From: Flavobacteriales bacterium
GTDB lineage: Bacteria; Bacteroidota; Bacteroidia; Flavobacteriales_D; Sanyastnellaceae
Direction: 5' to 3'
Length of the DNA stretch: 64,000 nt
NCBI GenBank assembly: GCA_029238785.1
Contig: JAQWFN010000117.1
Location: 1 to 64,000, forward strand
A model generated the notes under the pieces. It ran no database searches, had not been told where the DNA came from, and saw only the letters and a program-made list of their open reading frames with translations. A program made the translations under genes and the position numbers. Positions within the stretch are counted from its first letter, which is position 1; every line of letters begins with the position of its first letter. Positions 1 through 64,000 of this stretch are shown one piece after another.

Positions 1-1
1 C

Positions 2-1759
2 AATGGAGGCGCAGAGTTCAATTGGGCAGCTTCTGGAATTGATGATGATGGCGCTTGGACCACACCTTGGGAAATCAACCCAAATAGTCCGGGTGTAATG
101 TACGCTGGCTATCAGAACGTCTGGAAAACGAGTAACGGAGGAAGTGGTTGGCAACAAGTTTCGAATGGAATTAATGAAACCTTGCGTATTATTGAGATCT
201 CTCCGGTGAATAGCAATGTGGTTTATGCCGCTTCTTACGATAACATCTACAAAACCACCAATGGTGGCAACTCTTGGTCGGAAGTGGGCTTCCCGCTGAC
301 CAGTCAGGCCTTAACTTCACTCGAGGCAAGCACCTTCGACCTCAACACCATTTACGCTTGCGTTAGTGGTTTTTCAGCAAGCCAGAAGGTGTTTAAATCT
401 ACTGATGGTGGCGTAACATGGGAGAACATTGGCGAAGGCTTGCCGAATGTGCCCATGAACAGCATTATCGAAGACCCCAGTTTAGAAGGCAGTATTTATG
501 TTGCGGGCGACGTGGGGGTTTATCACAAACACCCTGAATTGGCTACTTGGCAATCGTTTATGGAAGGACTGCCCATCACTGTTGTGAACGAAGTGGAGAT
601 TCAAGAAAGCACCGGAAAATTGTATGCAGGAACTTATGGTAGAGGTGTTTGGGTGAGCGACTTGTTTGAGTTGAGCGAAAATCCACCTTTGGCGAATTTC
701 ACTGTGGAGCGTCCAACAATTTGTGCGAACAATACCGTTCAGTTTTTTGATGCTTCTTTGGATCATTACCCATCTTGGGAATGGACATTCGAGGGAGGAA
801 CGCCAAGTAGTTCTTCAGAAATGAATCCTGAGGTGACTTATGAAAACCCTGGTAACTATAGTGTAACACTTAGTGTAGAAAACGCCAACGGCAGCGCGAG
901 CATCACCCAGGAAAGTATTATTGACATCTTTGACGCAAGTGCCTTAGCCCTGCCGTACTTTGAAGGATTTGAAGGCATGAGCAGCTTTGAACTTCCGAGC
1001 TGGACATTGGCCAGTACGGATGAGAATAACATCACCAACTGGCAGATAAGCTCTTCTTCCGCTTTTGAAGGAAACCAAAGTGCTTTCATCAACAATGCTG
1101 AGCTCGATTTCAAAAGGGAGTATGAGTTTATTTCTAAACCTATTGATTTGAGCGCTGCAGATACCGTTTCTTTCAGTTTGTATTACTCTTATGTGCAGAT
1201 GCATGAAGATAACGACGACCGACTTCGCTTGTATGTGAGCACCGACTGCGGTGAAACGTGGAGTTTGAGAAAGCAATAGCGAGGAGAGGTTGATTTGAAT
1301 ACCGCCCAAGCTAGTACGGCCTATTTTGAGCCAACACTACCAAACGAGTGGGTTCAAGACTTTGTGGTACTTGCGAGTGATGATTTGGTAGCAAATTTCC
1401 GTTACAAACTGTGGTTTGAAAACGATAATGGTAACAACATTTATGTAGACAATATTAACTTATTTCCAGGAGTGGTGAGTGTGGATGATGAGCGCCTTGA
1501 AGAAGCAAGCATTCAGTTATACCCCAACCCAGCTCAAGACAATTTAACGCTTGATTTCAGTCACCATACTTCCGAACTGATGCAGATTCAAGTGCTTTCA
1601 AGCGATGGGAAAGTTGTGAAAACATTGGGGAACATGAGGGCACATGCCGGAAGCAATCGTTGTCAGTTCCAAGTTCAAGATTTGAGCCCAGGCATGTACT
1701 TTATTCGCTTAAGCTCAGCACAAGGAGAACAAAGCAGCATCCGCTTTATTAAGCGCTAA
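2..1759 (+). pseudogene. T9SS-exported BNR/PKD protein, 5' partial, interrupted by in-frame TAG
   Basis: The reading frame is open from base 2, so the 5' end lies outside the window. The visible part starts with sortilin/BNR-type repeats (VWKTSNGGSGW, IYKTTNGGNSW, VFKSTDGGVTW). A PKD-like domain follows (about 730-930, with WEWTFEGG), then a beta-rich jellyroll/MAM-like segment. The C-terminus is a type IX secretion type A sorting domain (LYPNPAQDNLTL ... GMYFIRL). A TAG at 1277-1279 interrupts the same frame: the sequence after it (from 1280) continues the protein without any frame change, so one base substitution explains the break. The protein is probably secreted across the outer membrane by the T9SS and retained at the surface or released. 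The truncated form would lack the sorting signal. It could be a true pseudogene, a sequencing error, or a rare suppressed stop. Confidence 0.85.
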
Positions 1760-1774
1760 TGGGCTGAAGGTCGA

Positions 1775-2797
1775 TTATTCGCTCAGCATACGTTTGTACA
1801 ACTCCTTCATCATTGGAGCAGCTTCTTCCATTGACGGTCTTGGTGGATCAATTTGCTCGAACGTGATGGAGCCGTCTTCTTGTGGAGTGATGTGGTATTT
1901 GAATACAAAATCGCCACCATCTTCTCCTAAGTCGCCTTGTTGACCAAAACGCAGGTCGTTAATTTGAATCACTTCACCAAGGTCTTGAGCTACATAAAAG
2001 CCTTGAGTTAGGTGAAGGAGCAATTGCAGGTCTTCATTATCTCTATAAGGTTCAAGCAAATGCCAGTTTTTCTTGACGCTTACCCATGAGATGCTATCTG
2101 CCTCATCGTCCAATAGAGAGCGGTAAGTCAACAGGTATTCATCTTCCAGTTCAACGTTGGCAATCCAAAGCACCGTGTTCAGAGGTGCTGGCCTTGTGGC
2201 TACTTGGATATAGTTTATTCCCTTGGCTTGTAAATCTTCGCGAAGCTCAAAAAAAATCATTCCTTTAAAAGCGATTGTGAGCAACATGTATACAGAACTG
2301 ATAATGATTCCTGCATTGTTAATTCTCCTTCTCCAAGGATTGGATCTTTTAAAGAATAAGGTAAGTAACACCGTAATAAGGAAAGGCACGGTATAGAGTG
2401 GATCAGCCACAAAAATGTTATTGAAATGCACTCTCCATGGATGAGGCCAAAAGAGTTGTGTTCCCCAAGAAGTAAAACAATCGAGGAGTGCGTGAGTGAA
2501 GGTAATCATGAAGAAGAACCAGAACCATTGTTGAAATGGGATCGCTCTTTTAGCGTGAATCTTACTCGCCAGCCATGCTAAGATCGGGGAGCTTAGAATG
2601 AAGAAAATCAAACTATGACTGAACCCCCTGTGCCAAGAAAGGCCTTGAACCATGGGTAAAAACGGACGAGTAATGACATCCAGATCAGGTATAGTTCCTG
2701 CAATTGCTCCCCAGACGAAAGCCCTGTTTCCTATTTTCTTGCCAAGTACCGCTTCACCTACTGCTGCACCCAGAACTATCTGTGTTAATGAATCCAT
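1775..2797 (-). CDS. YdjM-like membrane-bound metal-dependent hydrolase (DUF457 family)
   Basis: The N-terminus MDSLTQIVLGAAVGEA and the following G-N-R-A, D-x-D and HRGFSHS motifs are typical of the YdjM/DUF457 membrane hydrolase family. His and Asp residues (HRGFSHS about residue 60; THALLDCFTSWGTQ about 105) are likely metal ligands. Several hydrophobic segments lie in the first 190 residues, and a soluble C-terminal region of about 150 residues follows. I chose the ATG at 2797 because the upstream in-frame GTG extension (to 2842) adds residues unlike the family. The gene is divergent from the M42 peptidase gene. The physiological substrate is unknown; the family is linked to membrane lipid or stress functions only loosely. 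Confidence 0.8.
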   Translation of the reverse strand: MDSLTQIVLGAAVGEAVLGKKIGNRAFVWGAIAGTIPDLDVITRPFLPMVQGLSWHRGFSHSLIFFILSSPILAWLASKIHAKRAIPFQQWFWFFFMITFTHALLDCFTSWGTQLFWPHPWRVHFNNIFVADPLYTVPFLITVLLTLFFKRSNPWRRRINNAGIIISSVYMLLTIAFKGMIFFELREDLQAKGINYIQVATRPAPLNTVLWIANVELEDEYLLTYRSLLDDEADSISWVSVKKNWHLLEPYRDNEDLQLLLHLTQGFYVAQDLGEVIQINDLRFGQQGDLGEDGGDFVFKYHITPQEDGSITFEQIDPPRPSMEEAAPMMKELYKRMLSE

Positions 2798-2842
2798 TTG
2801 TTGAATCGTGTTAAACCGAGTCTTTGAACGACAAAAGAACAC

Positions 2843-2850
2843 TATTTTTG
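2843..2850 (+). promoter_or_regulatory. Bacteroidota -7 box candidate for the M42 peptidase gene
   Basis: TATTTTTG fits the TAnnTTTG consensus, 19 bases before the ATG at 2870. A TTTG at 2823-2826 could be the -33 element, but the gap of 16 bases is shorter than usual. Confidence 0.4.
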
Positions 2851-2869
2851 TTCAAAACCACGGAAAACA

Positions 2870-3955
2870 ATGGCAAAGAAAATCATCACAAAGAAGTCGG
2901 AAAGCTTCATGTACAAATACCTGAACAACGCCTCACCAACAGGTTTTGAGAGTTCAGGACAGCAAATATGGCTCGATTATATTCGTCCGTACATCGACGA
3001 AGAAATTATTGATACTTATGGCAGTGTAGTAGGTGTAATTAACCCAAAAGCCAAGTACAAGGTAGTTATTGAGGCCCATGCAGATGAAATCGCTTGGTTT
3101 GTGAACTACATCACAAAAGACGGCTTCATTTATGTGCGCAGAAATGGAGGTTCAGATCATCAGATTGCTCCTTCAAAGCGCGTTAACATTCACACAGACA
3201 AGGGCATTGTAAAGGCTGTTTTTGGTTGGCCAGCGATTCATACCAGAGGAGCAGGAGAAGAGAAGCCGCCTAAATTAGACAACATCTTTTTAGATTGTGG
3301 CTGTGCTACTAAGGAGGAAGTTGAAGCGCTTGGAGTGCACGTTGGCTCTGTGATTACTTTTGAAGATGAGTTGATGGAGTTAAACAAGCGTTTTTATGTT
3401 GGTAGAGCTTTGGATAACCGCATGGGTGGATTTATGATTGCTGAGGTTGCTCGTTTATTGAAAGAGAACAAGAAGACCTTGCCTTTTGGTTTGTACATCA
3501 CCAATTCTGTTCAAGAAGAGATTGGTTTGAGAGGAGCTCAAATGATTGCCGAGCGCATTCAGCCCGACGTGGCCATCATTACCGATGTTACACACGACAC
3601 ACAGACCCCGATGATCAACAAGATCAAACAAGGCGATTTGGCTTGCGGTAAAGGTCCGGTATTGACTTACGGACCAGCAGTACATAATAATCTATTGAGG
3701 AAGATCATCAATACAGCAGAAGACAACAAGATACCATTCCAACGTGCCGCTGCATCGAGAGCAACGGGAACCGACACAGATGCCTTTGCTTACTCCAATA
3801 AAGGTGTTGCAAGTGCGCTCATTAGTTTACCACTACGCTACATGCACACCACAGTGGAAAGCGTAAGTAAAGAAGACGTTGAGAATGTTATTCGTTTGAT
3901 TTACGAAAGCATTTTACGCATTGAAGACGGAGAGGATTTCAGATACTTCAGTTGA
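2870..3955 (+). CDS. M42 family metallopeptidase (aminopeptidase, FrvX/PepA-like)
   Basis: A 361-residue cytosolic zinc/cobalt aminopeptidase of the M42 family, which forms large tetrahedral complexes that trim peptides. Metal and catalytic motifs are present in order: EAHADEIAW (first metal His/Asp), GRALDNRMGG (bridging Asp), SVQEEIGLRGA (catalytic Glu pair), DVTHDT (Asp) and YMHTTVE (last His). The start ATG is followed by MAKKIITKKSE, and a -7-like box sits just upstream. Length is normal for the family. It is a single gene between divergent and convergent neighbours. Substrate preference (Glu, Leu or broad) cannot be read from the sequence. Confidence 0.92.
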   Translation: MAKKIITKKSESFMYKYLNNASPTGFESSGQQIWLDYIRPYIDEEIIDTYGSVVGVINPKAKYKVVIEAHADEIAWFVNYITKDGFIYVRRNGGSDHQIAPSKRVNIHTDKGIVKAVFGWPAIHTRGAGEEKPPKLDNIFLDCGCATKEEVEALGVHVGSVITFEDELMELNKRFYVGRALDNRMGGFMIAEVARLLKENKKTLPFGLYITNSVQEEIGLRGAQMIAERIQPDVAIITDVTHDTQTPMINKIKQGDLACGKGPVLTYGPAVHNNLLRKIINTAEDNKIPFQRAAASRATGTDTDAFAYSNKGVASALISLPLRYMHTTVESVSKEDVENVIRLIYESILRIEDGEDFRYFS

Positions 3956-3960
3956 GCTGT

Positions 3961-4362
3961 TTAAGCATTCGCCTCTACTAATCTTTTAAGCAGATATACA
4001 TCCAGTGGTTTTTCAAGAACTTTGAGAACCGCTGGATTTTTTTCCGCCCTTTCGATATCGTTTCTATCGATGCTCGAAGAGAGCATGAATACCATCAGGC
4101 TTTCTTGAATTGCAGGAGAGAGTTCCATAATCTTGTCCAAACATTCGAAACCTCCCATGATCGGCATTTGGATGTCGAGAAGGAGAATGTTTTGTTTGTC
4201 GGTAATCTGACTTTCGCTATCCCCAAGAAAGTCGATAACGTCTCTTCCACTGTTGAACGATGAGATGTTCTGGGAGAAGTTCGCAAGTTTCAAGAGCTTG
4301 GAATTGACAACGATATCGATATCGTTATCATCGACCAAGATAATTTGGAGTTCTTTTGACAT
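3961..4362 (-). CDS. Single-domain CheY-like response regulator
   Basis: A 133-residue stand-alone receiver domain with the acidic pair D11/D12 (ILVDDND), phosphoacceptor D63 (LLLDIQMP), a conserved Ser in MLSSS and the Lys in LEKPLD. There is no output domain, so it probably works by protein-protein interaction or as a phosphorelay intermediate. Its ATG overlaps the stop codon of the upstream receiver-kinase gene by one base (TAATG), which points to translational coupling. It is the last gene of the operon beginning at 10608. Likely phosphodonors are the two kinases encoded immediately upstream. Confidence 0.93.
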   Translation of the reverse strand: MSKELQIILVDDNDIDIVVNSKLLKLANFSQNISSFNSGRDVIDFLGDSESQITDKQNILLLDIQMPIMGGFECLDKIMELSPAIQESLMVFMLSSSIDRNDIERAEKNPAVLKVLEKPLDVYLLKRLVEANA

Positions 4363-5453
4363 TAGTTTTTCGGAATGATGATCACAAATTTGCTTCCTGA
4401 GCCAATGTTTGATTCTACTTCAATAGAACCACCCATGCGTTCAGCAGCTTCTTTAGCAATATACAAACCTATTCCCGAACCGTTATTGTCTTCAGTAATT
4501 CTATAGAACATATCGTAAATTCTTGGAATAAGCTCTTTTTCAATACCAATTCCATTGTCTTCGCAAGTGATGACAATATTATCGGCTTCAGTTTCTACGT
4601 TCAGTTTAATGAAGGGGTCTGGTTTTGTTCTATCTCTGAACTTCACTGCATTTGAGATGAAGTTGTTCAAGACCATTTTCAGTCTCATTTCATCGAGATT
4701 GAAATCGCCATCTGCCTTTATATCTTTGATGAAACGCACTTCATTGGCGCCATCGAAATGTCTGTAATTCGTAATGATTTCATCAAATATGAGATCAAAA
4801 TTGACATTGGCCAAGAGTTGACCATTTTTCATGTTTTGATGATAGTTGATAAGGTTTTGAACGAACAAATCGAGTTTCCCGACCGTTTTTTCAATCATTG
4901 CTAGGTATTCCTTTGCTGCTCCGTCTACACCTTCAGCGCGGGCCAATTTCAAAATCCCTAGAATGCTTACTAATGGCGCTCTTAAATCGTGTGAAGCGCT
5001 GTAAACCAACTTTTCAAGCTCGTTGTAGGCCTTCTCTAGCTCTTGATTCTTAAGCTGCAATTGTCTTTTCGAATCAAAAAGTTCAAAAGCATTATTTATG
5101 GTGATGCGAAGTTCTTGTTCGTTCCAAGGTTTAGAGATGTATCTATAAACCTGGCCTTTATTGATCGAATCGATAACAGCTTCAATATCGGCATAACCCG
5201 TGAGAAGCATTCGAATAGGATCTGGAAAATCGGGGATGATCAGTTCAAAGAACTCAACACCGCTGATGTTTGGCATCTTTTGATCCGAAATTACAACGTG
5301 AATATCGTTTTCGGTTAAGATTTGAACAGCCTCACTAGCGGAGGTCGTTGTAAACACTTTGAATTCGCGACGAAAACTCGCTTTGAACGATGTTAAATTG
5401 TTCTCTTCGTCATCCAAATACAGGATATTTATTTTGTTTTTGTCGGTTCCCAT
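4362..5453 (-). CDS. Receiver-histidine kinase hybrid protein
   Basis: A 363-residue soluble protein. An N-terminal receiver domain (acidic D14/D15, phosphoacceptor D57 in VISDQKMP, Lys in SKPW) is followed by a short coiled coil (about 125-150), a HisKA dimerisation domain with phospho-His H155 (SASHDLRAPL) and a C-terminal HATPase domain with an N box (NNFISNAVKF), a G1 box (CEDNGIGI) and a G2 box (GSGIGLYIAKE). There is no transmembrane segment. The arrangement (REC before HK) suggests that phosphorylation of the receiver controls the kinase. It lies 14 bases after the 7TMR-DISM kinase gene and is coupled to the next receiver gene. It is a probable paralogue of the divergent pair at 10731-12672. 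Confidence 0.93.
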   Translation of the reverse strand: MGTDKNKINILYLDDEENNLTSFKASFRREFKVFTTTSASEAVQILTENDIHVVISDQKMPNISGVEFFELIIPDFPDPIRMLLTGYADIEAVIDSINKGQVYRYISKPWNEQELRITINNAFELFDSKRQLQLKNQELEKAYNELEKLVYSASHDLRAPLVSILGILKLARAEGVDGAAKEYLAMIEKTVGKLDLFVQNLINYHQNMKNGQLLANVNFDLIFDEIITNYRHFDGANEVRFIKDIKADGDFNLDEMRLKMVLNNFISNAVKFRDRTKPDPFIKLNVETEADNIVITCEDNGIGIEKELIPRIYDMFYRITEDNNGSGIGLYIAKEAAERMGGSIEVESNIGSGSKFVIIIPKN

Positions 5454-5467
5454 TAGCTAGTGTTTGA

Positions 5468-7645
5468 TCATAAAGATCTCGACAAAGTTAAAAGAAATTC
5501 AGTTCCTTCACCCAGAGTTGATTCTACTTCTATTTTACCATTATGGTCGTTCATTATTCCCAACACGATGGAGAGGCCTAAACCTGTGCCCTCCCCCACC
5601 TCTTTTGTAGTGAAGAAGGGATCGAATATTTTCGACTTCGTTTTTTCGTCCATTCCTATCCCATTATCTGAAATTTTAATGAAGACATTATGGTCGTCAA
5701 AAGAGGTGCTAATGCTCACCCGCTTCTCTTCCTTACCATTTTTCTTGGTTGCTTGAGCTGCGTTAGTGATGATGTTCATAAAGACCTGGTTTAGCTTACC
5801 AGGGTAGCAGTTTATCACTGGTAGGTTTTGGTCAAATCGTTTATCTACAATTACAGCCCCATCAATGGCGCTTTTCACCACAACAAGTGTAGACTCGAGG
5901 CACTCATTCACACTAGCTCTTTTCAAGGCATCTTCATCTAATCGAGAGAAGACCCGGAGCCCTTTTACAATGGTAGCTGTTCTGTTTGCTCCTTCTTCAA
6001 TTCCTTGTATGAGTGATTTAATCTCATCCTTAATAAAATCAAGTTCTAGTTCCTCTTTAAGGTCATCAATTTCCTTAAAAGCTTGCTTTAAATTTTGGTC
6101 TTCAACTTCCAGTTTCTCGTATGCAGTGAGCACTTCAAAAACATCATCCAAATCTCTTCTTAAAGGAGTAACATTGGAACTAACGAAGTTGATTGGATTG
6201 TTTAATTCATGGGCAATCCCCGCAGTCATCTGACCCAAACTTGCCATTTTTTCAGCATCTACAAGCTGTGATTGTGCTTCTTTTAGATTTGACAATGTTT
6301 TATTGAGGTCGCTATTACTTTGTTCGAGCTCTTTTGTTCGGTCTTCTACTTTTGCTTCAAGAACAATATTTTGCTCTCTAACGATACGCTCATTTTCTTC
6401 GATAGCAGCAAGTCTTGCTGACTGTTCTTCATCTTTTTCTTTTTTAAGCTGGTTGATCCGATCTGCAAGAGCGAACGAAAGCAAGATCACTTCCAAGGCC
6501 GAGCCCAGTACCATTCCGTTATAGGTGAACCAATTGTATGCAATAATCCCGTAGTCTTTCGCCACGAAAAAGCACACCCCTAGTAAAAAGCTACTCCAAG
6601 AAAGTAGGAAGAACTTCGCATCGCGATATCCTTGAAGTGCTAACTTGGTTGCTACCACTATCATGAAAACCGCTAAGAGCATTGCGTTGAGCTGAATAAT
6701 TTGGTAGCTCAAGTTGTGGAATTCAAATACGGCAAAGAATGTGGCAATAAAGTAAATGGCTACAAACACTTTGAATCCGCGATCTAGCTTTGGAGTACGT
6801 CTATTGGTTCTCAAAAAGTAGCGCATAAAAACTACTGCGAAGACACCAGAAAAAGCTCCAAAAAAGTAGGTCATGAATACCGCCAAATCTGGAACTTCAG
6901 GATAAAGCAGGGGAAAAAGGTATCCTAAATAATTCGCTTGAGTGAGTCCGACTACAACAATATAAAACACGTAAAGGAGGTAGGACTTATCTTTTGTACT
7001 GAAGAAAACGAAGATATTGTAGAGCATCATCACCAAGAAAATACCGGCATAAATACCGAAGAACAAGGTTTGATTAAAGAGTGTCTTCTGGTATTTCACA
7101 CGTTCGTATACCTTCAAAGGCAAAGAGCATTGATCGCCACTTTTAATACGAACATATACGCTTACACTTTCTTCTGTTTCGAGAGAAAAGGGAAAGATAA
7201 AGTTCACACCATCTTTATACCAGTTTTTTGCTGAAACGCTCAAACCTGCGTCCAGGTGCTTCACCACAACTCCATTTTTCACCAAATAAAAACTGACTTC
7301 TGCGAGCGTAGGCTGAGACAACTCTAGGAGGTATTCTTTTTTCTCTTTTGGATTATTGAATTCCAATTTTGCCCAATGTGCGTGTTGAGAAACAAAAAAG
7401 TTGGGCACTTTTGATTCGGACTTGTGAAAACCCGAATTTTGGATCATGTCTTTGATGCTCAAGTCTGGTGATAGGTCACCTAAAATTTCCATTCGCTCAC
7501 CGAGATAGACACTTTGATTGCTTGCGTCTGAAATATCTATAATATTAGCACTAAGTCCTGAACTTAGGAGTACCGAAAGTGCAATCAAAAACGTTTTAGC
7601 CCATCTTAAAGAGACGGTCTTCTCTAGGTAGCTCCCTGTATTCAT
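5468..7645 (-). CDS. 7TMR-DISM sensor histidine kinase
   Basis: A 725-residue membrane sensor. A signal-anchor/signal peptide (about residues 14-33) is followed by a periplasmic 7TMR-DISM extracellular domain type 2 (about 45-190), seven hydrophobic helices (about 200-400), a coiled coil (about 405-465), a HisKA domain (MASLGQMTAGIAHELNNP) and a HATPase domain (NIITNAAQA; SDNGIGMD; GEGTGLGLSIV). 7TMR-DISM domains are thought to bind small diffusible ligands such as carbohydrates. The start overlaps the preceding acyltransferase gene by 50 bases, so the genes are co-transcribed. Its placement directly after two enzyme genes suggests it may sense a product of that operon; this is inference. Confidence 0.93.
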   Translation of the reverse strand: MNTGSYLEKTVSLRWAKTFLIALSVLLSSGLSANIIDISDASNQSVYLGERMEILGDLSPDLSIKDMIQNSGFHKSESKVPNFFVSQHAHWAKLEFNNPKEKKEYLLELSQPTLAEVSFYLVKNGVVVKHLDAGLSVSAKNWYKDGVNFIFPFSLETEESVSVYVRIKSGDQCSLPLKVYERVKYQKTLFNQTLFFGIYAGIFLVMMLYNIFVFFSTKDKSYLLYVFYIVVVGLTQANYLGYLFPLLYPEVPDLAVFMTYFFGAFSGVFAVVFMRYFLRTNRRTPKLDRGFKVFVAIYFIATFFAVFEFHNLSYQIIQLNAMLLAVFMIVVATKLALQGYRDAKFFLLSWSSFLLGVCFFVAKDYGIIAYNWFTYNGMVLGSALEVILLSFALADRINQLKKEKDEEQSARLAAIEENERIVREQNIVLEAKVEDRTKELEQSNSDLNKTLSNLKEAQSQLVDAEKMASLGQMTAGIAHELNNPINFVSSNVTPLRRDLDDVFEVLTAYEKLEVEDQNLKQAFKEIDDLKEELELDFIKDEIKSLIQGIEEGANRTATIVKGLRVFSRLDEDALKRASVNECLESTLVVVKSAIDGAVIVDKRFDQNLPVINCYPGKLNQVFMNIITNAAQATKKNGKEEKRVSISTSFDDHNVFIKISDNGIGMDEKTKSKIFDPFFTTKEVGEGTGLGLSIVLGIMNDHNGKIEVESTLGEGTEFLLTLSRSL

Positions 7646-8312
7646 AGGTGATGATAAAATTATATCCTGTTGGCTTGGTAAGTTCAGTATCGAAATTGTG
7701 CTCCCTCAATGTCATCATGTGACCTCTAATTTCGGGTTCACAATCAGGCATTCCTAAAACGTCATCAAGAACTAACACACGTGCTTGATACTCAGGGGTT
7801 GGGTAACTAAACAGGCCGTTATCTCCTATCGATCTAATGGTTTTAAAACCAACATTCTCCACCATTTTAACGGTATATTCAGCACAAATGGTTACCAAAG
7901 ACTCTATGCCAATAATGGGACACAAAGCGATGGCCGCGTGAAACAGCAGTTTACTTACTCCTTGCTTAGCGTAATCTGGACTATTCCACAGGGCGCAAAT
8001 TTCTGCTGTTTTATACTTTGGATAAGCCTCAATGATTTCATCAATTTGAGGATCTAAATATGAGATGGCCGTTTGAACGGGGAGTTTATAGCCTTGATAA
8101 ATCGATTGCAAACGAATTCCACCGATAACTTGCCCATCAGTATTTTTTGCACTTATTACGAACATTCCGGGGTGGGTAAACCACTGCAAGTTATTTGTAG
8201 TGATGTTGGTAATCTTATATTTCTGAAGCACAGCAACGTGTCCGCGAGCAAACTCCTCACAGCCTTCTTTGAATTCATTAGCTTTAAAACCAGCGAACCT
8301 AGCTCTCTCCAT
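7596..8312 (-). CDS. GNAT-like N-acyltransferase
   Basis: A 238-residue soluble protein with the layout of the GNAT / autoinducer-synthase-like acyltransferase fold: a central segment GMFVISAKNTDGQVIGGIRLQ (beta strands 2-4 with an IGGIRL acceptor strand), then EICALWNSPDYAKQGVSKLLFHAA, which resembles the acyl-CoA pyrophosphate loop and following helix, and ENVGFKTI near the end. I cannot assign the acyl donor or acceptor. It starts 14 bases inside the upstream E1-like/nitroreductase gene and overlaps the downstream kinase gene, which makes shared regulation very likely. Alternatives are a FeeM-like N-acyl amino acid synthase or a generic acetyltransferase. Confidence 0.7.
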   Translation of the reverse strand: MERARFAGFKANEFKEGCEEFARGHVAVLQKYKITNITTNNLQWFTHPGMFVISAKNTDGQVIGGIRLQSIYQGYKLPVQTAISYLDPQIDEIIEAYPKYKTAEICALWNSPDYAKQGVSKLLFHAAIALCPIIGIESLVTICAEYTVKMVENVGFKTIRSIGDNGLFSYPTPEYQARVLVLDDVLGMPDCEPEIRGHMMTLREHNFDTELTKPTGYNFIITYEYRELPREDRLFKMG

Positions 8313-10608
8313 ACATAAATTCTTTGAGTGGAATTCTTTGAGAAGTACTCCCTTGAGGAAGCGAAGACTGGAACAATCGCGTTAAGAATACCGGTCGGTC
8401 ATTCTCCCCTAGTTCATATACTTCGTGGAGTATATTTCGAGACTCTTGAACTAATTCGTGCAAATAAGGATAAGCACTTTTAAAATTTTGGTCGAGTGCT
8501 AATGGACCTAAAAACACCGGTGAGGTAAAAGGATGAACTGCAATATTGTGCTTTGCACAGAGCAGCCAAATGTACATAAGCACTTTACCTCCATAGAAGA
8601 GTGCTTGGGGCAGATTTTGATCCACAGAAATAAGGCACATGAAATCGGAGTCCATCACCTTTTCTCTTGTTAGCTTGCCTAAGGCACCTCCCTTTTCCCA
8701 GTTGTTTAAAAGCTTAATGACCTCTGGATCGCTCACCAATTCTAGACCAACTTGGTTTTTCAAGTCCAGCATAAGGTCGTTCACAGCAATCCCACGCTTA
8801 TCATCTTTGCTGTAGGCTAGTTCGTGCATGAATAACTCCTCATGCATTTCTTGGTTTAGGAACCTTGCCATGTCTGCGCGTTCAATGCTTGTGCAGATGG
8901 AAGAAATCTCTTCTGGCTTATTTTTGTACTGCGTTTTTACACCAGGAAACTTAGACATTAGGTCGTTCACATCTTGCTGAAATGCTTCAAACCTTTCTTG
9001 TGAAATCGCTTCTTTGCGTTCATCTCGCTGGGTCGACCTTAAATCGAGTAGGTTTTCGAAAGCAGCTTTCCATTTATGCTCGTTTTCATCTCCCCTCTTC
9101 AAACTTACCCAAGCCAGAAAGCCTTTTTCTGTTTCAATGATGTGCTCTTCGAGTAAGGAGTAATTTTTGGCTATTAGAATTTCGAAATGTGCCATCAGCA
9201 CACCCAAATTCACTTTACCCAAGTGATTGTCTTTGTTTGTTAAGGAGTTTAGATCGCAAGTGGCGAAGAAAAAGAACACACCGTTTTCATAATGCGCTTT
9301 CCACGGCTGTGTATTTCCTGACGAGGGTGCTTTTCTTAGTTCTTCGAAATAAATTAGCGCCTCTTTTTCATCGAGCACTACCCTTGCGTCTGATGCTTCA
9401 ACTTTCAGGTCAGCAAGGCTAATTTGCAATTCGTCTTCCTTATTTGATCTACGCATTATGGAAGGGTTCACCACAGCACTCAGGTCAACTTCTTTTCCTC
9501 TTGAGGTGAGTTCTTCTAAATCGATTCTAAACCTGCCTGAGCCTTGATCGGCATTTAAAAGAATTCTTCTTGTGACGTCTGCTCCTAATGCTCCCCCAAG
9601 TGTTACAGCCGAAGCCAATTGGGGCCAAGTTCTAATGCTTGTTCCAACTTCAAGCATGGATGCTTTCAAGCGCTTGCTTAGCGTACGGGTGTCGATCATT
9701 GGAAGAAGGTATGGTATTTTATCTTCGTAGGTTCCCAAGTTCTTCACCTCGCTGTAATCAACATCTCCAATGAGTCCGTGCAGCAAGGGATAATCTTTTT
9801 CTTCATCGAAGCGTTCCACATCTAATGTACCACGGTCAGACATGTCCATCACCACTGGGATCTTCATTTGTTTTGCTTTTTCGCGAAGCAAAATTTTGAT
9901 ATCTAGCCCATCACATTCATCGATAATGAGGTCAAGCGGTTCCGCTTCGCCGTTCATCCCCATAAACCTGTCGATGTTATCTTCAGTAATACCTTCATCG
10001 AACACCACCACATTTAGAAAGGGGTCGATTTCAGCAATTTCCCGCGCCACGATGGTTGTTTTAGGCAAACCTAGGGTATGTACCCCAGTTCTTATTCGGT
10101 TGAGGTTGGTGAGTTCAAGTTCGTCAAAATCTGCAATTCTAAGTTCTCCGAAGCCTCTTTCCATGGCCATCGTGAGGGATACCGACTGGCCAACTGAAAG
10201 GCCAACAACGCCGATCTTCTTTTTAGATAGTGTTTCTTGTTCCTCTTCGGTGATTTTGTACTTGTTTCTATTGGTTCTAACTTCGGCAAACTCTTTTTCA
10301 TCGAGCAGGTGAACCATTGTTCGTAGCCATGGGTAGTAAACCCAAATGCCGTATTCGGCAATATCTTGGCCGTTTAAATGTTCTTCTACTTTGGCCTTGA
10401 TTTCCCAATCTTCGAGATCGCGAACGGGATTCCTGAGTTCAATGAGTTCCGCGAGTTGACTGTATATCTCGTCAACAAGGTGAATATTTTCGTCTTGTTT
10501 AAACGAACGGATTATTTCTAGATCATCAGTGGTATGATACAAAAAATGCGGTTTCACCGTATTCTTCGCACAATCCCTCAAAGCTCTTGGTCTTGCACTA
10601 TTTGTCAT
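8299..10608 (-). CDS. Rv1355c-like protein: E1-like (ThiF) domain fused to nitroreductase-like domain
   Basis: A 769-residue protein. After about 130 residues of family-specific sequence comes a ThiF/E1-like Rossmann domain: VVGLSVGQS replaces the usual GxGGxG nucleotide loop, and DFDELELTNLNR and LPKT match the ATP-binding Asp, Asn/Arg and Lys positions. No CxxC zinc motif and no clear catalytic Cys are visible. From about residue 420 a nitroreductase-like domain follows, with an FMN-binding signature (RKAPSSGNTQPW). The combination matches the Rv1355c/MoeY-type family known from actinobacteria and Bacteroidota, whose function is not established. It heads a five-gene operon with an acyltransferase and sensor proteins, which suggests synthesis or modification of a small molecule by adenylation plus flavin redox chemistry. 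Confidence 0.85.
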   Translation of the reverse strand: MTNSARPRALRDCAKNTVKPHFLYHTTDDLEIIRSFKQDENIHLVDEIYSQLAELIELRNPVRDLEDWEIKAKVEEHLNGQDIAEYGIWVYYPWLRTMVHLLDEKEFAEVRTNRNKYKITEEEQETLSKKKIGVVGLSVGQSVSLTMAMERGFGELRIADFDELELTNLNRIRTGVHTLGLPKTTIVAREIAEIDPFLNVVVFDEGITEDNIDRFMGMNGEAEPLDLIIDECDGLDIKILLREKAKQMKIPVVMDMSDRGTLDVERFDEEKDYPLLHGLIGDVDYSEVKNLGTYEDKIPYLLPMIDTRTLSKRLKASMLEVGTSIRTWPQLASAVTLGGALGADVTRRILLNADQGSGRFRIDLEELTSRGKEVDLSAVVNPSIMRRSNKEDELQISLADLKVEASDARVVLDEKEALIYFEELRKAPSSGNTQPWKAHYENGVFFFFATCDLNSLTNKDNHLGKVNLGVLMAHFEILIAKNYSLLEEHIIETEKGFLAWVSLKRGDENEHKWKAAFENLLDLRSTQRDERKEAISQERFEAFQQDVNDLMSKFPGVKTQYKNKPEEISSICTSIERADMARFLNQEMHEELFMHELAYSKDDKRGIAVNDLMLDLKNQVGLELVSDPEVIKLLNNWEKGGALGKLTREKVMDSDFMCLISVDQNLPQALFYGGKVLMYIWLLCAKHNIAVHPFTSPVFLGPLALDQNFKSAYPYLHELVQESRNILHEVYELGENDRPVFLTRLFQSSLPQGSTSQRIPLKEFMYGES

Positions 10609-10730
10609 CTTGCTTTGCTTTGTGGCTTTTACGAAGTTCGGCTATTGTATTTCTGAAATAAATGCTCTTTTTCAAAGTTATCAACATGAAAACGGTTAAA
10701 GCGCGTAACCTTTGTAAGGCTAATTCGTAA

Positions 10731-11219
10731 ATGGGCTTGTTAATCTATAGCCCAATGAATACGAAAAGAACAAGAATCATTTATCTTGATACGAACCCGG
10801 TATCACGAGAGGAGTTTGACGCCAACATGAATTCACATTTCGATGTCGTGCTTGCAGCAAACCCCATTGATGCCTATAATATACTTCGCGAAGAGCACAT
10901 CGATTTAGTTATTTCAGCCAAAGAAATGCCTGAGATGAATGGTATTGAGTTCTTAGAAGTCATTGCTAAAGATTTCCCAAAAGTTGGTCGGATTTTATCA
11001 AGCACCAACGGCACGTGGGACGAACTCATATCAGCCGTAAATCAAGGTAAAGTAACACGTATTATTCCCTTCCCTTTCAACTACGCTGATTTAAAGAGCA
11101 ACATTCAAGAAGCGGCCTCACAATTGAGAGCGAGTTTGGAAAAAGACCGACTCCTTGAGCAATTGGAGCGACAAAATCAGCAGTTCGAGTTTATTTTGCG
11201 TCAAAGACTACTTTCATAA
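10731..11219 (+). CDS. Degenerate receiver-domain protein, possibly frameshifted from the following kinase
   Basis: A 162-residue receiver-like protein closely resembling the N-terminus of the receiver-kinase at 4362-5453. The position of the phosphoacceptor Asp is Ala (VISAKEMP versus VISDQKMP), and the acidic pair is reduced (IYLDTN). It should therefore not be phosphorylated in the normal way. The C-terminus runs into a coiled coil (LLEQLERQNQQFEFILRQ) and stops at 11217-11219. The following frame continues as a kinase with no upstream ATG of its own, so this may be the 5' part of a single REC-HK gene split by one frameshift near 11200. An alternative ATG at 10755 gives MNTKRTR. It is divergent from the E1-like operon. 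Confidence 0.75.
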   Translation: MGLLIYSPMNTKRTRIIYLDTNPVSREEFDANMNSHFDVVLAANPIDAYNILREEHIDLVISAKEMPEMNGIEFLEVIAKDFPKVGRILSSTNGTWDELISAVNQGKVTRIIPFPFNYADLKSNIQEAASQLRASLEKDRLLEQLERQNQQFEFILRQRLLS

Positions 11220-11256
11220 GTTTAAAAATCCCCCCTTTGTTCACTATATTTCCGAA

Positions 11257-12672
11257 GTGAAACACCAGGAAATTGATATCAAAGTTGACGCTGGAAAAAG
11301 CACTTATTGGGTGGTCAACTACAGTAAGAACAAGTTGATCATGATTGCTCACCCAGAAGAAAGTAAACTCCGTCCGGATGGAGAAGCAGGACAGCGTTTA
11401 TCCAGGGAAATGATCGACTTCATGGGTTTGAAACGTTTTCAAGAGCTTCACAAAAGGGATGACCTCAAACAAATCTCGCGAGTTTTCCCATACCGCATAC
11501 GTTCGAAACAATTTTGGGTTAAAAGCACCATTACGGTATCTCGCCGTCTTCACGAAATATACATCACGGGTGTAACGGGCATCATTAAAGAAGGAGCGGC
11601 ACCGCTCGAACAATATTACGAAGTCCTTTCTCGGGAATTCCAGTTTATAAAAAACTTGGCAATTCCCGCTTTTATTTGTGACGAAGCTGGATGCATTTTG
11701 GTAAGTAATCCCGCTGTGAACAAGCAGCTTAAAAAGCGTCAAAGTTCCTTATTTAGTCAAGACCTCTTAAGTATTTTCGAACCAAAGAGTCAGGCACCTC
11801 GTTTCAATCTTAAGCAGCCTCATAATTTCGTAGGCATCTTTGAAGATCGGTTCAAAAACAAGTCTCAATTCCATATTACCAGCTCTCCTTTTATTACTGA
11901 GGGCACGCTTTACCACATGGTTCATTGTGTAAACCAAAGCAAGGAAGATCAAATCGACCATACTATTAATGCGCTAAGCGAACAGATTGAGCAATTGGTT
12001 CGTCTGCGCGAGAAGTTGCTTTCTAGGGCCAATCATCAATTAAAAGCTCCAATTAATCGCATTTTGGGCTTGGCTCAAATCATGGAAAAGGAATTGGAGA
12101 ATGAAGAAGCCTTGGAGTATGTTGATATGATTAAAATTAGTGCTCAACGCCTGCTAGAGACAGCAAAGGGAATGATTGAAACCGCTAAGCTTGAAGTGCA
12201 CGATTTGAACAATGAATTCGAAATTGTTTCTATCGATGATATTCTAAGCGACATTGCTCATTCTATAGAACGCGAAGTGAGCCAGAAAGAACTAAAATTT
12301 GAGTTAAAGCGACTTTTAAACGACGGACATCTCATAGGAGATCGCTTTTTGATTGGCGAATGCATTCGAATTGCCGTGAGTAATGCTGTGCAACATACAA
12401 AATCGGGGAAAATCACCCTCGAAATTGTTCAACCGAGTGAGGAAGAAGTGAGCATTTGCATTTTAGATACAGGCGACCATTTTGATCAACAGGTGTCAAA
12501 AGGTAAACTCGACCAATCGAAATCTCAGGGAATTGCAGGAGAAGGCATAAGCCTCGAAGTGGTAGAAAAGTATTTGGAATTTATGGGAGGGCGCATGCAC
12601 ATAAGCAGAAGAAAATCTGGCGGTAATGCTGTTTACCTCAGATTTGTTGCTGCCGTTCTTAATTCAAATTGA
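11257..12672 (+). CDS. Histidine kinase-like protein (second half of split REC-HK or separate gene)
   Basis: The frame is open from before 11155, but the part upstream of about 11215 is only the shadow of the receiver gene's coiled coil. I use the GTG at 11257; a later ATG at 11341 is possible. Contents: a PAS-like sensory region (about the first 250 residues, including AFICDEAGCILVSNPA), a HisKA domain with the phospho-His in RANHQLKAPI, and a HATPase domain with an N box (IAVSNAVQH), a modified G1 box (LDTGDHF instead of DxGxG) and a weak G2 box (GEGISLEVVEKY). No transmembrane segment is visible. It forms a unit with the degenerate receiver gene just upstream, probably originally as one protein. 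The weak G boxes may mean reduced ATP binding. Confidence 0.75.
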   Translation: MKHQEIDIKVDAGKSTYWVVNYSKNKLIMIAHPEESKLRPDGEAGQRLSREMIDFMGLKRFQELHKRDDLKQISRVFPYRIRSKQFWVKSTITVSRRLHEIYITGVTGIIKEGAAPLEQYYEVLSREFQFIKNLAIPAFICDEAGCILVSNPAVNKQLKKRQSSLFSQDLLSIFEPKSQAPRFNLKQPHNFVGIFEDRFKNKSQFHITSSPFITEGTLYHMVHCVNQSKEDQIDHTINALSEQIEQLVRLREKLLSRANHQLKAPINRILGLAQIMEKELENEEALEYVDMIKISAQRLLETAKGMIETAKLEVHDLNNEFEIVSIDDILSDIAHSIEREVSQKELKFELKRLLNDGHLIGDRFLIGECIRIAVSNAVQHTKSGKITLEIVQPSEEEVSICILDTGDHFDQQVSKGKLDQSKSQGIAGEGISLEVVEKYLEFMGGRMHISRRKSGGNAVYLRFVAAVLNSN

Positions 12673-13204
12673 CTTGCAACTTCCCGGTTCTCATCTTTTT
12701 GTAGCGATCAGCTAAGATGGCGAGAAGTAAGCTAAAAAGTTTCATCGACGCTTCCGTTTCTTCAGAGATTGTTTTCCCTTTTAACCTTAGGTTCAACAAA
12801 CCGTAAACAGCTACTAAACAAGGCTCTATTTCGTTATTGAAATCCCCCTTTGTTCTTTTCGTGAACTCATCTAAATGCTCTTTTGCATTGCTCAGGGCGG
12901 CTTTGTATTCTTTGTCTTGGAACACATTTAAAAGAGAGCTGTGCAAATAAACAAGTTCAGTAATCAGCTCTTGAGCCTCGTAAACATGCCCTGCTTTATC
13001 TAGGCCTTGTTGTTTCATTTTCTGAGCCAAGTCCTGAAACCAAGCTAATTCCTCATCGAATTGTTCACCTTCGAACTGCTGCCCCAAGAAGCCAGCAATC
13101 ACCTCTTCTTCAAAGCGAGCCGCTCTAAGCAGATCTTCCATTTGCCACAAGTACAAGAGGTACTCAACAATGTTTGCTTCTTTTTTAGCTTTTGCTGTAG
13201 TCAT
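12659..13204 (-). CDS. DUF4924 family protein
   Basis: A 181-residue soluble, helix-rich protein. The start (KKEANIVEYLLYLWQMEDLLRAARF) and overall length match DUF4924, a family restricted to Bacteroidota with no known function. The 3' end overlaps the convergent kinase gene by 14 bases. It lies 3 bases after the Skp-like gene and is probably co-transcribed with it. No enzymatic motif is visible. Confidence 0.85.
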   Translation of the reverse strand: MTTAKAKKEANIVEYLLYLWQMEDLLRAARFEEEVIAGFLGQQFEGEQFDEELAWFQDLAQKMKQQGLDKAGHVYEAQELITELVYLHSSLLNVFQDKEYKAALSNAKEHLDEFTKRTKGDFNNEIEPCLVAVYGLLNLRLKGKTISEETEASMKLFSLLLAILADRYKKMRTGKLQVNLN

Positions 13205-13207
13205 GCT

Positions 13208-13849
13208 CTATTCCTCTGGTGCTTGTTCAGCCTCGTATTTCTGGTTGAGTGCTTCTACAACATCATTTGTAACGTCAAAGGCATCGAGCGAATAAAGCAA
13301 GGTTTGTCCGGCCGGTTCGTAATTAAAAATCATATCGATCCCGTTCTCGTCCCCATAGATCTTGAGGTAATCACTAATTCTATCGTACAGCTCTTTTTGG
13401 AACTCCATTTCTACTCGTGCAATTTTTTGTTGCTCCTCGGCTTGCATTTGCTGCAATTCATACTCCAATTCCATGATTCGGTTTTGGGTGATTTGTAAAT
13501 CTCTCTCCGTCGCCGAACCGCTATTGGCATATTCAACCAGTCCTTGGTATTCCTTCTCAGCTTCGGTCATTCTGCGCTGAAGTTTATTCTCACTGCTTTT
13601 CGCTTTTTGAATCAGGCTGTTTTGCTCGTCTTCAACAAACTTGTATTTCAGCATAATTGAATCACCTCGAACAAAGGCTACACGAATACCTGCTCCATCT
13701 TCTGATTGCTCTAGGTCATCATTTGAACTTTGCGTGCTCGGGGCACTTTCATTCACATCACCTTTTTTAAGGTCGCCCAGTTGCACAAAAAGATAAGCCA
13801 CAAGGGCTATAAGCACTACATTAATTGCTAAAGCTACTTTACTCAACAT
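13208..13849 (-). CDS. OmpH/Skp-like periplasmic chaperone family protein
   Basis: A 213-residue protein with an N-terminal signal anchor (about residues 5-22), an acidic Ser/Asp/Glu linker, a first strand (IRVAFVRGDSIML) and a long charged coiled coil (about 75-165), which is the layout of Skp/OmpH. Skp holds unfolded outer-membrane proteins in the periplasm. The C-terminal segment (IDMIFNYEPAGQTLLYS) resembles the last strand of the Skp core. Three bases separate it from the DUF4924 gene and four from the preceding small gene, forming a three-gene minus-strand operon. Confidence 0.85.
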   Translation of the reverse strand: MLSKVALAINVVLIALVAYLFVQLGDLKKGDVNESAPSTQSSNDDLEQSEDGAGIRVAFVRGDSIMLKYKFVEDEQNSLIQKAKSSENKLQRRMTEAEKEYQGLVEYANSGSATERDLQITQNRIMELEYELQQMQAEEQQKIARVEMEFQKELYDRISDYLKIYGDENGIDMIFNYEPAGQTLLYSLDAFDVTNDVVEALNQKYEAEQAPEE

Positions 13850-13852
13850 CTC

Positions 13853-14098
13853 TTATGAATTTAATCTTTGGAAAGCCCCGTGAAAGGACGTTCTCATTTC
13901 TAAAAAGCGCTGCATTATTGAATCGAGGAATTCCTCATCAATCATTTTATTGATATCGTCCATCCCCATCAAATCCATGCTTCCGATTTTGTAGGTTTGT
14001 TCAAACTGACCAATTTCGAATTTAATGTGGTATTTGTTATTCCAACTAAATACCGTGATCTTCATTTGATGGTGAGGGATATCTCCAATAACGCGCAT
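13853..14098 (-). CDS. Conserved small hypothetical protein
   Basis: An 81-residue soluble protein with no recognised domain. The N-terminal half is predicted beta (ITVFSWNNKYHIKFEIGQFEQTYKI) and the C-terminal half helical (INKMIDEEFLDSIMQRFLEM). Similar short proteins beside skp-like genes occur in Flavobacteriia as far as I recall, without a function. It is the first gene of the operon with the Skp-like and DUF4924 genes; a TATATTTG box lies 13 bases before its ATG. Confidence 0.7.
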   Translation of the reverse strand: MRVIGDIPHHQMKITVFSWNNKYHIKFEIGQFEQTYKIGSMDLMGMDDINKMIDEEFLDSIMQRFLEMRTSFHGAFQRLNS

Positions 14099-14111
14099 CG
14101 CAAAATTTTGA

Positions 14112-14119
14112 CAAATATA
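14112..14119 (-). promoter_or_regulatory. Bacteroidota -7 box for the small protein/skp-like operon
   Basis: On the minus strand this reads TATATTTG, an exact TAnnTTTG match, 13 bases upstream of the ATG at 14098. It overlaps the ATG region of the divergent DUF1853 gene, so the two genes share a very compact control region. Confidence 0.5.
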
Positions 14120-15072
14120 TGCCTTCGGAAGTTTACAGCATCATTGAAACTTTAGAATCTCAAGAAGTGCGCGAATTAGTGTGGGCGATTGGTTCTAGCC
14201 CTATGCTTTCATCCTATCCCAAGGTAGGAGTTTCGGAGCTCTTGGATGAGGAATGGTGCCTACAGCAAGTTCGTCAAGATTTGGATTGGCTCCGCGCCTT
14301 GGACGCCTCTCCTGCCCCCCTATTGGCGCATTTAAATTCAGAACACCACCTGCCTTTAGGGAAGCGTTTTGAACGTTTGCTCTCATTTTGGTTTACGCAT
14401 TCAAAACATTGGGACTTGATTTGGGAGGGGAAGCAGTTTGTGGATGATAAAACAACCATCGGGGAGATTGACTTCCTTGTTCGCGAACTCGAAAGTGATG
14501 AACTCATGCACATTGAGGTGGCTTGTAAGTTCTACCTCTCATCTGAGAACAGTTCAAATTGGGCATCATGGCTTGGACCAAATGCCAAAGATTGTTTTGC
14601 TGACAAGATGATAAAGTTTGAACGTCAATTGGCTTTAAGTCAACATCCTTTATTAAGGCAGGAGTTGAAGGCTGCTGGTCTTGAAAACGTTGAACCTAAA
14701 CTCTTTTTAAAAGGCTTCTTTTTTCATCATTTTTCTTTGTTGATGAAGGCTAAAGCACCGCGCTTAGCCAATGCTCATTACAATGCTGCTTGGTTTTGCT
14801 TCGCGAAGGAGTTTGATCTGCTCGCTCATGAATCTGCCTTGTGGTATGTTCTTGAAAAGAAACACTGGCTGTCTATCGTTCATCCAGAAGAAATACGAAC
14901 TGAGGTCCTGAATTCTCAAGAAACAAAATCTTTAGTTGAAAGTCACTTTGAACAAAGCGAGCGCGCACTGCTATTGGTTCAAGTTTTGGAAAACGATGGC
15001 CGATGGAATGAAATCTCTCGCGGTTTTGTTGTGGCTGATGCTTGGCCGTCCAAAAAACAAAATTCTAGATAA
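14119..15072 (+). CDS. DUF1853 family protein
   Basis: A 317-residue soluble protein of the DUF1853 family. Conserved features are LGKRFERLLSFWF, the segment GEIDFLVRELESDELMHIEVACKFYL and LFLKGFFF. The pattern E-x-D followed by I-E-V-A-x-K resembles the core of PD-(D/E)XK nucleases, so a nuclease-like fold is plausible but not shown. It is divergent from the skp-like operon with almost no intergenic space and convergent with the MFS gene. Function unknown. Confidence 0.8.
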   Translation: MPSEVYSIIETLESQEVRELVWAIGSSPMLSSYPKVGVSELLDEEWCLQQVRQDLDWLRALDASPAPLLAHLNSEHHLPLGKRFERLLSFWFTHSKHWDLIWEGKQFVDDKTTIGEIDFLVRELESDELMHIEVACKFYLSSENSSNWASWLGPNAKDCFADKMIKFERQLALSQHPLLRQELKAAGLENVEPKLFLKGFFFHHFSLLMKAKAPRLANAHYNAAWFCFAKEFDLLAHESALWYVLEKKHWLSIVHPEEIRTEVLNSQETKSLVESHFEQSERALLLVQVLENDGRWNEISRGFVVADAWPSKKQNSR

Positions 15073-15083
15073 CACTTCTCCAG

Positions 15084-16328
15084 CTATTCTGACTTAGGAA
15101 GTTCTTGCGGGAGTTCTTTTAATTGAGTTGCAAGAAGAATGGCCAGAATGGTAAAAGTTACCGCAACATATCCCACCACGTTGTAATGCTGTAAAGCTTC
15201 TCCTTCAGCTTCTTGAACAATAATACTTCCCGCAATGAGTGATGCTGCTCCAGAAGCGAGCGACATGCAACTGCTGTTCAAGCTCATGAAGCCACCTCGG
15301 TTTTGCGGCAGTACTACCGCCGTGAGCATGGTATTCGCGGGGATATTTCGCCCAGAAATAAAAATGAAAAAACTCGCCGACACGCAGAGCACCAAATAAA
15401 TTGGCAAGGGCCAAAGATTGGTGGTTAAGAGCAGCGGTACAAGTGAACCGATAGCCATAACAAAGAAGATGGCTTTTCTTCCAAATCGATCCACCAAGCG
15501 CCCAACAAGAGGAGATGTGATGACCGTACAGGCGCCTCCAATTAAGTAGATGTAAATAATTTGATCTTGGGCAATACCTACATTGTTGATCATGTATGGC
15601 GTGATGAAAGGAATTACGGTAAATTGACCAAGCACCAGCAGCACCATGAAGAGCAGCGCTTTTTGCTGGTTCGGACTCTTTATTGCGAGTTGAATTGTTT
15701 CGAAGGGGTGCGGTTTTAACCTGCCCGTATCGAGATGGGCTCTGAGTGGTGGTATTTTGATCACAATAAAAAACCAAACAACAAGTGCCAGGCCTCCTAC
15801 CATTAAAAATGGAGCGTGCCAATTTCCGTCAAACCACTCAACCAAGAGCAAGCCCAGTGGAACACCAACGATAGCGGCAAGCGAGAAGGCCATCATGACT
15901 ACTCCCATTGCTTTCCCTCTTCGTTCGAGTGGAATTGCATCGCCTACAATACTCAACACTAATGCTCCGAGGATACCACCGCTCATCCCGGTAAAAAAGC
16001 GAGTACCGACAAAAAGAATGTAATTCAAACTTTCGTTGTCTGTATTGGGAACAACAGCCGATGACAAGGTGCCCAAAGCGAAACCAAAGTAGGCCACCGT
16101 AAGTGCTTTTTTTCGATCGAACTTATCTAAGAAAAATACCCCAAAAAGACTTGACAGAAATGCCGCCATGGGATACGCTGAAACTAGAATACTGTATTGA
16201 AATGGTTGAATTCCAAGTTCTCGTTGAAAAAGATCGCCCAAAGGCATCATGATCATAAAATCAACAATATTAGTGAACTGAACTGCAGCTAAAATTGCGA
16301 GCAGCCCACCTTCTGAGATTTTTTTCAT
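15084..16328 (-). CDS. MFS transporter (DHA1/AraJ-like)
   Basis: A 414-residue inner-membrane protein with about 12 hydrophobic helices. The motif between TM2 and TM3 (LDKFDRKKALT) and the equivalent RLVDRFGRKAIFF after TM8 are MFS motif A. The opening segment (NIVDFMIMMPLGDLF) is typical of AraJ/DHA1-like drug or sugar efflux proteins. Nine bases separate its start from the stop of the FemAB-like gene, so the two are probably co-transcribed. The substrate cannot be predicted. Confidence 0.88.
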   Translation of the reverse strand: MKKISEGGLLAILAAVQFTNIVDFMIMMPLGDLFQRELGIQPFQYSILVSAYPMAAFLSSLFGVFFLDKFDRKKALTVAYFGFALGTLSSAVVPNTDNESLNYILFVGTRFFTGMSGGILGALVLSIVGDAIPLERRGKAMGVVMMAFSLAAIVGVPLGLLLVEWFDGNWHAPFLMVGGLALVVWFFIVIKIPPLRAHLDTGRLKPHPFETIQLAIKSPNQQKALLFMVLLVLGQFTVIPFITPYMINNVGIAQDQIIYIYLIGGACTVITSPLVGRLVDRFGRKAIFFVMAIGSLVPLLLTTNLWPLPIYLVLCVSASFFIFISGRNIPANTMLTAVVLPQNRGGFMSLNSSCMSLASGAASLIAGSIIVQEAEGEALQHYNVVGYVAVTFTILAILLATQLKELPQELPKSE

Positions 16329-16337
16329 TTTTTAAAA

Positions 16338-17621
16338 TCATAGACCTGGAGGAATCACCTCTAGCCCCTTTTTGTATGGATACCGTATGTCGTAATCTTG
16401 CGGCTTAACAAACTTGAAGAAACTTCTCAACAGAAGATTTGGCCCTTTCTTCGCGTGCATCACACAGCAGCTGAGCGCCACCGGAAACGCTCCAACCGTG
16501 CTTTTTATCTCTCCAGCCGTTCTTCCATAGCTCAACTTTTCAGCATTGGCTTGAATGGCCAGATCAACAAATTTGTAGAGGATGTTCATGTACAAACCGT
16601 ATTCTTGGTTGTAGTCGTAATCGAGCCCGATCATGTGCGCATCATAGAGCTTTCCATGATGAATTCCCGATAGGAAAGCGATGAGCTTACCATCTAAATA
16701 ATACCCGTAAACATCGAAGCGCTCGTTCAGTTGTTCTTTAAGTTGGATGAAACTATCGACATGAAGGTGCCCTAGGGTGAAATCTGCTTTATCTGCAACA
16801 TTGTGGTAGAGTTCATCAAAGCGGTCTTTGTTTGCTTTAATGTCTTCAGCCGACATGGCTTTAATCTCAATTTTTGCAGCTTTTTTGATGGCTGACTTGG
16901 CTTTTGTCCTGAATTTAGAGACTAAATCGGCCAGGTAATCATCGAAGTTGGTCCAACTTGGAAGAATGGGCATCACCATCAGTGGATCGACCATAAATTC
17001 GGCGAAGCCTTTTTTCCCTAGCAGTTCCAGTTCTTCGCTATTTCGAGCAAAGTCTTTCACCAGATAGGCAATCATGGAGTTGTCTTGTTCTTTTTCGAGT
17101 TCTTGCGTTTTTTCGAGTACTTCGTAAAGGAGCTGGCACGACATCTCCGTGTCAATGCGCGGACAGAAATAATACCCATTTTCACCTGAGGCGAAGGGAT
17201 TACCGATGCTTCCAATACGAAAACGAAGGGGCCGGTTACCCGTGAGTACTTTGATGAGCATTTGTTGTAATACAGAGTTCTTCTTTTCTGTATTCCCTTG
17301 CAAGTTGTTGCTTTCAGCGATCGCTATATGAACCACCACCGCACCGCACAGGCACTTTCCTTCATCTAGAATACGGCCAAAGCGTATTGCCGACTCCCCT
17401 TGCATTGAATGTTTCACACCTTCAATGTAGGCCCTTTTGAGCATTAGGTTTTCATCGGGAACAAATTCATCCCATGCCTCCCAATCGCTTTGAGTCAGGC
17501 CTTCAGACACCTCAATTGTCCACGAATTTTGTTTCGAATTCTTAGGAATTATGGTAGTGCATTTCGTGTTTGACAACGATCTGGTGGTCATGTGTTTTTG
17601 ATCCGTTTTTTTGAGTGCCAT
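16338..17621 (-). CDS. FemAB/GNAT-like acetyltransferase family protein
   Basis: A 427-residue soluble protein with a duplicated acyltransferase fold of the FemAB-like (peptidogalycan biosynthesis-like) type. The C-terminal half shows FDELYHNVADKADF, the strand YGYYLDGKLIAFLSGI and SYGRTAGEIKSTVGA, as seen in GNAT/BioF2-like acyltransferases. An N-terminal Lys/Ser/Thr-rich stretch of about 30 residues may be a non-conserved extension; an alternative ATG lies at 17591. It is the upstream partner of the MFS gene. The acceptor molecule is unknown. Confidence 0.7.
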   Translation of the reverse strand: MALKKTDQKHMTTRSLSNTKCTTIIPKNSKQNSWTIEVSEGLTQSDWEAWDEFVPDENLMLKRAYIEGVKHSMQGESAIRFGRILDEGKCLCGAVVVHIAIAESNNLQGNTEKKNSVLQQMLIKVLTGNRPLRFRIGSIGNPFASGENGYYFCPRIDTEMSCQLLYEVLEKTQELEKEQDNSMIAYLVKDFARNSEELELLGKKGFAEFMVDPLMVMPILPSWTNFDDYLADLVSKFRTKAKSAIKKAAKIEIKAMSAEDIKANKDRFDELYHNVADKADFTLGHLHVDSFIQLKEQLNERFDVYGYYLDGKLIAFLSGIHHGKLYDAHMIGLDYDYNQEYGLYMNILYKFVDLAIQANAEKLSYGRTAGEIKSTVGAFPVALSCCVMHAKKGPNLLLRSFFKFVKPQDYDIRYPYKKGLEVIPPGL

Positions 17622-17687
17622 CTTAGCCTGTCGATGGTTTAACTTTTATGCTGTAAAATTGTTTCGAAAGTAGGAACTTTATTGCCT

Positions 17688-18089
17688 ATGAATTCTAACG
17701 AATCTATCATTTTCTTCGACGGTGTGTGCACTTTGTGTAATGGTGTAATTGACTTCATCATCAAACGCGACCACTCAAGGCGCTTCAAATACGCATCACT
17801 ACAAGGAAACATGGCAAAAAAAATGATCAAGAGCTACCTCGAAAAGGGGGATTTGGATTCGTTAATCTTTTACAAAGGAGGCAATATTTATGTTGAAAGT
17901 AGTGCTGCATTGCACATTGCACGGAACATGAATGGACTTTGGCCCCTTCTTTTCGGTTTTATGATTGTTCCGAAATTCATTAGAGACGGAGTATATCGTT
18001 GGGTGGCGCGCAACAGGTATCGTTGGTTTGGAAAAAGAAACACCTGTAGAATAGCGACACCCGAAGAGCGGGCTTATTTGTTGGATTGA
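17688..18089 (+). CDS. Thiol-disulfide oxidoreductase DCC family protein (DUF393)
   Basis: A 133-residue protein beginning IIFFDGVCTLCNGVIDFI, the D-x-x-C-x-x-C hallmark of the DCC family, which has a thioredoxin-like fold. Further family marks are FKYASLQG, YVESSAALHIARNM and the C-terminal YRWFGKRNTCRIATPEER. I chose the ATG at 17688; a TTG six bases upstream is less likely. The role is undetermined, with redox activity inferred from the CxxC. It is a single gene between divergent and convergent neighbours. Confidence 0.88.
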   Translation: MNSNESIIFFDGVCTLCNGVIDFIIKRDHSRRFKYASLQGNMAKKMIKSYLEKGDLDSLIFYKGGNIYVESSAALHIARNMNGLWPLLFGFMIVPKFIRDGVYRWVARNRYRWFGKRNTCRIATPEERAYLLD

Positions 18090-18111
18090 TCGGGCAGCTT
18101 TGCTGGACGAA

Positions 18112-19440
18112 TTACACCTCCTTCATGATTTTACTTCGGAGCGTTTTCATTTTTCGCCAAAGAAATCGGTCATCAATCAATAGTGCAATCAACAAACCGA
18201 AGAAAGGCAATAGCGGCACTTTATAACGCACCACAGCTCCAAGGACGGGCACTGTTGCGCCAATAATTGCCCCAAGTACCATAAGGAAGGAAATCGAAAA
18301 CATCATCAGTCGTCCCTCATCTCTTGTTTGCTCTCTTCGAAGTATGAGGGCCAGAATCAGTAAAAACAAGCATAAAAAGGACTCCACGCTGCAAAGGTGT
18401 TGAAGAAGTGAATCTCCCTCGCCCAGAAAAGGACGGAAAAATGTCGTGATCCAATACTCAGGAAGGTGGGAAATAAAGTTCGGCCAATCTGTAATAGGAA
18501 TAGCTTCGATGAGGCTTCCTGCATCTTGTTTGTTTGCCACATTGATAAAATCGGTTTGTTTTTTACCCAAAACGTAGAGGAAGTTGCCTGCCGGATAAAA
18601 AACATCGGCAAAAACAGCTGCAATTAAGGCAAGCCCATGAACTCCAAAAAACACCATTCGCCACCATTTCACCCTTTCACTCAGCACCCAAAACAACAAA
18701 GCGGGAACCAAACTTAGGAGCACATATCCTTTGATATACCAGAGCAACCATGCTCCGAAAAACAGCGGAATGAAGTAAACAAACGCTTTGAAACCGGCTT
18801 TAGAAATTTTAAAAAAGCTGAAGATAAAAAGTGCTAAACCAAACATTAGGGGAGCTTCTTTTAGCACTCCAGATGTCCAAAAAAGGTAAGAGGGCAGAAA
18901 TAAAACAAGAAGGAACAAAGCCTTGATGGGAATTTGAACAATTGATTTTAGCGCTTTTAAAAGGAGTATTCCAGCAAGCGTGCTGATGAAACACATAAAA
19001 ACCGTGTGAACGTGAAAGCTCCCAAATGAAACCAAACCGATAAGTGCATTAATTCTGATTATTGAAGGATTGTCGTTAGCAATGCCATAGGTATACTTAC
19101 ACCACCAACGGTGCATATCATCGAAATACACCGTAAGACTGGGGTCTTCAATGCCCACACCAAGAAGCAATTGGAAAAAGTGTTGTGGATTTGTTTCAGC
19201 AAGAGCGCTAAGAATCATTGCGTCTTCAAAATAGAGAAACGAATCACTAGCCCCTTGGTAAGCATCATAATAGGTATAGATCCACCACAGAAGGAGTCCG
19301 AAACAGCATTTCAACAAGAACAGCAATTGAATCCACACCGGTTTTAGACCTTCCACTTGTAGCCTTTTCGATTTCGCGAAGCAAAACAAGAAGAAGAACA
19401 CAAATATGAGCGGTAGTATGCTATCTGTGAGCAAGGCCAT
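18112..19440 (-). CDS. Polytopic membrane protein, EpsG/glycosyltransferase-polymerase-like
   Basis: A 442-residue inner-membrane protein with about 10-12 hydrophobic segments and a larger loop (IEDPSLTVYFDDMHRWWCKYTYGIANDNPS, residues about 100-130) that is probably periplasmic. The layout resembles EpsG-like or glycan polymerase/glycosyltransferase-C proteins, but no diagnostic motif is certain. Its ATG overlaps the stop of the YfhO-like gene by one base (TGATG), so the two are translationally coupled. The pairing with a YfhO-type protein supports a role in glycan or lipid-linked sugar handling; this is inference. Confidence 0.6.
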   Translation of the reverse strand: MALLTDSILPLIFVFFFLFCFAKSKRLQVEGLKPVWIQLLFLLKCCFGLLLWWIYTYYDAYQGASDSFLYFEDAMILSALAETNPQHFFQLLLGVGIEDPSLTVYFDDMHRWWCKYTYGIANDNPSIIRINALIGLVSFGSFHVHTVFMCFISTLAGILLLKALKSIVQIPIKALFLLVLFLPSYLFWTSGVLKEAPLMFGLALFIFSFFKISKAGFKAFVYFIPLFFGAWLLWYIKGYVLLSLVPALLFWVLSERVKWWRMVFFGVHGLALIAAVFADVFYPAGNFLYVLGKKQTDFINVANKQDAGSLIEAIPITDWPNFISHLPEYWITTFFRPFLGEGDSLLQHLCSVESFLCLFLLILALILRREQTRDEGRLMMFSISFLMVLGAIIGATVPVLGAVVRYKVPLLPFFGLLIALLIDDRFLWRKMKTLRSKIMKEV

Positions 19441-22091
19441 CAGCTTAATTCAGTGGCTTCTTCTGGCACAGACTTAAACGTTTTAAACAAGGCGAAAGCG
19501 AGCAAAAGAACGAGCAAGATGGAACCCACCAAAGCAAGGGTTGTACCCGAGTTGTAAGCCGCGGGATTAAACGTAAAAATAATGGTATGTTCTCCAGCAG
19601 GGACCATCATTGCTCGAAGTATATAATTCGCTCTTATGTACTCAGCCGGTTCTCCGTCGATGCTCACTTCCCAGCCTTCTGGGTAGAAAACTTCAGAGAA
19701 AACAGCTAATCTATCGCTATTTGTTTTGCTTTTGTAAACGAGCTCATTTGGCAAATAAGACGATAATAAGATCTCATCATTTTCATCACTTGTGTAAGAC
19801 GAGGCCAAGTTATCGGCGTATCGTTCATGCACAACAGCGGTGAAAGCTGGGTCGAGATCGTAAAGTGCTTCAATTTCATCATCACTTGAAGAAACAATGT
19901 CTACATCTTCCACAAACCAAACATTTCCGAGAGCTCTATTGTTCGGAATGGGTTGATTATTTGGATCTGCGATAAGGTATTTCGCGTTAAGCATGTTCAA
20001 AACCGGAGTTTGGGCGAAAGCGGCATCAATCCCTGCTGCATTTGCAATATCAATGAAGTCTTGAATTTCTGGATTTAGATGAAAGTCGATGATTTCTTGA
20101 TAGCTCTTCAGTTTTGCTCCATGATAACCACCTATGGATTTATGGAAGAAACTCGTACGGGCGTCGTTAAATGGGTTCCCAAGGTTGAGCACTCTGTAGT
20201 TGGAATTGAAGTTTAACTCACCAAATTCCGTTGCTTGCTGCATGGCGAGATCTCTTTTGGTGAACTTCTTGCCATTTCGGGTTTCCGCTTCTTTGAGAGC
20301 GATAGCAATTTGCTCCTCGATTCCTAGCGCATTCACTTCAGTGCTGAAAATAGCTAAATCAGCAGGTGCTGCTTCGAATGGGAAAAGTCTGCCTTCACTT
20401 TTCTTCCAGTGTACAAATCCACCTCGGGCTTTTTCGTTATTGAGATAGCGCGTATCAACCGTCCATAAATCAATCACAACAAACAAGGCTAAGAGTCCGA
20501 AAGCGATATTGGGTTTAAGTTTTTTGAAGGCCACAGCGATCACCATTGCTAGTCCTAAAACAACAAACAAGAAAGAGCGCAAGACATCGGCTCTCATGAT
20601 GCTCATTCGAACATCGCTCAGTTGTGCAATGAACTGCTTTACGAATGATGCTTGCTCTGGGTCTCCTCCATTCAGATAAGAAGAAAACTGCTCTTTTTCC
20701 ATTGGAGAAATAAAATCAAACAAGACATCGGGTATCGCCAAGAAAAGCACCAAGATCAACAAAACTAAGCCTCCCCCTACGAAGAGCATTTGTTGGTCTT
20801 TTTTGCTCATTTCCTTCTTTGTGAGCAGTTGATTTAAAGTCATGACCGCCAGCAGTGGTCCGGCGATTTGGAATAGAATCAACATCATCTTCGTATCTCT
20901 AAATTTAGAGAAGAAGGGAGCATAATTCAGGAAAAGATCAGTAATAAAAGAAGCATCTTTCCAAGCCAGTACGGCCGCCAACAATGTTGCAATGAGCAGT
21001 GGCCATTTCAGGTGATCTTTATGGAAGAAGATTCCGATTACGAAGAGCAAAAAGATGATTGCTCCATAGTAGAATGCTCCACCTGTAAAACGTTGTTCAC
21101 CCCAATAGCGTGATGATTGGGCAATTTGTTGTTTGAAGTTGTTAGGCACTTTTTTGAGCAATTCTTGATCGCCACCAATAGCGTTACTTACACCACCTTT
21201 GATGTCTGGCACCAGCACAGACCACACTTCACCGCGAGACATGCTGTATTCCAGAATGTAATCTTTATCTAGACCTTCCTTAGGTTCATCATTGCTTACG
21301 CTTGGAGCAGCGATGGTAAGCTCTGAGTTTCCGCGCGTACTGTATTTGCTGTATTTGTATGTAGTAGCAAGTCCGGTAATGTTTGGCAAAATGCTCAATA
21401 CAGCCGCAATTGCCATGGCTAAGAGTCCGTATACCAGTCTTTTATTTTCTTTTTCCTTGATCAGCTTAATCATTTCAAAAATCACAACAAATACCAGCAT
21501 TATAGCTAAGTAGTAGGTGATTTGCGGGTGATTTGCGGCCAATTCCATTGCTCCGAAGAAGCTCGTAATTGCCGCCCCAAGTAGCCAGTTCCCTCGGAAA
21601 GCCAAAATCACCCCTCCTAATACAGCGGGAGTAATTGCAACGGCAGCAACTTTTGATGCGTGTCCGGCCCCCAGGTACAGGAAGTTAAAACTGGCAAGGG
21701 CAAAAGCAAGAGCTCCAAGGATTCCGAGCCATGGATTGATGCGAAGGCAGCAACAGAGAATGTAGAAGCACACCATTGCGAGCCAGAGGATGCCTACTGG
21801 TCCCGGAAAAACAATTTTAATTCCCGTAATGATTGCGTGTGGGAAGTTATTGGGTTGTTTCATTGAAATCTGGTAAGCTGGCATACCAGAGAACATGCTA
21901 TTTGTCCAAAGGCTTTGTTCGTCGAATTGTTCTCGATAGTCGCGAAGTTCTTTCGACATGCCAATGAAGCGGTCGATATCGCCTTGATTGAGGTCGTAAT
22001 CTTTGTAAGCTGGGTAGAAGTATATTGAGGAGATGATGTAGAATACTACCAGAGCGATGATGTGGGGGACTGTTTTTGAGAGGAACTTCAT
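19440..22091 (-). CDS. YfhO family membrane protein (GT-C-like)
   Basis: An 883-residue protein with an N-terminal membrane half of a dozen or more helices, a C-terminal soluble region (about 560-850) and a final hydrophobic helix (about 850-872). The N-terminus (YFYPAYKDYDLNQGD ... SGMPAYQ) and the late segment (ANYILRAMMVPAGEHTIIFTF) match the YfhO family. In Gram-positives YfhO is needed for glycosylation of lipoteichoic acid, and the fold is related to GT-C glycosyltransferases. Here it precedes the EpsG-like gene with a one-base overlap. The upstream region carries a 183-bp MITE-like element. Confidence 0.88.
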   Translation of the reverse strand: MKFLSKTVPHIIALVVFYIISSIYFYPAYKDYDLNQGDIDRFIGMSKELRDYREQFDEQSLWTNSMFSGMPAYQISMKQPNNFPHAIITGIKIVFPGPVGILWLAMVCFYILCCCLRINPWLGILGALAFALASFNFLYLGAGHASKVAAVAITPAVLGGVILAFRGNWLLGAAITSFFGAMELAANHPQITYYLAIMLVFVVIFEMIKLIKEKENKRLVYGLLAMAIAAVLSILPNITGLATTYKYSKYSTRGNSELTIAAPSVSNDEPKEGLDKDYILEYSMSRGEVWSVLVPDIKGGVSNAIGGDQELLKKVPNNFKQQIAQSSRYWGEQRFTGGAFYYGAIIFLLFVIGIFFHKDHLKWPLLIATLLAAVLAWKDASFITDLFLNYAPFFSKFRDTKMMLILFQIAGPLLAVMTLNQLLTKKEMSKKDQQMLFVGGGLVLLILVLFLAIPDVLFDFISPMEKEQFSSYLNGGDPEQASFVKQFIAQLSDVRMSIMRADVLRSFLFVVLGLAMVIAVAFKKLKPNIAFGLLALFVVIDLWTVDTRYLNNEKARGGFVHWKKSEGRLFPFEAAPADLAIFSTEVNALGIEEQIAIALKEAETRNGKKFTKRDLAMQQATEFGELNFNSNYRVLNLGNPFNDARTSFFHKSIGGYHGAKLKSYQEIIDFHLNPEIQDFIDIANAAGIDAAFAQTPVLNMLNAKYLIADPNNQPIPNNRALGNVWFVEDVDIVSSSDDEIEALYDLDPAFTAVVHERYADNLASSYTSDENDEILLSSYLPNELVYKSKTNSDRLAVFSEVFYPEGWEVSIDGEPAEYIRANYILRAMMVPAGEHTIIFTFNPAAYNSGTTLALVGSILLVLLLAFALFKTFKSVPEEATELS

Positions 22092-22181
22092 TGATGTTCT
22101 TGTTTGAGGTCGAAAGATAGTGGAGAGATGAGAGAAAATGAAATGGTGTTTTATCGGGCTTCAAATTGGATCTGGATTTTG

Positions 22182-22364
22182 GGCTATCGGCTTAAGTAGC
22201 CCAAAAAAAAATCCACATAAACAACTATAAATCAGACCAAAACAAATACAATCAATAATATTGGTTTGTTGTTCTTACTGCTTTTCGGCCAATTGTTTAC
22301 TCTGGCAAAGCGTTGTAAAACCCTTAACCCCCAGTATTAATAGGGGTTACTTAAGCCGATAGCC
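22182..22364. mobile_element. MITE-like element with 21-bp terminal inverted repeats
   Basis: The left end GGCTATCGGCTTAAGTA at 22182 is repeated in reverse complement at the right end (22348-22364). The match extends to 20 of 21 bases when the next four positions are included. The interior, about 140 bp, has no coding sequence and is AT-rich. The end motif is the same as at the IS1595-like element (25649-26662) and in the array at 28291-28707, so this looks like a non-autonomous relative. I see no convincing target duplication. It fills most of the gap between the YfhO-like gene and the DUF4834 gene. The left end also forms a hairpin (TTTTGGGCTA / TAGCCCAAAA). Confidence 0.6.
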
Positions 22365-22404
22365 ATCATTCGTTAGGAGAGATACAGGATTTAGTTCAAA
22401 CCAA

Positions 22405-22448
22405 AAATGGCAATTACAGACTTTATTTAGGGTCTACAATTGCCATTT
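22405..22448 (-). terminator. Hairpin terminator candidate after carB-DUF4834
   Basis: AAATGGCAATT (22405-22415) pairs perfectly with AATTGCCATTT (22438-22448), and inner AGAC/GTCT pairing is possible. It lies about 20 bases after the DUF4834 stop codon on the minus strand. The U-tract is short, so it may be a processing hairpin rather than a strong terminator. Confidence 0.5.
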
Positions 22449-22467
22449 AAAGTATTAAGGTTAAGAT

Positions 22468-22665
22468 CTATTTTACTTCCTCATAGTCGATATAATCACC
22501 TATTCCATCGGTGTTCATCTTCTTTGAATCTCTTGGTTTCTCATGATCACCAGGACCATCATACCTCGCGTTTTGTACTGGTCGTTTTGGTGCAAAGAGC
22601 ATCTTTAACACCCGTAAAATGGCGTAGCCCACGACAAAATAAAACACGAATCGAATAAATCCCAT
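22468..22665 (-). CDS. DUF4834 family small membrane protein
   Basis: A 65-residue protein with one N-terminal transmembrane helix (IRFVFYFVVGYAILRVLKMLF), a basic patch (APKRP) and a hydrophilic tail ending GIGDYIDYEEVK, which is the DUF4834 signature. The family is found in Bacteroidota and has no known function. It starts 5 bases after the carB stop and is likely co-transcribed with it. Confidence 0.85.
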   Translation of the reverse strand: MGFIRFVFYFVVGYAILRVLKMLFAPKRPVQNARYDGPGDHEKPRDSKKMNTDGIGDYIDYEEVK

Positions 22666-22670
22666 AAACT

Positions 22671-25487
22671 CTATTTACTCAAATATAAGTTTCTCTCCGA
22701 GTAGATTTTTCTAAAGAACGGATCTTTAAGGTCTTTTATGAATCTAATTGCTTCACCAGTGGATTTCATTTCTGGCCCTAACTCCTTGTTCACGTTTGGA
22801 AACTTCTCATAAGAGAACACAGGTATTTTAATGGCGTAGCCCGACTTTTTAGGCTGAAAATTGAAGTCTTTCACCTTCTTTTCTCCTAGCATTACCTTAG
22901 TAGCATAATTTACATAAGGCTCATCGTAAGCTTTGGCTATAAAAGGAACCGTTCTAGAGGCCCTTGGATTGGCTTCGATGATATATACTTTATCGTCTTT
23001 CACCGCAAACTGTATGTTTATCAAGCCAACAGTTTTAAGCGCAAGTGCAATTTTTTTGGTCTGTTCCCTGATTTGTTCAACGATGAGGTCACCGAGGTTG
23101 TAAGGAGGAAGGACAGCGTATGAGTCTCCACTATGAATACCTGCTGGTTCGATATGCTGCATCACTCCGATGATGTAGACATCTTCACCATCACAAATTG
23201 CATCAGCTTCTGCTTCTATCGCTCCATCTAAAAAGTGATCTAGCAGGATTTTATTATCAGGCATATCCCTAAGAATATTCACCACAGTTGTCTCTAGATC
23301 TGCCTCGTTGATGACAATTTTCATTCGTTGACCACCTAAAACATAAGATGGTCGAACAAGCAATGGGAATCCGAGATCTCTCGACAACTCAATAGCTTGT
23401 TCTGCATTTTCTACAACTCCGAATTCCGGATAAGGAATGTTGTTCTCTTTTAGAATGTTCGAGAAGCTCCCTCTATCTTCTGCCAAGTCTAGCGCTTCAT
23501 ACGAAGTACCTAAAATCTTAATACCATAACGCTCTAATTTCTCTGCTAATTTCAATGCGGTTTGACCCCCTAACTGCACGATAACTCCTTCTGGTTTTTC
23601 ATGCTGGATGATGTCATAGATATGCTCCCAGAAAACTGGCTCGAAATAGAGTTTATCTGCTGTATCAAAATCAGTAGAAACGGTTTCCGGATTACAGTTG
23701 ATCATGATGGTTTCATAGCCACACTCTTTAGCGGCAAGAACTCCGTGAACGCAGCAGTAATCGAACTCGATACCTTGTCCAATTCTATTCGGACCAGAAC
23801 CTAAGACAATCACTTTCTTTTTATCGCTAACGATTGATTCGTTTTCATCCTCAAAGGTAGAATAGAAATATGGTGTAAGTGCTGGGAATTCGGCAGCACA
23901 GGTATCAACCACTTTATAAACTCGGTTGATAGCCATTTCCGTGCGTTTCGCATGAACTTCGCTTTCCAGGCACTTTAAAAGATGAGCAATTTGGCGATCT
24001 GCATACCCCTTTTGTTTAGCTTCGAATAGCAATTCGCGAGGAATATTATTGACCGTAAATTTTTCAATTCTTCTTTCAACGAAGAGCAGGTCTTCAATTT
24101 GTTTCAAGAACCAAAAATCAATTTTAGTTTTTTCTTGAATCGTTTTGAATGGAATCCCCAGTTTTATCGCATCATAGATATGGAATAGACGATCCCAGCT
24201 CGGACGTTCTAGACTTCTCAGAATCTGGTCCTGATCTCTTAATTCTTTTCCATCAGCTCCAATTCCGTTCCTTTTTATCTCAAGACTCTGACAAGCTTTT
24301 TGAAGTGCCTCTTGGAACGATCGACCAATCGCCATTACCTCGCCTACTGCTTTCATCTGAAGGCCTAGTTCAACATCAGCACCCTGGAATTTATCAAAGT
24401 TCCATCTTGGGATTTTTACTACAACGTAGTCTAAGGTTGGCTCAAAGAATGCCGAAGTGTTGCCTGTAATTTGGTTGCTTAATTCGTCTAAGTGATAACC
24501 AATCGCCAATTTCGCTGCGATTTTTGCGATTGGATAACCTGTAGCTTTTGAAGCCAAGGCAGACGATCGAGAAACACGCGGGTTAATTTCTATGGCGATG
24601 ATGTCTTCCTTCTCATCAGGACTCACGGCAAATTGAACATTACATCCACCTGCGAAATCTCCAATTGAGCGCATCATTTTAATGGCCATATCTCGCATCC
24701 TCTGGTATGTAGCATCTGAAAGTGTTAATGCCGGGGCGACTGTAATAGAATCACCTGTGTGGATCCCCATAGGATCGAAGTTCTCTATAGAACAAATGAT
24801 CGTGACATTGTCGTTCGCATCTCTCAGAAGTTCAAGCTCAAACTCTTTCCATCCAAGGAGGGCTTTATCAATCATGACCTCATGGATTGGGGAAAGATGG
24901 AGACCTCTCGTTAATAGCGGTTCGAAATCCTCTTTGGTGTGAACAAATGCTGCTCCCGAACCTCCGAGAGTGTAAGAAGCTCTGATGCAAAGTGGGAATC
25001 CAAATTTCTGGGCAATCTCTTTCCCTTCCAAAAAACTCTTCGCTGTGTCTTGCGGAGCCATTGGAATATCGATTCGTCCCATTAAATCACGGAACTTCTC
25101 GCGATTTTCGGTAATTTCAATGGCATCAATATCCACACCGATAATGCGCACACCGTACTCTTCCCAAAGTCCCATCTCGTCGCATTTGATGCATAGGTTC
25201 AGGGCTGTTTGGCCTCCCATTGTTGGAAGTACAGCGTCTATATTATGGGCTTTCAGTATTTCTTCAATGGACTCGGGCTCAAGAGGTTTGAGATAAATGT
25301 TATCCGCAACGACCTTATCGGTCATGATTGTTGCAGGATTTGAATTGATCAGGGTTACTTCGATTCCTTCTTCTCTTAATGAGCGCGAAGCTTGTGACCC
25401 AGAATAATCAAACTCACACGCTTGGCCGATTACAATAGGGCCGCTTCCAATGATGAGGACCGAACGAATACTCTTATCTCTTGGCAT
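22671..25487 (-). CDS. carB: Carbamoyl-phosphate synthase large subunit (lacking MGS domain)
   Basis: A 938-residue enzyme that makes carbamoyl phosphate from bicarbonate, ammonia (from CarA) and two ATP, for pyrimidine and arginine synthesis. Two homologous ATP-grasp halves are present: GSGPIVIGQACEFDYSG opens the first and GSGPNRIGQGIEFDYCC the second, with NSNPATIMTD / NCNPETVSTD and EINPRVSRSSAL / EANPRASRTVPF. The protein ends soon after the second synthetase unit and lacks the C-terminal MGS-like allosteric domain of E. coli CarB (about 1070 residues). That short form is usual in Flavobacteriia as I recall. No carA lies next to it; a DUF4834 gene follows. Confidence 0.97.
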   Translation of the reverse strand: MPRDKSIRSVLIIGSGPIVIGQACEFDYSGSQASRSLREEGIEVTLINSNPATIMTDKVVADNIYLKPLEPESIEEILKAHNIDAVLPTMGGQTALNLCIKCDEMGLWEEYGVRIIGVDIDAIEITENREKFRDLMGRIDIPMAPQDTAKSFLEGKEIAQKFGFPLCIRASYTLGGSGAAFVHTKEDFEPLLTRGLHLSPIHEVMIDKALLGWKEFELELLRDANDNVTIICSIENFDPMGIHTGDSITVAPALTLSDATYQRMRDMAIKMMRSIGDFAGGCNVQFAVSPDEKEDIIAIEINPRVSRSSALASKATGYPIAKIAAKLAIGYHLDELSNQITGNTSAFFEPTLDYVVVKIPRWNFDKFQGADVELGLQMKAVGEVMAIGRSFQEALQKACQSLEIKRNGIGADGKELRDQDQILRSLERPSWDRLFHIYDAIKLGIPFKTIQEKTKIDFWFLKQIEDLLFVERRIEKFTVNNIPRELLFEAKQKGYADRQIAHLLKCLESEVHAKRTEMAINRVYKVVDTCAAEFPALTPYFYSTFEDENESIVSDKKKVIVLGSGPNRIGQGIEFDYCCVHGVLAAKECGYETIMINCNPETVSTDFDTADKLYFEPVFWEHIYDIIQHEKPEGVIVQLGGQTALKLAEKLERYGIKILGTSYEALDLAEDRGSFSNILKENNIPYPEFGVVENAEQAIELSRDLGFPLLVRPSYVLGGQRMKIVINEADLETTVVNILRDMPDNKILLDHFLDGAIEAEADAICDGEDVYIIGVMQHIEPAGIHSGDSYAVLPPYNLGDLIVEQIREQTKKIALALKTVGLINIQFAVKDDKVYIIEANPRASRTVPFIAKAYDEPYVNYATKVMLGEKKVKDFNFQPKKSGYAIKIPVFSYEKFPNVNKELGPEMKSTGEAIRFIKDLKDPFFRKIYSERNLYLSK

Positions 25488-25648
25488 TTTTTTTTTAGCC
25501 GCCCACTCAAATATGGTGGCAGCGATGACACAGGAAAGATTCCGAGGGCAAAATTAGACATCCCTTTTGGTTTCGGAAGATTATTCAGAGGGAACTTTTC
25601 ACAAGAAGCATAAAAGATGTTGATAACCTCCCTTTTTCGGCCGGATGC
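25488..25648. other. Intergenic region upstream of carB, up to IS-like left end
   Basis: This stretch carries the carB 5' region (an A/T-rich run just before the ATG) and ends at the degenerate left end of the IS1595-like element. I see no gene, no pyrimidine attenuator hairpin and no clear -7 box. Confidence 0.4.
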
Positions 25649-25657
25649 GCTATAGGT

Positions 25658-26536
25658 TTACGTCGCAACAAACTTTTGATAGCGTAACCAAGGGTGCTTC
25701 ACCATAGCCTGCAAGAGTTCAAAGAATCCCAAATCTACTTCCTTACTTCGCCAATAACGATAATTGAACTCCCCACAATAATAAAAGAGGTGCCGTTTCG
25801 AAACGTGATGGTGAGTTGATTTTATCCAGGACTTGATTTTTACGGCATACTGTAAAACTAAATCCTCCTCTTTCGCAACATCTAAGACCATCCTTTCTTG
25901 CCAAGCATCACCTCGAGCCATTCTATGTTCTTCACGGCAAAGCTTTAATTCTATTTCCGTTAGCTCATTTATCTTAAAAACCTCAATGGATTTGGCCTCT
26001 CCAAAATGAACCAAGCTCTTGTTTGTAAATGGGTTCAAACCAGAAATAACGCTAATTCTAGTCGCTCTGTTGATTTGACTTTCCAACAACATTTTACGAT
26101 GTAGATTTCTTCCATGCCTAAGATTTAAAACCCCATCTTTTGCGCAAACAAAAGAACGCGTCCCAAACCTGGTCATAGCCTGCTGAACCTTCCGCTTAAA
26201 AAACCATGCTGTTTCTTGACATACGCCATAATTACGAGCTAACTGACACGATGAAAATCCTTCTGGATGAAGAACGAGATCATTCGTCATCAAAAAAGCT
26301 TTCATTAGAGGGAACTTGATCTTATGAAATAGGGTGCGGGCAGTTGCTGACTCGTCGTACCTGCATTTCGTGCATCTCCTGTGATGCCACTTTTTACCTA
26401 TGGAGTACTTTTCATTCCCGCAACGCCTGCAGCGATATCCTTTTCCCCATTTACAATAAACAAGAAATTCGAAGCACTCACGACCATTTTTAAAGTGCTT
26501 TGGAAATGGGGAAATATGTTTGTTTTCAGAGAACAT
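25658..26536 (-). CDS. IS1595-family (ISXO2-like) transposase, catalytic core apparently degenerate
   Basis: A 292-residue protein. The N-terminus is a transposase zinc ribbon (CRRC at 36-39, CTKC at 55-58) followed by the HTH-like segment seen in this family (SSCQLARNYGVCQETAWFFKRKVQQAM). The C-terminus HHHVSKRHLFYYCGEFNYRYW matches the ISXO2 tail. In between, the usual V-x-D-E-x-x-x-G-G motif and second Asp (DG) of the DDE core are not found; the equivalent position reads VCAKDGVLNLRHGRN. It is therefore probably inactive as a transposase or repurposed as a DNA-binding protein. The frame has no stop or shift over its whole length, which argues against simple decay. Confidence 0.8.
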   Translation of the reverse strand: MFSENKHISPFPKHFKNGRECFEFLVYCKWGKGYRCRRCGNEKYSIGKKWHHRRCTKCRYDESATARTLFHKIKFPLMKAFLMTNDLVLHPEGFSSCQLARNYGVCQETAWFFKRKVQQAMTRFGTRSFVCAKDGVLNLRHGRNLHRKMLLESQINRATRISVISGLNPFTNKSLVHFGEAKSIEVFKINELTEIELKLCREEHRMARGDAWQERMVLDVAKEEDLVLQYAVKIKSWIKSTHHHVSKRHLFYYCGEFNYRYWRSKEVDLGFFELLQAMVKHPWLRYQKFVAT

Positions 26537-26643
26537 TTACACTCCCCAAGGTACGAAGGCCATTCCCGAAAACACTGATTATTCATAAACTAGACCTTAA
26601 CACTTACAAAGTCACATCCCCACAAATCAACATGGATTTTAAT

Positions 26644-26662
26644 GGTTACTTAAGCCGATAAC
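26644..26662 (+). repeat. End-motif copy R (right end of IS-like element)
   Basis: GGTTACTTAAGCCGATAAC; it shares ACTTAAGCCGATA with MITE copy B and array copies C3 and C4. It lies upstream of the alpha/beta hydrolase promoter. Confidence 0.75.
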
Positions 26663-26675
26663 AAAACACAAAACT

Positions 26676-26683
26676 TAACTTTG
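26676..26683 (+). promoter_or_regulatory. -7 box of the alpha/beta hydrolase-GGGP synthase region
   Basis: TAACTTTG, an exact TAnnTTTG match, ends 7 bases before the ATG at 26691, so the transcript leader would be only a few bases long. No good -33 TTTG is seen; the repeat motif R occupies that region. Confidence 0.55.
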
Positions 26684-26690
26684 CCGCACC

Positions 26691-27527
26691 ATGTTCAAGT
26701 ACTTCAAACATAAAGGCTTCACAATAGAGTATGTCACCTACGGAGAAGGAAACAATCCCGTTTTGGCATTTCACGGTTTCAACAGACCACTTTCTGACAT
26801 GGCCCTTTTTCTACCCATTCTTAAAGAGAACGAATACCTCATCTCTATTCACTTGTTTGATCACGGAAACAGTTCTTGGCCTAAAGACTTAAACATTGAG
26901 AAGGGAATCTCTCTTGAATTATTTCAAGAGCTCGTTTTGGCCTTCACTAAAGGGTTAAACATTTCAAGTTATTCAATGATTGGATACAGTCTTGGTGGTA
27001 AAGTTGCCCTAACGCTTTACCAACTTCAAGCTCAGAAAATCCCTAAGTTATTACTCCTTGCACCGGACGGACTCTATATTAATCCTATTTATAAGGTAGT
27101 TAGTGGAACCTCTGTTGGAAGAAGCATGTACCGAAAGCTAGCTAAAAACCCACGACCAATTCTCGCAATCACCAAGTTACTGAACAACTTAAAATTAATC
27201 CATCCCAAGCTACATCGTTTTGTTCACGTGCATATGGGAACGGGAAGACAGGAGTCCGATCGATGGCGAATTTATCATACTTGGCTTTTATTTAAACACT
27301 TTCGCCCAAATCTCGAGTTAATCATCTCTCTCTCAAAAAGACACTCAGGAAATCTGAACGTAATTTTGGGAGCAAACGACAGTGTGATCAAACCAAAGTA
27401 TGGCAAAAAGCTTCTCCAATCTGGTTTAGACAAAAACAATCTTCATTTTGTAAACCAGGGACATCAGCTTCTCACCAAAGAAACAATTGATTACATCATC
27501 ACTCAAGGACTTTGGCAAAAGTCTTAA
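26691..27527 (+). CDS. Alpha/beta hydrolase
   Basis: A 278-residue cytosolic alpha/beta hydrolase-fold protein. The oxyanion segment FHGFNRP, the nucleophile elbow GYSLGG (about residue 101) and the late catalytic Asp/His segments (LGANDSVIKP and NQGHQLL) are present. A lid region of basic character lies in the middle. The likely activity is an esterase or lipase on small esters; the substrate is unknown. The 3' end precedes the GGGP synthase gene with only about 30 bases between, suggesting a shared transcript as well as an internal promoter. Confidence 0.88.
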   Translation: MFKYFKHKGFTIEYVTYGEGNNPVLAFHGFNRPLSDMALFLPILKENEYLISIHLFDHGNSSWPKDLNIEKGISLELFQELVLAFTKGLNISSYSMIGYSLGGKVALTLYQLQAQKIPKLLLLAPDGLYINPIYKVVSGTSVGRSMYRKLAKNPRPILAITKLLNNLKLIHPKLHRFVHVHMGTGRQESDRWRIYHTWLLFKHFRPNLELIISLSKRHSGNLNVILGANDSVIKPKYGKKLLQSGLDKNNLHFVNQGHQLLTKETIDYIITQGLWQKS

Positions 27528-27545
27528 AAGTGATGAGGCTTTTTC

Positions 27546-27553
27546 TACCTTTG
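27546..27553 (+). promoter_or_regulatory. -7 box directly before the GGGP synthase start
   Basis: TACCTTTG, an exact TAnnTTTG match, 5 bases before the ATG at 27559. Transcription from it would give an almost leaderless mRNA. The -33 element is not evident. Confidence 0.5.
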
Positions 27554-27558
27554 AAAAC

Positions 27559-28290
27559 ATGTCGATTTATCAAAAAATAATTCACCTCCGCGCACAGAGC
27601 AAGAAAGGATTGGCAATATTGCTTGATCCCGACGAAGTTCCAAGCGACGACTCTTTTGATGATCTTATTTCAACAATTAGTAAAGTTGCTGACTTTATAA
27701 TGGTTGGAGGAAGTATCCTTCTGGGTGATGGATTGCATGCTTTGATCGAACAGATAAAACAAAAAACATCCTTACCAGTGATCTTATTTCCAGGGTCAGG
27801 TAACCAAATATCCGCGGAAGCTGACGCAATTCTCTTGCTTTCTTTAATATCTGGACGAAATCCTGACCTACTCATTGGACAGCACGTACAATCAGCCCTA
27901 AACCTGAAGCGTTCTGGCCTTGAAATAATACCTACTGCATACCTATTAATAGATGGCGGTAAACCAACGAGCGCTTCATACATCAGCAACACACTTCCAA
28001 TCCCCAATGATAAATCCGACATTGCTGCAGCAACGGCACTTGCGGGAGAGCAATTAGGTCTAAAGTGTATCTACCTGGACGGAGGAAGTGGAGCTGAACA
28101 GGCGGTAAGACCAAAAATGATTCAAGCTGTTAGAGAAATCACCTCTTTACCTTTATTTGTTGGTGGTGGTATTCGCTCCGAACTGCAAATGAAAGCAGCT
28201 TTTGATGCCGGTGCAGATATAGTTGTGGTTGGTACAGCTTTCGAACAGAATCCCGAACTTATCGCTTCGTTCAGTAAAATGAGCTCTTAA
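27559..28290 (+). CDS. Geranylgeranylglyceryl/heptaprenylglyceryl phosphate synthase-like (GGGPS/PcrB)
   Basis: A 243-residue TIM-barrel prenyltransferase that joins a polyprenyl diphosphate to glycerol-1-phosphate in the archaeal lipid pathway; bacterial members occur in Firmicutes (PcrB) and Bacteroidota. Motifs seen: LLDPDEVP near the N-terminus, FIMVGGS, ILFPGSGNQIS, IYLDGGSGAEQ and FVGGGIRSE, the last binding the phosphate. I chose the ATG at 27559 (MSIYQKII), since the open frame upstream overlaps the hydrolase gene. The product in Bacteroidota is not well established. The gene is followed directly by a four-copy repeat array. Confidence 0.9.
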   Translation: MSIYQKIIHLRAQSKKGLAILLDPDEVPSDDSFDDLISTISKVADFIMVGGSILLGDGLHALIEQIKQKTSLPVILFPGSGNQISAEADAILLLSLISGRNPDLLIGQHVQSALNLKRSGLEIIPTAYLLIDGGKPTSASYISNTLPIPNDKSDIAAATALAGEQLGLKCIYLDGGSGAEQAVRPKMIQAVREITSLPLFVGGGIRSELQMKAAFDAGADIVVVGTAFEQNPELIASFSKMSS

Positions 28291-28707
28291 AATTTGGCGA
28301 TGTAAGCCGATAGCTTGCTATTTCATGTATCACAACAAGGCAAAATTCAGCCTCTTCCGCGTCCCCAAAACACCTTCAAACCTGAGAACAAAAGACTCTT
28401 CGGCCCAAGGTAAATTTTGGCGACGTAAGCCGATAACTCGCTAAATCAAGCACCACAATGAAACAAACATCAAACCACTACCTCTTTGAATAAACCCTCA
28501 AACCTCCTCCTACCCTGATGGCTGCAACCCAAATCAGCCCAACATAAAATTTGGCGACTTAAGCCGATAGCACTATTTACTAAGCACTCCAACACTACTA
28601 GAAAAACAACTCCAGCAATCCATCACCCAAATTATAAACCACTGGCAGGATCATCTAAAACAATATCATAAACGCTGAATTAAAACTTGGCTACTTAAGC
28701 CGATAGC
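28291..28707 (+). repeat. Array of four direct copies of the end motif (C1-C4) with unique A/C-rich spacers
   Basis: Four same-orientation copies of a roughly 25-bp motif (core GGCGACTTAAGCCGATAGC) occur at 28291-28314, 28412-28437, 28546-28571 and 28682-28707. The spacing between copies is 123, 134 and 136 bp. The 97-110-bp stretches between copies are unrelated to each other, poor in G and rich in A and C on the plus strand, and contain no ORF of note. The motif equals the right end of the IS1595-like element and the MITE-like element. It is not a CRISPR array, because the spacers are too long and uneven. It could be a row of solo transposon ends, binding sites, or short RNA genes sharing a common 5' part. 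Confidence 0.8.
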
Positions 28708-28735
28708 CCATTTTCACCCCCTCATTTAACACAAC

Positions 28736-28775
28736 AAAAAAGCCACCTCCCCACATAAAGGAAGGCAGCTTTTCA
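28736..28775 (-). terminator. Rho-independent terminator of the TonB receptor gene
   Basis: On the minus strand AAAAGC-TG-CCTTCC pairs with GGGAGG-TG-GCTTTT around a short loop and runs into a T-tract, 28 bases after the stop codon at 28803. Confidence 0.6.
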
Positions 28776-28802
28776 AAATCAAATCGATTCAACAATTACT
28801 CC

Positions 28803-31498
28803 CTAAAACCCTAAATTCAAAGCCAATAAAAAGTTTGTACCTGCCTGAGGATAAAAGAAATTCTCTGTAATATTCTCCCCAAACACGTAAGAATAAGTAT
28901 ACCCATTACTTGAATACTGTGCATCCAAAACATTGTTCACCAATAAATTCAAACTAGCAGTCTTGAATAAACGATTCTTTACGGTGTAAGTCACCCTTGC
29001 GTCATTCAACAAGTAGGCATCTATTGAACGATCAGCATTCGAAGTGTTATCCAAATACTGCTTACCTACATAACGAACAATCCACTCCGCTGATAACATG
29101 TGCTTGTCTGTGTCGAAAAACTTAAACTCCACTCCGGTATTGGCTATAATGTCCGGACTAAATGCAATGTCTGTATCCTGATACTCCTCAACAATCACAT
29201 CAAAGCCATTGGTGTAATCATAAAGCACATACTCATAGTCTTCAATTTTGTTCTGACTGTAGGTAGCGTTCAAATTCCAACGTAAACCAGGAATAATATT
29301 CCAAACAAAGGCAGCCTCAACTCCTCGTCGATAACTCTTGGCTACATTGGTTCGAATGGCACTCCCAACATCATTTAAAGCACCGGTAAGCACCAACTGA
29401 TTATCATACTGCATATCGTAGAAATTCAACTCTACAAGATACTTTTCCGACCTGCGCTTGTAACCAAACTCCAAATCATACAAGGTCTCATGGGTGGGCT
29501 TGGTTCCATCCAATGCATCGATATAATCATTTCGCACAGGCTCTCTATTCCCAACACTGTATGAAGCATACACCCAATCTTTTATGCTCACCTTATAAGA
29601 TGCTCCAACTTTTGGATTGATGAAGTCTAATGTATCTCCTACGGCAATGTTTCTTCGATCTGCATCAATACCGCTGGTGAAGTAGTTCACATTGCGATAT
29701 TGTACGTCTCCAAACACACTCAATCGCTCATTAACCCTATAGTCTACTTTAAATAAGTATTGAAGTCCTTCTTCCTACCGTTATTCAAATAGTACAAGTC
29801 ACCAGATTGAGTTCCGTTAGCATGCTCCATCCAGATCAACTCACCAAAGTGATCTCCATCATAATCATTATAAGCACCACCTAGAATCGCATTCACCCTA
29901 TTCTTGCGGTAATTCAATGAATACGTCACCCCATAAAAATCGTTGCTCAACCATCTTCGTCGAATAAGATCTGTTTCATTAATCCCAGCTTGTGAATTCA
30001 CTAGAACCTGTCCGCTTGGGTCGGTGATTGGATTGCCTTGAGCATCATTAACAACATCATGACTAAACTCAATATCGTTGCCTTGATAATTACTCTCAAA
30101 ACCTAAATTAATCGGATTACCATCAGCATCAAGATCAGCTGTAAAACCTTGAGTTGTGCCATAAACAATGGGGTTCAAACCGTAATCACTAAAATCTTCT
30201 CCAAGTCGCTGTTGCTCAAAAAAGCCCCTGCCATAGGTGTAATGACCCGATAGTTGAGCTGTCAAGTAGTTCCCAAAACGATGGTTCAAGTGCAATTGGT
30301 AGTGATCCTGAGCATAATCATCCACTTCGTTTTCGTACAAATAGAAGTTATAAGTACGTCCCGAGTTCAAAAGATTTTCAGTTTGCGCCTCACTATAACC
30401 CTCGTTCGCAGCATGCGCTAACATGCCCTCTCTGTCGTTATTTAAACGAGACTCTGGCGTACCATACCAACTTTGGTAAGTGCGTTCTTTTCCACCAAAA
30501 ACCAAAGCCTGAATGCTTGTTCTGCCATCATCGTAGGCACCAGACATATAGTAGCTCTTCAAGTCTGCTGAAGCCCTATCAATATATCCATCGCTTGTGA
30601 TTTGCGACAAACGCCCTTCAAATTTCCATTTTCCATTAATTCTTCCACTTCCAAAAGCAACGGTATTTTTCATGGTGTTGAATGAACCGAAACTATTGTT
30701 TACTTGGGCATAAGCATTTTCTGGTATGGTGAGGGTATTCAGCGACATGCTCCCCCCGAAAGCCCCAGCTCCATTAGTAGAAGAACCCACCCCACGCTGA
30801 ATCTGTAAATTATCTACAGATGAGGCCATGTCTGGTAAATTCACCCAAAAAACACCTTGCGACTCCGGGTCGTTGTAAGGAATACCGTTAATGGTAACGT
30901 TGATTCTTGTTTGATCTGAACCGCGAATTCGCAATCCAGTATAACCAACACCCGCGCCCGCGTCACTTGTCACAACTACAGAGGGCGTGTTTTGAACCAT
31001 GTAAGGTAAGTCCTGTCCATTATTCAACTTCTCAATTTCAGATGCCGAAACATCGCTCTTTGCAATAGGTGTTTTCGAACTACCTCGAACAGAAATCACA
31101 GCCGCAGACGAAAGCACATTTCCTCTCAACTCAACTTCATCCATATCGGGCAAAATCATAGGTAAAACCCGAGCATCAGTAACATCACCTCCCATAACAA
31201 CATCACTAATGGTCGTTATCTGATTGGCATTAACAACTACTCCATCCAAAATTTTAGGCCTGTACCCCACAAAGGTGATTTTTAGTTGATATGTTCCCGG
31301 AGGCACATCCTTCATTTCAAAAATACCGTCAAGATCACAGGCGGTACCTTTGTTGATACGATCAATAATAACATTCGCAAAAGGCAAAGGCTCTCCGGTA
31401 TTATCGAAGACTTTCCCGCGAATACTTCCATTTTGAGCAGCAGCAGATAAAGCCATCAACCCAAGGAAAATCAGCAAAAGTGAACTCACTTTTTTCAT
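28803..31498 (-). pseudogene. Thiamin-riboswitch-controlled TonB-dependent receptor, frameshifted
   Basis: An outer-membrane TonB receptor read in two pieces. Piece one (29744-31498, 584 residues) has a signal peptide (MKKVSSLLLIFLGLMALSAAAQ), a carboxypeptidase-regulatory-like beta domain (GSIRGKVFDNTGEPLPFANV), a plug domain (VRGSSKTPIAK, GLRIRGSDQTRINVTINGIPYNDPE at 29744+) and the start of the barrel. Piece two (28803-29743) carries the rest of the barrel and ends in a terminal Phe (ALNLGF). The first frame stops at 29744-29746, but the shifted frame continues KVDYRVNERLSVFG. One missing base in the TTTAAAG run at 29748-29753 explains it. The TPP riboswitch upstream points to uptake of thiamin or a precursor. 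Confidence 0.88.
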
Positions 31499-31562
31499 AA
31501 AAATAATTTAGAATATGTTAAATAACTGCACGGCAGGGGAAGCCAATGCACGGTTTATTTAA

Positions 31563-31653
31563 CCCACTTCCTACCCGGAATTACCCGGTCAGGTTCGAAG
31601 GGTATGATCTCAGCCCGATAGGAATCTTTATTCCCGATAAGGCACCCCTGTAT
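31563..31653 (-). promoter_or_regulatory. TPP riboswitch (THI element)
   Basis: On the minus strand the segment has the conserved TPP aptamer pieces in order: ACAGGGGUGCC, CGGGCUGAGAUCAU, ACCCUUCGAACCUGACCGGG and UAAUUCCGGGUAGGAAG. The last two pieces match the canonical CUGAGA ... ACCUGA ... UAAU ... GUAGGGA core. It lies 65 bases upstream of the ATG at 31498, so it should switch off the TonB receptor gene when thiamin pyrophosphate is plentiful. The remaining gap up to cysQ (31654-31810) shows nothing else. Confidence 0.95.
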
Positions 31654-31810
31654 TTTGAGATGCGGCAAAGATATACATTCCATAAAAAAAGTGACTCCCC
31701 GATTCACGAGAGTTTTATTGAACTAGCCAACTTAAGCAAAAACCTCATGTGCCGTTTTGAGGAATTCACAGGTTCCAAATGCCTAAACCTCCATTTTGAA
31801 GAGCCCCTAA

Positions 31811-32644
31811 ATGGCGAAAACAATGTACCTTTCTGAAATGAATCAAGATTACCCTACACTTCTTAAATATGCTGTTCAAGCAGCTAGCAATGCGGCCATA
31901 GCCATCAGTAAAGTAAAAACCAAGGGCTACCAAACAAACTATAAAGCAGATGCTTCTCCTGTAACGGAAGCCGATCTTGCAGCGCACAATGCAATCAAAG
32001 AAGTGCTCGGAAAATTAGCTTTCCCTTTATTGAGCGAAGAAGGTGCTCTCCCTGAATATGAAGAAAGAAAGTCATGGAACACCTACTGGAGCATCGACCC
32101 TCTTGACGGCACAAAAGAATTTGTTCGAGGTTCGGCAGAATATACTGTGAACATTGCCCTCGTTGTAGATCAAAGGCCTGTTGCAGGAGTCATCATTCTT
32201 CCCGAAACTCAAGACTGTACTTGGGGCGGACCAAATATTGGATTATTCTGCTCGAAGACCTTACCAAACATGGAGGAACTGTTCGAAGATAAATACCGCC
32301 TTCAGCAAAATGAATTTCCAGAAGTCTTCACCGCAGTGGTAAGTCGGGCTCACCTCAATTCAAAAACAAAGTATTACCTCTCAAAACTGGAAGAAAAACA
32401 TCAAATAATTAAAACACGAAGAGCAGGAAGTAGCACGAAGTTCATCGCCCTCGCAAAACAAAAAGCACACATTTATCCCCGCTTTAGCCCTTGTATGGAA
32501 TGGGATACGGCAGCCGGACACGCTTTGCTCTTAGCTACAGACCAAGACATCATCAGCCTAGAAACAAACAAGTCGCTTAAATACAATCGAGAAAGTCTTT
32601 ACAACCCACCATTTATAGCAGGAAAAACGGCCTTCTATCTGTAA
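31811..32644 (+). CDS. cysQ: 3'(2'),5'-bisphosphate nucleotidase CysQ
   Basis: A 277-residue enzyme of the inositol monophosphatase superfamily that removes the 3' phosphate from PAP/PAPS in sulfate assimilation. Motifs: VTEADLAAH, LLSEEGA, the metal-binding SIDPLDGTKEFVRG, IALVVDQRPVAGVI and CMEWDTAAGHALL, which is a standard set for CysQ. The ATG at 31811 is used; an in-frame ATG at 31838 is possible. It is convergent with rsgA, with overlapping 3' ends (10 bases). No other sulfur gene is adjacent. Confidence 0.93.
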   Translation: MAKTMYLSEMNQDYPTLLKYAVQAASNAAIAISKVKTKGYQTNYKADASPVTEADLAAHNAIKEVLGKLAFPLLSEEGALPEYEERKSWNTYWSIDPLDGTKEFVRGSAEYTVNIALVVDQRPVAGVIILPETQDCTWGGPNIGLFCSKTLPNMEELFEDKYRLQQNEFPEVFTAVVSRAHLNSKTKYYLSKLEEKHQIIKTRRAGSSTKFIALAKQKAHIYPRFSPCMEWDTAAGHALLLATDQDIISLETNKSLKYNRESLYNPPFIAGKTAFYL

Positions 32645-33573
32645 GAGGCGGTATCATCATCGTTATACATCATCAAGTAATTATGATAGCGTTCTTCACT
32701 CACTTCTCCACTTTCCACAGCCGACTTCACAGCACATCCAGGCTCGTTCAAATGCAAACAGTTGTGGAATTTACACTCTGGGAGAAGCTGAAACATCTCT
32801 GGGAAGTAATGATGAAGGTCGGTTTTGGGGATATCAACCAAACCAAAACCCTTGATTCCCGGCGTATCGATGATAAAACCACCATTTGGAAGCGGATGCA
32901 TTTCAGCAAAAGTAGTAGTGTGCCTGCCCTTACCATGTGATTCAGATATTTCAGAAGTTCGAATATCTACCCCAGGTATCAAGCGATTTATCAAGGTCGA
33001 TTTGCCAACTCCAGAATGCCCAGACACCATGCTGATTTTGCCTTTCATGTGCGCCTGAACGTGCTCAACGCCATCACCTTCTAAGGCGGAAACTGCCTGG
33101 CAAGGGTAGCCAATGTCTTGATAAATACTCATGTAATACCCCATCAAGCCAAGTTCATCTTCATCATACAAATCAGCCTTGTTGAAAAGCAAAACTACTG
33201 GTATGCGATATGCCTCAGCCGAAACAAGAAAACGATCAATGAAACCCAAAGAGGTTCTCGGCTCACTTAGCGTAACAACCAGGTAGGCGGTGTCGACATT
33301 ACTGGCGACGATGTGCATTTGTTTACTGAGGTTGACCGACTTCCGAACGATGTAGTTTTTTCGATCTTCTATTGTAGTAATAACGCCGCTACCATCTTCA
33401 TTCATAATGAACTGAACACGATCGCCAACAGCAATTGGATTCGTGGTTTTAAGTCCTTTCAAACGAAACTTCCCCTTCATCTGACAAGACACCATTTCCC
33501 CGTCCTCCTTGAGTACATCATACCAAGAACCGGTAGATTTGATTACTAAACCATGTGATATTTCCATTTCCAT
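32635..33573 (-). CDS. rsgA: Ribosome small subunit-dependent GTPase A
   Basis: A circularly permuted GTPase that helps mature the 30S subunit. Order: an OB-fold N-terminal domain (about 1-70), then G4 (LFNKADL), G1 (SGHSGVGKSTLINRL), G2/G3 (RHTTTFAEMHPL, DTPGIKGFG) and a C-terminal zinc domain (CKFHNCLHLNEPGC). I use the ATG at 33573; a TTG at 33582 and an ATG at 33567 are alternatives. A TACCTTTG box on the minus strand is 6 bases from this ATG. It is divergent from gldA. Confidence 0.96.
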   Translation of the reverse strand: MEMEISHGLVIKSTGSWYDVLKEDGEMVSCQMKGKFRLKGLKTTNPIAVGDRVQFIMNEDGSGVITTIEDRKNYIVRKSVNLSKQMHIVASNVDTAYLVVTLSEPRTSLGFIDRFLVSAEAYRIPVVLLFNKADLYDEDELGLMGYYMSIYQDIGYPCQAVSALEGDGVEHVQAHMKGKISMVSGHSGVGKSTLINRLIPGVDIRTSEISESHGKGRHTTTFAEMHPLPNGGFIIDTPGIKGFGLVDIPKTDLHHYFPEMFQLLPECKFHNCLHLNEPGCAVKSAVESGEVSEERYHNYLMMYNDDDTASYR

Positions 33574-33579
33574 CGTTTG

Positions 33580-33587
33580 CAAAGGTA
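33580..33587 (-). promoter_or_regulatory. -7 box of rsgA
   Basis: On the minus strand this reads TACCTTTG (exact TAnnTTTG), 6 bases upstream of the chosen rsgA start. It implies a very short leader. Confidence 0.5.
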
Positions 33588-33639
33588 CTAATGAGCGCGG
33601 AATTGCGTCTTTAAAGCGGGTCTTTCATCAACTCTTTTC

Positions 33640-33647
33640 TATTTTTG
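33640..33647 (+). promoter_or_regulatory. -7 box of gldA
   Basis: TATTTTTG (exact TAnnTTTG), 16 bases before the ATG at 33664. No good -33 element is seen. Confidence 0.45.
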
Positions 33648-33663
33648 ACAAAAACCTGCACAA

Positions 33664-34581
33664 ATGTCGATACTCGTACAAAACGTTACTAAGCTCTACG
33701 GAGAGCAAAAAGCCTTGAATAGCGTTGATTTCTCTATACAAAAAGGCGAGATCATCGGCTTTCTTGGTCCGAATGGCGCAGGCAAAACCACCATGATGAA
33801 AATCATCACCTGTTTCATCCCTCCGAGTGAAGGAAAGGTGGAAGTATGTGGAATTGACGTCATGGAATCGCCCTTAGAAGTGAAAAAAAAGGTGGGATAC
33901 TTACCAGAACACAATCCCTTATACCTAGACATGTGGGTAAAAGAATATCTCCAATTTGTGGCCGAACTCTACCAACTACCTAAAGCCAAATCAAAAGTAG
34001 ATGAGATGATTGAACGTGTTGGTCTTGGCCTAGAGCAGCATAAAAAAATTGCTGCTCTGTCTAAAGGTTACCGTCAACGCGTTGGCCTTGCGCAAGCCAT
34101 GATTCACGACCCAGAAGTGCTTATTTTGGATGAACCGACTTCGGGATTAGACCCAAATCAATTGGTAGAAATCAGACAGCTCATCCAAGAAATTGGTAAA
34201 AGTAAAACCGTCATGTTGAGCACACACATCATGCAAGAAGTGGAAGCGCTGTGCAATCGCGCTATCATCATTAATAGGGGTGATATTGTGGCTGATGCAC
34301 CGGTAGAAGAACTCAGAAACCTTCAACAAGCCCAACAAGAAGTGGTAATTGTAGAATTCAATCAAAGCTGTAATGAAGAAAGCCTAAAAGCAATAGATGG
34401 AGTTGTAGGCCTTGAAGTGCGCGCAGGAAACACCTATGTTTTTAGTGCTGAAGGAGGGAAAGATGTTCGCCAAGCCATTTTCGATTGGGCGGTGCGAAAC
34501 GAGCGCAGTGTGCTCGGAATCCAAAGAGAATCCATGAACATGGAAGAAGTCTTCAAATCACTCACAAGAAAACAAGCCTGA
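33664..34581 (+). CDS. gldA: Gliding motility-associated ABC transporter ATP-binding protein GldA
   Basis: A 305-residue ABC ATPase: Walker A GPNGAGKTT (35-43), signature LSKGYRQRVGLAQAM, Walker B VLILDEPTSGLD and switch His (STHIMQEV). The C-terminal extension (about 220-305) ends MNMEEVFKSLTRKQA. Length and tail match GldA, the ATPase that works with the GldF/GldG membrane components and is needed for gliding in Flavobacterium johnsoniae; it is also found in non-gliding relatives. gldF and gldG are not in this window. It is divergent from rsgA; a bidirectional terminator separates it from the convergent groEL. Confidence 0.88.
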   Translation: MSILVQNVTKLYGEQKALNSVDFSIQKGEIIGFLGPNGAGKTTMMKIITCFIPPSEGKVEVCGIDVMESPLEVKKKVGYLPEHNPLYLDMWVKEYLQFVAELYQLPKAKSKVDEMIERVGLGLEQHKKIAALSKGYRQRVGLAQAMIHDPEVLILDEPTSGLDPNQLVEIRQLIQEIGKSKTVMLSTHIMQEVEALCNRAIIINRGDIVADAPVEELRNLQQAQQEVVIVEFNQSCNEESLKAIDGVVGLEVRAGNTYVFSAEGGKDVRQAIFDWAVRNERSVLGIQRESMNMEEVFKSLTRKQA

Positions 34582-34620
34582 ACACTCTCTTCTTCAAATA
34601 GCACCGATTTATAAGTCACA

Positions 34621-34658
34621 AAAAAGCCGTCTCAACAAAGTCAAGACGGCTTTTTTTA
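34621..34658. terminator. Bidirectional terminator between gldA and groEL
   Basis: GCCGTCT pairs with AGACGGC around an 11-base loop, flanked by an A-run on the left and a T-run on the right. It should stop both convergent transcripts. Confidence 0.85.
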
Positions 34659-34691
34659 TAAGATATATGTTTAGTAATTTATTTTCTAAAA

Positions 34692-36347
<1,656 letters not shown>

Positions 36348-36359
36348 TTAATGGGAGAA

Positions 36360-36635
36360 TTAAACAATGGCGAAAATATCCGACTCGCGCATGATCAAGT
36401 AATCACTTCCTTCGATACTTAACTCAGTGCCTGAATATTTGCCGTATAAAATGGTGTCACCAACCTTTACCGTCATCGGTTCGTCTGGTTTCCCAGCGCC
36501 TACTGCGATAACCTTTCCACGTTGTGGCTTTTCTTTTGCTGAATCCGGGATGATGATTCCGCTAGCTGTGGTTTCTTCCGCTAAGGCTGGCTCCACAAGA
36601 ACACGATCCGCCAAGGGCTTTACGTTTACTGACAT
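36360..36635 (-). CDS. groES: 10 kDa co-chaperonin GroES
   Basis: A 91-residue lid subunit of the GroEL chamber: [10 protein letters not shown] at the start, the mobile loop [22 protein letters not shown] and the C-terminal [14 protein letters not shown]. Normal length. The upstream gap (36636-36804) contains a G/C-rich imperfect hairpin but no CIRCE repeat. Confidence 0.99.
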
Positions 36636-36804
36636 TGGTTTACAATTTTATGGTTAATAATGAATTTTATTGTCTGAGCCCCCACCCTCATAATTTGTGC
36701 CATGGGGTGTTTAGTGGGAGTAACGCGACAATACTTCAGTTTAGGGCAAAAAAAATGTCAGCATGTGGTGACATACTGACATTCGACAGGAAGATGTGTC
36801 TTCC

Positions 36805-37128
36805 TTATTCTGCTGGCGCTTCCTGCTCTATTCCGCCGCCGTCAACCGACGGTGCAGGAGCTGAAATCGTTGTGTCTTCTTGATACTGTCCATCTACTTC
36901 TCCTTGTCCAGAAAGAACACTTGCTGAAACAAGACAAAGCACAAACAATGTAATCACCAAATACCAAGTAGACTTCTCTAAGAAATCATTGGTTTTCTGA
37001 ACACCTCCAAACTGAGACGCACCCTGGAATCCTGTGGCAAGTCCACCACCTTTAGGGTTCTGCACCAAAATCACGGCTGCTAATAACAAGCATACCAATA
37101 AAATAACTACGGTTAAAAAAATGCCCAT
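36805..37128 (-). CDS. secG: Preprotein translocase subunit SecG
   Basis: A 107-residue protein with two transmembrane helices (about 4-24 and 52-75) joined by the conserved loop VQNPKGGGLATGFQGASQFGGVQ, typical of SecG, a small accessory part of the SecYEG channel. The C-terminal tail is acidic and Ala/Pro-rich, common in Bacteroidota. It lies 15 bases after the TPR-like gene in the minus-strand block. Confidence 0.95.
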   Translation of the reverse strand: MGIFLTVVILLVCLLLAAVILVQNPKGGGLATGFQGASQFGGVQKTNDFLEKSTWYLVITLFVLCLVSASVLSGQGEVDGQYQEDTTISAPAPSVDGGGIEQEAPAE

Positions 37129-37143
37129 CTTCGATGAAATTAC

Positions 37144-38229
37144 TTATTTGTTCGACTGGTTTCCCAGCTTTTTAATTTGGTTTGCAAAGTAAACGCTTTT
37201 TTCTGGATATTTCAAAGCTAGTAATTTGTAGGCTTTTCGGGCTTTTCCGAGGTTTCCTTGTTTGGCATAAACCTGCGCAAGGGTTTCTGTGACCCATTCT
37301 TCGTCTTGAACCAGTGCTTTCGCAACTACTTCTGGAGCTTCTACATCCATGGCCCTGCGAGGAGTGATTTTCGGCTCGTTTTGAATGAATCGATCTATCA
37401 TTTCAGCCTTAGACATGGGGTCTGAAGACTCAAGTTTGAGCTGAGGAAAGCTTTCTTCTCCTTGCCCTTGTTGCTCCGCCTCACTACGGGACTTCACTTC
37501 TGTAAGTCCATCCCCGTAATTCATCCCAATAGCGCGCTTATAAACCCACGAAGCAAATGCACTCAGCTCTTCCGCTGTTTCTTCTTCATCAAGCCGCCCA
37601 ACTGAAGCAACTTCAACTCCACTAAGTTTTTCTTCCGCTTCATTTGTTTCATTTTGAACGCTTACCTCCTGCTCTATACTGCTATTTAAGGCTCCAAGTA
37701 AAACCGCCTGCCCTAACTCGTCCATTTCGTCGAACTTGCGCTTATCTTCTCTCGAAACACTGCGCTCGTCTACAAGTACTTCTTCGTCTTCTTTTTCTTC
37801 TTCTTGATGATGCTCTAGCCGATCCTTCTCAGCATCAGACTCACTCTTGGATTCACTACTTTCTTCTTCTTGAAGCAAATCGCTCGCCACCTCTGCTTCA
37901 CTTCCTTCCTCAAATTGATCTACAAGACGCTCCTCCGCTTCGACCTCCTCCATGGCATCCATCTCACGCTCAACATCAGCTATCGATTTGGCCAAAAGTT
38001 CTTTGGTGTGCTCATGAAAAAGATACGACCTGTCGCCAACATGAATGGCCGCCTGCTGAAGAACCTGGTCGAACTCGTGGTGACCAGACAAATAACTCGA
38101 CTTACTCAAAAGTACACGCGCACTTTGAAAATAAGGGTACTTCGCAAGAATTTCTTTTAAAGCCTCTTGCTCTTCTGCCGTTCCCTGAACGCCCTCTTTT
38201 AAATAGGTATAGAATTGATCTTTATTCAT
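37144..38229 (-). CDS. Hypothetical protein with acidic linker and TPR-like C-terminus
   Basis: A 361-residue protein conserved in Bacteroidota at this locus as I recall, without a name. An N-terminal helical part (YTYLKEG ... AKYPYFQSARVLLSKS) is followed by a long Glu/Asp/Ser-rich, probably disordered linker (about 90-230) and a C-terminal tetratricopeptide-like stretch (WVTETLAQVYAKQGNLGKARKAYKLLALKYPEKSVYFANQIKKL at about 310-355). No signal peptide is seen. The ATG at 38229 overlaps the lptE stop by one base, so translation is coupled. Its position between lptE and secG hints at an envelope role; this is inference only. Confidence 0.75.
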   Translation of the reverse strand: MNKDQFYTYLKEGVQGTAEEQEALKEILAKYPYFQSARVLLSKSSYLSGHHEFDQVLQQAAIHVGDRSYLFHEHTKELLAKSIADVEREMDAMEEVEAEERLVDQFEEGSEAEVASDLLQEEESSESKSESDAEKDRLEHHQEEEKEDEEVLVDERSVSREDKRKFDEMDELGQAVLLGALNSSIEQEVSVQNETNEAEEKLSGVEVASVGRLDEEETAEELSAFASWVYKRAIGMNYGDGLTEVKSRSEAEQQGQGEESFPQLKLESSDPMSKAEMIDRFIQNEPKITPRRAMDVEAPEVVAKALVQDEEWVTETLAQVYAKQGNLGKARKAYKLLALKYPEKSVYFANQIKKLGNQSNK

Positions 38230-38762
38230 TACCAATTACCTAAAGTAGCGTTAAAAATGTCCTGTGTGAGCTGGTCATTGATATCTTCTAACAAGGATGC
38301 TTCAACGGAAAACAAATCTTCAGAACTATCATAATCCGCAAACTTCGTGAATGAGCGATCGAAACCAAGTTCCTTTTCTATCGTGTTCACATAGCGCACC
38401 TTCACGGTAATGCTTAACCTATTCACATTGGCCACTTCATCACCCTGAACCCCCACCGGGATAACAGAATAACCAGTAATGCTTCCTGAATACTGCAACT
38501 CTCCATCCTGCTCTTCTAAACTGAGTGTTGACTGTCGCAAAATCAAATCTTTTAAAGCCTCTGTGAAGTTCTGTGCAATTTCCGGACTAGCCAAGGGCGT
38601 CTGTGGTTTAAAATATTCCACAGAGAAGGTTTGAGCCCCTGAAGTCTGCGCGCCATAAGGACTGTAAACGCCACAAGCGGCAAACACACTTATCAGGGCC
38701 AGAAATAAGACCAACTTAGACCATCGATGCAATAACATGTTTTCCAAACGCATAAGGCTCAT
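38229..38762 (-). CDS. lptE: LPS assembly lipoprotein LptE family
   Basis: A 177-residue lipoprotein. The signal peptide ends in the lipobox FAAC with the acylated Cys at about residue 30. The next part, GVYSPYGAQ, and the strands QTFSVEYFKPQTPLASPEIAQNFTEALKDLILRQSTLSL match the Bacteroidota LptE family, which plugs LptD for LPS insertion in the outer membrane. An internal ATG (MLLHRWSK) could be the true start. It overlaps the sigma-54 regulator gene by four bases (ATGA) and the next gene by one. Confidence 0.85.
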   Translation of the reverse strand: MSLMRLENMLLHRWSKLVLFLALISVFAACGVYSPYGAQTSGAQTFSVEYFKPQTPLASPEIAQNFTEALKDLILRQSTLSLEEQDGELQYSGSITGYSVIPVGVQGDEVANVNRLSITVKVRYVNTIEKELGFDRSFTKFADYDSSEDLFSVEASLLEDINDQLTQDIFNATLGNW

Positions 38763-40009
38763 TTAAGATTGTATTCTTTGATCTTTCTATAAAGTGTTCG
38801 CTCAGAAATACCCAGTTCCTTCGCCGCATGCTTTCGTTTGTTCTTATGTTTGACTAGCGCTCTTCGAATCAATTCGCGCTCGGTATCTTGCAAAGACAAG
38901 GTTTCTTCCACCTCCTCCATCACTTCGCTAACATGAACCTCACTCGGGCTATGATTATGGGTACGCTCTGGTAAACGCAATAATCCGCTTTGATCCGTAT
39001 TCGGTTCATCGCCATCATCATAAAACACCTTTTTCAAAAGCTCACTATTACTGTCGCTAGCGTCCAAATGTCCGTCGTTCTGAATCAACTTCAAAACCAA
39101 ATCCTTCAGATCATTTAGGTCGCTCTTCATATCAAACAAAACCTTATACAGAATTTCACGCTCAGTAAAATCATTAGTTCCGCCGCTATTCGACTTATCG
39201 CTAATAACAGCTGGCGTTTGTTTGAAATCTGCATGAGGCAAATAAGCTCTCAGCGTTTCTGAATCTACCCTTCTGTTCTGTTCTATTACAGAAATTTGTT
39301 CTGAAATATTTTTTAGTTGACGAATATTTCCCGGCCAACGGTAATGCTCCAAAAGATCCACCGCGTCGGCTGTTAACTCTAAAGCCGGCACATGGTACTT
39401 CTCAGAAAAGTCATAGGTGAATTTCCTGAAGAGCAAATGAATGTCTTCCGAGCGCTCGCGGAGCGGTGGCATATATATAGGTACCTGATTCAACCTGTAG
39501 AATAGGTCTTCTCTAAACTTGTTGTTCCGAATGGCATCTCCAAAATTCACATTGGTTGCTGCAACTACACGGACATCTGTCTTAATTACTTTTGAGGAGC
39601 CCACCCGAATAAATTCTCCAGTTTCCAAAACCCGCAACAAACGAACTTGGGTTTGTAAAGGAAGCTCAGCTACTTCGTCCAAAAAGATGGTTCCGCCATT
39701 GGCCACTTCAAAATATCCTTTTCGCGATTCATGTGCTCCGGTAAACGAGCCCTTTTCATGACCAAAAAGCTCCGAATCAATGGTTCCTTCGGGAATGGCA
39801 CCGCAGTTCACCGCAATGTAGCTTCCATGTTTTCTTGCACTGAGTTGATGAATAATTTTGGGCATCACCTCTTTTCCTGTTCCACTCTCCCCATTGATGA
39901 GCACAGATATCTCCGTTGGCGCAACTTGCATCGCTACATCAATCGCCCGGTTTAACAAGGCGGAGTTTCCGATAATCCCGAAACGCTGTTTTATACTTTG
40001 AACATCCAT
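38759..40009 (-). CDS. Sigma-54 interaction domain transcriptional regulator
   Basis: A 416-residue AAA+ enhancer-binding protein without an N-terminal receiver domain. Walker A GESGTGKE (40-47), the sigma-54 contact loop GSFTGA (87-92, a GAFTGA variant), Walker B GGTIFLDE (to 112), R-finger region and a C-terminal Fis-like HTH (HAAKELGISERTLYRKIKEY). A Ser/Glu-rich linker of about 100 residues sits between the ATPase and the HTH. It should activate RpoN-dependent promoters; the signal is unknown. It is co-transcribed between miaB and lptE, an arrangement I recall as common in Bacteroidota. Confidence 0.93.
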   Translation of the reverse strand: MDVQSIKQRFGIIGNSALLNRAIDVAMQVAPTEISVLINGESGTGKEVMPKIIHQLSARKHGSYIAVNCGAIPEGTIDSELFGHEKGSFTGAHESRKGYFEVANGGTIFLDEVAELPLQTQVRLLRVLETGEFIRVGSSKVIKTDVRVVAATNVNFGDAIRNNKFREDLFYRLNQVPIYMPPLRERSEDIHLLFRKFTYDFSEKYHVPALELTADAVDLLEHYRWPGNIRQLKNISEQISVIEQNRRVDSETLRAYLPHADFKQTPAVISDKSNSGGTNDFTEREILYKVLFDMKSDLNDLKDLVLKLIQNDGHLDASDSNSELLKKVFYDDGDEPNTDQSGLLRLPERTHNHSPSEVHVSEVMEEVEETLSLQDTERELIRRALVKHKNKRKHAAKELGISERTLYRKIKEYNLK

Positions 40010-40011
40010 AC

Positions 40012-41454
40012 TTACCCTTCTTCAGTTTGAACTACTTCACCAATCAGCGTTACTGAGGTGTTCGAAATTGCTTGCACATAAACGTATTGCCCCTTTTGAG
40101 TATCTCCCTTGGGGAAAATCATGATGGTGTTCTGCGAATTCCTTCCATAATGATGCTGGTCTGATTTTTTTGAAACGCCCTCAACAAGTACTTTAAAGGT
40201 TCTCCCAAGCATCGAGGAAGTTCCGTTTTTAGCAATTCTCAAATGAACAGCAATCACTTCATCCAAGCGCCGGCTTTTCACCTCTTCAGGAACATCATCT
40301 TCAAATTTCCTTTCAGCCAAAGTTCTTGGTCGTTCAGAATACTTGAACATGTACGACATCTGATAAGAGACTTCTTCCATTAAAGATAAGGTGTCTTGGT
40401 GTTGTTCTTCGGTCTCGCCACAAAAACCAGTAATGATATCGGTTGAAATTGTGCTGTCTGGAATAATCCGCTTTATTGCGGCAATACGATCGAGGTACCA
40501 TTCACGGGTGTAACCGCGATTCATTCGCTTCAATACTTCTGAATTACCTGATTGAACCGGCAAGTGAACGTAATTGCAGATGTTCTCGTACTTAGCAATG
40601 GTATGCAAAACTTCGTCAGTCATGTCTTTGGGGTGAGATGTACTGAAGCGCACCCTTAAATCTGGATGAACCAAAGCTACTTTTTCCAAAAGCTGCGCAA
40701 AGTTGACGGTTTCTTTTTCTGGATCCTTGACTTCTCCCTTGCTGCTCAAGTTCCATTTGTAAGAATCCACGTTCTGACCGAGTAAGGTGACTTCACGGTA
40801 TCCTCTTTCAAATAAATCTCTCGATTCAGCTACTATCGATTCGGGATCTCGAGAACGCTCTCTTCCTCTTGTGAAAGGAACAACGCAGAATGAACACATA
40901 TTATCACAACCTCTCATGATCGAAACAAAAGCAGTAACGCCGTTGCTGTCTAATCTAAGCGGACTAATTTCAGCATAGGTTTCTTCTCGAGATAAAAGCA
41001 CATTCACCGCCTTTTGTCCACCCCAAACCTCGTCTATCAGGTTGGGTAAATCGCGGTAGGCATCCGGGCCAACCACCATATCTACCAGGTGTTCTTCTTC
41101 TAGAAGCTGGTCTCGAAGTCGCTCGGCCATACAACCTAGAACGCCCACCACCATTGAAGGCTTGTTCTTTTTTAAGTTCTTAAAGTGAACCAATCTATTG
41201 CGCACCTTTTGCTCTGCATTATCCCTAATCGAACAGGTATTTAAAAGAATTACGTCTGCTTCTTCTAAAACACGAGTTGTTTCAAAACCTTCTTTCGACA
41301 AAATAGATACAACAATCTCACTGTCGGCAAAATTCATTTGACAGCCATAACTCTCCAAAAACAGCTTTCTACCGTTCTTCGATTTCGGCCTTGGCGCCAT
41401 GATCGGCTCTCCTTGTCGCGACTCGTCAATTACTTTATTTCCTTCGTGCAGCAT
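40012..41454 (-). CDS. miaB: tRNA-2-methylthio-N6-dimethylallyladenosine synthase MiaB
   Basis: A radical SAM methylthiotransferase that converts i6A37 to ms2i6A37 in tRNA. The N-terminal MTTase domain has three cluster Cys ([31 protein letters not shown]); the radical SAM CxxxCxxC is in CDNMCSFC; then [20 protein letters not shown] and a C-terminal TRAM domain. Start at ATG 41454, since the upstream TTG at 41472 is weaker. It is the first gene of the minus-strand block that runs to groEL. The 172-base gap to topA shows no second gene. Confidence 0.96.
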
Positions 41455-41693
41455 GTCTTCTACTAATATCAATCATCCTAAAATTAAGGAAGACAAAGTT
41501 AGCGAAAACAGAGCAAGGTGACAATTTGACAGCCTTACAAAAACAAATTCTTTATAAGAATTTACAAAGTCATTACTACCTGACACTTGGAATTGAAGGA
41601 TTGAATGTACTTACTTTGCAAACGGACAACAATCCATAATCGGCGATGAAACCCATCAATGATTTTGTTGTTCTACCCTTTAAACAAGCGTTC

Positions 41694-44012
41694 ATGTCAA
41701 AGAATTTAGTGATTGTTGAGTCACCTGCAAAAGCGAAAACCATCGAAGGTTATCTCGGAAAAGACTTTACTGTTAAAAGCAGTTATGGTCATGTTAGAGA
41801 CCTTCCCCGCAAAGGTGTAGCGATTGATATTGAAGATAATTTCAAACCCGTCTATGAAGTCTCAGAAGACAAAAAGAAATTATTAAAAGAGCTACAAGCG
41901 CTTTCGAAAAAAGCAGAAGTTATTTGGCTAGCAACGGATGAGGACCGCGAGGGAGAAGCCATTTCTTGGCACCTTCAAGAGGCCCTTAAACTAAAAGACC
42001 AACAAGTAAAAAGAATTGTTTTCTCGGAAATCACCAAAAAAGCCATCCTAAAGGCCATCGAATCACCAAGAACGGTGAACATCGATTTGGTGAATGCTCA
42101 GCAAGCCCGACGTGTTCTAGACCGATTGGTAGGTTTCGAACTTTCTCCAGTACTCTGGAAGAAGGTAAAGCCATCGCTCTCAGCAGGTAGAGTTCAAAGT
42201 GTGGCTGTTCGAATCATTGTTGAACGCGAACGCGAAATCGAAAACTTTGAGTCTACGGGGTCTTACCGTGTAAGCGCGATATTTAATGCTGACGGAGCTG
42301 AACTAAAAGCAGAACTCCCAAAACGCTACAAAACAATTGAAGAGGCCCGTGCATTTTTGAACGACTGCACCAACGCGAGCTTTAGCATCGACAAGCTTGA
42401 AACCAAACCAAGCAAAAAAAGTCCAGCGGCACCTTTCACCACTTCAACCCTTCAGCAAGAGGCCAGCAGAAAACTAGGTTTTTCTGTAAGTCAAACAATG
42501 GTTGTTGCTCAGCGTCTATATGAAAGTGGAAAGATCACTTACATGAGAACAGATAGCGTCAACCTGAGTGATGACGCTCTGAACGCAGCTTCAGCAGAAA
42601 TTAGCAAAAGCTACGGACCAGAGTTTGCTCAACGAAGAAGCTATACTAGTAAGTCTAAAGGAGCGCAAGAGGCCCACGAAGCCATCAGACCTTCAGACAT
42701 GTCGGCACACAGCGTTACAGGTGAACGAAACGACGAAAGGCTCTACGACCTTATCTGGAAAAGAACACTCGCTTCGCAAATGGCCGATGCGCAATTGGAA
42801 AAAACTACCGCATCTATCGCCATTAGCACCAATGACGAACAACTCGTTGCAAGAGGTGAAGTAATTAAATTCGAAGGATTTCTTAAAGTATACCTCGAAG
42901 GTACTGACGACGAAAATGAAGACAGCACCACCAAAGACATGCTTCCGCCAATGACGGAAGGGCAAGTACTGGAGATGATGAGCATGAACGCCACGGAGCG
43001 CTTCACCCAACATCCTGCGAGATACACAGAAGCAAGTTTAGTAAAACGACTTGAAGAACTCGGTATCGGTCGTCCGAGTACCTACGCACCAACCATCTCT
43101 ACAGTTCAAAAAAGAGGCTACGTGGTGAAAGAAGACCGCGATGGAAAAGAACGTAAATACCACTTCTTGAACATTGAAAAAGGTGCCGTTAAAGAAGAAG
43201 TAAAAACTGAAACTACGGGCACAGAAAGAAGCAAATTGTTCCCTACAGACATTGGTATTGTTGTAAACGACTTCCTCGTAGAAAATTTCGAGTCTATTTT
43301 AGATTACAATTTCACCGCTAGTGTAGAAGCACAGTTTGATGAAATTGCTAACGGGAATTTGGTTTGGAACGATATGATTCGCGACTTCTACAAACCTTTC
43401 CACGCCAAAGTTGAGGATACCTTAGAAAATGCCGATCGTGCCTCTGGAGAGCGCATCTTAGGTGAACACCCGGAAAGCGGAAAGGTGATTTTAGTGCGCA
43501 TAGGAAGATTCGGACCAATGGCTCAAATTGGCGATGCCGAAGATGAAGACAAGCAATTCGCTAGTTTACTTCCTGAACAAAGCATTGGATCCATTACTCT
43601 TGAAGAAGTGCTTGATCTATTTAAACTCCCAAGGCAATTGGGTCAGTTCGAAGAAAAAGTTGTAACTGCCGCAATTGGTCGTTTTGGACCTTACATTCGT
43701 CACGACGGAAAATTCGTGAGCATCAAAGAAGCTGATGGCGACTCACCTTACACCATTACCTTAGAAAGAGGAATCGAGCTCATTCAAGAAAAGCGCGATA
43801 AAGACGCTAAGGCCATCATTCAAATCTTCGATGAAGATCCAGAAATTCGAATTTTAGAGGGCCGATGGGGGCCATACATCAAAGCTGGGAAAGCCAACGT
43901 TAAAATCCCAAAGGATACTGACGCTGCTGCATTGAGCTTTGATGAAGTGAAGCACTTGATTGAGGAACACGAGAAAAATCCACCAAAACGTCGCCGAGGA
44001 GCCAAAAAATGA
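41694..44012 (+). CDS. topA: DNA topoisomerase I
   Basis: A 772-residue type IA topoisomerase that relaxes negative supercoils. The Toprim domain starts NLVIVESPAKAKTIEGYLG and includes ATDEDREGEAISWH; the active-site Tyr is in GKITYMRTDS. The C-terminus has repeats of the FGPY type (RIGRFGPMAQIG, AIGRFGPYIRHDG, RWGPYIKAG) in place of E. coli-style zinc ribbons, as usual for Bacteroidota. I choose the ATG at 41694 (MSKNLV); the frame is open to an ATG at 41646, which adds 16 atypical residues. The stop overlaps the next start by four bases (ATGA). Confidence 0.97.
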   Translation: MSKNLVIVESPAKAKTIEGYLGKDFTVKSSYGHVRDLPRKGVAIDIEDNFKPVYEVSEDKKKLLKELQALSKKAEVIWLATDEDREGEAISWHLQEALKLKDQQVKRIVFSEITKKAILKAIESPRTVNIDLVNAQQARRVLDRLVGFELSPVLWKKVKPSLSAGRVQSVAVRIIVEREREIENFESTGSYRVSAIFNADGAELKAELPKRYKTIEEARAFLNDCTNASFSIDKLETKPSKKSPAAPFTTSTLQQEASRKLGFSVSQTMVVAQRLYESGKITYMRTDSVNLSDDALNAASAEISKSYGPEFAQRRSYTSKSKGAQEAHEAIRPSDMSAHSVTGERNDERLYDLIWKRTLASQMADAQLEKTTASIAISTNDEQLVARGEVIKFEGFLKVYLEGTDDENEDSTTKDMLPPMTEGQVLEMMSMNATERFTQHPARYTEASLVKRLEELGIGRPSTYAPTISTVQKRGYVVKEDRDGKERKYHFLNIEKGAVKEEVKTETTGTERSKLFPTDIGIVVNDFLVENFESILDYNFTASVEAQFDEIANGNLVWNDMIRDFYKPFHAKVEDTLENADRASGERILGEHPESGKVILVRIGRFGPMAQIGDAEDEDKQFASLLPEQSIGSITLEEVLDLFKLPRQLGQFEEKVVTAAIGRFGPYIRHDGKFVSIKEADGDSPYTITLERGIELIQEKRDKDAKAIIQIFDEDPEIRILEGRWGPYIKAGKANVKIPKDTDAAALSFDEVKHLIEEHEKNPPKRRRGAKK

Positions 44013-45172
44013 GTTTAGTTGATTTCTTCAAGCCCATTGCCGCACCTATCAAAAGAGAAGAAGAGCAGGAGCGCCGCTTTTCAGATCACTTTAGGCTGCA
44101 CACTGAAAACAATTTCCCCGAACTAGAAGGGGTGAAGATTGCTATTTTTGGTGTTCATGAACATCGAAGAGCAGGAGTCGAAGATGCTGTTTCAGATACC
44201 AACCCTATCAGGAAACAACTGTACGAATTACATGAACTCGACACCAACATTTCACTTGCCGACCTTGGAAATATTGAACAGGGGCACACTGTTGAAGACA
44301 CCGACGCAGCTGTTAAAATGGTTTGTGAAGAGCTTATCAAGCAGAACATCATCCCTGTCATCATAGGTGGGGCTCAAGACATTACTTACGCTAACTACGC
44401 TGCCTACGAGTCTTTAGAACAAACCATTAATTTGGTTACCATTGATGCCCGTTTGGACTTTGGAGGAGATCCCTCAGACTTTACATCCAGAAACTATTTG
44501 AATAAAATAGTCTTGCATCAACCCAATTATCTATTCAACTATAGCAATATTGGTCATCAGCGCTATTTGGTTGACAAATCCCTTTTGGACTTGATGGAGA
44601 AGATGTATTTCGATGTATATCGCTTGGGTGAAATTGCCGCTGACATCCGTAATACGGAGCCTTTGGTAAGAAATGCCGACATCGTAAGTTTCGATATCAG
44701 CGCCATCCGTTTTAGCGAGGCTCCTGGAAGCGAAAATGCTGGTCCGAACGGAATTTATGCTGAACAAGCTTGTCAAATTGCCCGTTACGCAGGAATGAGC
44801 GACAAACTCACTTCTTTTGGGCTTTATGAATATCGAGCTGATCTGGATCAAAGAGGAACTACTGCGCATATCATAGCGCAAATGATTTGGTGTTTTATTG
44901 AAGGGGTAACACTGAGAAAAGGAGATTATCCAATCGGAAGTCAGGAAGACTATTTAAAGTACATCGTCAATCTCAGCACAGAAGAACACAATTTAGTGTT
45001 CTATAAGTCACCTCGAAGCGATCGCTGGTGGATGGACGTTCCTTACCCTGCTGGACGCAAAAACAAGTACGAAAGACACCATCTTGTGCCTTGTTCTTAC
45101 GATGAATACCAACAAGCCACCAACGACGATATGCCCGATAGGTGGTGGAGAACCTACCAAAAACTTACATGA
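44009..45172 (+). CDS. Arginase/formimidoylglutamase-like ureohydrolase with altered metal ligands
   Basis: A 387-residue protein with the ureohydrolase fold. The three metal motifs are all changed: GGAQD instead of GGDHS, DARLDF instead of DAHxDxR-type, and FDISAIR instead of DxDxxDP. Loss of several Mn ligands means it is probably not a working arginase or formimidoylglutamase, although databases tend to name it so. Its ATG overlaps the topA stop, and it precedes the porP/sprF-gldKLMN genes. This position near T9SS genes is, as I recall, conserved in Flavobacteriia. A structural or regulatory role is possible. Sure of the fold, unsure of activity. Confidence 0.82.
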   Translation: MSLVDFFKPIAAPIKREEEQERRFSDHFRLHTENNFPELEGVKIAIFGVHEHRRAGVEDAVSDTNPIRKQLYELHELDTNISLADLGNIEQGHTVEDTDAAVKMVCEELIKQNIIPVIIGGAQDITYANYAAYESLEQTINLVTIDARLDFGGDPSDFTSRNYLNKIVLHQPNYLFNYSNIGHQRYLVDKSLLDLMEKMYFDVYRLGEIAADIRNTEPLVRNADIVSFDISAIRFSEAPGSENAGPNGIYAEQACQIARYAGMSDKLTSFGLYEYRADLDQRGTTAHIIAQMIWCFIEGVTLRKGDYPIGSQEDYLKYIVNLSTEEHNLVFYKSPRSDRWWMDVPYPAGRKNKYERHHLVPCSYDEYQQATNDDMPDRWWRTYQKLT

Positions 45173-45364
45173 TTGTTGGGACAATGTCCTACAAACAAGT
45201 CTTTTTTCTCGACCCACGTTTGTTCAACAACGATATGTTGAAAGCTGCTGAACGAAGCAAGGCAACAAGAGAAATTGGATTTTGTGAATTGTAAATTTTG
45301 GTTAAATTAGCACCTTCTCGTAATGAGATCTAAACCAGAAATTGCATTAAACCAAGGAAAAGGA

Positions 45365-46303
45365 ATGAAACGAATCCTGTTATTTGTTGCTCTATTTGCA
45401 GCGTCATTCACCATTAAGGCGCAGCAAGACCCACAGTTCACGCAGTGGTTCAACGATAAATTATCGTTCAACCCGGCTAGTGCTGGTATTAACAATGCAC
45501 ACTGTTTGTCTGCATTTTACCGGACTCAATGGACCGGACTAGAAGGTCAACCTAAAACAGCTATGTTCAACTATAGCGGCAAGGTTGCGAATAGTGTTGG
45601 ACTCGGGCTGAACTTTTACAACGACCAATTGGGACAAGAAACAAATAACGTCGTGAAATTATCTGGAGCATACCACATGTCTGCTGGAAATGGAGCTCAG
45701 TTTAGTGCCGGTGTTTCTTTAGGATTCTATGGGAAACAACTTGGTAACGATTGGAGACCGATTGATTTGGGAGATAACACCATTCCTAACAACCAAGTGA
45801 ATGATAACGCTTTTGACTTAGGTCTTGGGGTTTATTACTGGAAACAAGACAAGTACTATGTTGGTTTGAGCTCAACTCACTTAACTGCTGCAGATATGGA
45901 GCAATTGAACATTGGAGTTGCTCGTCACTACTTCTTTATGGGTGGTTACAACTTCGACTTGAACACGTCTACCCCATTGGTATTAAGAACAAACTTGTTA
46001 GCAAAGTCTGACTTAAACAAGACAGCTTTAGATGTTAACGCAAACCTATTATATGACGGATTCCTCTACGCTGGATTGACGTATCGCCCTGGTGATGCGA
46101 TTGCTCCTGTAGTGGGTGTTGAGTACTGCCAAGCCAAAGAGAAGGGTGGAAACCAATGCTTTAAATTGGGATACTCGTATGATGTAACCACCTCAAATTT
46201 GAGCAATTACAGCAGCGGGTCGCATGAGATTTTCCTCAGCTACTGCTTCACAATTGTGAACATTGTTGAGATCAACAAACACTCTAACCCAAGATTTTTA
46301 TAA
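45365..46303 (+). CDS. PorP/SprF family type IX secretion system membrane protein
   Basis: A 312-residue outer-membrane beta-barrel-like protein. The signal peptide is MKRILLFVALFAASFTIKAQ; the mature start QDPQFTQWFNDKLSFNPASAG is the PorP/SprF family signature. The C-terminus is beta-rich (SGSHEIFLSYCF). PorP anchors to PorE and works with the PorK/PorN ring of the T9SS. I choose the ATG at 45365 because it begins a clean signal peptide; the ATG at 45323 would add 14 residues. It lies upstream of gldK in the same orientation, about 100 bases away. Confidence 0.9.
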   Translation: MKRILLFVALFAASFTIKAQQDPQFTQWFNDKLSFNPASAGINNAHCLSAFYRTQWTGLEGQPKTAMFNYSGKVANSVGLGLNFYNDQLGQETNNVVKLSGAYHMSAGNGAQFSAGVSLGFYGKQLGNDWRPIDLGDNTIPNNQVNDNAFDLGLGVYYWKQDKYYVGLSSTHLTAADMEQLNIGVARHYFFMGGYNFDLNTSTPLVLRTNLLAKSDLNKTALDVNANLLYDGFLYAGLTYRPGDAIAPVVGVEYCQAKEKGGNQCFKLGYSYDVTTSNLSNYSSGSHEIFLSYCFTIVNIVEINKHSNPRFL

Positions 46304-46401
46304 TAATTTGAAACAAACGGAGTTATATCTTCGTAGTCAAGAGTTGAACTTGCTTCTCTACAACCGGTCTCGCAAACCAGTTGTAAAACCAAAAGGAAAT
46401 C

Positions 46402-47772
46402 ATGAAAAAGTCGTTTTATCCGCTGCTATTATTGCTAGCCCTCGCCAGTTGTTATTCTGGTCCGAGAGGAGAGCTCGTGGGAGTGCAGCCCCGAGAAGAT
46501 TGGGTACAGGTAAATCCGTACGGGATGAATTACATCCATTACGGTTCTTACACCATGGGACCAAGTGATCAGGATGTGCCTTATGCTTTGGACGCTCGTT
46601 CAAAGACGGTAACGATCCCGGCATTCTACATGGACATCCATGAAATTTCAAATAACGAATATCGTCAGTTCGTGTACTATGTGAGAGATTCTCTCTACTT
46701 AGATGCATTGGCTCAAAATGATGATGACCGTTACTTCTACGCAGAAAATGAGCGTGGGCAAGAACTCGATCGTTTTATCCGTAAAGGTTATATCCTCAAT
46801 TGGGAGGAAGAAATCGATTGGGAGGATGAAGACATCTTCGACCTGCTCTACGATGAATTCTTCATGCAAGGAAATGACTTGTTCAAAGATGTTCGCCAGT
46901 TAAATGCATACAAGTTAAAGTATCGTTACTACTGGATCGACTTCAAAGGAGCCGCTCGTAAAGCTGGTAAAGATGAAGAATACGGTGAAGTGAACTCGCT
47001 GAATCAATTGCATTCAGTACGCGGACACTCAGATCGTAGTCAGTTCATCATTGAAGAAGTGATTCCTGTATATCCGGATACCCTTACTTGGGTGCACGAC
47101 TTCACTTATGGATACAACACTCCTCTGAAAGATTATTTCTGGCACCCAGCATATGACGACTATCCTTTGGTTGGTGTGTCTTGGGGTCAAGCAAAAGCAT
47201 TCACCTACTGGAGAACGCAAATTTTGAACGAATGGAAACGCTATAATGGCGAAACCATCGTACAAGACTTCCGTTTGCCTTCTGAGGCTGAGTGGGAATT
47301 TGCTGCTCGTGGTGGACTGGAACTCCAGCCTTATCCATGGGGTGGACCTTACATGAGAAACATCCAAGGTTGTCCTTTGGCTAACTTTAAGCCAATGCGT
47401 GGTGATTACGTGGAGGATGCTGGATGCTACACTGTTCCGATCGAATCGTACAGTGCAAACGACTACGGCCTTTATCAGATGGCTGGAAACGTATCTGAGT
47501 GGACAAACACGGCTTACGATGAAAACGTGTACGACTTCTCTCACGATATGAGTCCAGAATACGAATACAACGCTAAGAATGATGACCCACCATCACTAAA
47601 GCGTAAGGTAATACGCGGAGGATCCTGGAAAGACATCGGGTATTTCTGTCAAACTGGTACTCGTTCATACGAATACTCAGATACGGCAAAATCTTACATT
47701 GGCTTTAGATGTGTGATGTCATACCTTGGAAGAGGTAAAAACGTAGACCCTGAAGATTTTAATGCAAACTAA
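46402..47772 (+). CDS. gldK: Type IX secretion lipoprotein GldK (PorK)
   Basis: A 456-residue outer-membrane lipoprotein with lipobox LASC (acylated C17). The body is a formylglycine-generating-enzyme (sulfatase-modifying factor)-like domain: MGPSDQDVPY, FYMDIHEISNNEYRQFV, PLVGVSWGQAKAFTYWR, RLPSEAEWEFAARGG, MAGNVSEW and VIRGGSW ... YIGFRCV. GldK and GldN form the periplasmic ring of the T9SS just below the outer membrane. First gene of gldKLMN, which share orientation and close spacing. Confidence 0.97.
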   Translation: MKKSFYPLLLLLALASCYSGPRGELVGVQPREDWVQVNPYGMNYIHYGSYTMGPSDQDVPYALDARSKTVTIPAFYMDIHEISNNEYRQFVYYVRDSLYLDALAQNDDDRYFYAENERGQELDRFIRKGYILNWEEEIDWEDEDIFDLLYDEFFMQGNDLFKDVRQLNAYKLKYRYYWIDFKGAARKAGKDEEYGEVNSLNQLHSVRGHSDRSQFIIEEVIPVYPDTLTWVHDFTYGYNTPLKDYFWHPAYDDYPLVGVSWGQAKAFTYWRTQILNEWKRYNGETIVQDFRLPSEAEWEFAARGGLELQPYPWGGPYMRNIQGCPLANFKPMRGDYVEDAGCYTVPIESYSANDYGLYQMAGNVSEWTNTAYDENVYDFSHDMSPEYEYNAKNDDPPSLKRKVIRGGSWKDIGYFCQTGTRSYEYSDTAKSYIGFRCVMSYLGRGKNVDPEDFNAN

Positions 47773-47836
47773 AAACCAACGCGTGTAAAAGCACGCAAGA
47801 AGAAACTTATTAGAAAACCAAAAAGCAAGAGAAACG

Positions 47837-48622
47837 ATGAAACCTGGAAGTAAAAAATGGAAGAATTTTATGGCTAAGCTCTACGGTATTGGAGCAGCTA
47901 TCGTAATTGTTGGAGCGATGTTTAAAATCCAACACTGGCCGGGTGCATCTGCGATGCTTGTTGCCGGACTAACAATTGAAGCCTTGATCTTCTTCTTCTC
48001 CGCATTTGAACCTATTCATGAAGAACCAGACTGGTCTTTGGTTTATCCAGAATTAGCTTCTGGAGAGCAACGTGAAGCTGGTCACGGAGGTGGCGGAAAC
48101 CAATCACTTACCCAACAGTTGGACGGTATGTTGATGGAAGCCAAAATTGGTCCAGACCTTCTGGAAAGCCTTGGTGAGGGCATGCGTACCTTAAGCACCC
48201 AAGCTTCTCAATTAAATGATATTTCTGATGCTTCTGTAGCCACTAAAGAGTACTCTGAGTCCCTCCGTGGTGCAAGTACTAAGGTGTCTGAACTCGCTGA
48301 TACTTACGTTATGGCGTCTGAGTCTTTAACCGGACTTAAAGATAGTCAAGAAGCGGGAGCGGCTGCTGGAGAGCACCTTCAGAAAATGACAGAAAATCTT
48401 GCTTCATTGAACAACATGTACGAATTGCAGTTGTCTGAGCTTGAAAAGTCACGTCAAATGTATGCAGGTATGTCTGATCTCGTTTCTAACTTGAACGATT
48501 CAGTTGAAGATACCAAGCTTTACAAAGAGAACATCTCTGCTTTGGCGAAGAACTTGGAAAGCCTCAACCGCGTTTACAGCAACATGTTGAACGCAATGAA
48601 TGGTGGCGGAAGCCAGTCATAA
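47837..48622 (+). CDS. gldL: Type IX secretion motor protein GldL (PorL)
   Basis: A 261-residue inner-membrane protein. Two N-terminal helices (LYGIGAAIVIVGAMFKI and ASAMLVAGLTIEALIFFFSAF) form the five-subunit stator with GldM; an acidic residue in TM2 (the E of IEALIF) is the proton-path residue known for this family. The rest is a long cytoplasmic, mainly helical tail. The GldL5-GldM2 motor uses the proton gradient to power secretion and gliding. 64 bases after gldK, 32 before gldM. Confidence 0.97.
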   Translation: MKPGSKKWKNFMAKLYGIGAAIVIVGAMFKIQHWPGASAMLVAGLTIEALIFFFSAFEPIHEEPDWSLVYPELASGEQREAGHGGGGNQSLTQQLDGMLMEAKIGPDLLESLGEGMRTLSTQASQLNDISDASVATKEYSESLRGASTKVSELADTYVMASESLTGLKDSQEAGAAAGEHLQKMTENLASLNNMYELQLSELEKSRQMYAGMSDLVSNLNDSVEDTKLYKENISALAKNLESLNRVYSNMLNAMNGGGSQS

Positions 48623-48654
48623 TCGAATTGTTAACCCAATAAACACAAGCGAAT

Positions 48655-50376
48655 ATGGCAGGTGGTAAGGAAACACCAAGACAGAAAATGATCGGGATGA
48701 TGTACCTGGTACTTACAGCGCTTCTAGCGATGAACGTATCTAAGGAAGTCCTCGACTCTTTCGTATTGGTTGATCAAGGGCTCCGTAAAACGGAATCTAC
48801 CCTTGACTCTAAAAACAATGATACAATGGGGGCCTTCGCAGCTAAAAGCGCAGCCAACCCAGAAAAAACAAAGCCCTTCAAGGATGCGGCGGATGAAGTA
48901 GTGAAAAGATCTTCTGAACTCCTCGAATACATTGAAGTACTCAAAGCGAGAACCATGTCGGTTTCTCACAATGCTAACGCCCTTAAATTTGGTGAAGGCT
49001 ATGAAGAGTACATGAAGGACGGTGTTACACTCTCTTTGGACGCTAAGGACGAAGACGATAAGGCCATCATCACTAAAAAAGATGAAAACCAAGAAAACAC
49101 AGCACTGCTTGTAGGTGGAGCGCCTGAATCTCCAAAAGAAACCGAATGGTCTGCGTGGGAAATGAAGAATAAGCTTATTGCTTACAAAGATTTCCTCAAA
49201 AGCATCAAGTTCAAAGAGGTTACCGGAAAAGACTGGGAAGTTCCTGAAGGACTAATTAATTCTTTGGACAAAATCTTTACCTATGAAGATGGCGAGGAAC
49301 AAGGTAAAGTAGTGAAATGGGAGACAAAGAACTTCTTCCACAACCCACTTGCAGCTGTTATCCCTGTCATGACTAAACTTCAGGTGGACGTTCAAAATGC
49401 TCAAGCTGATATGTTAGGAGCTCTTTTGGGTGGTATTGAAGGGAAATCATACAAGTTTACGAACCTAGTTCCTCTTGTAGTTCCACAAACAAGCTACATT
49501 CTTCAAGGAGATACCTTCCGTGCAGACGTGCTTTTGGCTGCTTACGATGGAACCAACCCTCCTCGTTTTTATGTTGAAGACAAAAAATGGGATGGTAAAG
49601 ATTCTAGCGCTTTAACTGATGTAACTGAAGAAATGCAATTGAGAATCGGTGGAAACGGTTTGGGTGAGTTGAAAATTGCTGCTAACCAAGTTGGTTTAGG
49701 TGAGCACCAGTTCAAAGGGAAAATCGTTTATAGCGGTCCTTCTGGTGATGAAGACTACTCATTCTATGTGCCAAAGTTCACAGTAGCATCTCCAGCATTG
49801 GTTATTTCACCATCGAAGATGAACGTGTTCTACCGCGGTTTGCCTAACCCTGTTGAAATTTCAGTACCTGGTATTCCACAAGACAAACTTCGTCCTAGCA
49901 TTAGTGGTGGTCACACACTCACGAAAGATGGTGGAGAATGGGTAGTGAAGCCAGGAAAAGCCAACGAAGCCATCATCTCTGTTAGTGCAGAAATGCCTGA
50001 TGGATCTGTAGTGAACATGGGTAAAAAAGAATTCCGTGTAAAACGTATTCCTGATCCAGTTCCTGTTTTTGCTGGTAAACGTCCTTCTGACAGTACTGTA
50101 CCTAAAGGCGACATGAGCGTTGCTGCTGGTGTTCGTGCTGAAATGGAAAACTTCGATTTCGATGTAAACGTGAAAGTTGAAAGCTTTAACATGATCTTTA
50201 TCCGTGATGGACAAGTGATTGAGAAAACAGCTAACTCTAACCGTGTTACTGACGAAATGCAAGCCAACATGAAAAAAGTTGGAAAAGGTCAAAAGATCTA
50301 CATTGAAAAAATCAAAGTGAAATTACCAGATGGATCTATTCGTCAGGTAGCTAACATCTCTTTGAAAGTCGTATAA
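48655..50376 (+). CDS. gldM: Type IX secretion motor protein GldM (PorM)
   Basis: A 573-residue protein with one N-terminal transmembrane helix (KMIGMMYLVLTALLAMNV, about 11-28) inserted in the GldL pentamer, followed by a large periplasmic region of four beta-rich domains (PVFAGKRPSD begins the last). It carries torque from GldL to the GldK/GldN ring. Normal length and no gaps. 15 bases separate it from gldN. Confidence 0.97.
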   Translation: MAGGKETPRQKMIGMMYLVLTALLAMNVSKEVLDSFVLVDQGLRKTESTLDSKNNDTMGAFAAKSAANPEKTKPFKDAADEVVKRSSELLEYIEVLKARTMSVSHNANALKFGEGYEEYMKDGVTLSLDAKDEDDKAIITKKDENQENTALLVGGAPESPKETEWSAWEMKNKLIAYKDFLKSIKFKEVTGKDWEVPEGLINSLDKIFTYEDGEEQGKVVKWETKNFFHNPLAAVIPVMTKLQVDVQNAQADMLGALLGGIEGKSYKFTNLVPLVVPQTSYILQGDTFRADVLLAAYDGTNPPRFYVEDKKWDGKDSSALTDVTEEMQLRIGGNGLGELKIAANQVGLGEHQFKGKIVYSGPSGDEDYSFYVPKFTVASPALVISPSKMNVFYRGLPNPVEISVPGIPQDKLRPSISGGHTLTKDGGEWVVKPGKANEAIISVSAEMPDGSVVNMGKKEFRVKRIPDPVPVFAGKRPSDSTVPKGDMSVAAGVRAEMENFDFDVNVKVESFNMIFIRDGQVIEKTANSNRVTDEMQANMKKVGKGQKIYIEKIKVKLPDGSIRQVANISLKVV

Positions 50377-50391
50377 TTTAAAACGGAACTC

Positions 50392-51243
50392 ATGAAGCGT
50401 ATTTTTGTATTACTCGCTGCTGCTCTACTCCTCGGTTCCTCGCAAGCTGATGCTCAAGTTCAAACTGTTCTTGATGGAGCTTACGTGAAAGAACACAACC
50501 CCACAAAAAGAGTTGTGCCTTACCCACACCTCAGAGAGGCCGATGTGATGTACGCACAACGGATGTGGCAAATCATTGACTTGAGAGAGAAGATGAACCA
50601 CCCACTCTACTTTCCTTTGGAAGAAATCGCTGACAGAAAGAGTTTGTTTGATGTGATTAAGTATGCACTCCTTACTGAAGGTTCGTTAACTGCTTATAGC
50701 CTCGGACCAACTGATGATGACGACGAGTTTCGTTATCCAATGTCTCAAGCTGAGATTGATTCAGTTCTTCGACCAGTGAATTCAAAACCAACTGAAGACC
50801 CTGATACGGGAGATATCATTTATGTTGAGGTTGAAGAGCCGGTGAACTCCAGAGACATTACTCAGTACCAACTCAAAGAAGATTGGATTTTCGACAAGCA
50901 ACGTTCTGAGCGTTATGTTCGTATTATCGGTATTGCACCAATGAAAGAAGATTACGACGATGAAGGAACAAAGCGTGGTTACAAAACCTTGTTTTGGTTG
51001 TACTTCCCAGAATGCCGTTACGTTTTCGCAAATGCTAGTGTATTCAACTTTCAAAATGATGCAAAGCGCAGAACCTTCGAGGAAATCTTCCAAAACAGAA
51101 TGTTCGCCAGCTACATCACCAAAGAAGCTAACGTTTACGACAGATCTATCGCAGCTTATGCTCGTGGAATTGATGCATTGCTAGAATCAGAAAGAGTAAA
51201 AGACGAGTTGTTTACTGTAGAACACGATTTGTGGCACTACTAA
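50392..51243 (+). CDS. gldN: Type IX secretion protein GldN (PorN)
   Basis: A 283-residue periplasmic protein with a signal peptide (MKRIFVLLAAALLLGSSQADAQ), followed by the family start VLDGAYVKEHN and the motifs RVVPYPHLREADVMYAQRMW and LFWLYFPECRYVFAN. Forms the ring with GldK. Last gene of the gldKLMN operon; a strong terminator follows. Confidence 0.97.
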   Translation: MKRIFVLLAAALLLGSSQADAQVQTVLDGAYVKEHNPTKRVVPYPHLREADVMYAQRMWQIIDLREKMNHPLYFPLEEIADRKSLFDVIKYALLTEGSLTAYSLGPTDDDDEFRYPMSQAEIDSVLRPVNSKPTEDPDTGDIIYVEVEEPVNSRDITQYQLKEDWIFDKQRSERYVRIIGIAPMKEDYDDEGTKRGYKTLFWLYFPECRYVFANASVFNFQNDAKRRTFEEIFQNRMFASYITKEANVYDRSIAAYARGIDALLESERVKDELFTVEHDLWHY

Positions 51244-51265
51244 TCAACTTACAAGACTTATATTT

Positions 51266-51297
51266 GAACGCTCACCCAAAAGGTGGGCGTTCTTTTT
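51266..51297 (+). terminator. Rho-independent terminator of the gldKLMN operon
   Basis: GAACGCTCACC pairs with GGTGGGCGTTC (one mismatch) around a short A-rich loop and is followed by TTTTT. It lies 23 bases after the gldN stop and ends before the ATG of the ABC-F gene. Confidence 0.9.
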
Positions 51298-51305
51298 AGT
51301 ACACT

Positions 51306-53243
51306 ATGGTATCTGTTCAATCACTCTCAATCAATTTTGGTCAACGCGACCTCTTCACAAACCTTTCCTTTTTTATTGGTGAAAAAGATCGTATTGGTCT
51401 CATTGGTAAAAACGGTGCAGGCAAGTCCACGCTGATGAAAATCATTGCTGGGAGAATTGGAGCAACGAGCGGACAAGTGCTCATCCCCAAAGAAAAAACC
51501 ATTGGATACCTCCCTCAGGAAATGGAACACGAGGAAGAAGCCAGCATTATTGATGAAGCTTCACGTGCCTTTGAGGAAATTAATATTCTTGAAGAACACA
51601 TTACTTCACTTACTGAACAATTGAGCGAACGGAGCGATTACGAAAGTGAAGGCTACAACAGCCTCATCCAACGCTTGAGTGAAGCCAACGACCGCATGGC
51701 CATCTTGGGTGGCGGAAACATGGAACAACAAGTTCAAAAAGTACTTCAAGGTCTTGGATTTACCGCGGAAGACATGAACCGCCAAATGAAAGAGTTTTCT
51801 GGTGGATGGAAGATGCGTGTAGAGCTCGCCAAACTCCTTTTAATGCAACCCAACGTTCTGCTTCTCGATGAACCTACCAACCACCTCGATATCGAGTCTA
51901 TCGAATGGTTAGAAAGCTTTTTGAAAAACTACTCTGGTGCAATTATCCTCATTTCGCACGATAGGGTATTTCTCGATACCATCACAAATAGAACTGTTGA
52001 AATTACCGGACAGAAGGTTCACGATATTAAAGCTCCGTACAGCAAGTACATGGAATGGCGAGCGGAAGACATGGAACGCCAAGAACAAGCTTACAAGAAC
52101 CAGCAAAAATACATTGAAGACACCCAGAGGAACATCGATAAGTTCCGAGCAAAAAAAAACAAAGCGGCCTTCGCTCAAAGTTTGATTAAAAAGCTCGATA
52201 AGATGGAACGCCTCGAAATCGATACTTTCGAAAACGCTCAGATCAACTTCACCTTCCCTTCCGCCCCAAGATCAGGGAAAGTGGTGGTGAAAACGGATGA
52301 TCTTGCGAAGAGTTTTGATAAGCCGGTTTTCAAGGATGTTAACCTAAGCATTGCCCGACAAGAAAAAGTGGCATTTGTAGGAAAGAATGGCGCAGGTAAA
52401 ACAACACTTACTAGAATCATCCTTGGTGAAGAACGTGCCCAAGGTGAAATGAGTCTCGGGCATAATGTCGATATCGGTTACTACGCTCAAAATCAAAGTG
52501 AACAGCTCGACCCGAGTAAAACGGTTTTTGAAGTGCTCGACGACGAAGCTACAGGTGAGATCAGAACTCAACTGCGTGCCTTGCTTGGCGCCTTCCTTTT
52601 TAGTGGTGAAGATATCGACAAGAAAGTAAGTGTGCTCTCTGGTGGCGAAAAAGCCCGCTTAGCACTTTGTAAACTGCTCCTTCACCCCTACAACTTATTG
52701 ATTCTCGATGAGCCTACAAACCACCTCGACATGCGATCAAAAGAAATGCTCAAACGAGCGCTTCAACAATACGATGGTACCTTGATTGTGGTATCTCACG
52801 ATAGGGACTTTCTGAGTGGTTTGACGGAATTGGTTTATGAAGTTACCCCTACAGGATTGAAACAGTACATTGGCGACATTCAAGAGTTCTTGAAAGAGAA
52901 AAGAGCATCATCCATTGCCGCCTATGAGGCCGATGTTCAAAAACAAGCCGTAGCTAAGGAAGAAAAGTCGAGCAACAAACGCTCTTACGAAGAACGCAAA
53001 GAGTTCGAACGCCAAAAACGTAAATTGACGAATGCGGTAGGGAAAAGCGAACGAAGCATCGAAGAGCTAGAAAGCGAATTAGCCCAGCTGCAAGAAGAAA
53101 TAAGCCAACTCGATTACAGTAACCAAGAAGCTGCCGACAAGGTCTTAAATCGCTTCCAAGAGCGAAAGAAGCTACTTGATGAGACGGTGGAAGCTTGGGA
53201 ACAATTTACCCTTGAGTTAGAAGAACTCCTGGAAAGTGAGTAA
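51306..53243 (+). CDS. ABC-F family ATPase (Uup/EttA-like)
   Basis: A 645-residue soluble protein with two ABC cassettes and no transmembrane domain. Cassette 1: Walker A GKNGAGKST, signature FSGGWKMRVELAK, Walker B VLLLDEPTNHLD. Cassette 2: GKNGAGKTT, LSGGEKARLALCK, LILDEPTNHLD. The interdomain linker with YKNQQKYIEDTQRNIDKFRAKKNKA is the ABC-F P-site tRNA interaction motif, and a C-terminal charged coiled coil (from about 560) follows, as in Uup. It acts on ribosomes or in DNA-linked processes; the exact subfamily is uncertain. Confidence 0.93.
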   Translation: MVSVQSLSINFGQRDLFTNLSFFIGEKDRIGLIGKNGAGKSTLMKIIAGRIGATSGQVLIPKEKTIGYLPQEMEHEEEASIIDEASRAFEEINILEEHITSLTEQLSERSDYESEGYNSLIQRLSEANDRMAILGGGNMEQQVQKVLQGLGFTAEDMNRQMKEFSGGWKMRVELAKLLLMQPNVLLLDEPTNHLDIESIEWLESFLKNYSGAIILISHDRVFLDTITNRTVEITGQKVHDIKAPYSKYMEWRAEDMERQEQAYKNQQKYIEDTQRNIDKFRAKKNKAAFAQSLIKKLDKMERLEIDTFENAQINFTFPSAPRSGKVVVKTDDLAKSFDKPVFKDVNLSIARQEKVAFVGKNGAGKTTLTRIILGEERAQGEMSLGHNVDIGYYAQNQSEQLDPSKTVFEVLDDEATGEIRTQLRALLGAFLFSGEDIDKKVSVLSGGEKARLALCKLLLHPYNLLILDEPTNHLDMRSKEMLKRALQQYDGTLIVVSHDRDFLSGLTELVYEVTPTGLKQYIGDIQEFLKEKRASSIAAYEADVQKQAVAKEEKSSNKRSYEERKEFERQKRKLTNAVGKSERSIEELESELAQLQEEISQLDYSNQEAADKVLNRFQERKKLLDETVEAWEQFTLELEELLESE

Positions 53244-53277
53244 AAGAAATATCTCGAGTACTCCAAATCAGACTTAC

Positions 53278-54339
53278 TTAGTCTTTCTGGTGTCTTAGAT
53301 AGTGCCTCCATTTTTCAATCACCTCGGCGAAGGCGCTTGGCCATTCGGTCTCGAAATGCATCCTTTCGCCTGTTTCTGGATGGTCGAATCCGAGCGATTT
53401 AGCGTGAAGGGCTTGGTGAGGTTGAAGCTTGAAGCAGTTATCAACGAACTGACGGTACCTCGTGAACGTTGTTCCTTTCAAAATTTTGTCACCACCGTAT
53501 TCAGCATCACCAAAAAGAGGATGACCAATGTACTTCATGTGGGCGCGAATTTGATGCGTTCTGCCCGTTTCCAACTTGCACTCTACCAGCGTTACATACT
53601 GAAGGCTCTCTAGTGGTTTGTAGTGAGTAACTGCATGTTTACCATGATCGCCTTCTTCGAAAACACTCATGATTTTTCGGTCTTTGTAAGAACGACCTAT
53701 ATTCCCTTCAACGGTTCCTTCTTCCTCTATTCTACCCCAAACAATAGCATTGTAACGACGGTCTGTGGTTCTGTCGTAGAACTGCTTCGACAAATGAGTC
53801 AAAGCCGCCTCAGTTTTACCAATTACCATCACCCCTGAAGTATTCTTATCTAAACGGTGCACCAAGCCCGGGCGAGGCATACCGTGTTGGGTGTTTTCTG
53901 GAAGTTGAGTGAAATGAAAAGCCAGTGCATTGACCAAAGTTCCTGTATAATTGCCAAAACCAGGGTGAACAACCATTCCCGCGGCTTTATTCAAAACAAT
54001 CACATGGTCGTCTTCAAAAAGAATCTCTAGCGGAATGTCTTCTGGAATGAGCTCAACTTCCCTAACAGGAGTGGGCAATTCTACCGTGATTACATCATTC
54101 GGTTTTACTTTGTAATTGGGCTTTACTTGTTCCCCATTAACCAAGATATAACCATCTCGTGTAGCATCTTGGATTTTGTTTCTCGATGCACTTGGTAAGC
54201 GGTCGATCAAGAACTTATCGATACGAAGCACGCCTTGGGCTTTATCAGCAATGATCCGGTGGTGCTCGTAAAGGTCTTGCACCTCATCACCATCATCTTC
54301 CAATTCACCGTCGTACTTCTCTTCTTCGTTTTCGATCAT
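53278..54339 (-). CDS. rluD: RluA/RluD family pseudouridine synthase
   Basis: A 353-residue protein: an acidic N-terminal extension, an S4 RNA-binding domain (RIDKFLIDRLPSASRNKIQDA), then the catalytic domain with GLVHRLDKNTSGVMVIGKT (catalytic Asp), TGRTHQIRAHM and FGDAEYGG. It converts uridines of 23S rRNA to pseudouridine; RluD-type specificity is likely but unproven. The ATG overlaps the stop of the upstream T9SS cargo gene by one base. Confidence 0.9.
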   Translation of the reverse strand: MIENEEEKYDGELEDDGDEVQDLYEHHRIIADKAQGVLRIDKFLIDRLPSASRNKIQDATRDGYILVNGEQVKPNYKVKPNDVITVELPTPVREVELIPEDIPLEILFEDDHVIVLNKAAGMVVHPGFGNYTGTLVNALAFHFTQLPENTQHGMPRPGLVHRLDKNTSGVMVIGKTEAALTHLSKQFYDRTTDRRYNAIVWGRIEEEGTVEGNIGRSYKDRKIMSVFEEGDHGKHAVTHYKPLESLQYVTLVECKLETGRTHQIRAHMKYIGHPLFGDAEYGGDKILKGTTFTRYRQFVDNCFKLQPHQALHAKSLGFDHPETGERMHFETEWPSAFAEVIEKWRHYLRHQKD

Positions 54340-56243
54340 TACTGCTTTATCAATTTCTTTCTAATCACCCCCTCAGCAGTATTTACCACAAGAATGTAGC
54401 TTCCTTCTGCCCAAAGGGATGCGTCTATTTTCACCAAAGAAAGACCATTACTGCTCTCCTGATGCATCAATTGACCAAACATATTATAAACTTCTACATG
54501 CTCAATCCGACTATCGCTCTGTACTGTAAATTGATCTTGAGCAGGGTTTGGATAAACATCCAATACTGACGTTGCTTCATCAATCCCATTCCAAACGAAA
54601 CTTTTACCTGAACTGAATACCGGTCGGATCATCACTGTACCTTGAATGCCGCTAGCTTGCCAAGCTGCACCTAAACCTAGTTGATAGTATAATCGAGAGG
54701 CGTTGTTATTGGTATTTTTATCCAAACCTACATTTAGTCTTGCATCAGAGTTTTGAATGAAACCAACAAAGGTGTTCCCACTTACAACTAAAGGCGCGTC
54801 ATATTCATAATAAGCAAAAACGTTATAGCCATCATTGAAGTACTGCGGAGAGTGGAAGGTAAAATTCTCTCCGATTTCAGCTCCTGGCTGTCCACCATCG
54901 TTGGTCCATGCGCGAAGCAAGAATGTTTCATTGCTCACGTCATTTTGAAATGGCGTAAAGTGAATAAAAAGACCCAATAAGGTATCTTCAATTTCCACAT
55001 CGAAACGCATAGCAACTTTACCACCAGTTTCATTCAGGGCATAAGCACGTTCCGCACTCCCGTCATCAAGGGCATAATAGTTCGTGAAGATTTGCTGAAA
55101 GCCTATGGAGTCGTTATCGAGAACACCCAGCTTCTCTCCTTCGAGTAATCCGATGCTGTTTTCATAAAAAGTAAGGTCGAAAATGGCACAGGTATCGTTC
55201 ACACTGGTGTCGTAAACGAAGTTTTCTACGCTTCCATCATTCACAAAATAGGGCACATCAAAGATCTCGAACGGACTAACAATTACGGTTTGGAAGCCGT
55301 TTGGAAAATCTTGAACGTCGCCTTCGTAATCTACCTTAAAACCAGAAGAGATGTTGTCTGCCTGGGTTGCACTAAGGTTTCTTGATGTTGTTGCCGTTTG
55401 GTCTAACATGTGTGCTTCTGGATCAACAATAAAATGAGACCAAGGCATTGAAACGTAATTATTCAACAAGGTCAATGGGGGGTACACAAAAGCAATTTCC
55501 ACCACATCAAAGTTTTCAGGGTCGATGTTGTTATTGAGGAAAACATAATCGATGTTCCAGTGATCGAGGTTTCCAGACAGGGTGGAGTAGTTTTTAAAGC
55601 GGAACTGGAATCCATCTTGCAAGAAGAGAATATCATCTACAGGAATAAAGGCCTCCAAGAACACATCGCTGGCCAGTTCACCTGGGGTCGACCACACAGG
55701 AAACCAAGCGTCTTCCCCTCCACCTGGGGCTAGGAATTCCACGATGAGTGAATCTTGTTCATTGGGCGCATTTCCAAAGCCACCACATTGATAACGAAAA
55801 TGAAGGTAAACGCTGTTCTCTGCCGTTAATCCGCCCAAGTCTATTGGTCGCGAAGTCATCACATCAGCCAAGCCATAGCTGTCTTGAGAAAACTGATAAG
55901 GGTAACCTGTTTCGTCCAAACCATCCAAGGTAGCAACACCAATGGTTGGAGGAAGAATGGCCATGGTTTGATTGATGTGGGCGAAATCGTCTTCCCATCT
56001 TCTTAAATCACCTGGGATTTCTGGGTCGTCAGTTGGGAGAGAATAAGTGGAGAAATCGTCAAAAAATGGGATTTGTAAAGCACCATCTCCTCTATTTTCT
56101 TTGGGTGAAAAACTTCTTTCTCTTTGAAACTGCTTGGCCTTTTCAGCGCTGAAGAGCAAAGGCAATTCCATTTCTTGGGCCATACTGAGGCATCCAATAC
56201 TGAGCAATACTAAGGTGAGAAAGCTTTTCATGTTTACGCGCAT
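54339..56243 (-). CDS. T9SS type A sorting domain protein
   Basis: A 634-residue exported protein: signal peptide (about MKSFLTLVLLSIGCLSMAQ, following the ATG at 56243; an ATG at 56231 is also possible), beta-sandwich regions in the middle and a C-terminal T9SS type A domain (VYPNPAQDQFTV ... GSYILVVNTAEGVIRKKLIK). No catalytic motif is evident. The gene sits between a PASTA gene and rluD with one-base spacing or overlaps, so it seems to belong to a housekeeping envelope operon. Confidence 0.85.
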   Translation of the reverse strand: MRVNMKSFLTLVLLSIGCLSMAQEMELPLLFSAEKAKQFQRERSFSPKENRGDGALQIPFFDDFSTYSLPTDDPEIPGDLRRWEDDFAHINQTMAILPPTIGVATLDGLDETGYPYQFSQDSYGLADVMTSRPIDLGGLTAENSVYLHFRYQCGGFGNAPNEQDSLIVEFLAPGGGEDAWFPVWSTPGELASDVFLEAFIPVDDILFLQDGFQFRFKNYSTLSGNLDHWNIDYVFLNNNIDPENFDVVEIAFVYPPLTLLNNYVSMPWSHFIVDPEAHMLDQTATTSRNLSATQADNISSGFKVDYEGDVQDFPNGFQTVIVSPFEIFDVPYFVNDGSVENFVYDTSVNDTCAIFDLTFYENSIGLLEGEKLGVLDNDSIGFQQIFTNYYALDDGSAERAYALNETGGKVAMRFDVEIEDTLLGLFIHFTPFQNDVSNETFLLRAWTNDGGQPGAEIGENFTFHSPQYFNDGYNVFAYYEYDAPLVVSGNTFVGFIQNSDARLNVGLDKNTNNNASRLYYQLGLGAAWQASGIQGTVMIRPVFSSGKSFVWNGIDEATSVLDVYPNPAQDQFTVQSDSRIEHVEVYNMFGQLMHQESSNGLSLVKIDASLWAEGSYILVVNTAEGVIRKKLIKQ

Positions 56244-56244
56244 T

Positions 56245-57045
56245 TTATTCTGGAATTGAATCCCCTGGTGAACTCAAGCTTGGTACCTTGAGAAAAACAT
56301 CGATGGCATTTCCAACAAGCACCTTTTTATTCGGCGCTGGGGACGGTGTTTGCCTGTAGATTCTGCAATTCATACTATCATCAACACTAATTAAGTCGCC
56401 CTCATAGAACGGAAAACCTAAAGATAATTGTGCGTTCTGAAGCACTTTTTCTGCAGAATCTAAACTTAGCCCAATCACGCTAGGAACGAGCACTTTTGCT
56501 TCGGCGCTTTTCCCTATCACCAACTTCACCTTATCTCCTCTTCTAATTCTTGAATCGGGATTTAGTGTTTGTTTGTTTTGCTCCACGCGAATCACCATGC
56601 CGTTGAGCAATTGGTTTGATTCGTATTCGATGTTGTACTTAATTCCCTTGTTGTTCAGAATAATCTCTGCCACACCAGCATTCATTCCTTCTTCCACTTT
56701 AAGGGCTTCCGTTGGGGCGGTTTCACGGTAAATGGTCAGGTAAACATCTCTGTTTTGCTTCACTTCGGAGAGTGCCAATGGGTTTTGTTCTAGAACAGAT
56801 CCTCTAATGGCATTTTCATCAAAAACAGAGTCAATAACAACATAGCTCAGTCCTTGCTCGGCGAGTTTTTCTCCTGCAGCGTCAACACTGATTCCTTTCA
56901 CATCTGGAACAACAACATGATTCCCGTGATCTGTGTAAACCCCCAAATAAATATACAAACCACCAAGAAGTAAGACAGCTACAATCAGCGCGAGCAGGAG
57001 TTGCTTGAAAAAGGTTTTGCTGAAAAGAAATCTAAATAGGTTCAT
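56245..57045 (-). CDS. PASTA domain membrane protein
   Basis: A 266-residue protein with one transmembrane helix (about 16-36, LLLALIVAVLLLGGLYIYLG) and three PASTA-type repeats outside it: VPDVKGISVDAAGEKLAEQG, KVEEGMNAGVAEIILNNKG and VPSVIGLSLDSAEKVLQNAQ. PASTA domains bind peptidoglycan fragments or beta-lactams in other bacteria. No kinase domain is fused. It starts the minus-strand operon with the T9SS cargo gene and rluD. Confidence 0.9.
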   Translation of the reverse strand: MNLFRFLFSKTFFKQLLLALIVAVLLLGGLYIYLGVYTDHGNHVVVPDVKGISVDAAGEKLAEQGLSYVVIDSVFDENAIRGSVLEQNPLALSEVKQNRDVYLTIYRETAPTEALKVEEGMNAGVAEIILNNKGIKYNIEYESNQLLNGMVIRVEQNKQTLNPDSRIRRGDKVKLVIGKSAEAKVLVPSVIGLSLDSAEKVLQNAQLSLGFPFYEGDLISVDDSMNCRIYRQTPSPAPNKKVLVGNAIDVFLKVPSLSSPGDSIPE

Positions 57046-57063
57046 AGGGCTTACAATATAAGG

Positions 57064-57100
57064 AAGTCATGACAACACCCTTCAGGCCTTGTCATGACTT
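57064..57100 (-). terminator. Strong hairpin after purL
   Basis: A perfect 12-base inverted repeat (AAGTCATGACAA at 57064-57075 and its complement at 57089-57100) sits between the purL stop and the PASTA gene. It is likely a terminator for purL on the minus strand, although only a short T-run follows. Confidence 0.65.
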
Positions 57101-57122
57101 TCTACTAATTCAATGCTTGTGT

Positions 57123-59366
57123 TTACTTCTTCATCTCGTTTCCGATTGAATCATCGTAAATTTTACGAATGTCATCAACAAATCCGAAGTGATCTCCATC
57201 CACCATCATTTTACCTTGGGTAACGTGTCCGAGCAAAGTCAAACTCACACCGTGGTTTCCAACGAGGTCAATAAATTCACCTTCATAATCTTCAGTAACG
57301 GAAACAACGATACGAGATTGTGATTCTCCAAACAAGAATGCATCTCTTCTCACGTCAGCGTCAGAAACAATATCAAAACCAAGTCCGTTTGGCAAGCCCA
57401 TTTCCACCAATGCAGTGTACAATCCACCGTTGCTCACGTCGTGTGCCGCATTGATGTAATTGTTTTTAATGAGCGACTTCACGCAGCCTTGCAATCTGTA
57501 TTCTTCATCGATATCAAACCAAGGTGCAGGTGAATTTTTCACCCCCAAGATCGATGCCAAGTACTCTGATGAATTGATGTCGTTCTTTGATTCGCCCAAC
57601 AAGTAGATCAAGTCTCCTTTATATTTAAAATCGAGCGTAGTTTGGAGTGATTTATCTTTCAAAACCCCAAGCATTCCAATGGTAGGCGTCGGGAAAACTG
57701 GCTTTGCAGAGCCGTCAGGATTTGCAGTTTGATTGTAGAAACTCACGTTACCACCTGTAACAGGGGTTTGGAATTTAGTACAAGCTGCAGACATCCCTTT
57801 AATTGCTCCCACAAATTGCCAATAAACTTCAGGGTTGTATGGGTTACCAAAATTCAAGCAGTTGGTAATTGCTGATGGTTCTCCACCTGAACAAACAATG
57901 TTTCTAGCTGCTTCAGCAACTGCAATGGCCGTTCCTTGTTCTGGATCTGCATTCACGTAGCGCGCATTACAATCTACTGTTAGTGCGATGGCCTTGTTGG
58001 TTCCTTTGATGTTCACAATTGCGGCATCGGAAGGTTTGTTGGTAGACATGTTCGCTGTTCCAACCATGGAATCGTATTGGTTCCAAACCCATTTCTTAGA
58101 TGCGATATTTGGATGAGCCAAGAGTTTTCTTGCAACTACAACCAGGTCTTTCGGTTCTTCAACTTGGTCGATATTGAATTTCTTGGATTCTGCGTAGTAT
58201 GCAGGCTCTGTATATTCTCGCTCGTAAATTGGAGCTCCACCACCAAGCACTAAACTTTGTGCAGGAACAGAAGCCACTAGTTCACCTCCTTGGAAGTAGT
58301 TCAGTGTATTTCCTTCGGTAACTTCACCAATGTGTTCAGCATGAAGGTCCCATTTATCGAAAATGCGCACTACCTCAGACTCATGTCCTTTCTTCACCAC
58401 AACGAGCATACGTTCTTGGGACTCTGAAAGAAGTATTTCGTAGGCCTTCATGTCGTCTTGACGCAAAGGCACTTTATCGAGGTCGATATTCATCCCTACT
58501 TCTCCGGCAGCGCTCATTTCAGAAGTTGAACAGGTAATACCCGCTGCTCCCATATCTTGCATACCAACAACGGCATCGGTTTTAGCCAATTCCAAGGTAG
58601 CTTCGAGAAGTAATTTTTCTTGAAAAGGATCACCAACTTGAACAGAAGGAAGATCATTCGCAGAATCTTCAGTAATGTCTTTAGATGCGAAAGAAGCTCC
58701 TTGAATCCCATCCTTACCTGTTGCAGAACCAACGATGTAAACGGGGTTCCCAACTCCACTCGCCGTGGCTGAAATCATTTCGCCGACTTTAAGAATACCT
58801 GCAGACATGGCGTTAACAAGTGGATTCACTTGGTACGACTCGTCGAAGAACACCTCACCACCAACGACAGGAACACCAAAGGCATTTCCGTAATCACCAA
58901 TTCCTTTAACTACTCCTTCGAGCAACCACTTGGTTTTTGGGTTGCTTAAGTCGCCAAAACGCAAAGAATTCAATTGTGCAATTGGTCTTGCGCCCATGGT
59001 GAAGATATCTCTATTGATTCCACCAACACCTGTAGCTGCTCCTTGGTAAGGCTCAATTGCGCTGGGGTGATTGTGCGATTCAATTTTAAAGGCACAGCCT
59101 AGGCCATCACCAATATCCACCAAACCAGCATTCTCTTCACCTGCTTTTACGAGCATGTGCGGGCCTTCTTTCGGAAGGGTCTTCAGCCACTTGATTGAGT
59201 TCTTGTAAGAGCAGTGCTCACTCCACATAACTGAGTAGATACACATTTCGGTGAAATTTGGGGTACGACCGAGTATGTCTTTGATCTGATCAAATTCTTC
59301 TGGTCTCAATCCCATTTCTTGAGCTTGTTCGAGCGTAGCTAGCTCTCCCTTGATGGCACTTTGCAT
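57123..59366 (-). CDS. purL: Phosphoribosylformylglycinamidine synthase subunit PurL
   Basis: A 747-residue enzyme of the fourth purine step, FGAR to FGAM with ammonia and ATP. Its length is that of the small PurL type, which works with separate PurS and PurQ. Motifs: [57 protein letters not shown] and [13 protein letters not shown]. Start at ATG 59366: the frame is open to 59462, but the extension is not family-like and a TACTTTTG box falls inside it. Confidence 0.97.
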
Positions 59367-59384
59367 GATGATAAATCTTTGCTG

Positions 59385-59392
59385 CAAAAGTA
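59385..59392 (-). promoter_or_regulatory. -7 box of purL
   Basis: On the minus strand this reads TACTTTTG, an exact TAnnTTTG match, 18 bases upstream of the purL ATG at 59366. It supports the shorter start. Confidence 0.55.
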
Positions 59393-59482
59393 GGACTATT
59401 TCGATGAATGAGCTTGGTTCTAGCGCACTGAAAAAGCACCTTTTTTTCACCATTCGAAACACATTTCGTTAATTTCGTTCTT

Positions 59483-59938
59483 ATGAGAGCATTAATCCAA
59501 CGTGTAAAGCAGGCATCTGTTCGTATTGATGGAGCCCTAAATGACCAAATAGAGGGTGGTTTACTTGTTTTATTAGGAGTTGGCTTGGACGATGAGCCTA
59601 GTGATATTGAGTGGTTATCAAACAAACTCATCGCTCTTCGGATTTTCAACGATAGCGAGGGTGTAATGAACCGGAGTTTATCAGATATAGATGGTGATTT
59701 GATGATCGTTTCTCAATTCACCCTTCACGCAAAAACAAAAAAAGGAAACAGGCCAAGTTACATTCGCGCAGCTGGTCCAGACAAGGCGATACCGCTCTAC
59801 GAGGCCTTTATTGCTCATTGTGAACAACTATTAAACAAGCGGGTGGCACGTGGTGTTTTTGGAGCCGATATGCAAATTGAATTAATCAATGACGGCCCTG
59901 TCACCATCATGATTGATAGCAAGGAGAAAGATTTTTAG
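59483..59938 (+). CDS. dtd: D-aminoacyl-tRNA deacylase
   Basis: A 151-residue enzyme that hydrolyses D-amino acids from tRNA. Family motifs: MRALIQRVKQASV, the SQFTLHA loop and the cis-Gly-Pro NDGPVTIMID near the C-terminus. Normal length. It is divergent from purL; the 3' end faces the next minus-strand gene. Confidence 0.97.
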   Translation: MRALIQRVKQASVRIDGALNDQIEGGLLVLLGVGLDDEPSDIEWLSNKLIALRIFNDSEGVMNRSLSDIDGDLMIVSQFTLHAKTKKGNRPSYIRAAGPDKAIPLYEAFIAHCEQLLNKRVARGVFGADMQIELINDGPVTIMIDSKEKDF

Positions 59939-59957
59939 AAGGAGGTGGGGTTTCAGC

Positions 59958-62327
59958 TTAGTCAAGCTGCACCCGTGCGTAGCTGACATCCCCGTTTCTC
60001 GCAATGTACTTTAGAAGGTATGCTCCTGTAGCTTTATCTGAAAGTTCTATTTCCGAACCAAAGCTCACAAATTCTTCCACCAAGCGCCCTCTTAAATCAA
60101 GTACCTGAAGAATTCCTCCATCAACCCCAGACAAGGTAAACTTACCCGAGCTCGGATTTGGATAGGCTTCAAAAATAGCGAGTTCACTTCGCATGATGAC
60201 AGCTCTGTGCGTGAAGTCAGTAGCTCCATTAAAATCAGTTTGTTTGATACGATAGTAACTTGTTCCCTCGTGAGGTTTTTGATCGATGAAGGAATAGTCA
60301 TGATTGTCGTAGGACGTTCCTGCTCCATCAACGAAACCGATGTCTTCCCACGCAAAGCCGTCTTGCGAACGTTGGACGCTGAAGTAGTCGTTTTCAAGTT
60401 CCGTAGCGGTTTGCCATGAGCACAGCACCTCTTCATCGTTGCTAATCAACTTCGCATCGAAACCGAGCCATTCTACTGGTAACACCAGTAAAGCGCACTG
60501 AACCGAGACAATATCGCTTACCACTACTCCAACACCATCACAACGAAGATAGCTTGCTTCCGCCACGAAGGTTTGCACATCCGTAGAAGGACATACCTGC
60601 AAAGTGGAACCTGTCCCCACCACTCCCAAACCCTGTTGGGACCACTCAATGCTCACAATACTTGCCCCAGCAGGATTGAATCTCCAAGCTTCATTACTTG
60701 CTGACCAAGCTCCGGTTTGCCTTCCTGGAGGAACAACCCCCATGGTTCCTGTCGCATTCTGTAGCCCAATGACAGCGTTCCCACTATTCCAACCAGCACA
60801 AGTAGGCTTGTCCTCGATATAAACCTCAACCACATTCGTTGTTTCATAAAGCACTATTTGCTGAGTAGTTCTAATAGAAGTGCAGCTAAAGTGGGGTACA
60901 TCATAAAAGTTCACCACGAGAGTTCTGCAAGGCGCACTCCCCAAGACGGCATAAGAGATTGAACCACCTTGACCAGGGTCTATATCATGATAAGCACCAT
61001 TGATGGAATTATTATAAATACCCCCTTGCGTCAACCCTACAGGCGCGCTGGGCGTGGGGACACTTGCACTATAGGCAAATGCACAAATTTGATTAGCCTG
61101 AGTGATATCAAAAGTAATCAGGCCATTCGCGCCAATCACCGCTTGATTGAAAACGTTGCCATAGAAGCAAAAATCAAAAGGAAGTGGTATTACGTCTGAA
61201 AAGATGTCATCAAAACCAACAAATATCGGGGTACCTACAGTAAAGGGATATGGTGGACAGAAATCTATGGCCTCAACTGTATAACTTGTGGTTGAACCAA
61301 CATCAAAAAAATCAGCCGTTACGTCAAGCGGCAAGCATGGATCAACACATTCGGGCAAGGAAATATCAGCACCGAGATCTATACTGGGGCAACCTGGTGG
61401 GTTAGGGTTGATGCATGGAATACAAGAACCATCATCCACCGTTGCATCAGGGTTATAATTAGGAGATGAGGGATTCATACATCCAAACACAGGTGGAATG
61501 GCACAATACACTTCCCATAAGAACGGCAAATAACTACCAGAACCACAAGAAACTGAACCATCAGAAGAAATCGAAAAACTAATTCCATTGCCTAGAGTAG
61601 ATATGAAATCGAGGCCACTTAAATCCGTTACAGCACCAACCGTGTTTTGATAAAGAATCGGCGAGCCTGGTCCTGGCCCGTCATACACAATAAGTTGATC
61701 AAAAGTCCCTGACTCCACGGCACCTTGCGCGAAGGCAAGTAACACTTGTTCTCCAGGCGTAATGGGGGCATAAGAGAATACCGTATAATCGCCATTTCCA
61801 TAGCAATAGCTTCCAGAAATAATACTTCCACCGCAATTAAAACTAAAACAAGAACCATCGTCAATAGTAGCGCTTGGATCAAAATTATCTGCTGTGGGAT
61901 CAGTGCAACCCGGAACTTCTGCTCCACCACAAAAAACATCAAAGATCATGGGAACAAAGGATGCTGAAGCACATGACACTGAACCGTCTGAATCAAAAAG
62001 AATTGTGATCGGATTCCCCACACTCGCCACGACACTCACCCCGGCGACGTCGGTATTGACAATACCGTTTTGAAAGAGTATTGGACCACCTACTAGGCCG
62101 TCAAACACCTGAAAAACATCCCAATTATTATTCTCGACTACCCCTTGAATGAAGTTGATGCTCACGGGAACTCCCGGTGTTGTAGGATAAAAAACCAACT
62201 CAGTATACTCACCATTACCATAACAGTAAGTCTGAGACACTGGAGGATCTGTACATTGCCCAAAGGCCAGATCAAACGCTAGAGCGAATATCAGTACCAG
62301 AAAGGTTCTTAAATAATACAAAAGCAA
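59958..62327 (-). CDS. Cys-rich T9SS type A sorting domain protein with duplicated CUB-like modules
   Basis: A 789-residue secreted protein: signal peptide (to about residue 23), two tandem CUB-like modules (about 25-135 and 165-280), each beginning CYGNG and having a DSDGSVSC-type segment, and each followed by a Cys-containing Ca-binding-like repeat (DPTADNFDPSATIDDGSC, NPSSPNYNPDATVDDGSC). A beta-rich middle region, the segment LPVEWLGFDA, a fibronectin-like part and a C-terminal T9SS domain (AYPNPSSGKFTLSG) follow. The function is probably adhesive or structural at the cell surface. It is the only large minus-strand gene between dtd and the MazG-like gene. Confidence 0.9.
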   Translation of the reverse strand: MLLYYLRTFLVLIFALAFDLAFGQCTDPPVSQTYCYGNGEYTELVFYPTTPGVPVSINFIQGVVENNNWDVFQVFDGLVGGPILFQNGIVNTDVAGVSVVASVGNPITILFDSDGSVSCASASFVPMIFDVFCGGAEVPGCTDPTADNFDPSATIDDGSCFSFNCGGSIISGSYCYGNGDYTVFSYAPITPGEQVLLAFAQGAVESGTFDQLIVYDGPGPGSPILYQNTVGAVTDLSGLDFISTLGNGISFSISSDGSVSCGSGSYLPFLWEVYCAIPPVFGCMNPSSPNYNPDATVDDGSCIPCINPNPPGCPSIDLGADISLPECVDPCLPLDVTADFFDVGSTTSYTVEAIDFCPPYPFTVGTPIFVGFDDIFSDVIPLPFDFCFYGNVFNQAVIGANGLITFDITQANQICAFAYSASVPTPSAPVGLTQGGIYNNSINGAYHDIDPGQGGSISYAVLGSAPCRTLVVNFYDVPHFSCTSIRTTQQIVLYETTNVVEVYIEDKPTCAGWNSGNAVIGLQNATGTMGVVPPGRQTGAWSASNEAWRFNPAGASIVSIEWSQQGLGVVGTGSTLQVCPSTDVQTFVAEASYLRCDGVGVVVSDIVSVQCALLVLPVEWLGFDAKLISNDEEVLCSWQTATELENDYFSVQRSQDGFAWEDIGFVDGAGTSYDNHDYSFIDQKPHEGTSYYRIKQTDFNGATDFTHRAVIMRSELAIFEAYPNPSSGKFTLSGVDGGILQVLDLRGRLVEEFVSFGSEIELSDKATGAYLLKYIARNGDVSYARVQLD

Positions 62328-62453
62328 ATAGTTAAGATTGCAGTGCTCAATTTAACACTAATTTATTAATCAGAAAAACCAACTTGGGCTTTGGTTTTGC
62401 TTGTTCGGTTTAAAGGTCTTACTTACCTTGCTACAGATCGAAAAATCAGTACT

Positions 62454-62795
62454 ATGAACTCCAACTCAATCACCCTTCAACAAGCCCAAAAAGAAGTAGA
62501 CCACTGGATAAAAACCATTGGCGTGCGCTACTTCAGCGAACTCACCAACATGGCCATGCTCACAGAAGAAGTGGGCGAAGTAGCTCGAATCATTGCGAGG
62601 AGATACGGAGAACAATCTGAAAAAGAAAGCGATAAAAACAAAGACCTCGGCGATGAAATGGCAGATGTACTTTGGGTGCTCTTATGCTTGGCCAATCAGA
62701 CAGGGGTTGACCTCACTGCTGCCTTCCATCGAAATATGGAAAAAAAGAGCATCAGAGACAAAGACCGTCATCAACAAAACCCAAAATTGAAATAA
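62454..62795 (+). CDS. MazG-like nucleotide pyrophosphohydrolase
   Basis: A 113-residue all-alpha NTP pyrophosphatase-like protein. The ExxE ... ExxD metal motif is seen in LTEEVGEVARIIAR and GDEMADVLWVLLCLAN. It probably removes non-canonical NTPs. Start at ATG 62454 (MNSNSIT); the upstream frame to 62391 is less likely. It is followed 16 bases later by the partial BNR protein gene. Confidence 0.9.
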   Translation: MNSNSITLQQAQKEVDHWIKTIGVRYFSELTNMAMLTEEVGEVARIIARRYGEQSEKESDKNKDLGDEMADVLWVLLCLANQTGVDLTAAFHRNMEKKSIRDKDRHQQNPKLK

Positions 62796-62811
62796 GCTAG
62801 ACCAAAGCCAC

Positions 62812-64000
62812 ATGATCAAATCTACTTACTTATGTATCGCTGCGTTACTTCTCTTCACGACCGGACTCCTTGCGCAGAAAAAAAACAATAGCAATCAGCA
62901 CACAAGCACAAACCAACCCGAAACCTTAGTGCATGAGATGCAGTTTCAGAACATCGGCCCAAGCATTATGAGTGGAAGGGTTGTTGACCTGAAGGTAAAC
63001 CCTGAAAGCACTACTGAATTCTTTGTTGCTTATGCAACGGGCGGACTCTGGTACACGGCAAATAATGGCACTTCTTTCACTCCTGTTTTTGATGAGGCGC
63101 CGACCCAAAATATTGGGGCCTTTGATGTGAATTGGGAGCAAAAATCAATCTGGGTTGGTACTGGAGAGGTGAATTCAAGCAGGAGTTCCTATGCTGGAAT
63201 GGGCATGTTTTACTCGAAGGTTGAAGGACCATGGCTTGGTGAAGCTGGAAAATTTAATGGGAAATGGGAACAACGCGGACTTGAAAACACCCATCACATA
63301 GGAAAAGTGATGATTGACCCAAATAATGCACAGCGCATTCTTGTTGCTGCGATGGGTCAGCTATACACCCACGCTGGCGATGAAGGTGGTTTATTTCAGA
63401 GTTTTGACAATGGGGCGAATTGGGAAAAAATGCTTGAGATTGAAGACGCAGGATTTGTTGACTTGGAACTCAACCCTTATACTGACGAGCTTTTTGCTGC
63501 GGCTTGGCAACGCGAACGAAAAGCCTGGAATTTTGTAGAAGGTGGTCCGGCATCAGACATCTATCATTCTACCGACAAAGGCAAAACTTGGAAAAAACTA
63601 CGCGAGCAATTCCCGGGCTTTGTTGCAGGTAAAAATGTGGGCAGAATTGGGCTTTCTCTTTATGCTGATGCCGATAGTTGGGTACTCTATGCTAGTGTTG
63701 ACAATCAGAACGAAGCCTTCAAAAAAGAAGATAAGCTGAGCTCCGAGAACCAAGACAAGCCTTTGAATTCAAAAGACTTCAAAACCATGAGCATGGAGGA
63801 ATTCGAAGCAATCCCCGACTCCGTTTTGAGTGTTTTTTTAGATGAAAATGATTTCGGGCGAGATCTCAAGCCTGCTGCATTGAGAGAAGAAATTCAATCG
63901 AAAAAGCTTCAACTGAGCGACATCTACAACTATTTCTATGATGCCAACAGCGAGCTCTTTAACAAAGAAATCCTTGGACTAGAATTGTACAAATTTAGCA
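62812..64000 (+). CDS. Sortilin/BNR-repeat exported protein, 3' partial
   Basis: The frame starts at ATG 62812 and is open to the end of the window (at least 396 residues). The signal peptide is MIKSTYLCIAALLLFTTGLLAQ. Then NIGPSIMSGRVVDLKVNP and repeated W-E-type BNR/sortilin segments (GGLWYTANNGTSF, GLFQSFDNGANWEKM, DIYHSTDKGKTWKKL) typical of VPS10-like glycosyl-hydrolase-like proteins of Bacteroidota. The rest, including any T9SS domain, is outside. It resembles the repeats in the truncated protein at the start of the window, but I did not find a close copy relation. Confidence 0.88.
   Translation, partial: MIKSTYLCIAALLLFTTGLLAQKKNNSNQHTSTNQPETLVHEMQFQNIGPSIMSGRVVDLKVNPESTTEFFVAYATGGLWYTANNGTSFTPVFDEAPTQNIGAFDVNWEQKSIWVGTGEVNSSRSSYAGMGMFYSKVEGPWLGEAGKFNGKWEQRGLENTHHIGKVMIDPNNAQRILVAAMGQLYTHAGDEGGLFQSFDNGANWEKMLEIEDAGFVDLELNPYTDELFAAAWQRERKAWNFVEGGPASDIYHSTDKGKTWKKLREQFPGFVAGKNVGRIGLSLYADADSWVLYASVDNQNEAFKKEDKLSSENQDKPLNSKDFKTMSMEEFEAIPDSVLSVFLDENDFGRDLKPAALREEIQSKKLQLSDIYNYFYDANSELFNKEILGLELYKFS

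Follow-up and report, generated by a model that had tools for sequence, protein, structure and literature searches.

The A boxes of the window

The window, by which we mean the whole stretch of 64,000 nucleotides analysed here, carries a row of four copies of a short motif, which we call box A, 1.7 kb from a gene for a relative of IS1595-type transposases (paralog A). Further copies lie around this gene, where they form the ends of a transposase-like element, and in a separate MITE-like inverted pair:

22183 to 22201, minus strand: A box, left arm of the MITE-like inverted pair
22345 to 22363, plus strand: A box, right arm of the MITE-like inverted pair
25649 to 25667, minus strand: diverged A box, left end of the transposase-like element, containing a stop codon (GCGACG-TAA)
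25658 to 26536, minus strand: paralog A, a single-copy IS1595-type transposase relative of 292 residues
26644 to 26662, plus strand: A box upstream of the paralog A gene, right end of the transposase-like element
28296 to 28314, plus strand: A box 1 of the row, GGCGATGTAAGCCGATAGC
28419 to 28437, plus strand: A box 2 of the row, GGCGACGTAAGCCGATAAC
28553 to 28571, plus strand: A box 3 of the row, GGCGACTTAAGCCGATAGC
28689 to 28707, plus strand: A box 4 of the row, GGCTACTTAAGCCGATAGC

Seven copies of box A with at most three mismatches were found in the window, against none in 100 shuffles. The first-pass annotation had described the row as four same-orientation copies spaced by 123, 134 and 136 bp, and this is what we recovered, with starts at 28296, 28419, 28553 and 28689, all on the plus strand; the conserved stretch in the row extends to about 27 nt when the upstream TAAAATTTGG is counted. 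It had also placed the motif at 26644 and at the ends of the MITE-like element, where the copies at 22183 (minus), 22345 (plus) and 26644 (plus) bear it out, and had missed the left end at 25649 to 25667 (minus), which overlaps the stop codon of the reading frame at 25658 to 26536 (minus). Its suggestion of a row of solo ends is literally right, as the sequence of the box is that of the right end of the element. Two statements on the spacers hold in part. Most of the six spacer pairs are indeed unrelated in global alignment (four of the six not significant, and pair 3-4 at p ~0.02), but pair 1-2 retains clear residual similarity (p ~0.004); and the spacers of this row are G-poor as stated, but this is not a general property of the arrays, since the box strand of fillers at other places in the genome is often G-rich. 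The earlier observation of an array is thus right but understates the case: a genome-wide search excluded that the motif occurs only here, box A being found throughout the genome.

Box families, arrays and their paired genes

Box A is one of five related families, A to E, in this genome. They have in common a core, GGCGACnTAA, followed by a family-specific half that was read from the ends of paralogous transposase-like genes:

Family A: GCCGATAGC
Family B: ATGGATAAG or ATGGATAGC
Family C: GTCAATA
Family D (core TGCGACnTAA): GCCGGTCAT, GCCGGTTAT or GCCGGTCAA
Family E (core GAGACnTAA): nTATATAG

The census combines genome-wide pattern searches with selected stretches, picked mainly for containing boxes, and the comparison within the genus covers two species, both represented by draft assemblies. 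A strict pattern, GGCKACNTAANNNNATA, matched 42 sites in the genome of the window and 41 in the sister species, while the reversed control gave one or two; a relaxed scan of about 300 kb of the selected loci returned 174 boxes against 4 in the reversed sequence. Dozens of tandem arrays are spread through the genome, lying between convergent, tandem and divergent genes alike, and neighbouring boxes in the scanned loci share their orientation in 113 cases and oppose it in 3. Their layout is box(filler-box)n, with a near-fixed period typical of each array (for example 34-35, 38, 45-46, 57, 77, 80-81, 102, 124 or 123-137 bp), and some arrays combine families in a fixed order, A-B or C-D. Two fillers, F1 (TTTTTTCTGGGTGATGGG) and F2 (TTTCAGAGTGAGAATGAGAGCGGAGA), recur within arrays, between arrays and between box families; F2 is clearly present in the sister species also, and F1 in a related form. 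No target-site duplications were found at 18 elements and arrays (own versus permuted flanks, 4.94 versus 4.91 of 8 positions), and no conserved GTAG-like tag is common to the box families.

Some features of the arrays stand apart from this general layout. A family E array (G000:C26:9293-9516) alternates + - + - + with spacings of 44/60/43/60, while the arrays of the other families are direct. A helical phasing of the arrays was considered and dropped, as the periods, ranging from 34 to 157, are not consistently multiples of 10.5. In the viral contigs scanned, box A had no match and box B one, which we estimate to be near chance level.

Each family is paired with one gene, in that its half-site is the flank of one of the five transposase-like paralogs. 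In families A, C, D and E a box of the gene's own family spans the 3' end and the stop codon (in the D gene of the sister species a frame change now reads through this box), and upstream of the paralog genes come one to four further boxes of that family, oriented opposite to the 3' box; the family B gene has the upstream boxes and no recognisable box at its stop codon. Inverted ends surround the gene in the A, C and D elements, as they do in the relatives. The pairing extends to changes specific to one species, which are common to gene-linked and dispersed boxes: D boxes end in AT in 17 of 18 cases in the genome of the window versus AA in all 15 of the sister species, the variable base of C boxes is T in 7 of 8 versus G in 18 of 20, and B boxes end in AAG in 34 of 37 versus mainly AGC or AGG. 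Family E goes further, although this is one comparison of one event: 12 E boxes are found where the E gene is intact, in the genome of the window, and none in the sister species, where E has been reduced by deletion to its last ~60 residues and fused to an acyltransferase-like reading frame at the orthologous site (L131 local 3360-4040, G001:C35). As a control, the insertion sequences with intact DDH in two genomes of another genus had their end sequence at the element itself and at a few stray matches, with no arrays.

Five transposase-like paralogs

Each of the two genomes holds five diverged single-copy relatives, the others showing 39-52% identity to paralog A of the window. Nine of the ten reading frames are intact and form one clade with support 100/100. 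The paralogs are vertically inherited, each occupying the same neighbourhood in both species (the gene names for B, C and D were read by eye):

Paralog A: between carB and an alpha/beta-hydrolase/pcrB pair
Paralog B: beside a lolC-like gene
Paralog C: beside tex
Paralog D: beside a choice-of-anchor gene
Paralog E: beside a TonB receptor

All nine intact proteins retain a zinc ribbon, the motifs TLFHKxKF and QxTxWxFKRKVQ, and a C-terminal THxxxSxxHxxxYxxExxxR signature, and paralog A keeps the zinc ribbon, the helix-turn-helix (HTH) region and the C-terminal helices but has lost the catalytic DDE/H residues. No invariant Asp is left in the alignment of the nine, in which the triad columns are lost, whereas relatives outside the genus, where they can be aligned over the catalytic region, retain VDE, TDxW and H..K; the comparison group within IS1595 is the ISSod11-like group, with its third catalytic His. 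The NCBIfam IS1595 model (NF033547) and the Pfam zinc ribbon and DDE models all score below cut-off, the match to DDE_Tnp_IS1595 being weak and confined to the C-terminus with the rest of the DDE domain not recognised, and in neither the genome of the window nor the sister species does an IS1595 DDE domain exceed the Pfam cut-off. A sequence search of the Protein Data Bank gave nothing meaningful, and an AlphaFold model built from two sequences reached a mean pLDDT of 38.

The pattern of substitution differs along the protein, with a strong excess of third-position changes between orthologs in the N-terminal part. For the two A orthologs, codon positions 1/2/3 differ by 0.23/0.17/0.61 in the N-terminal part and by 0.57/0.41/0.70 in the much less constrained middle part, and the triad region is the fastest diverging part of the paralogs. 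This excess at third positions, strong N-terminally and weaker in the middle, indicates that selection acts much more strongly on the putative DNA-binding part than on the former catalytic core; judged by these substitutions, the predicted zinc ribbon and HTH region are under purifying selection. Gene-to-box pairing and N-terminal constraint are indirect indications that the paralogs may bind their cognate boxes.

Turnover and origin of the arrays

Arrays at several loci appear to be orthologous between the two species, judged by their flanking genes (L114/L124, L111/L127, L113/L129, L110/L141 and L020/L048-L047), and some orthologous arrays differ in copy number and fillers. The inverted pair at 22183-22363 corresponds to a -,+,+,+ arrangement in the sister species. 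The counterpart of the four-copy row, between the same gene pair, has two copies and a different, F2-like filler, which speaks against the spacers of the row being parts of one decayed larger element. At least four arrays are specific to one lineage and face a box-free intergenic counterpart (L118/L142, L112/L146, L126/L151, and L043/L046 versus L148), and the sister species also carries near-identical 124-bp tandem units. Taken together, the lineage-specific and the orthologous arrays show that arrays turn over and that they have moved or disappeared since the two species separated; a purely binding protein does not on its own account for this.

Two details of the sister-species loci may be added. 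Several of its contigs end in or beside near-identical 124-bp arrays of A and B boxes (L043, L046, L047, L048), so that true copy numbers are probably above our counts. One intergenic site holds tandem B/A boxes in the sister species and an inverted pair of E boxes in the genome of the window (L049 versus L150), as if some sites were preferred targets for different families.

The first-pass annotation had raised the possibility of binding sites for the transposase-like protein, along the lines of REP/RAYT systems. This is the best-supported reading, given boxes found genome-wide, arrays, and families whose sequences correspond to the flanks of five single-copy relatives, although RAYT would strictly be the wrong name for the system: the protein belongs to the IS1595 DDE type and no longer has the triad. 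We consider it probable, on the sequence evidence, that the boxes are dispersed, end-derived sites paired with domesticated, transposase-derived proteins that now probably only bind DNA; descent from a transposase combined with the loss of the cutting residues suggests a mobile element turned into a DNA-binding system. In this scenario an ancestral IS1595-type element in the genus would have lost its catalytic triad, and the triad-less element would then have been duplicated into the five single-copy, vertically inherited paralogs, each keeping recognition of its own end sequence. These end sequences would have been dispersed to intergenic sites, either by an ancestor that was active and has since disappeared or through a residual non-canonical activity, and would have grown there into box(filler-box)n arrays, probably because the boxes were sites of tandem duplication and unequal recombination, while arrays would have exchanged fillers with one another. 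At present the proteins would most likely bind the arrays in a sequence-specific way, affecting local chromosome structure or transcription, and most likely also bind at their own genes, where boxes lie upstream and, in most cases, over the stop codon.

Lost catalysis sits uneasily with dispersal after the split, and for this reason we retain, as unlikely but to be taken seriously, a REP/RAYT-like process that is still active, in which the proteins move boxes in trans through a non-canonical active site or a partner nuclease and arrays are being seeded now. Lineage-specific arrays opposite box-free orthologous sites are what it would produce; the near-identical 124-bp units, the lack of E boxes where E is broken, and the lack in either genome of an intact IS1595 transposase above the Pfam cut-off as an alternative agent are likewise in its favour. 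It has to contend with nine paralogs devoid of an invariant Asp, whose triad region diverges fastest, and with the lack of target-site duplications at the 18 elements and arrays tested. We think it rather improbable that the system is a relic, an IS1595 family once active and now dead, whose solo ends decay, owe their amplification entirely to replication slippage and recombination, and no longer have a role. Direct tandem arrays of fixed period are what slippage and unequal crossing over would naturally give, the spacers of the window have largely diverged, and no target-site duplications are left; but nine reading frames, the others at 39-52% identity to paralog A, have stayed intact with a strong third-position excess in the N-terminal domain, the boxes of a family remain uniform in each genome and follow the changes of the gene-linked boxes, and E boxes are missing from the species with the broken E gene. 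An array of acquired spacers or cassettes, CRISPR-like or integron-like, with boxes as repeats or recombination sites and spacers as captured DNA, is very improbable: the box-filler-box layout with a box at both ends, the constant spacing and the mosaic order of boxes and fillers resemble such arrays, but the recurrence of F1 and F2 within and between arrays and across families means that the fillers are not captured unique DNA, which largely refutes this reading, and inspection of flanking reading frames by eye revealed no integrase or cas gene. Finally, a cluster of small RNAs with a common 5' element, as the annotation had also suggested, or of structured RNA elements would fit an intergenic, conserved sequence adjoining gene 3' ends but is barely credible, given that an Rfam search gave no match, that 10 boxes from all five families fold no significantly better than shuffles (z from -1.9 to +0.8), and that arrays occur irrespective of the direction of the flanking genes.

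The REP/RAYT systems offer the closest parallel. Among bacterial transposases that were domesticated and retained along with their dispersed repeats they are the best known, and the same arrangement seems here to be of independent origin, derived from a DDE transposase whose catalytic residues have visibly gone. In REP/REPIN-RAYT systems (TnpA-REP, REPtrons) a single-copy, vertically inherited domesticated transposase has cognate dispersed repeats, which lie beside the RAYT gene and in intergenic regions, often in tandem (BIMEs); REP and RAYT co-evolve, and genomes without a RAYT gene have fewer repeats (PMC8266576, PMC8049555). The paralogs described here are likewise single-copy and vertically inherited, with cognate dispersed intergenic repeats, and the repeats are likewise absent from a genome without the intact gene, although here in family E only and in one comparison. 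Unlike the RAYTs, which are HUH (Y1) tyrosine enzymes with an active site, the proteins are triad-less IS1595-type DDE relatives, all of their domain matches being of the IS1595 type; unlike REPs, which are palindromes following a conserved tetranucleotide, the boxes show no significant hairpin and no such tag; their arrays are mostly direct rather than inverted pairs; and a genome holds five paralogs, with as many box families.

IS1595 insertion sequences are defined by their domains (zinc ribbon, DDE_Tnp_IS1595) and an 8-bp target-site duplication (PMC8101967). The system described here shares with them the zinc ribbon, the HTH region, the C-terminal signature (with a match to NF033547 that is below cut-off) and inverted ends flanking the gene, and the inverted pair at 22183-22363 resembles an IS1595 MITE. 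It differs in the lost triad, single copy number, vertical inheritance, lack of target-site duplications and ends amplified into tandem arrays, and, as regards mobility, in having five diverged single-copy paralogs in matching neighbourhoods and no near-identical copies; the IS1595 relatives in two other genomes (G007 and G026) show none of these departures. The system thus descends from an IS1595 insertion sequence but no longer meets the definition of one. The nearest tandem-repeat MITE that we found in the Bacteroidota is BrickBuilt of Porphyromonas gingivalis, considered together with 464/PgRS of that species; there, a MITE encloses a 23-bp minisatellite that has no spacers (PMC4596501). 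Common to these and our arrays are direct tandem repeats tied to MITE-like ends, but here it is the end sequence itself that is repeated, separated by fillers, with one cognate protein per family. The open-access papers searched yielded no description of this arrangement or of any IS1595-linked REP-like system.

A bolder version of the domestication scenario, which we offer tentatively from the sequence comparisons, is that the dead-DDE clade represents a set of multi-paralog, site-specific binders, each reading its own box code over dozens of self-rebuilding arrays, and hence an independent counterpart of REP/RAYT without transposition chemistry. Five paralog-box pairs in one genome are internal replicates, and such a system could separate proteins kept because their sites are bound from proteins kept because their repeats are copied. 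It also provides five natural specificity variants for reading how the zinc ribbon/HTH domain recognises DNA.

A minor observation concerns the region between the upstream boxes and the start codon, where most paralog genes carry a TTTGTGnATGA-like motif twice, at a distance of about 21 bp (e.g., L066, L071, L072, L075, L076, L067). The motif resembles a Bacteroidota promoter (TTTG / TAnnTTTG), and may also be a candidate operator.
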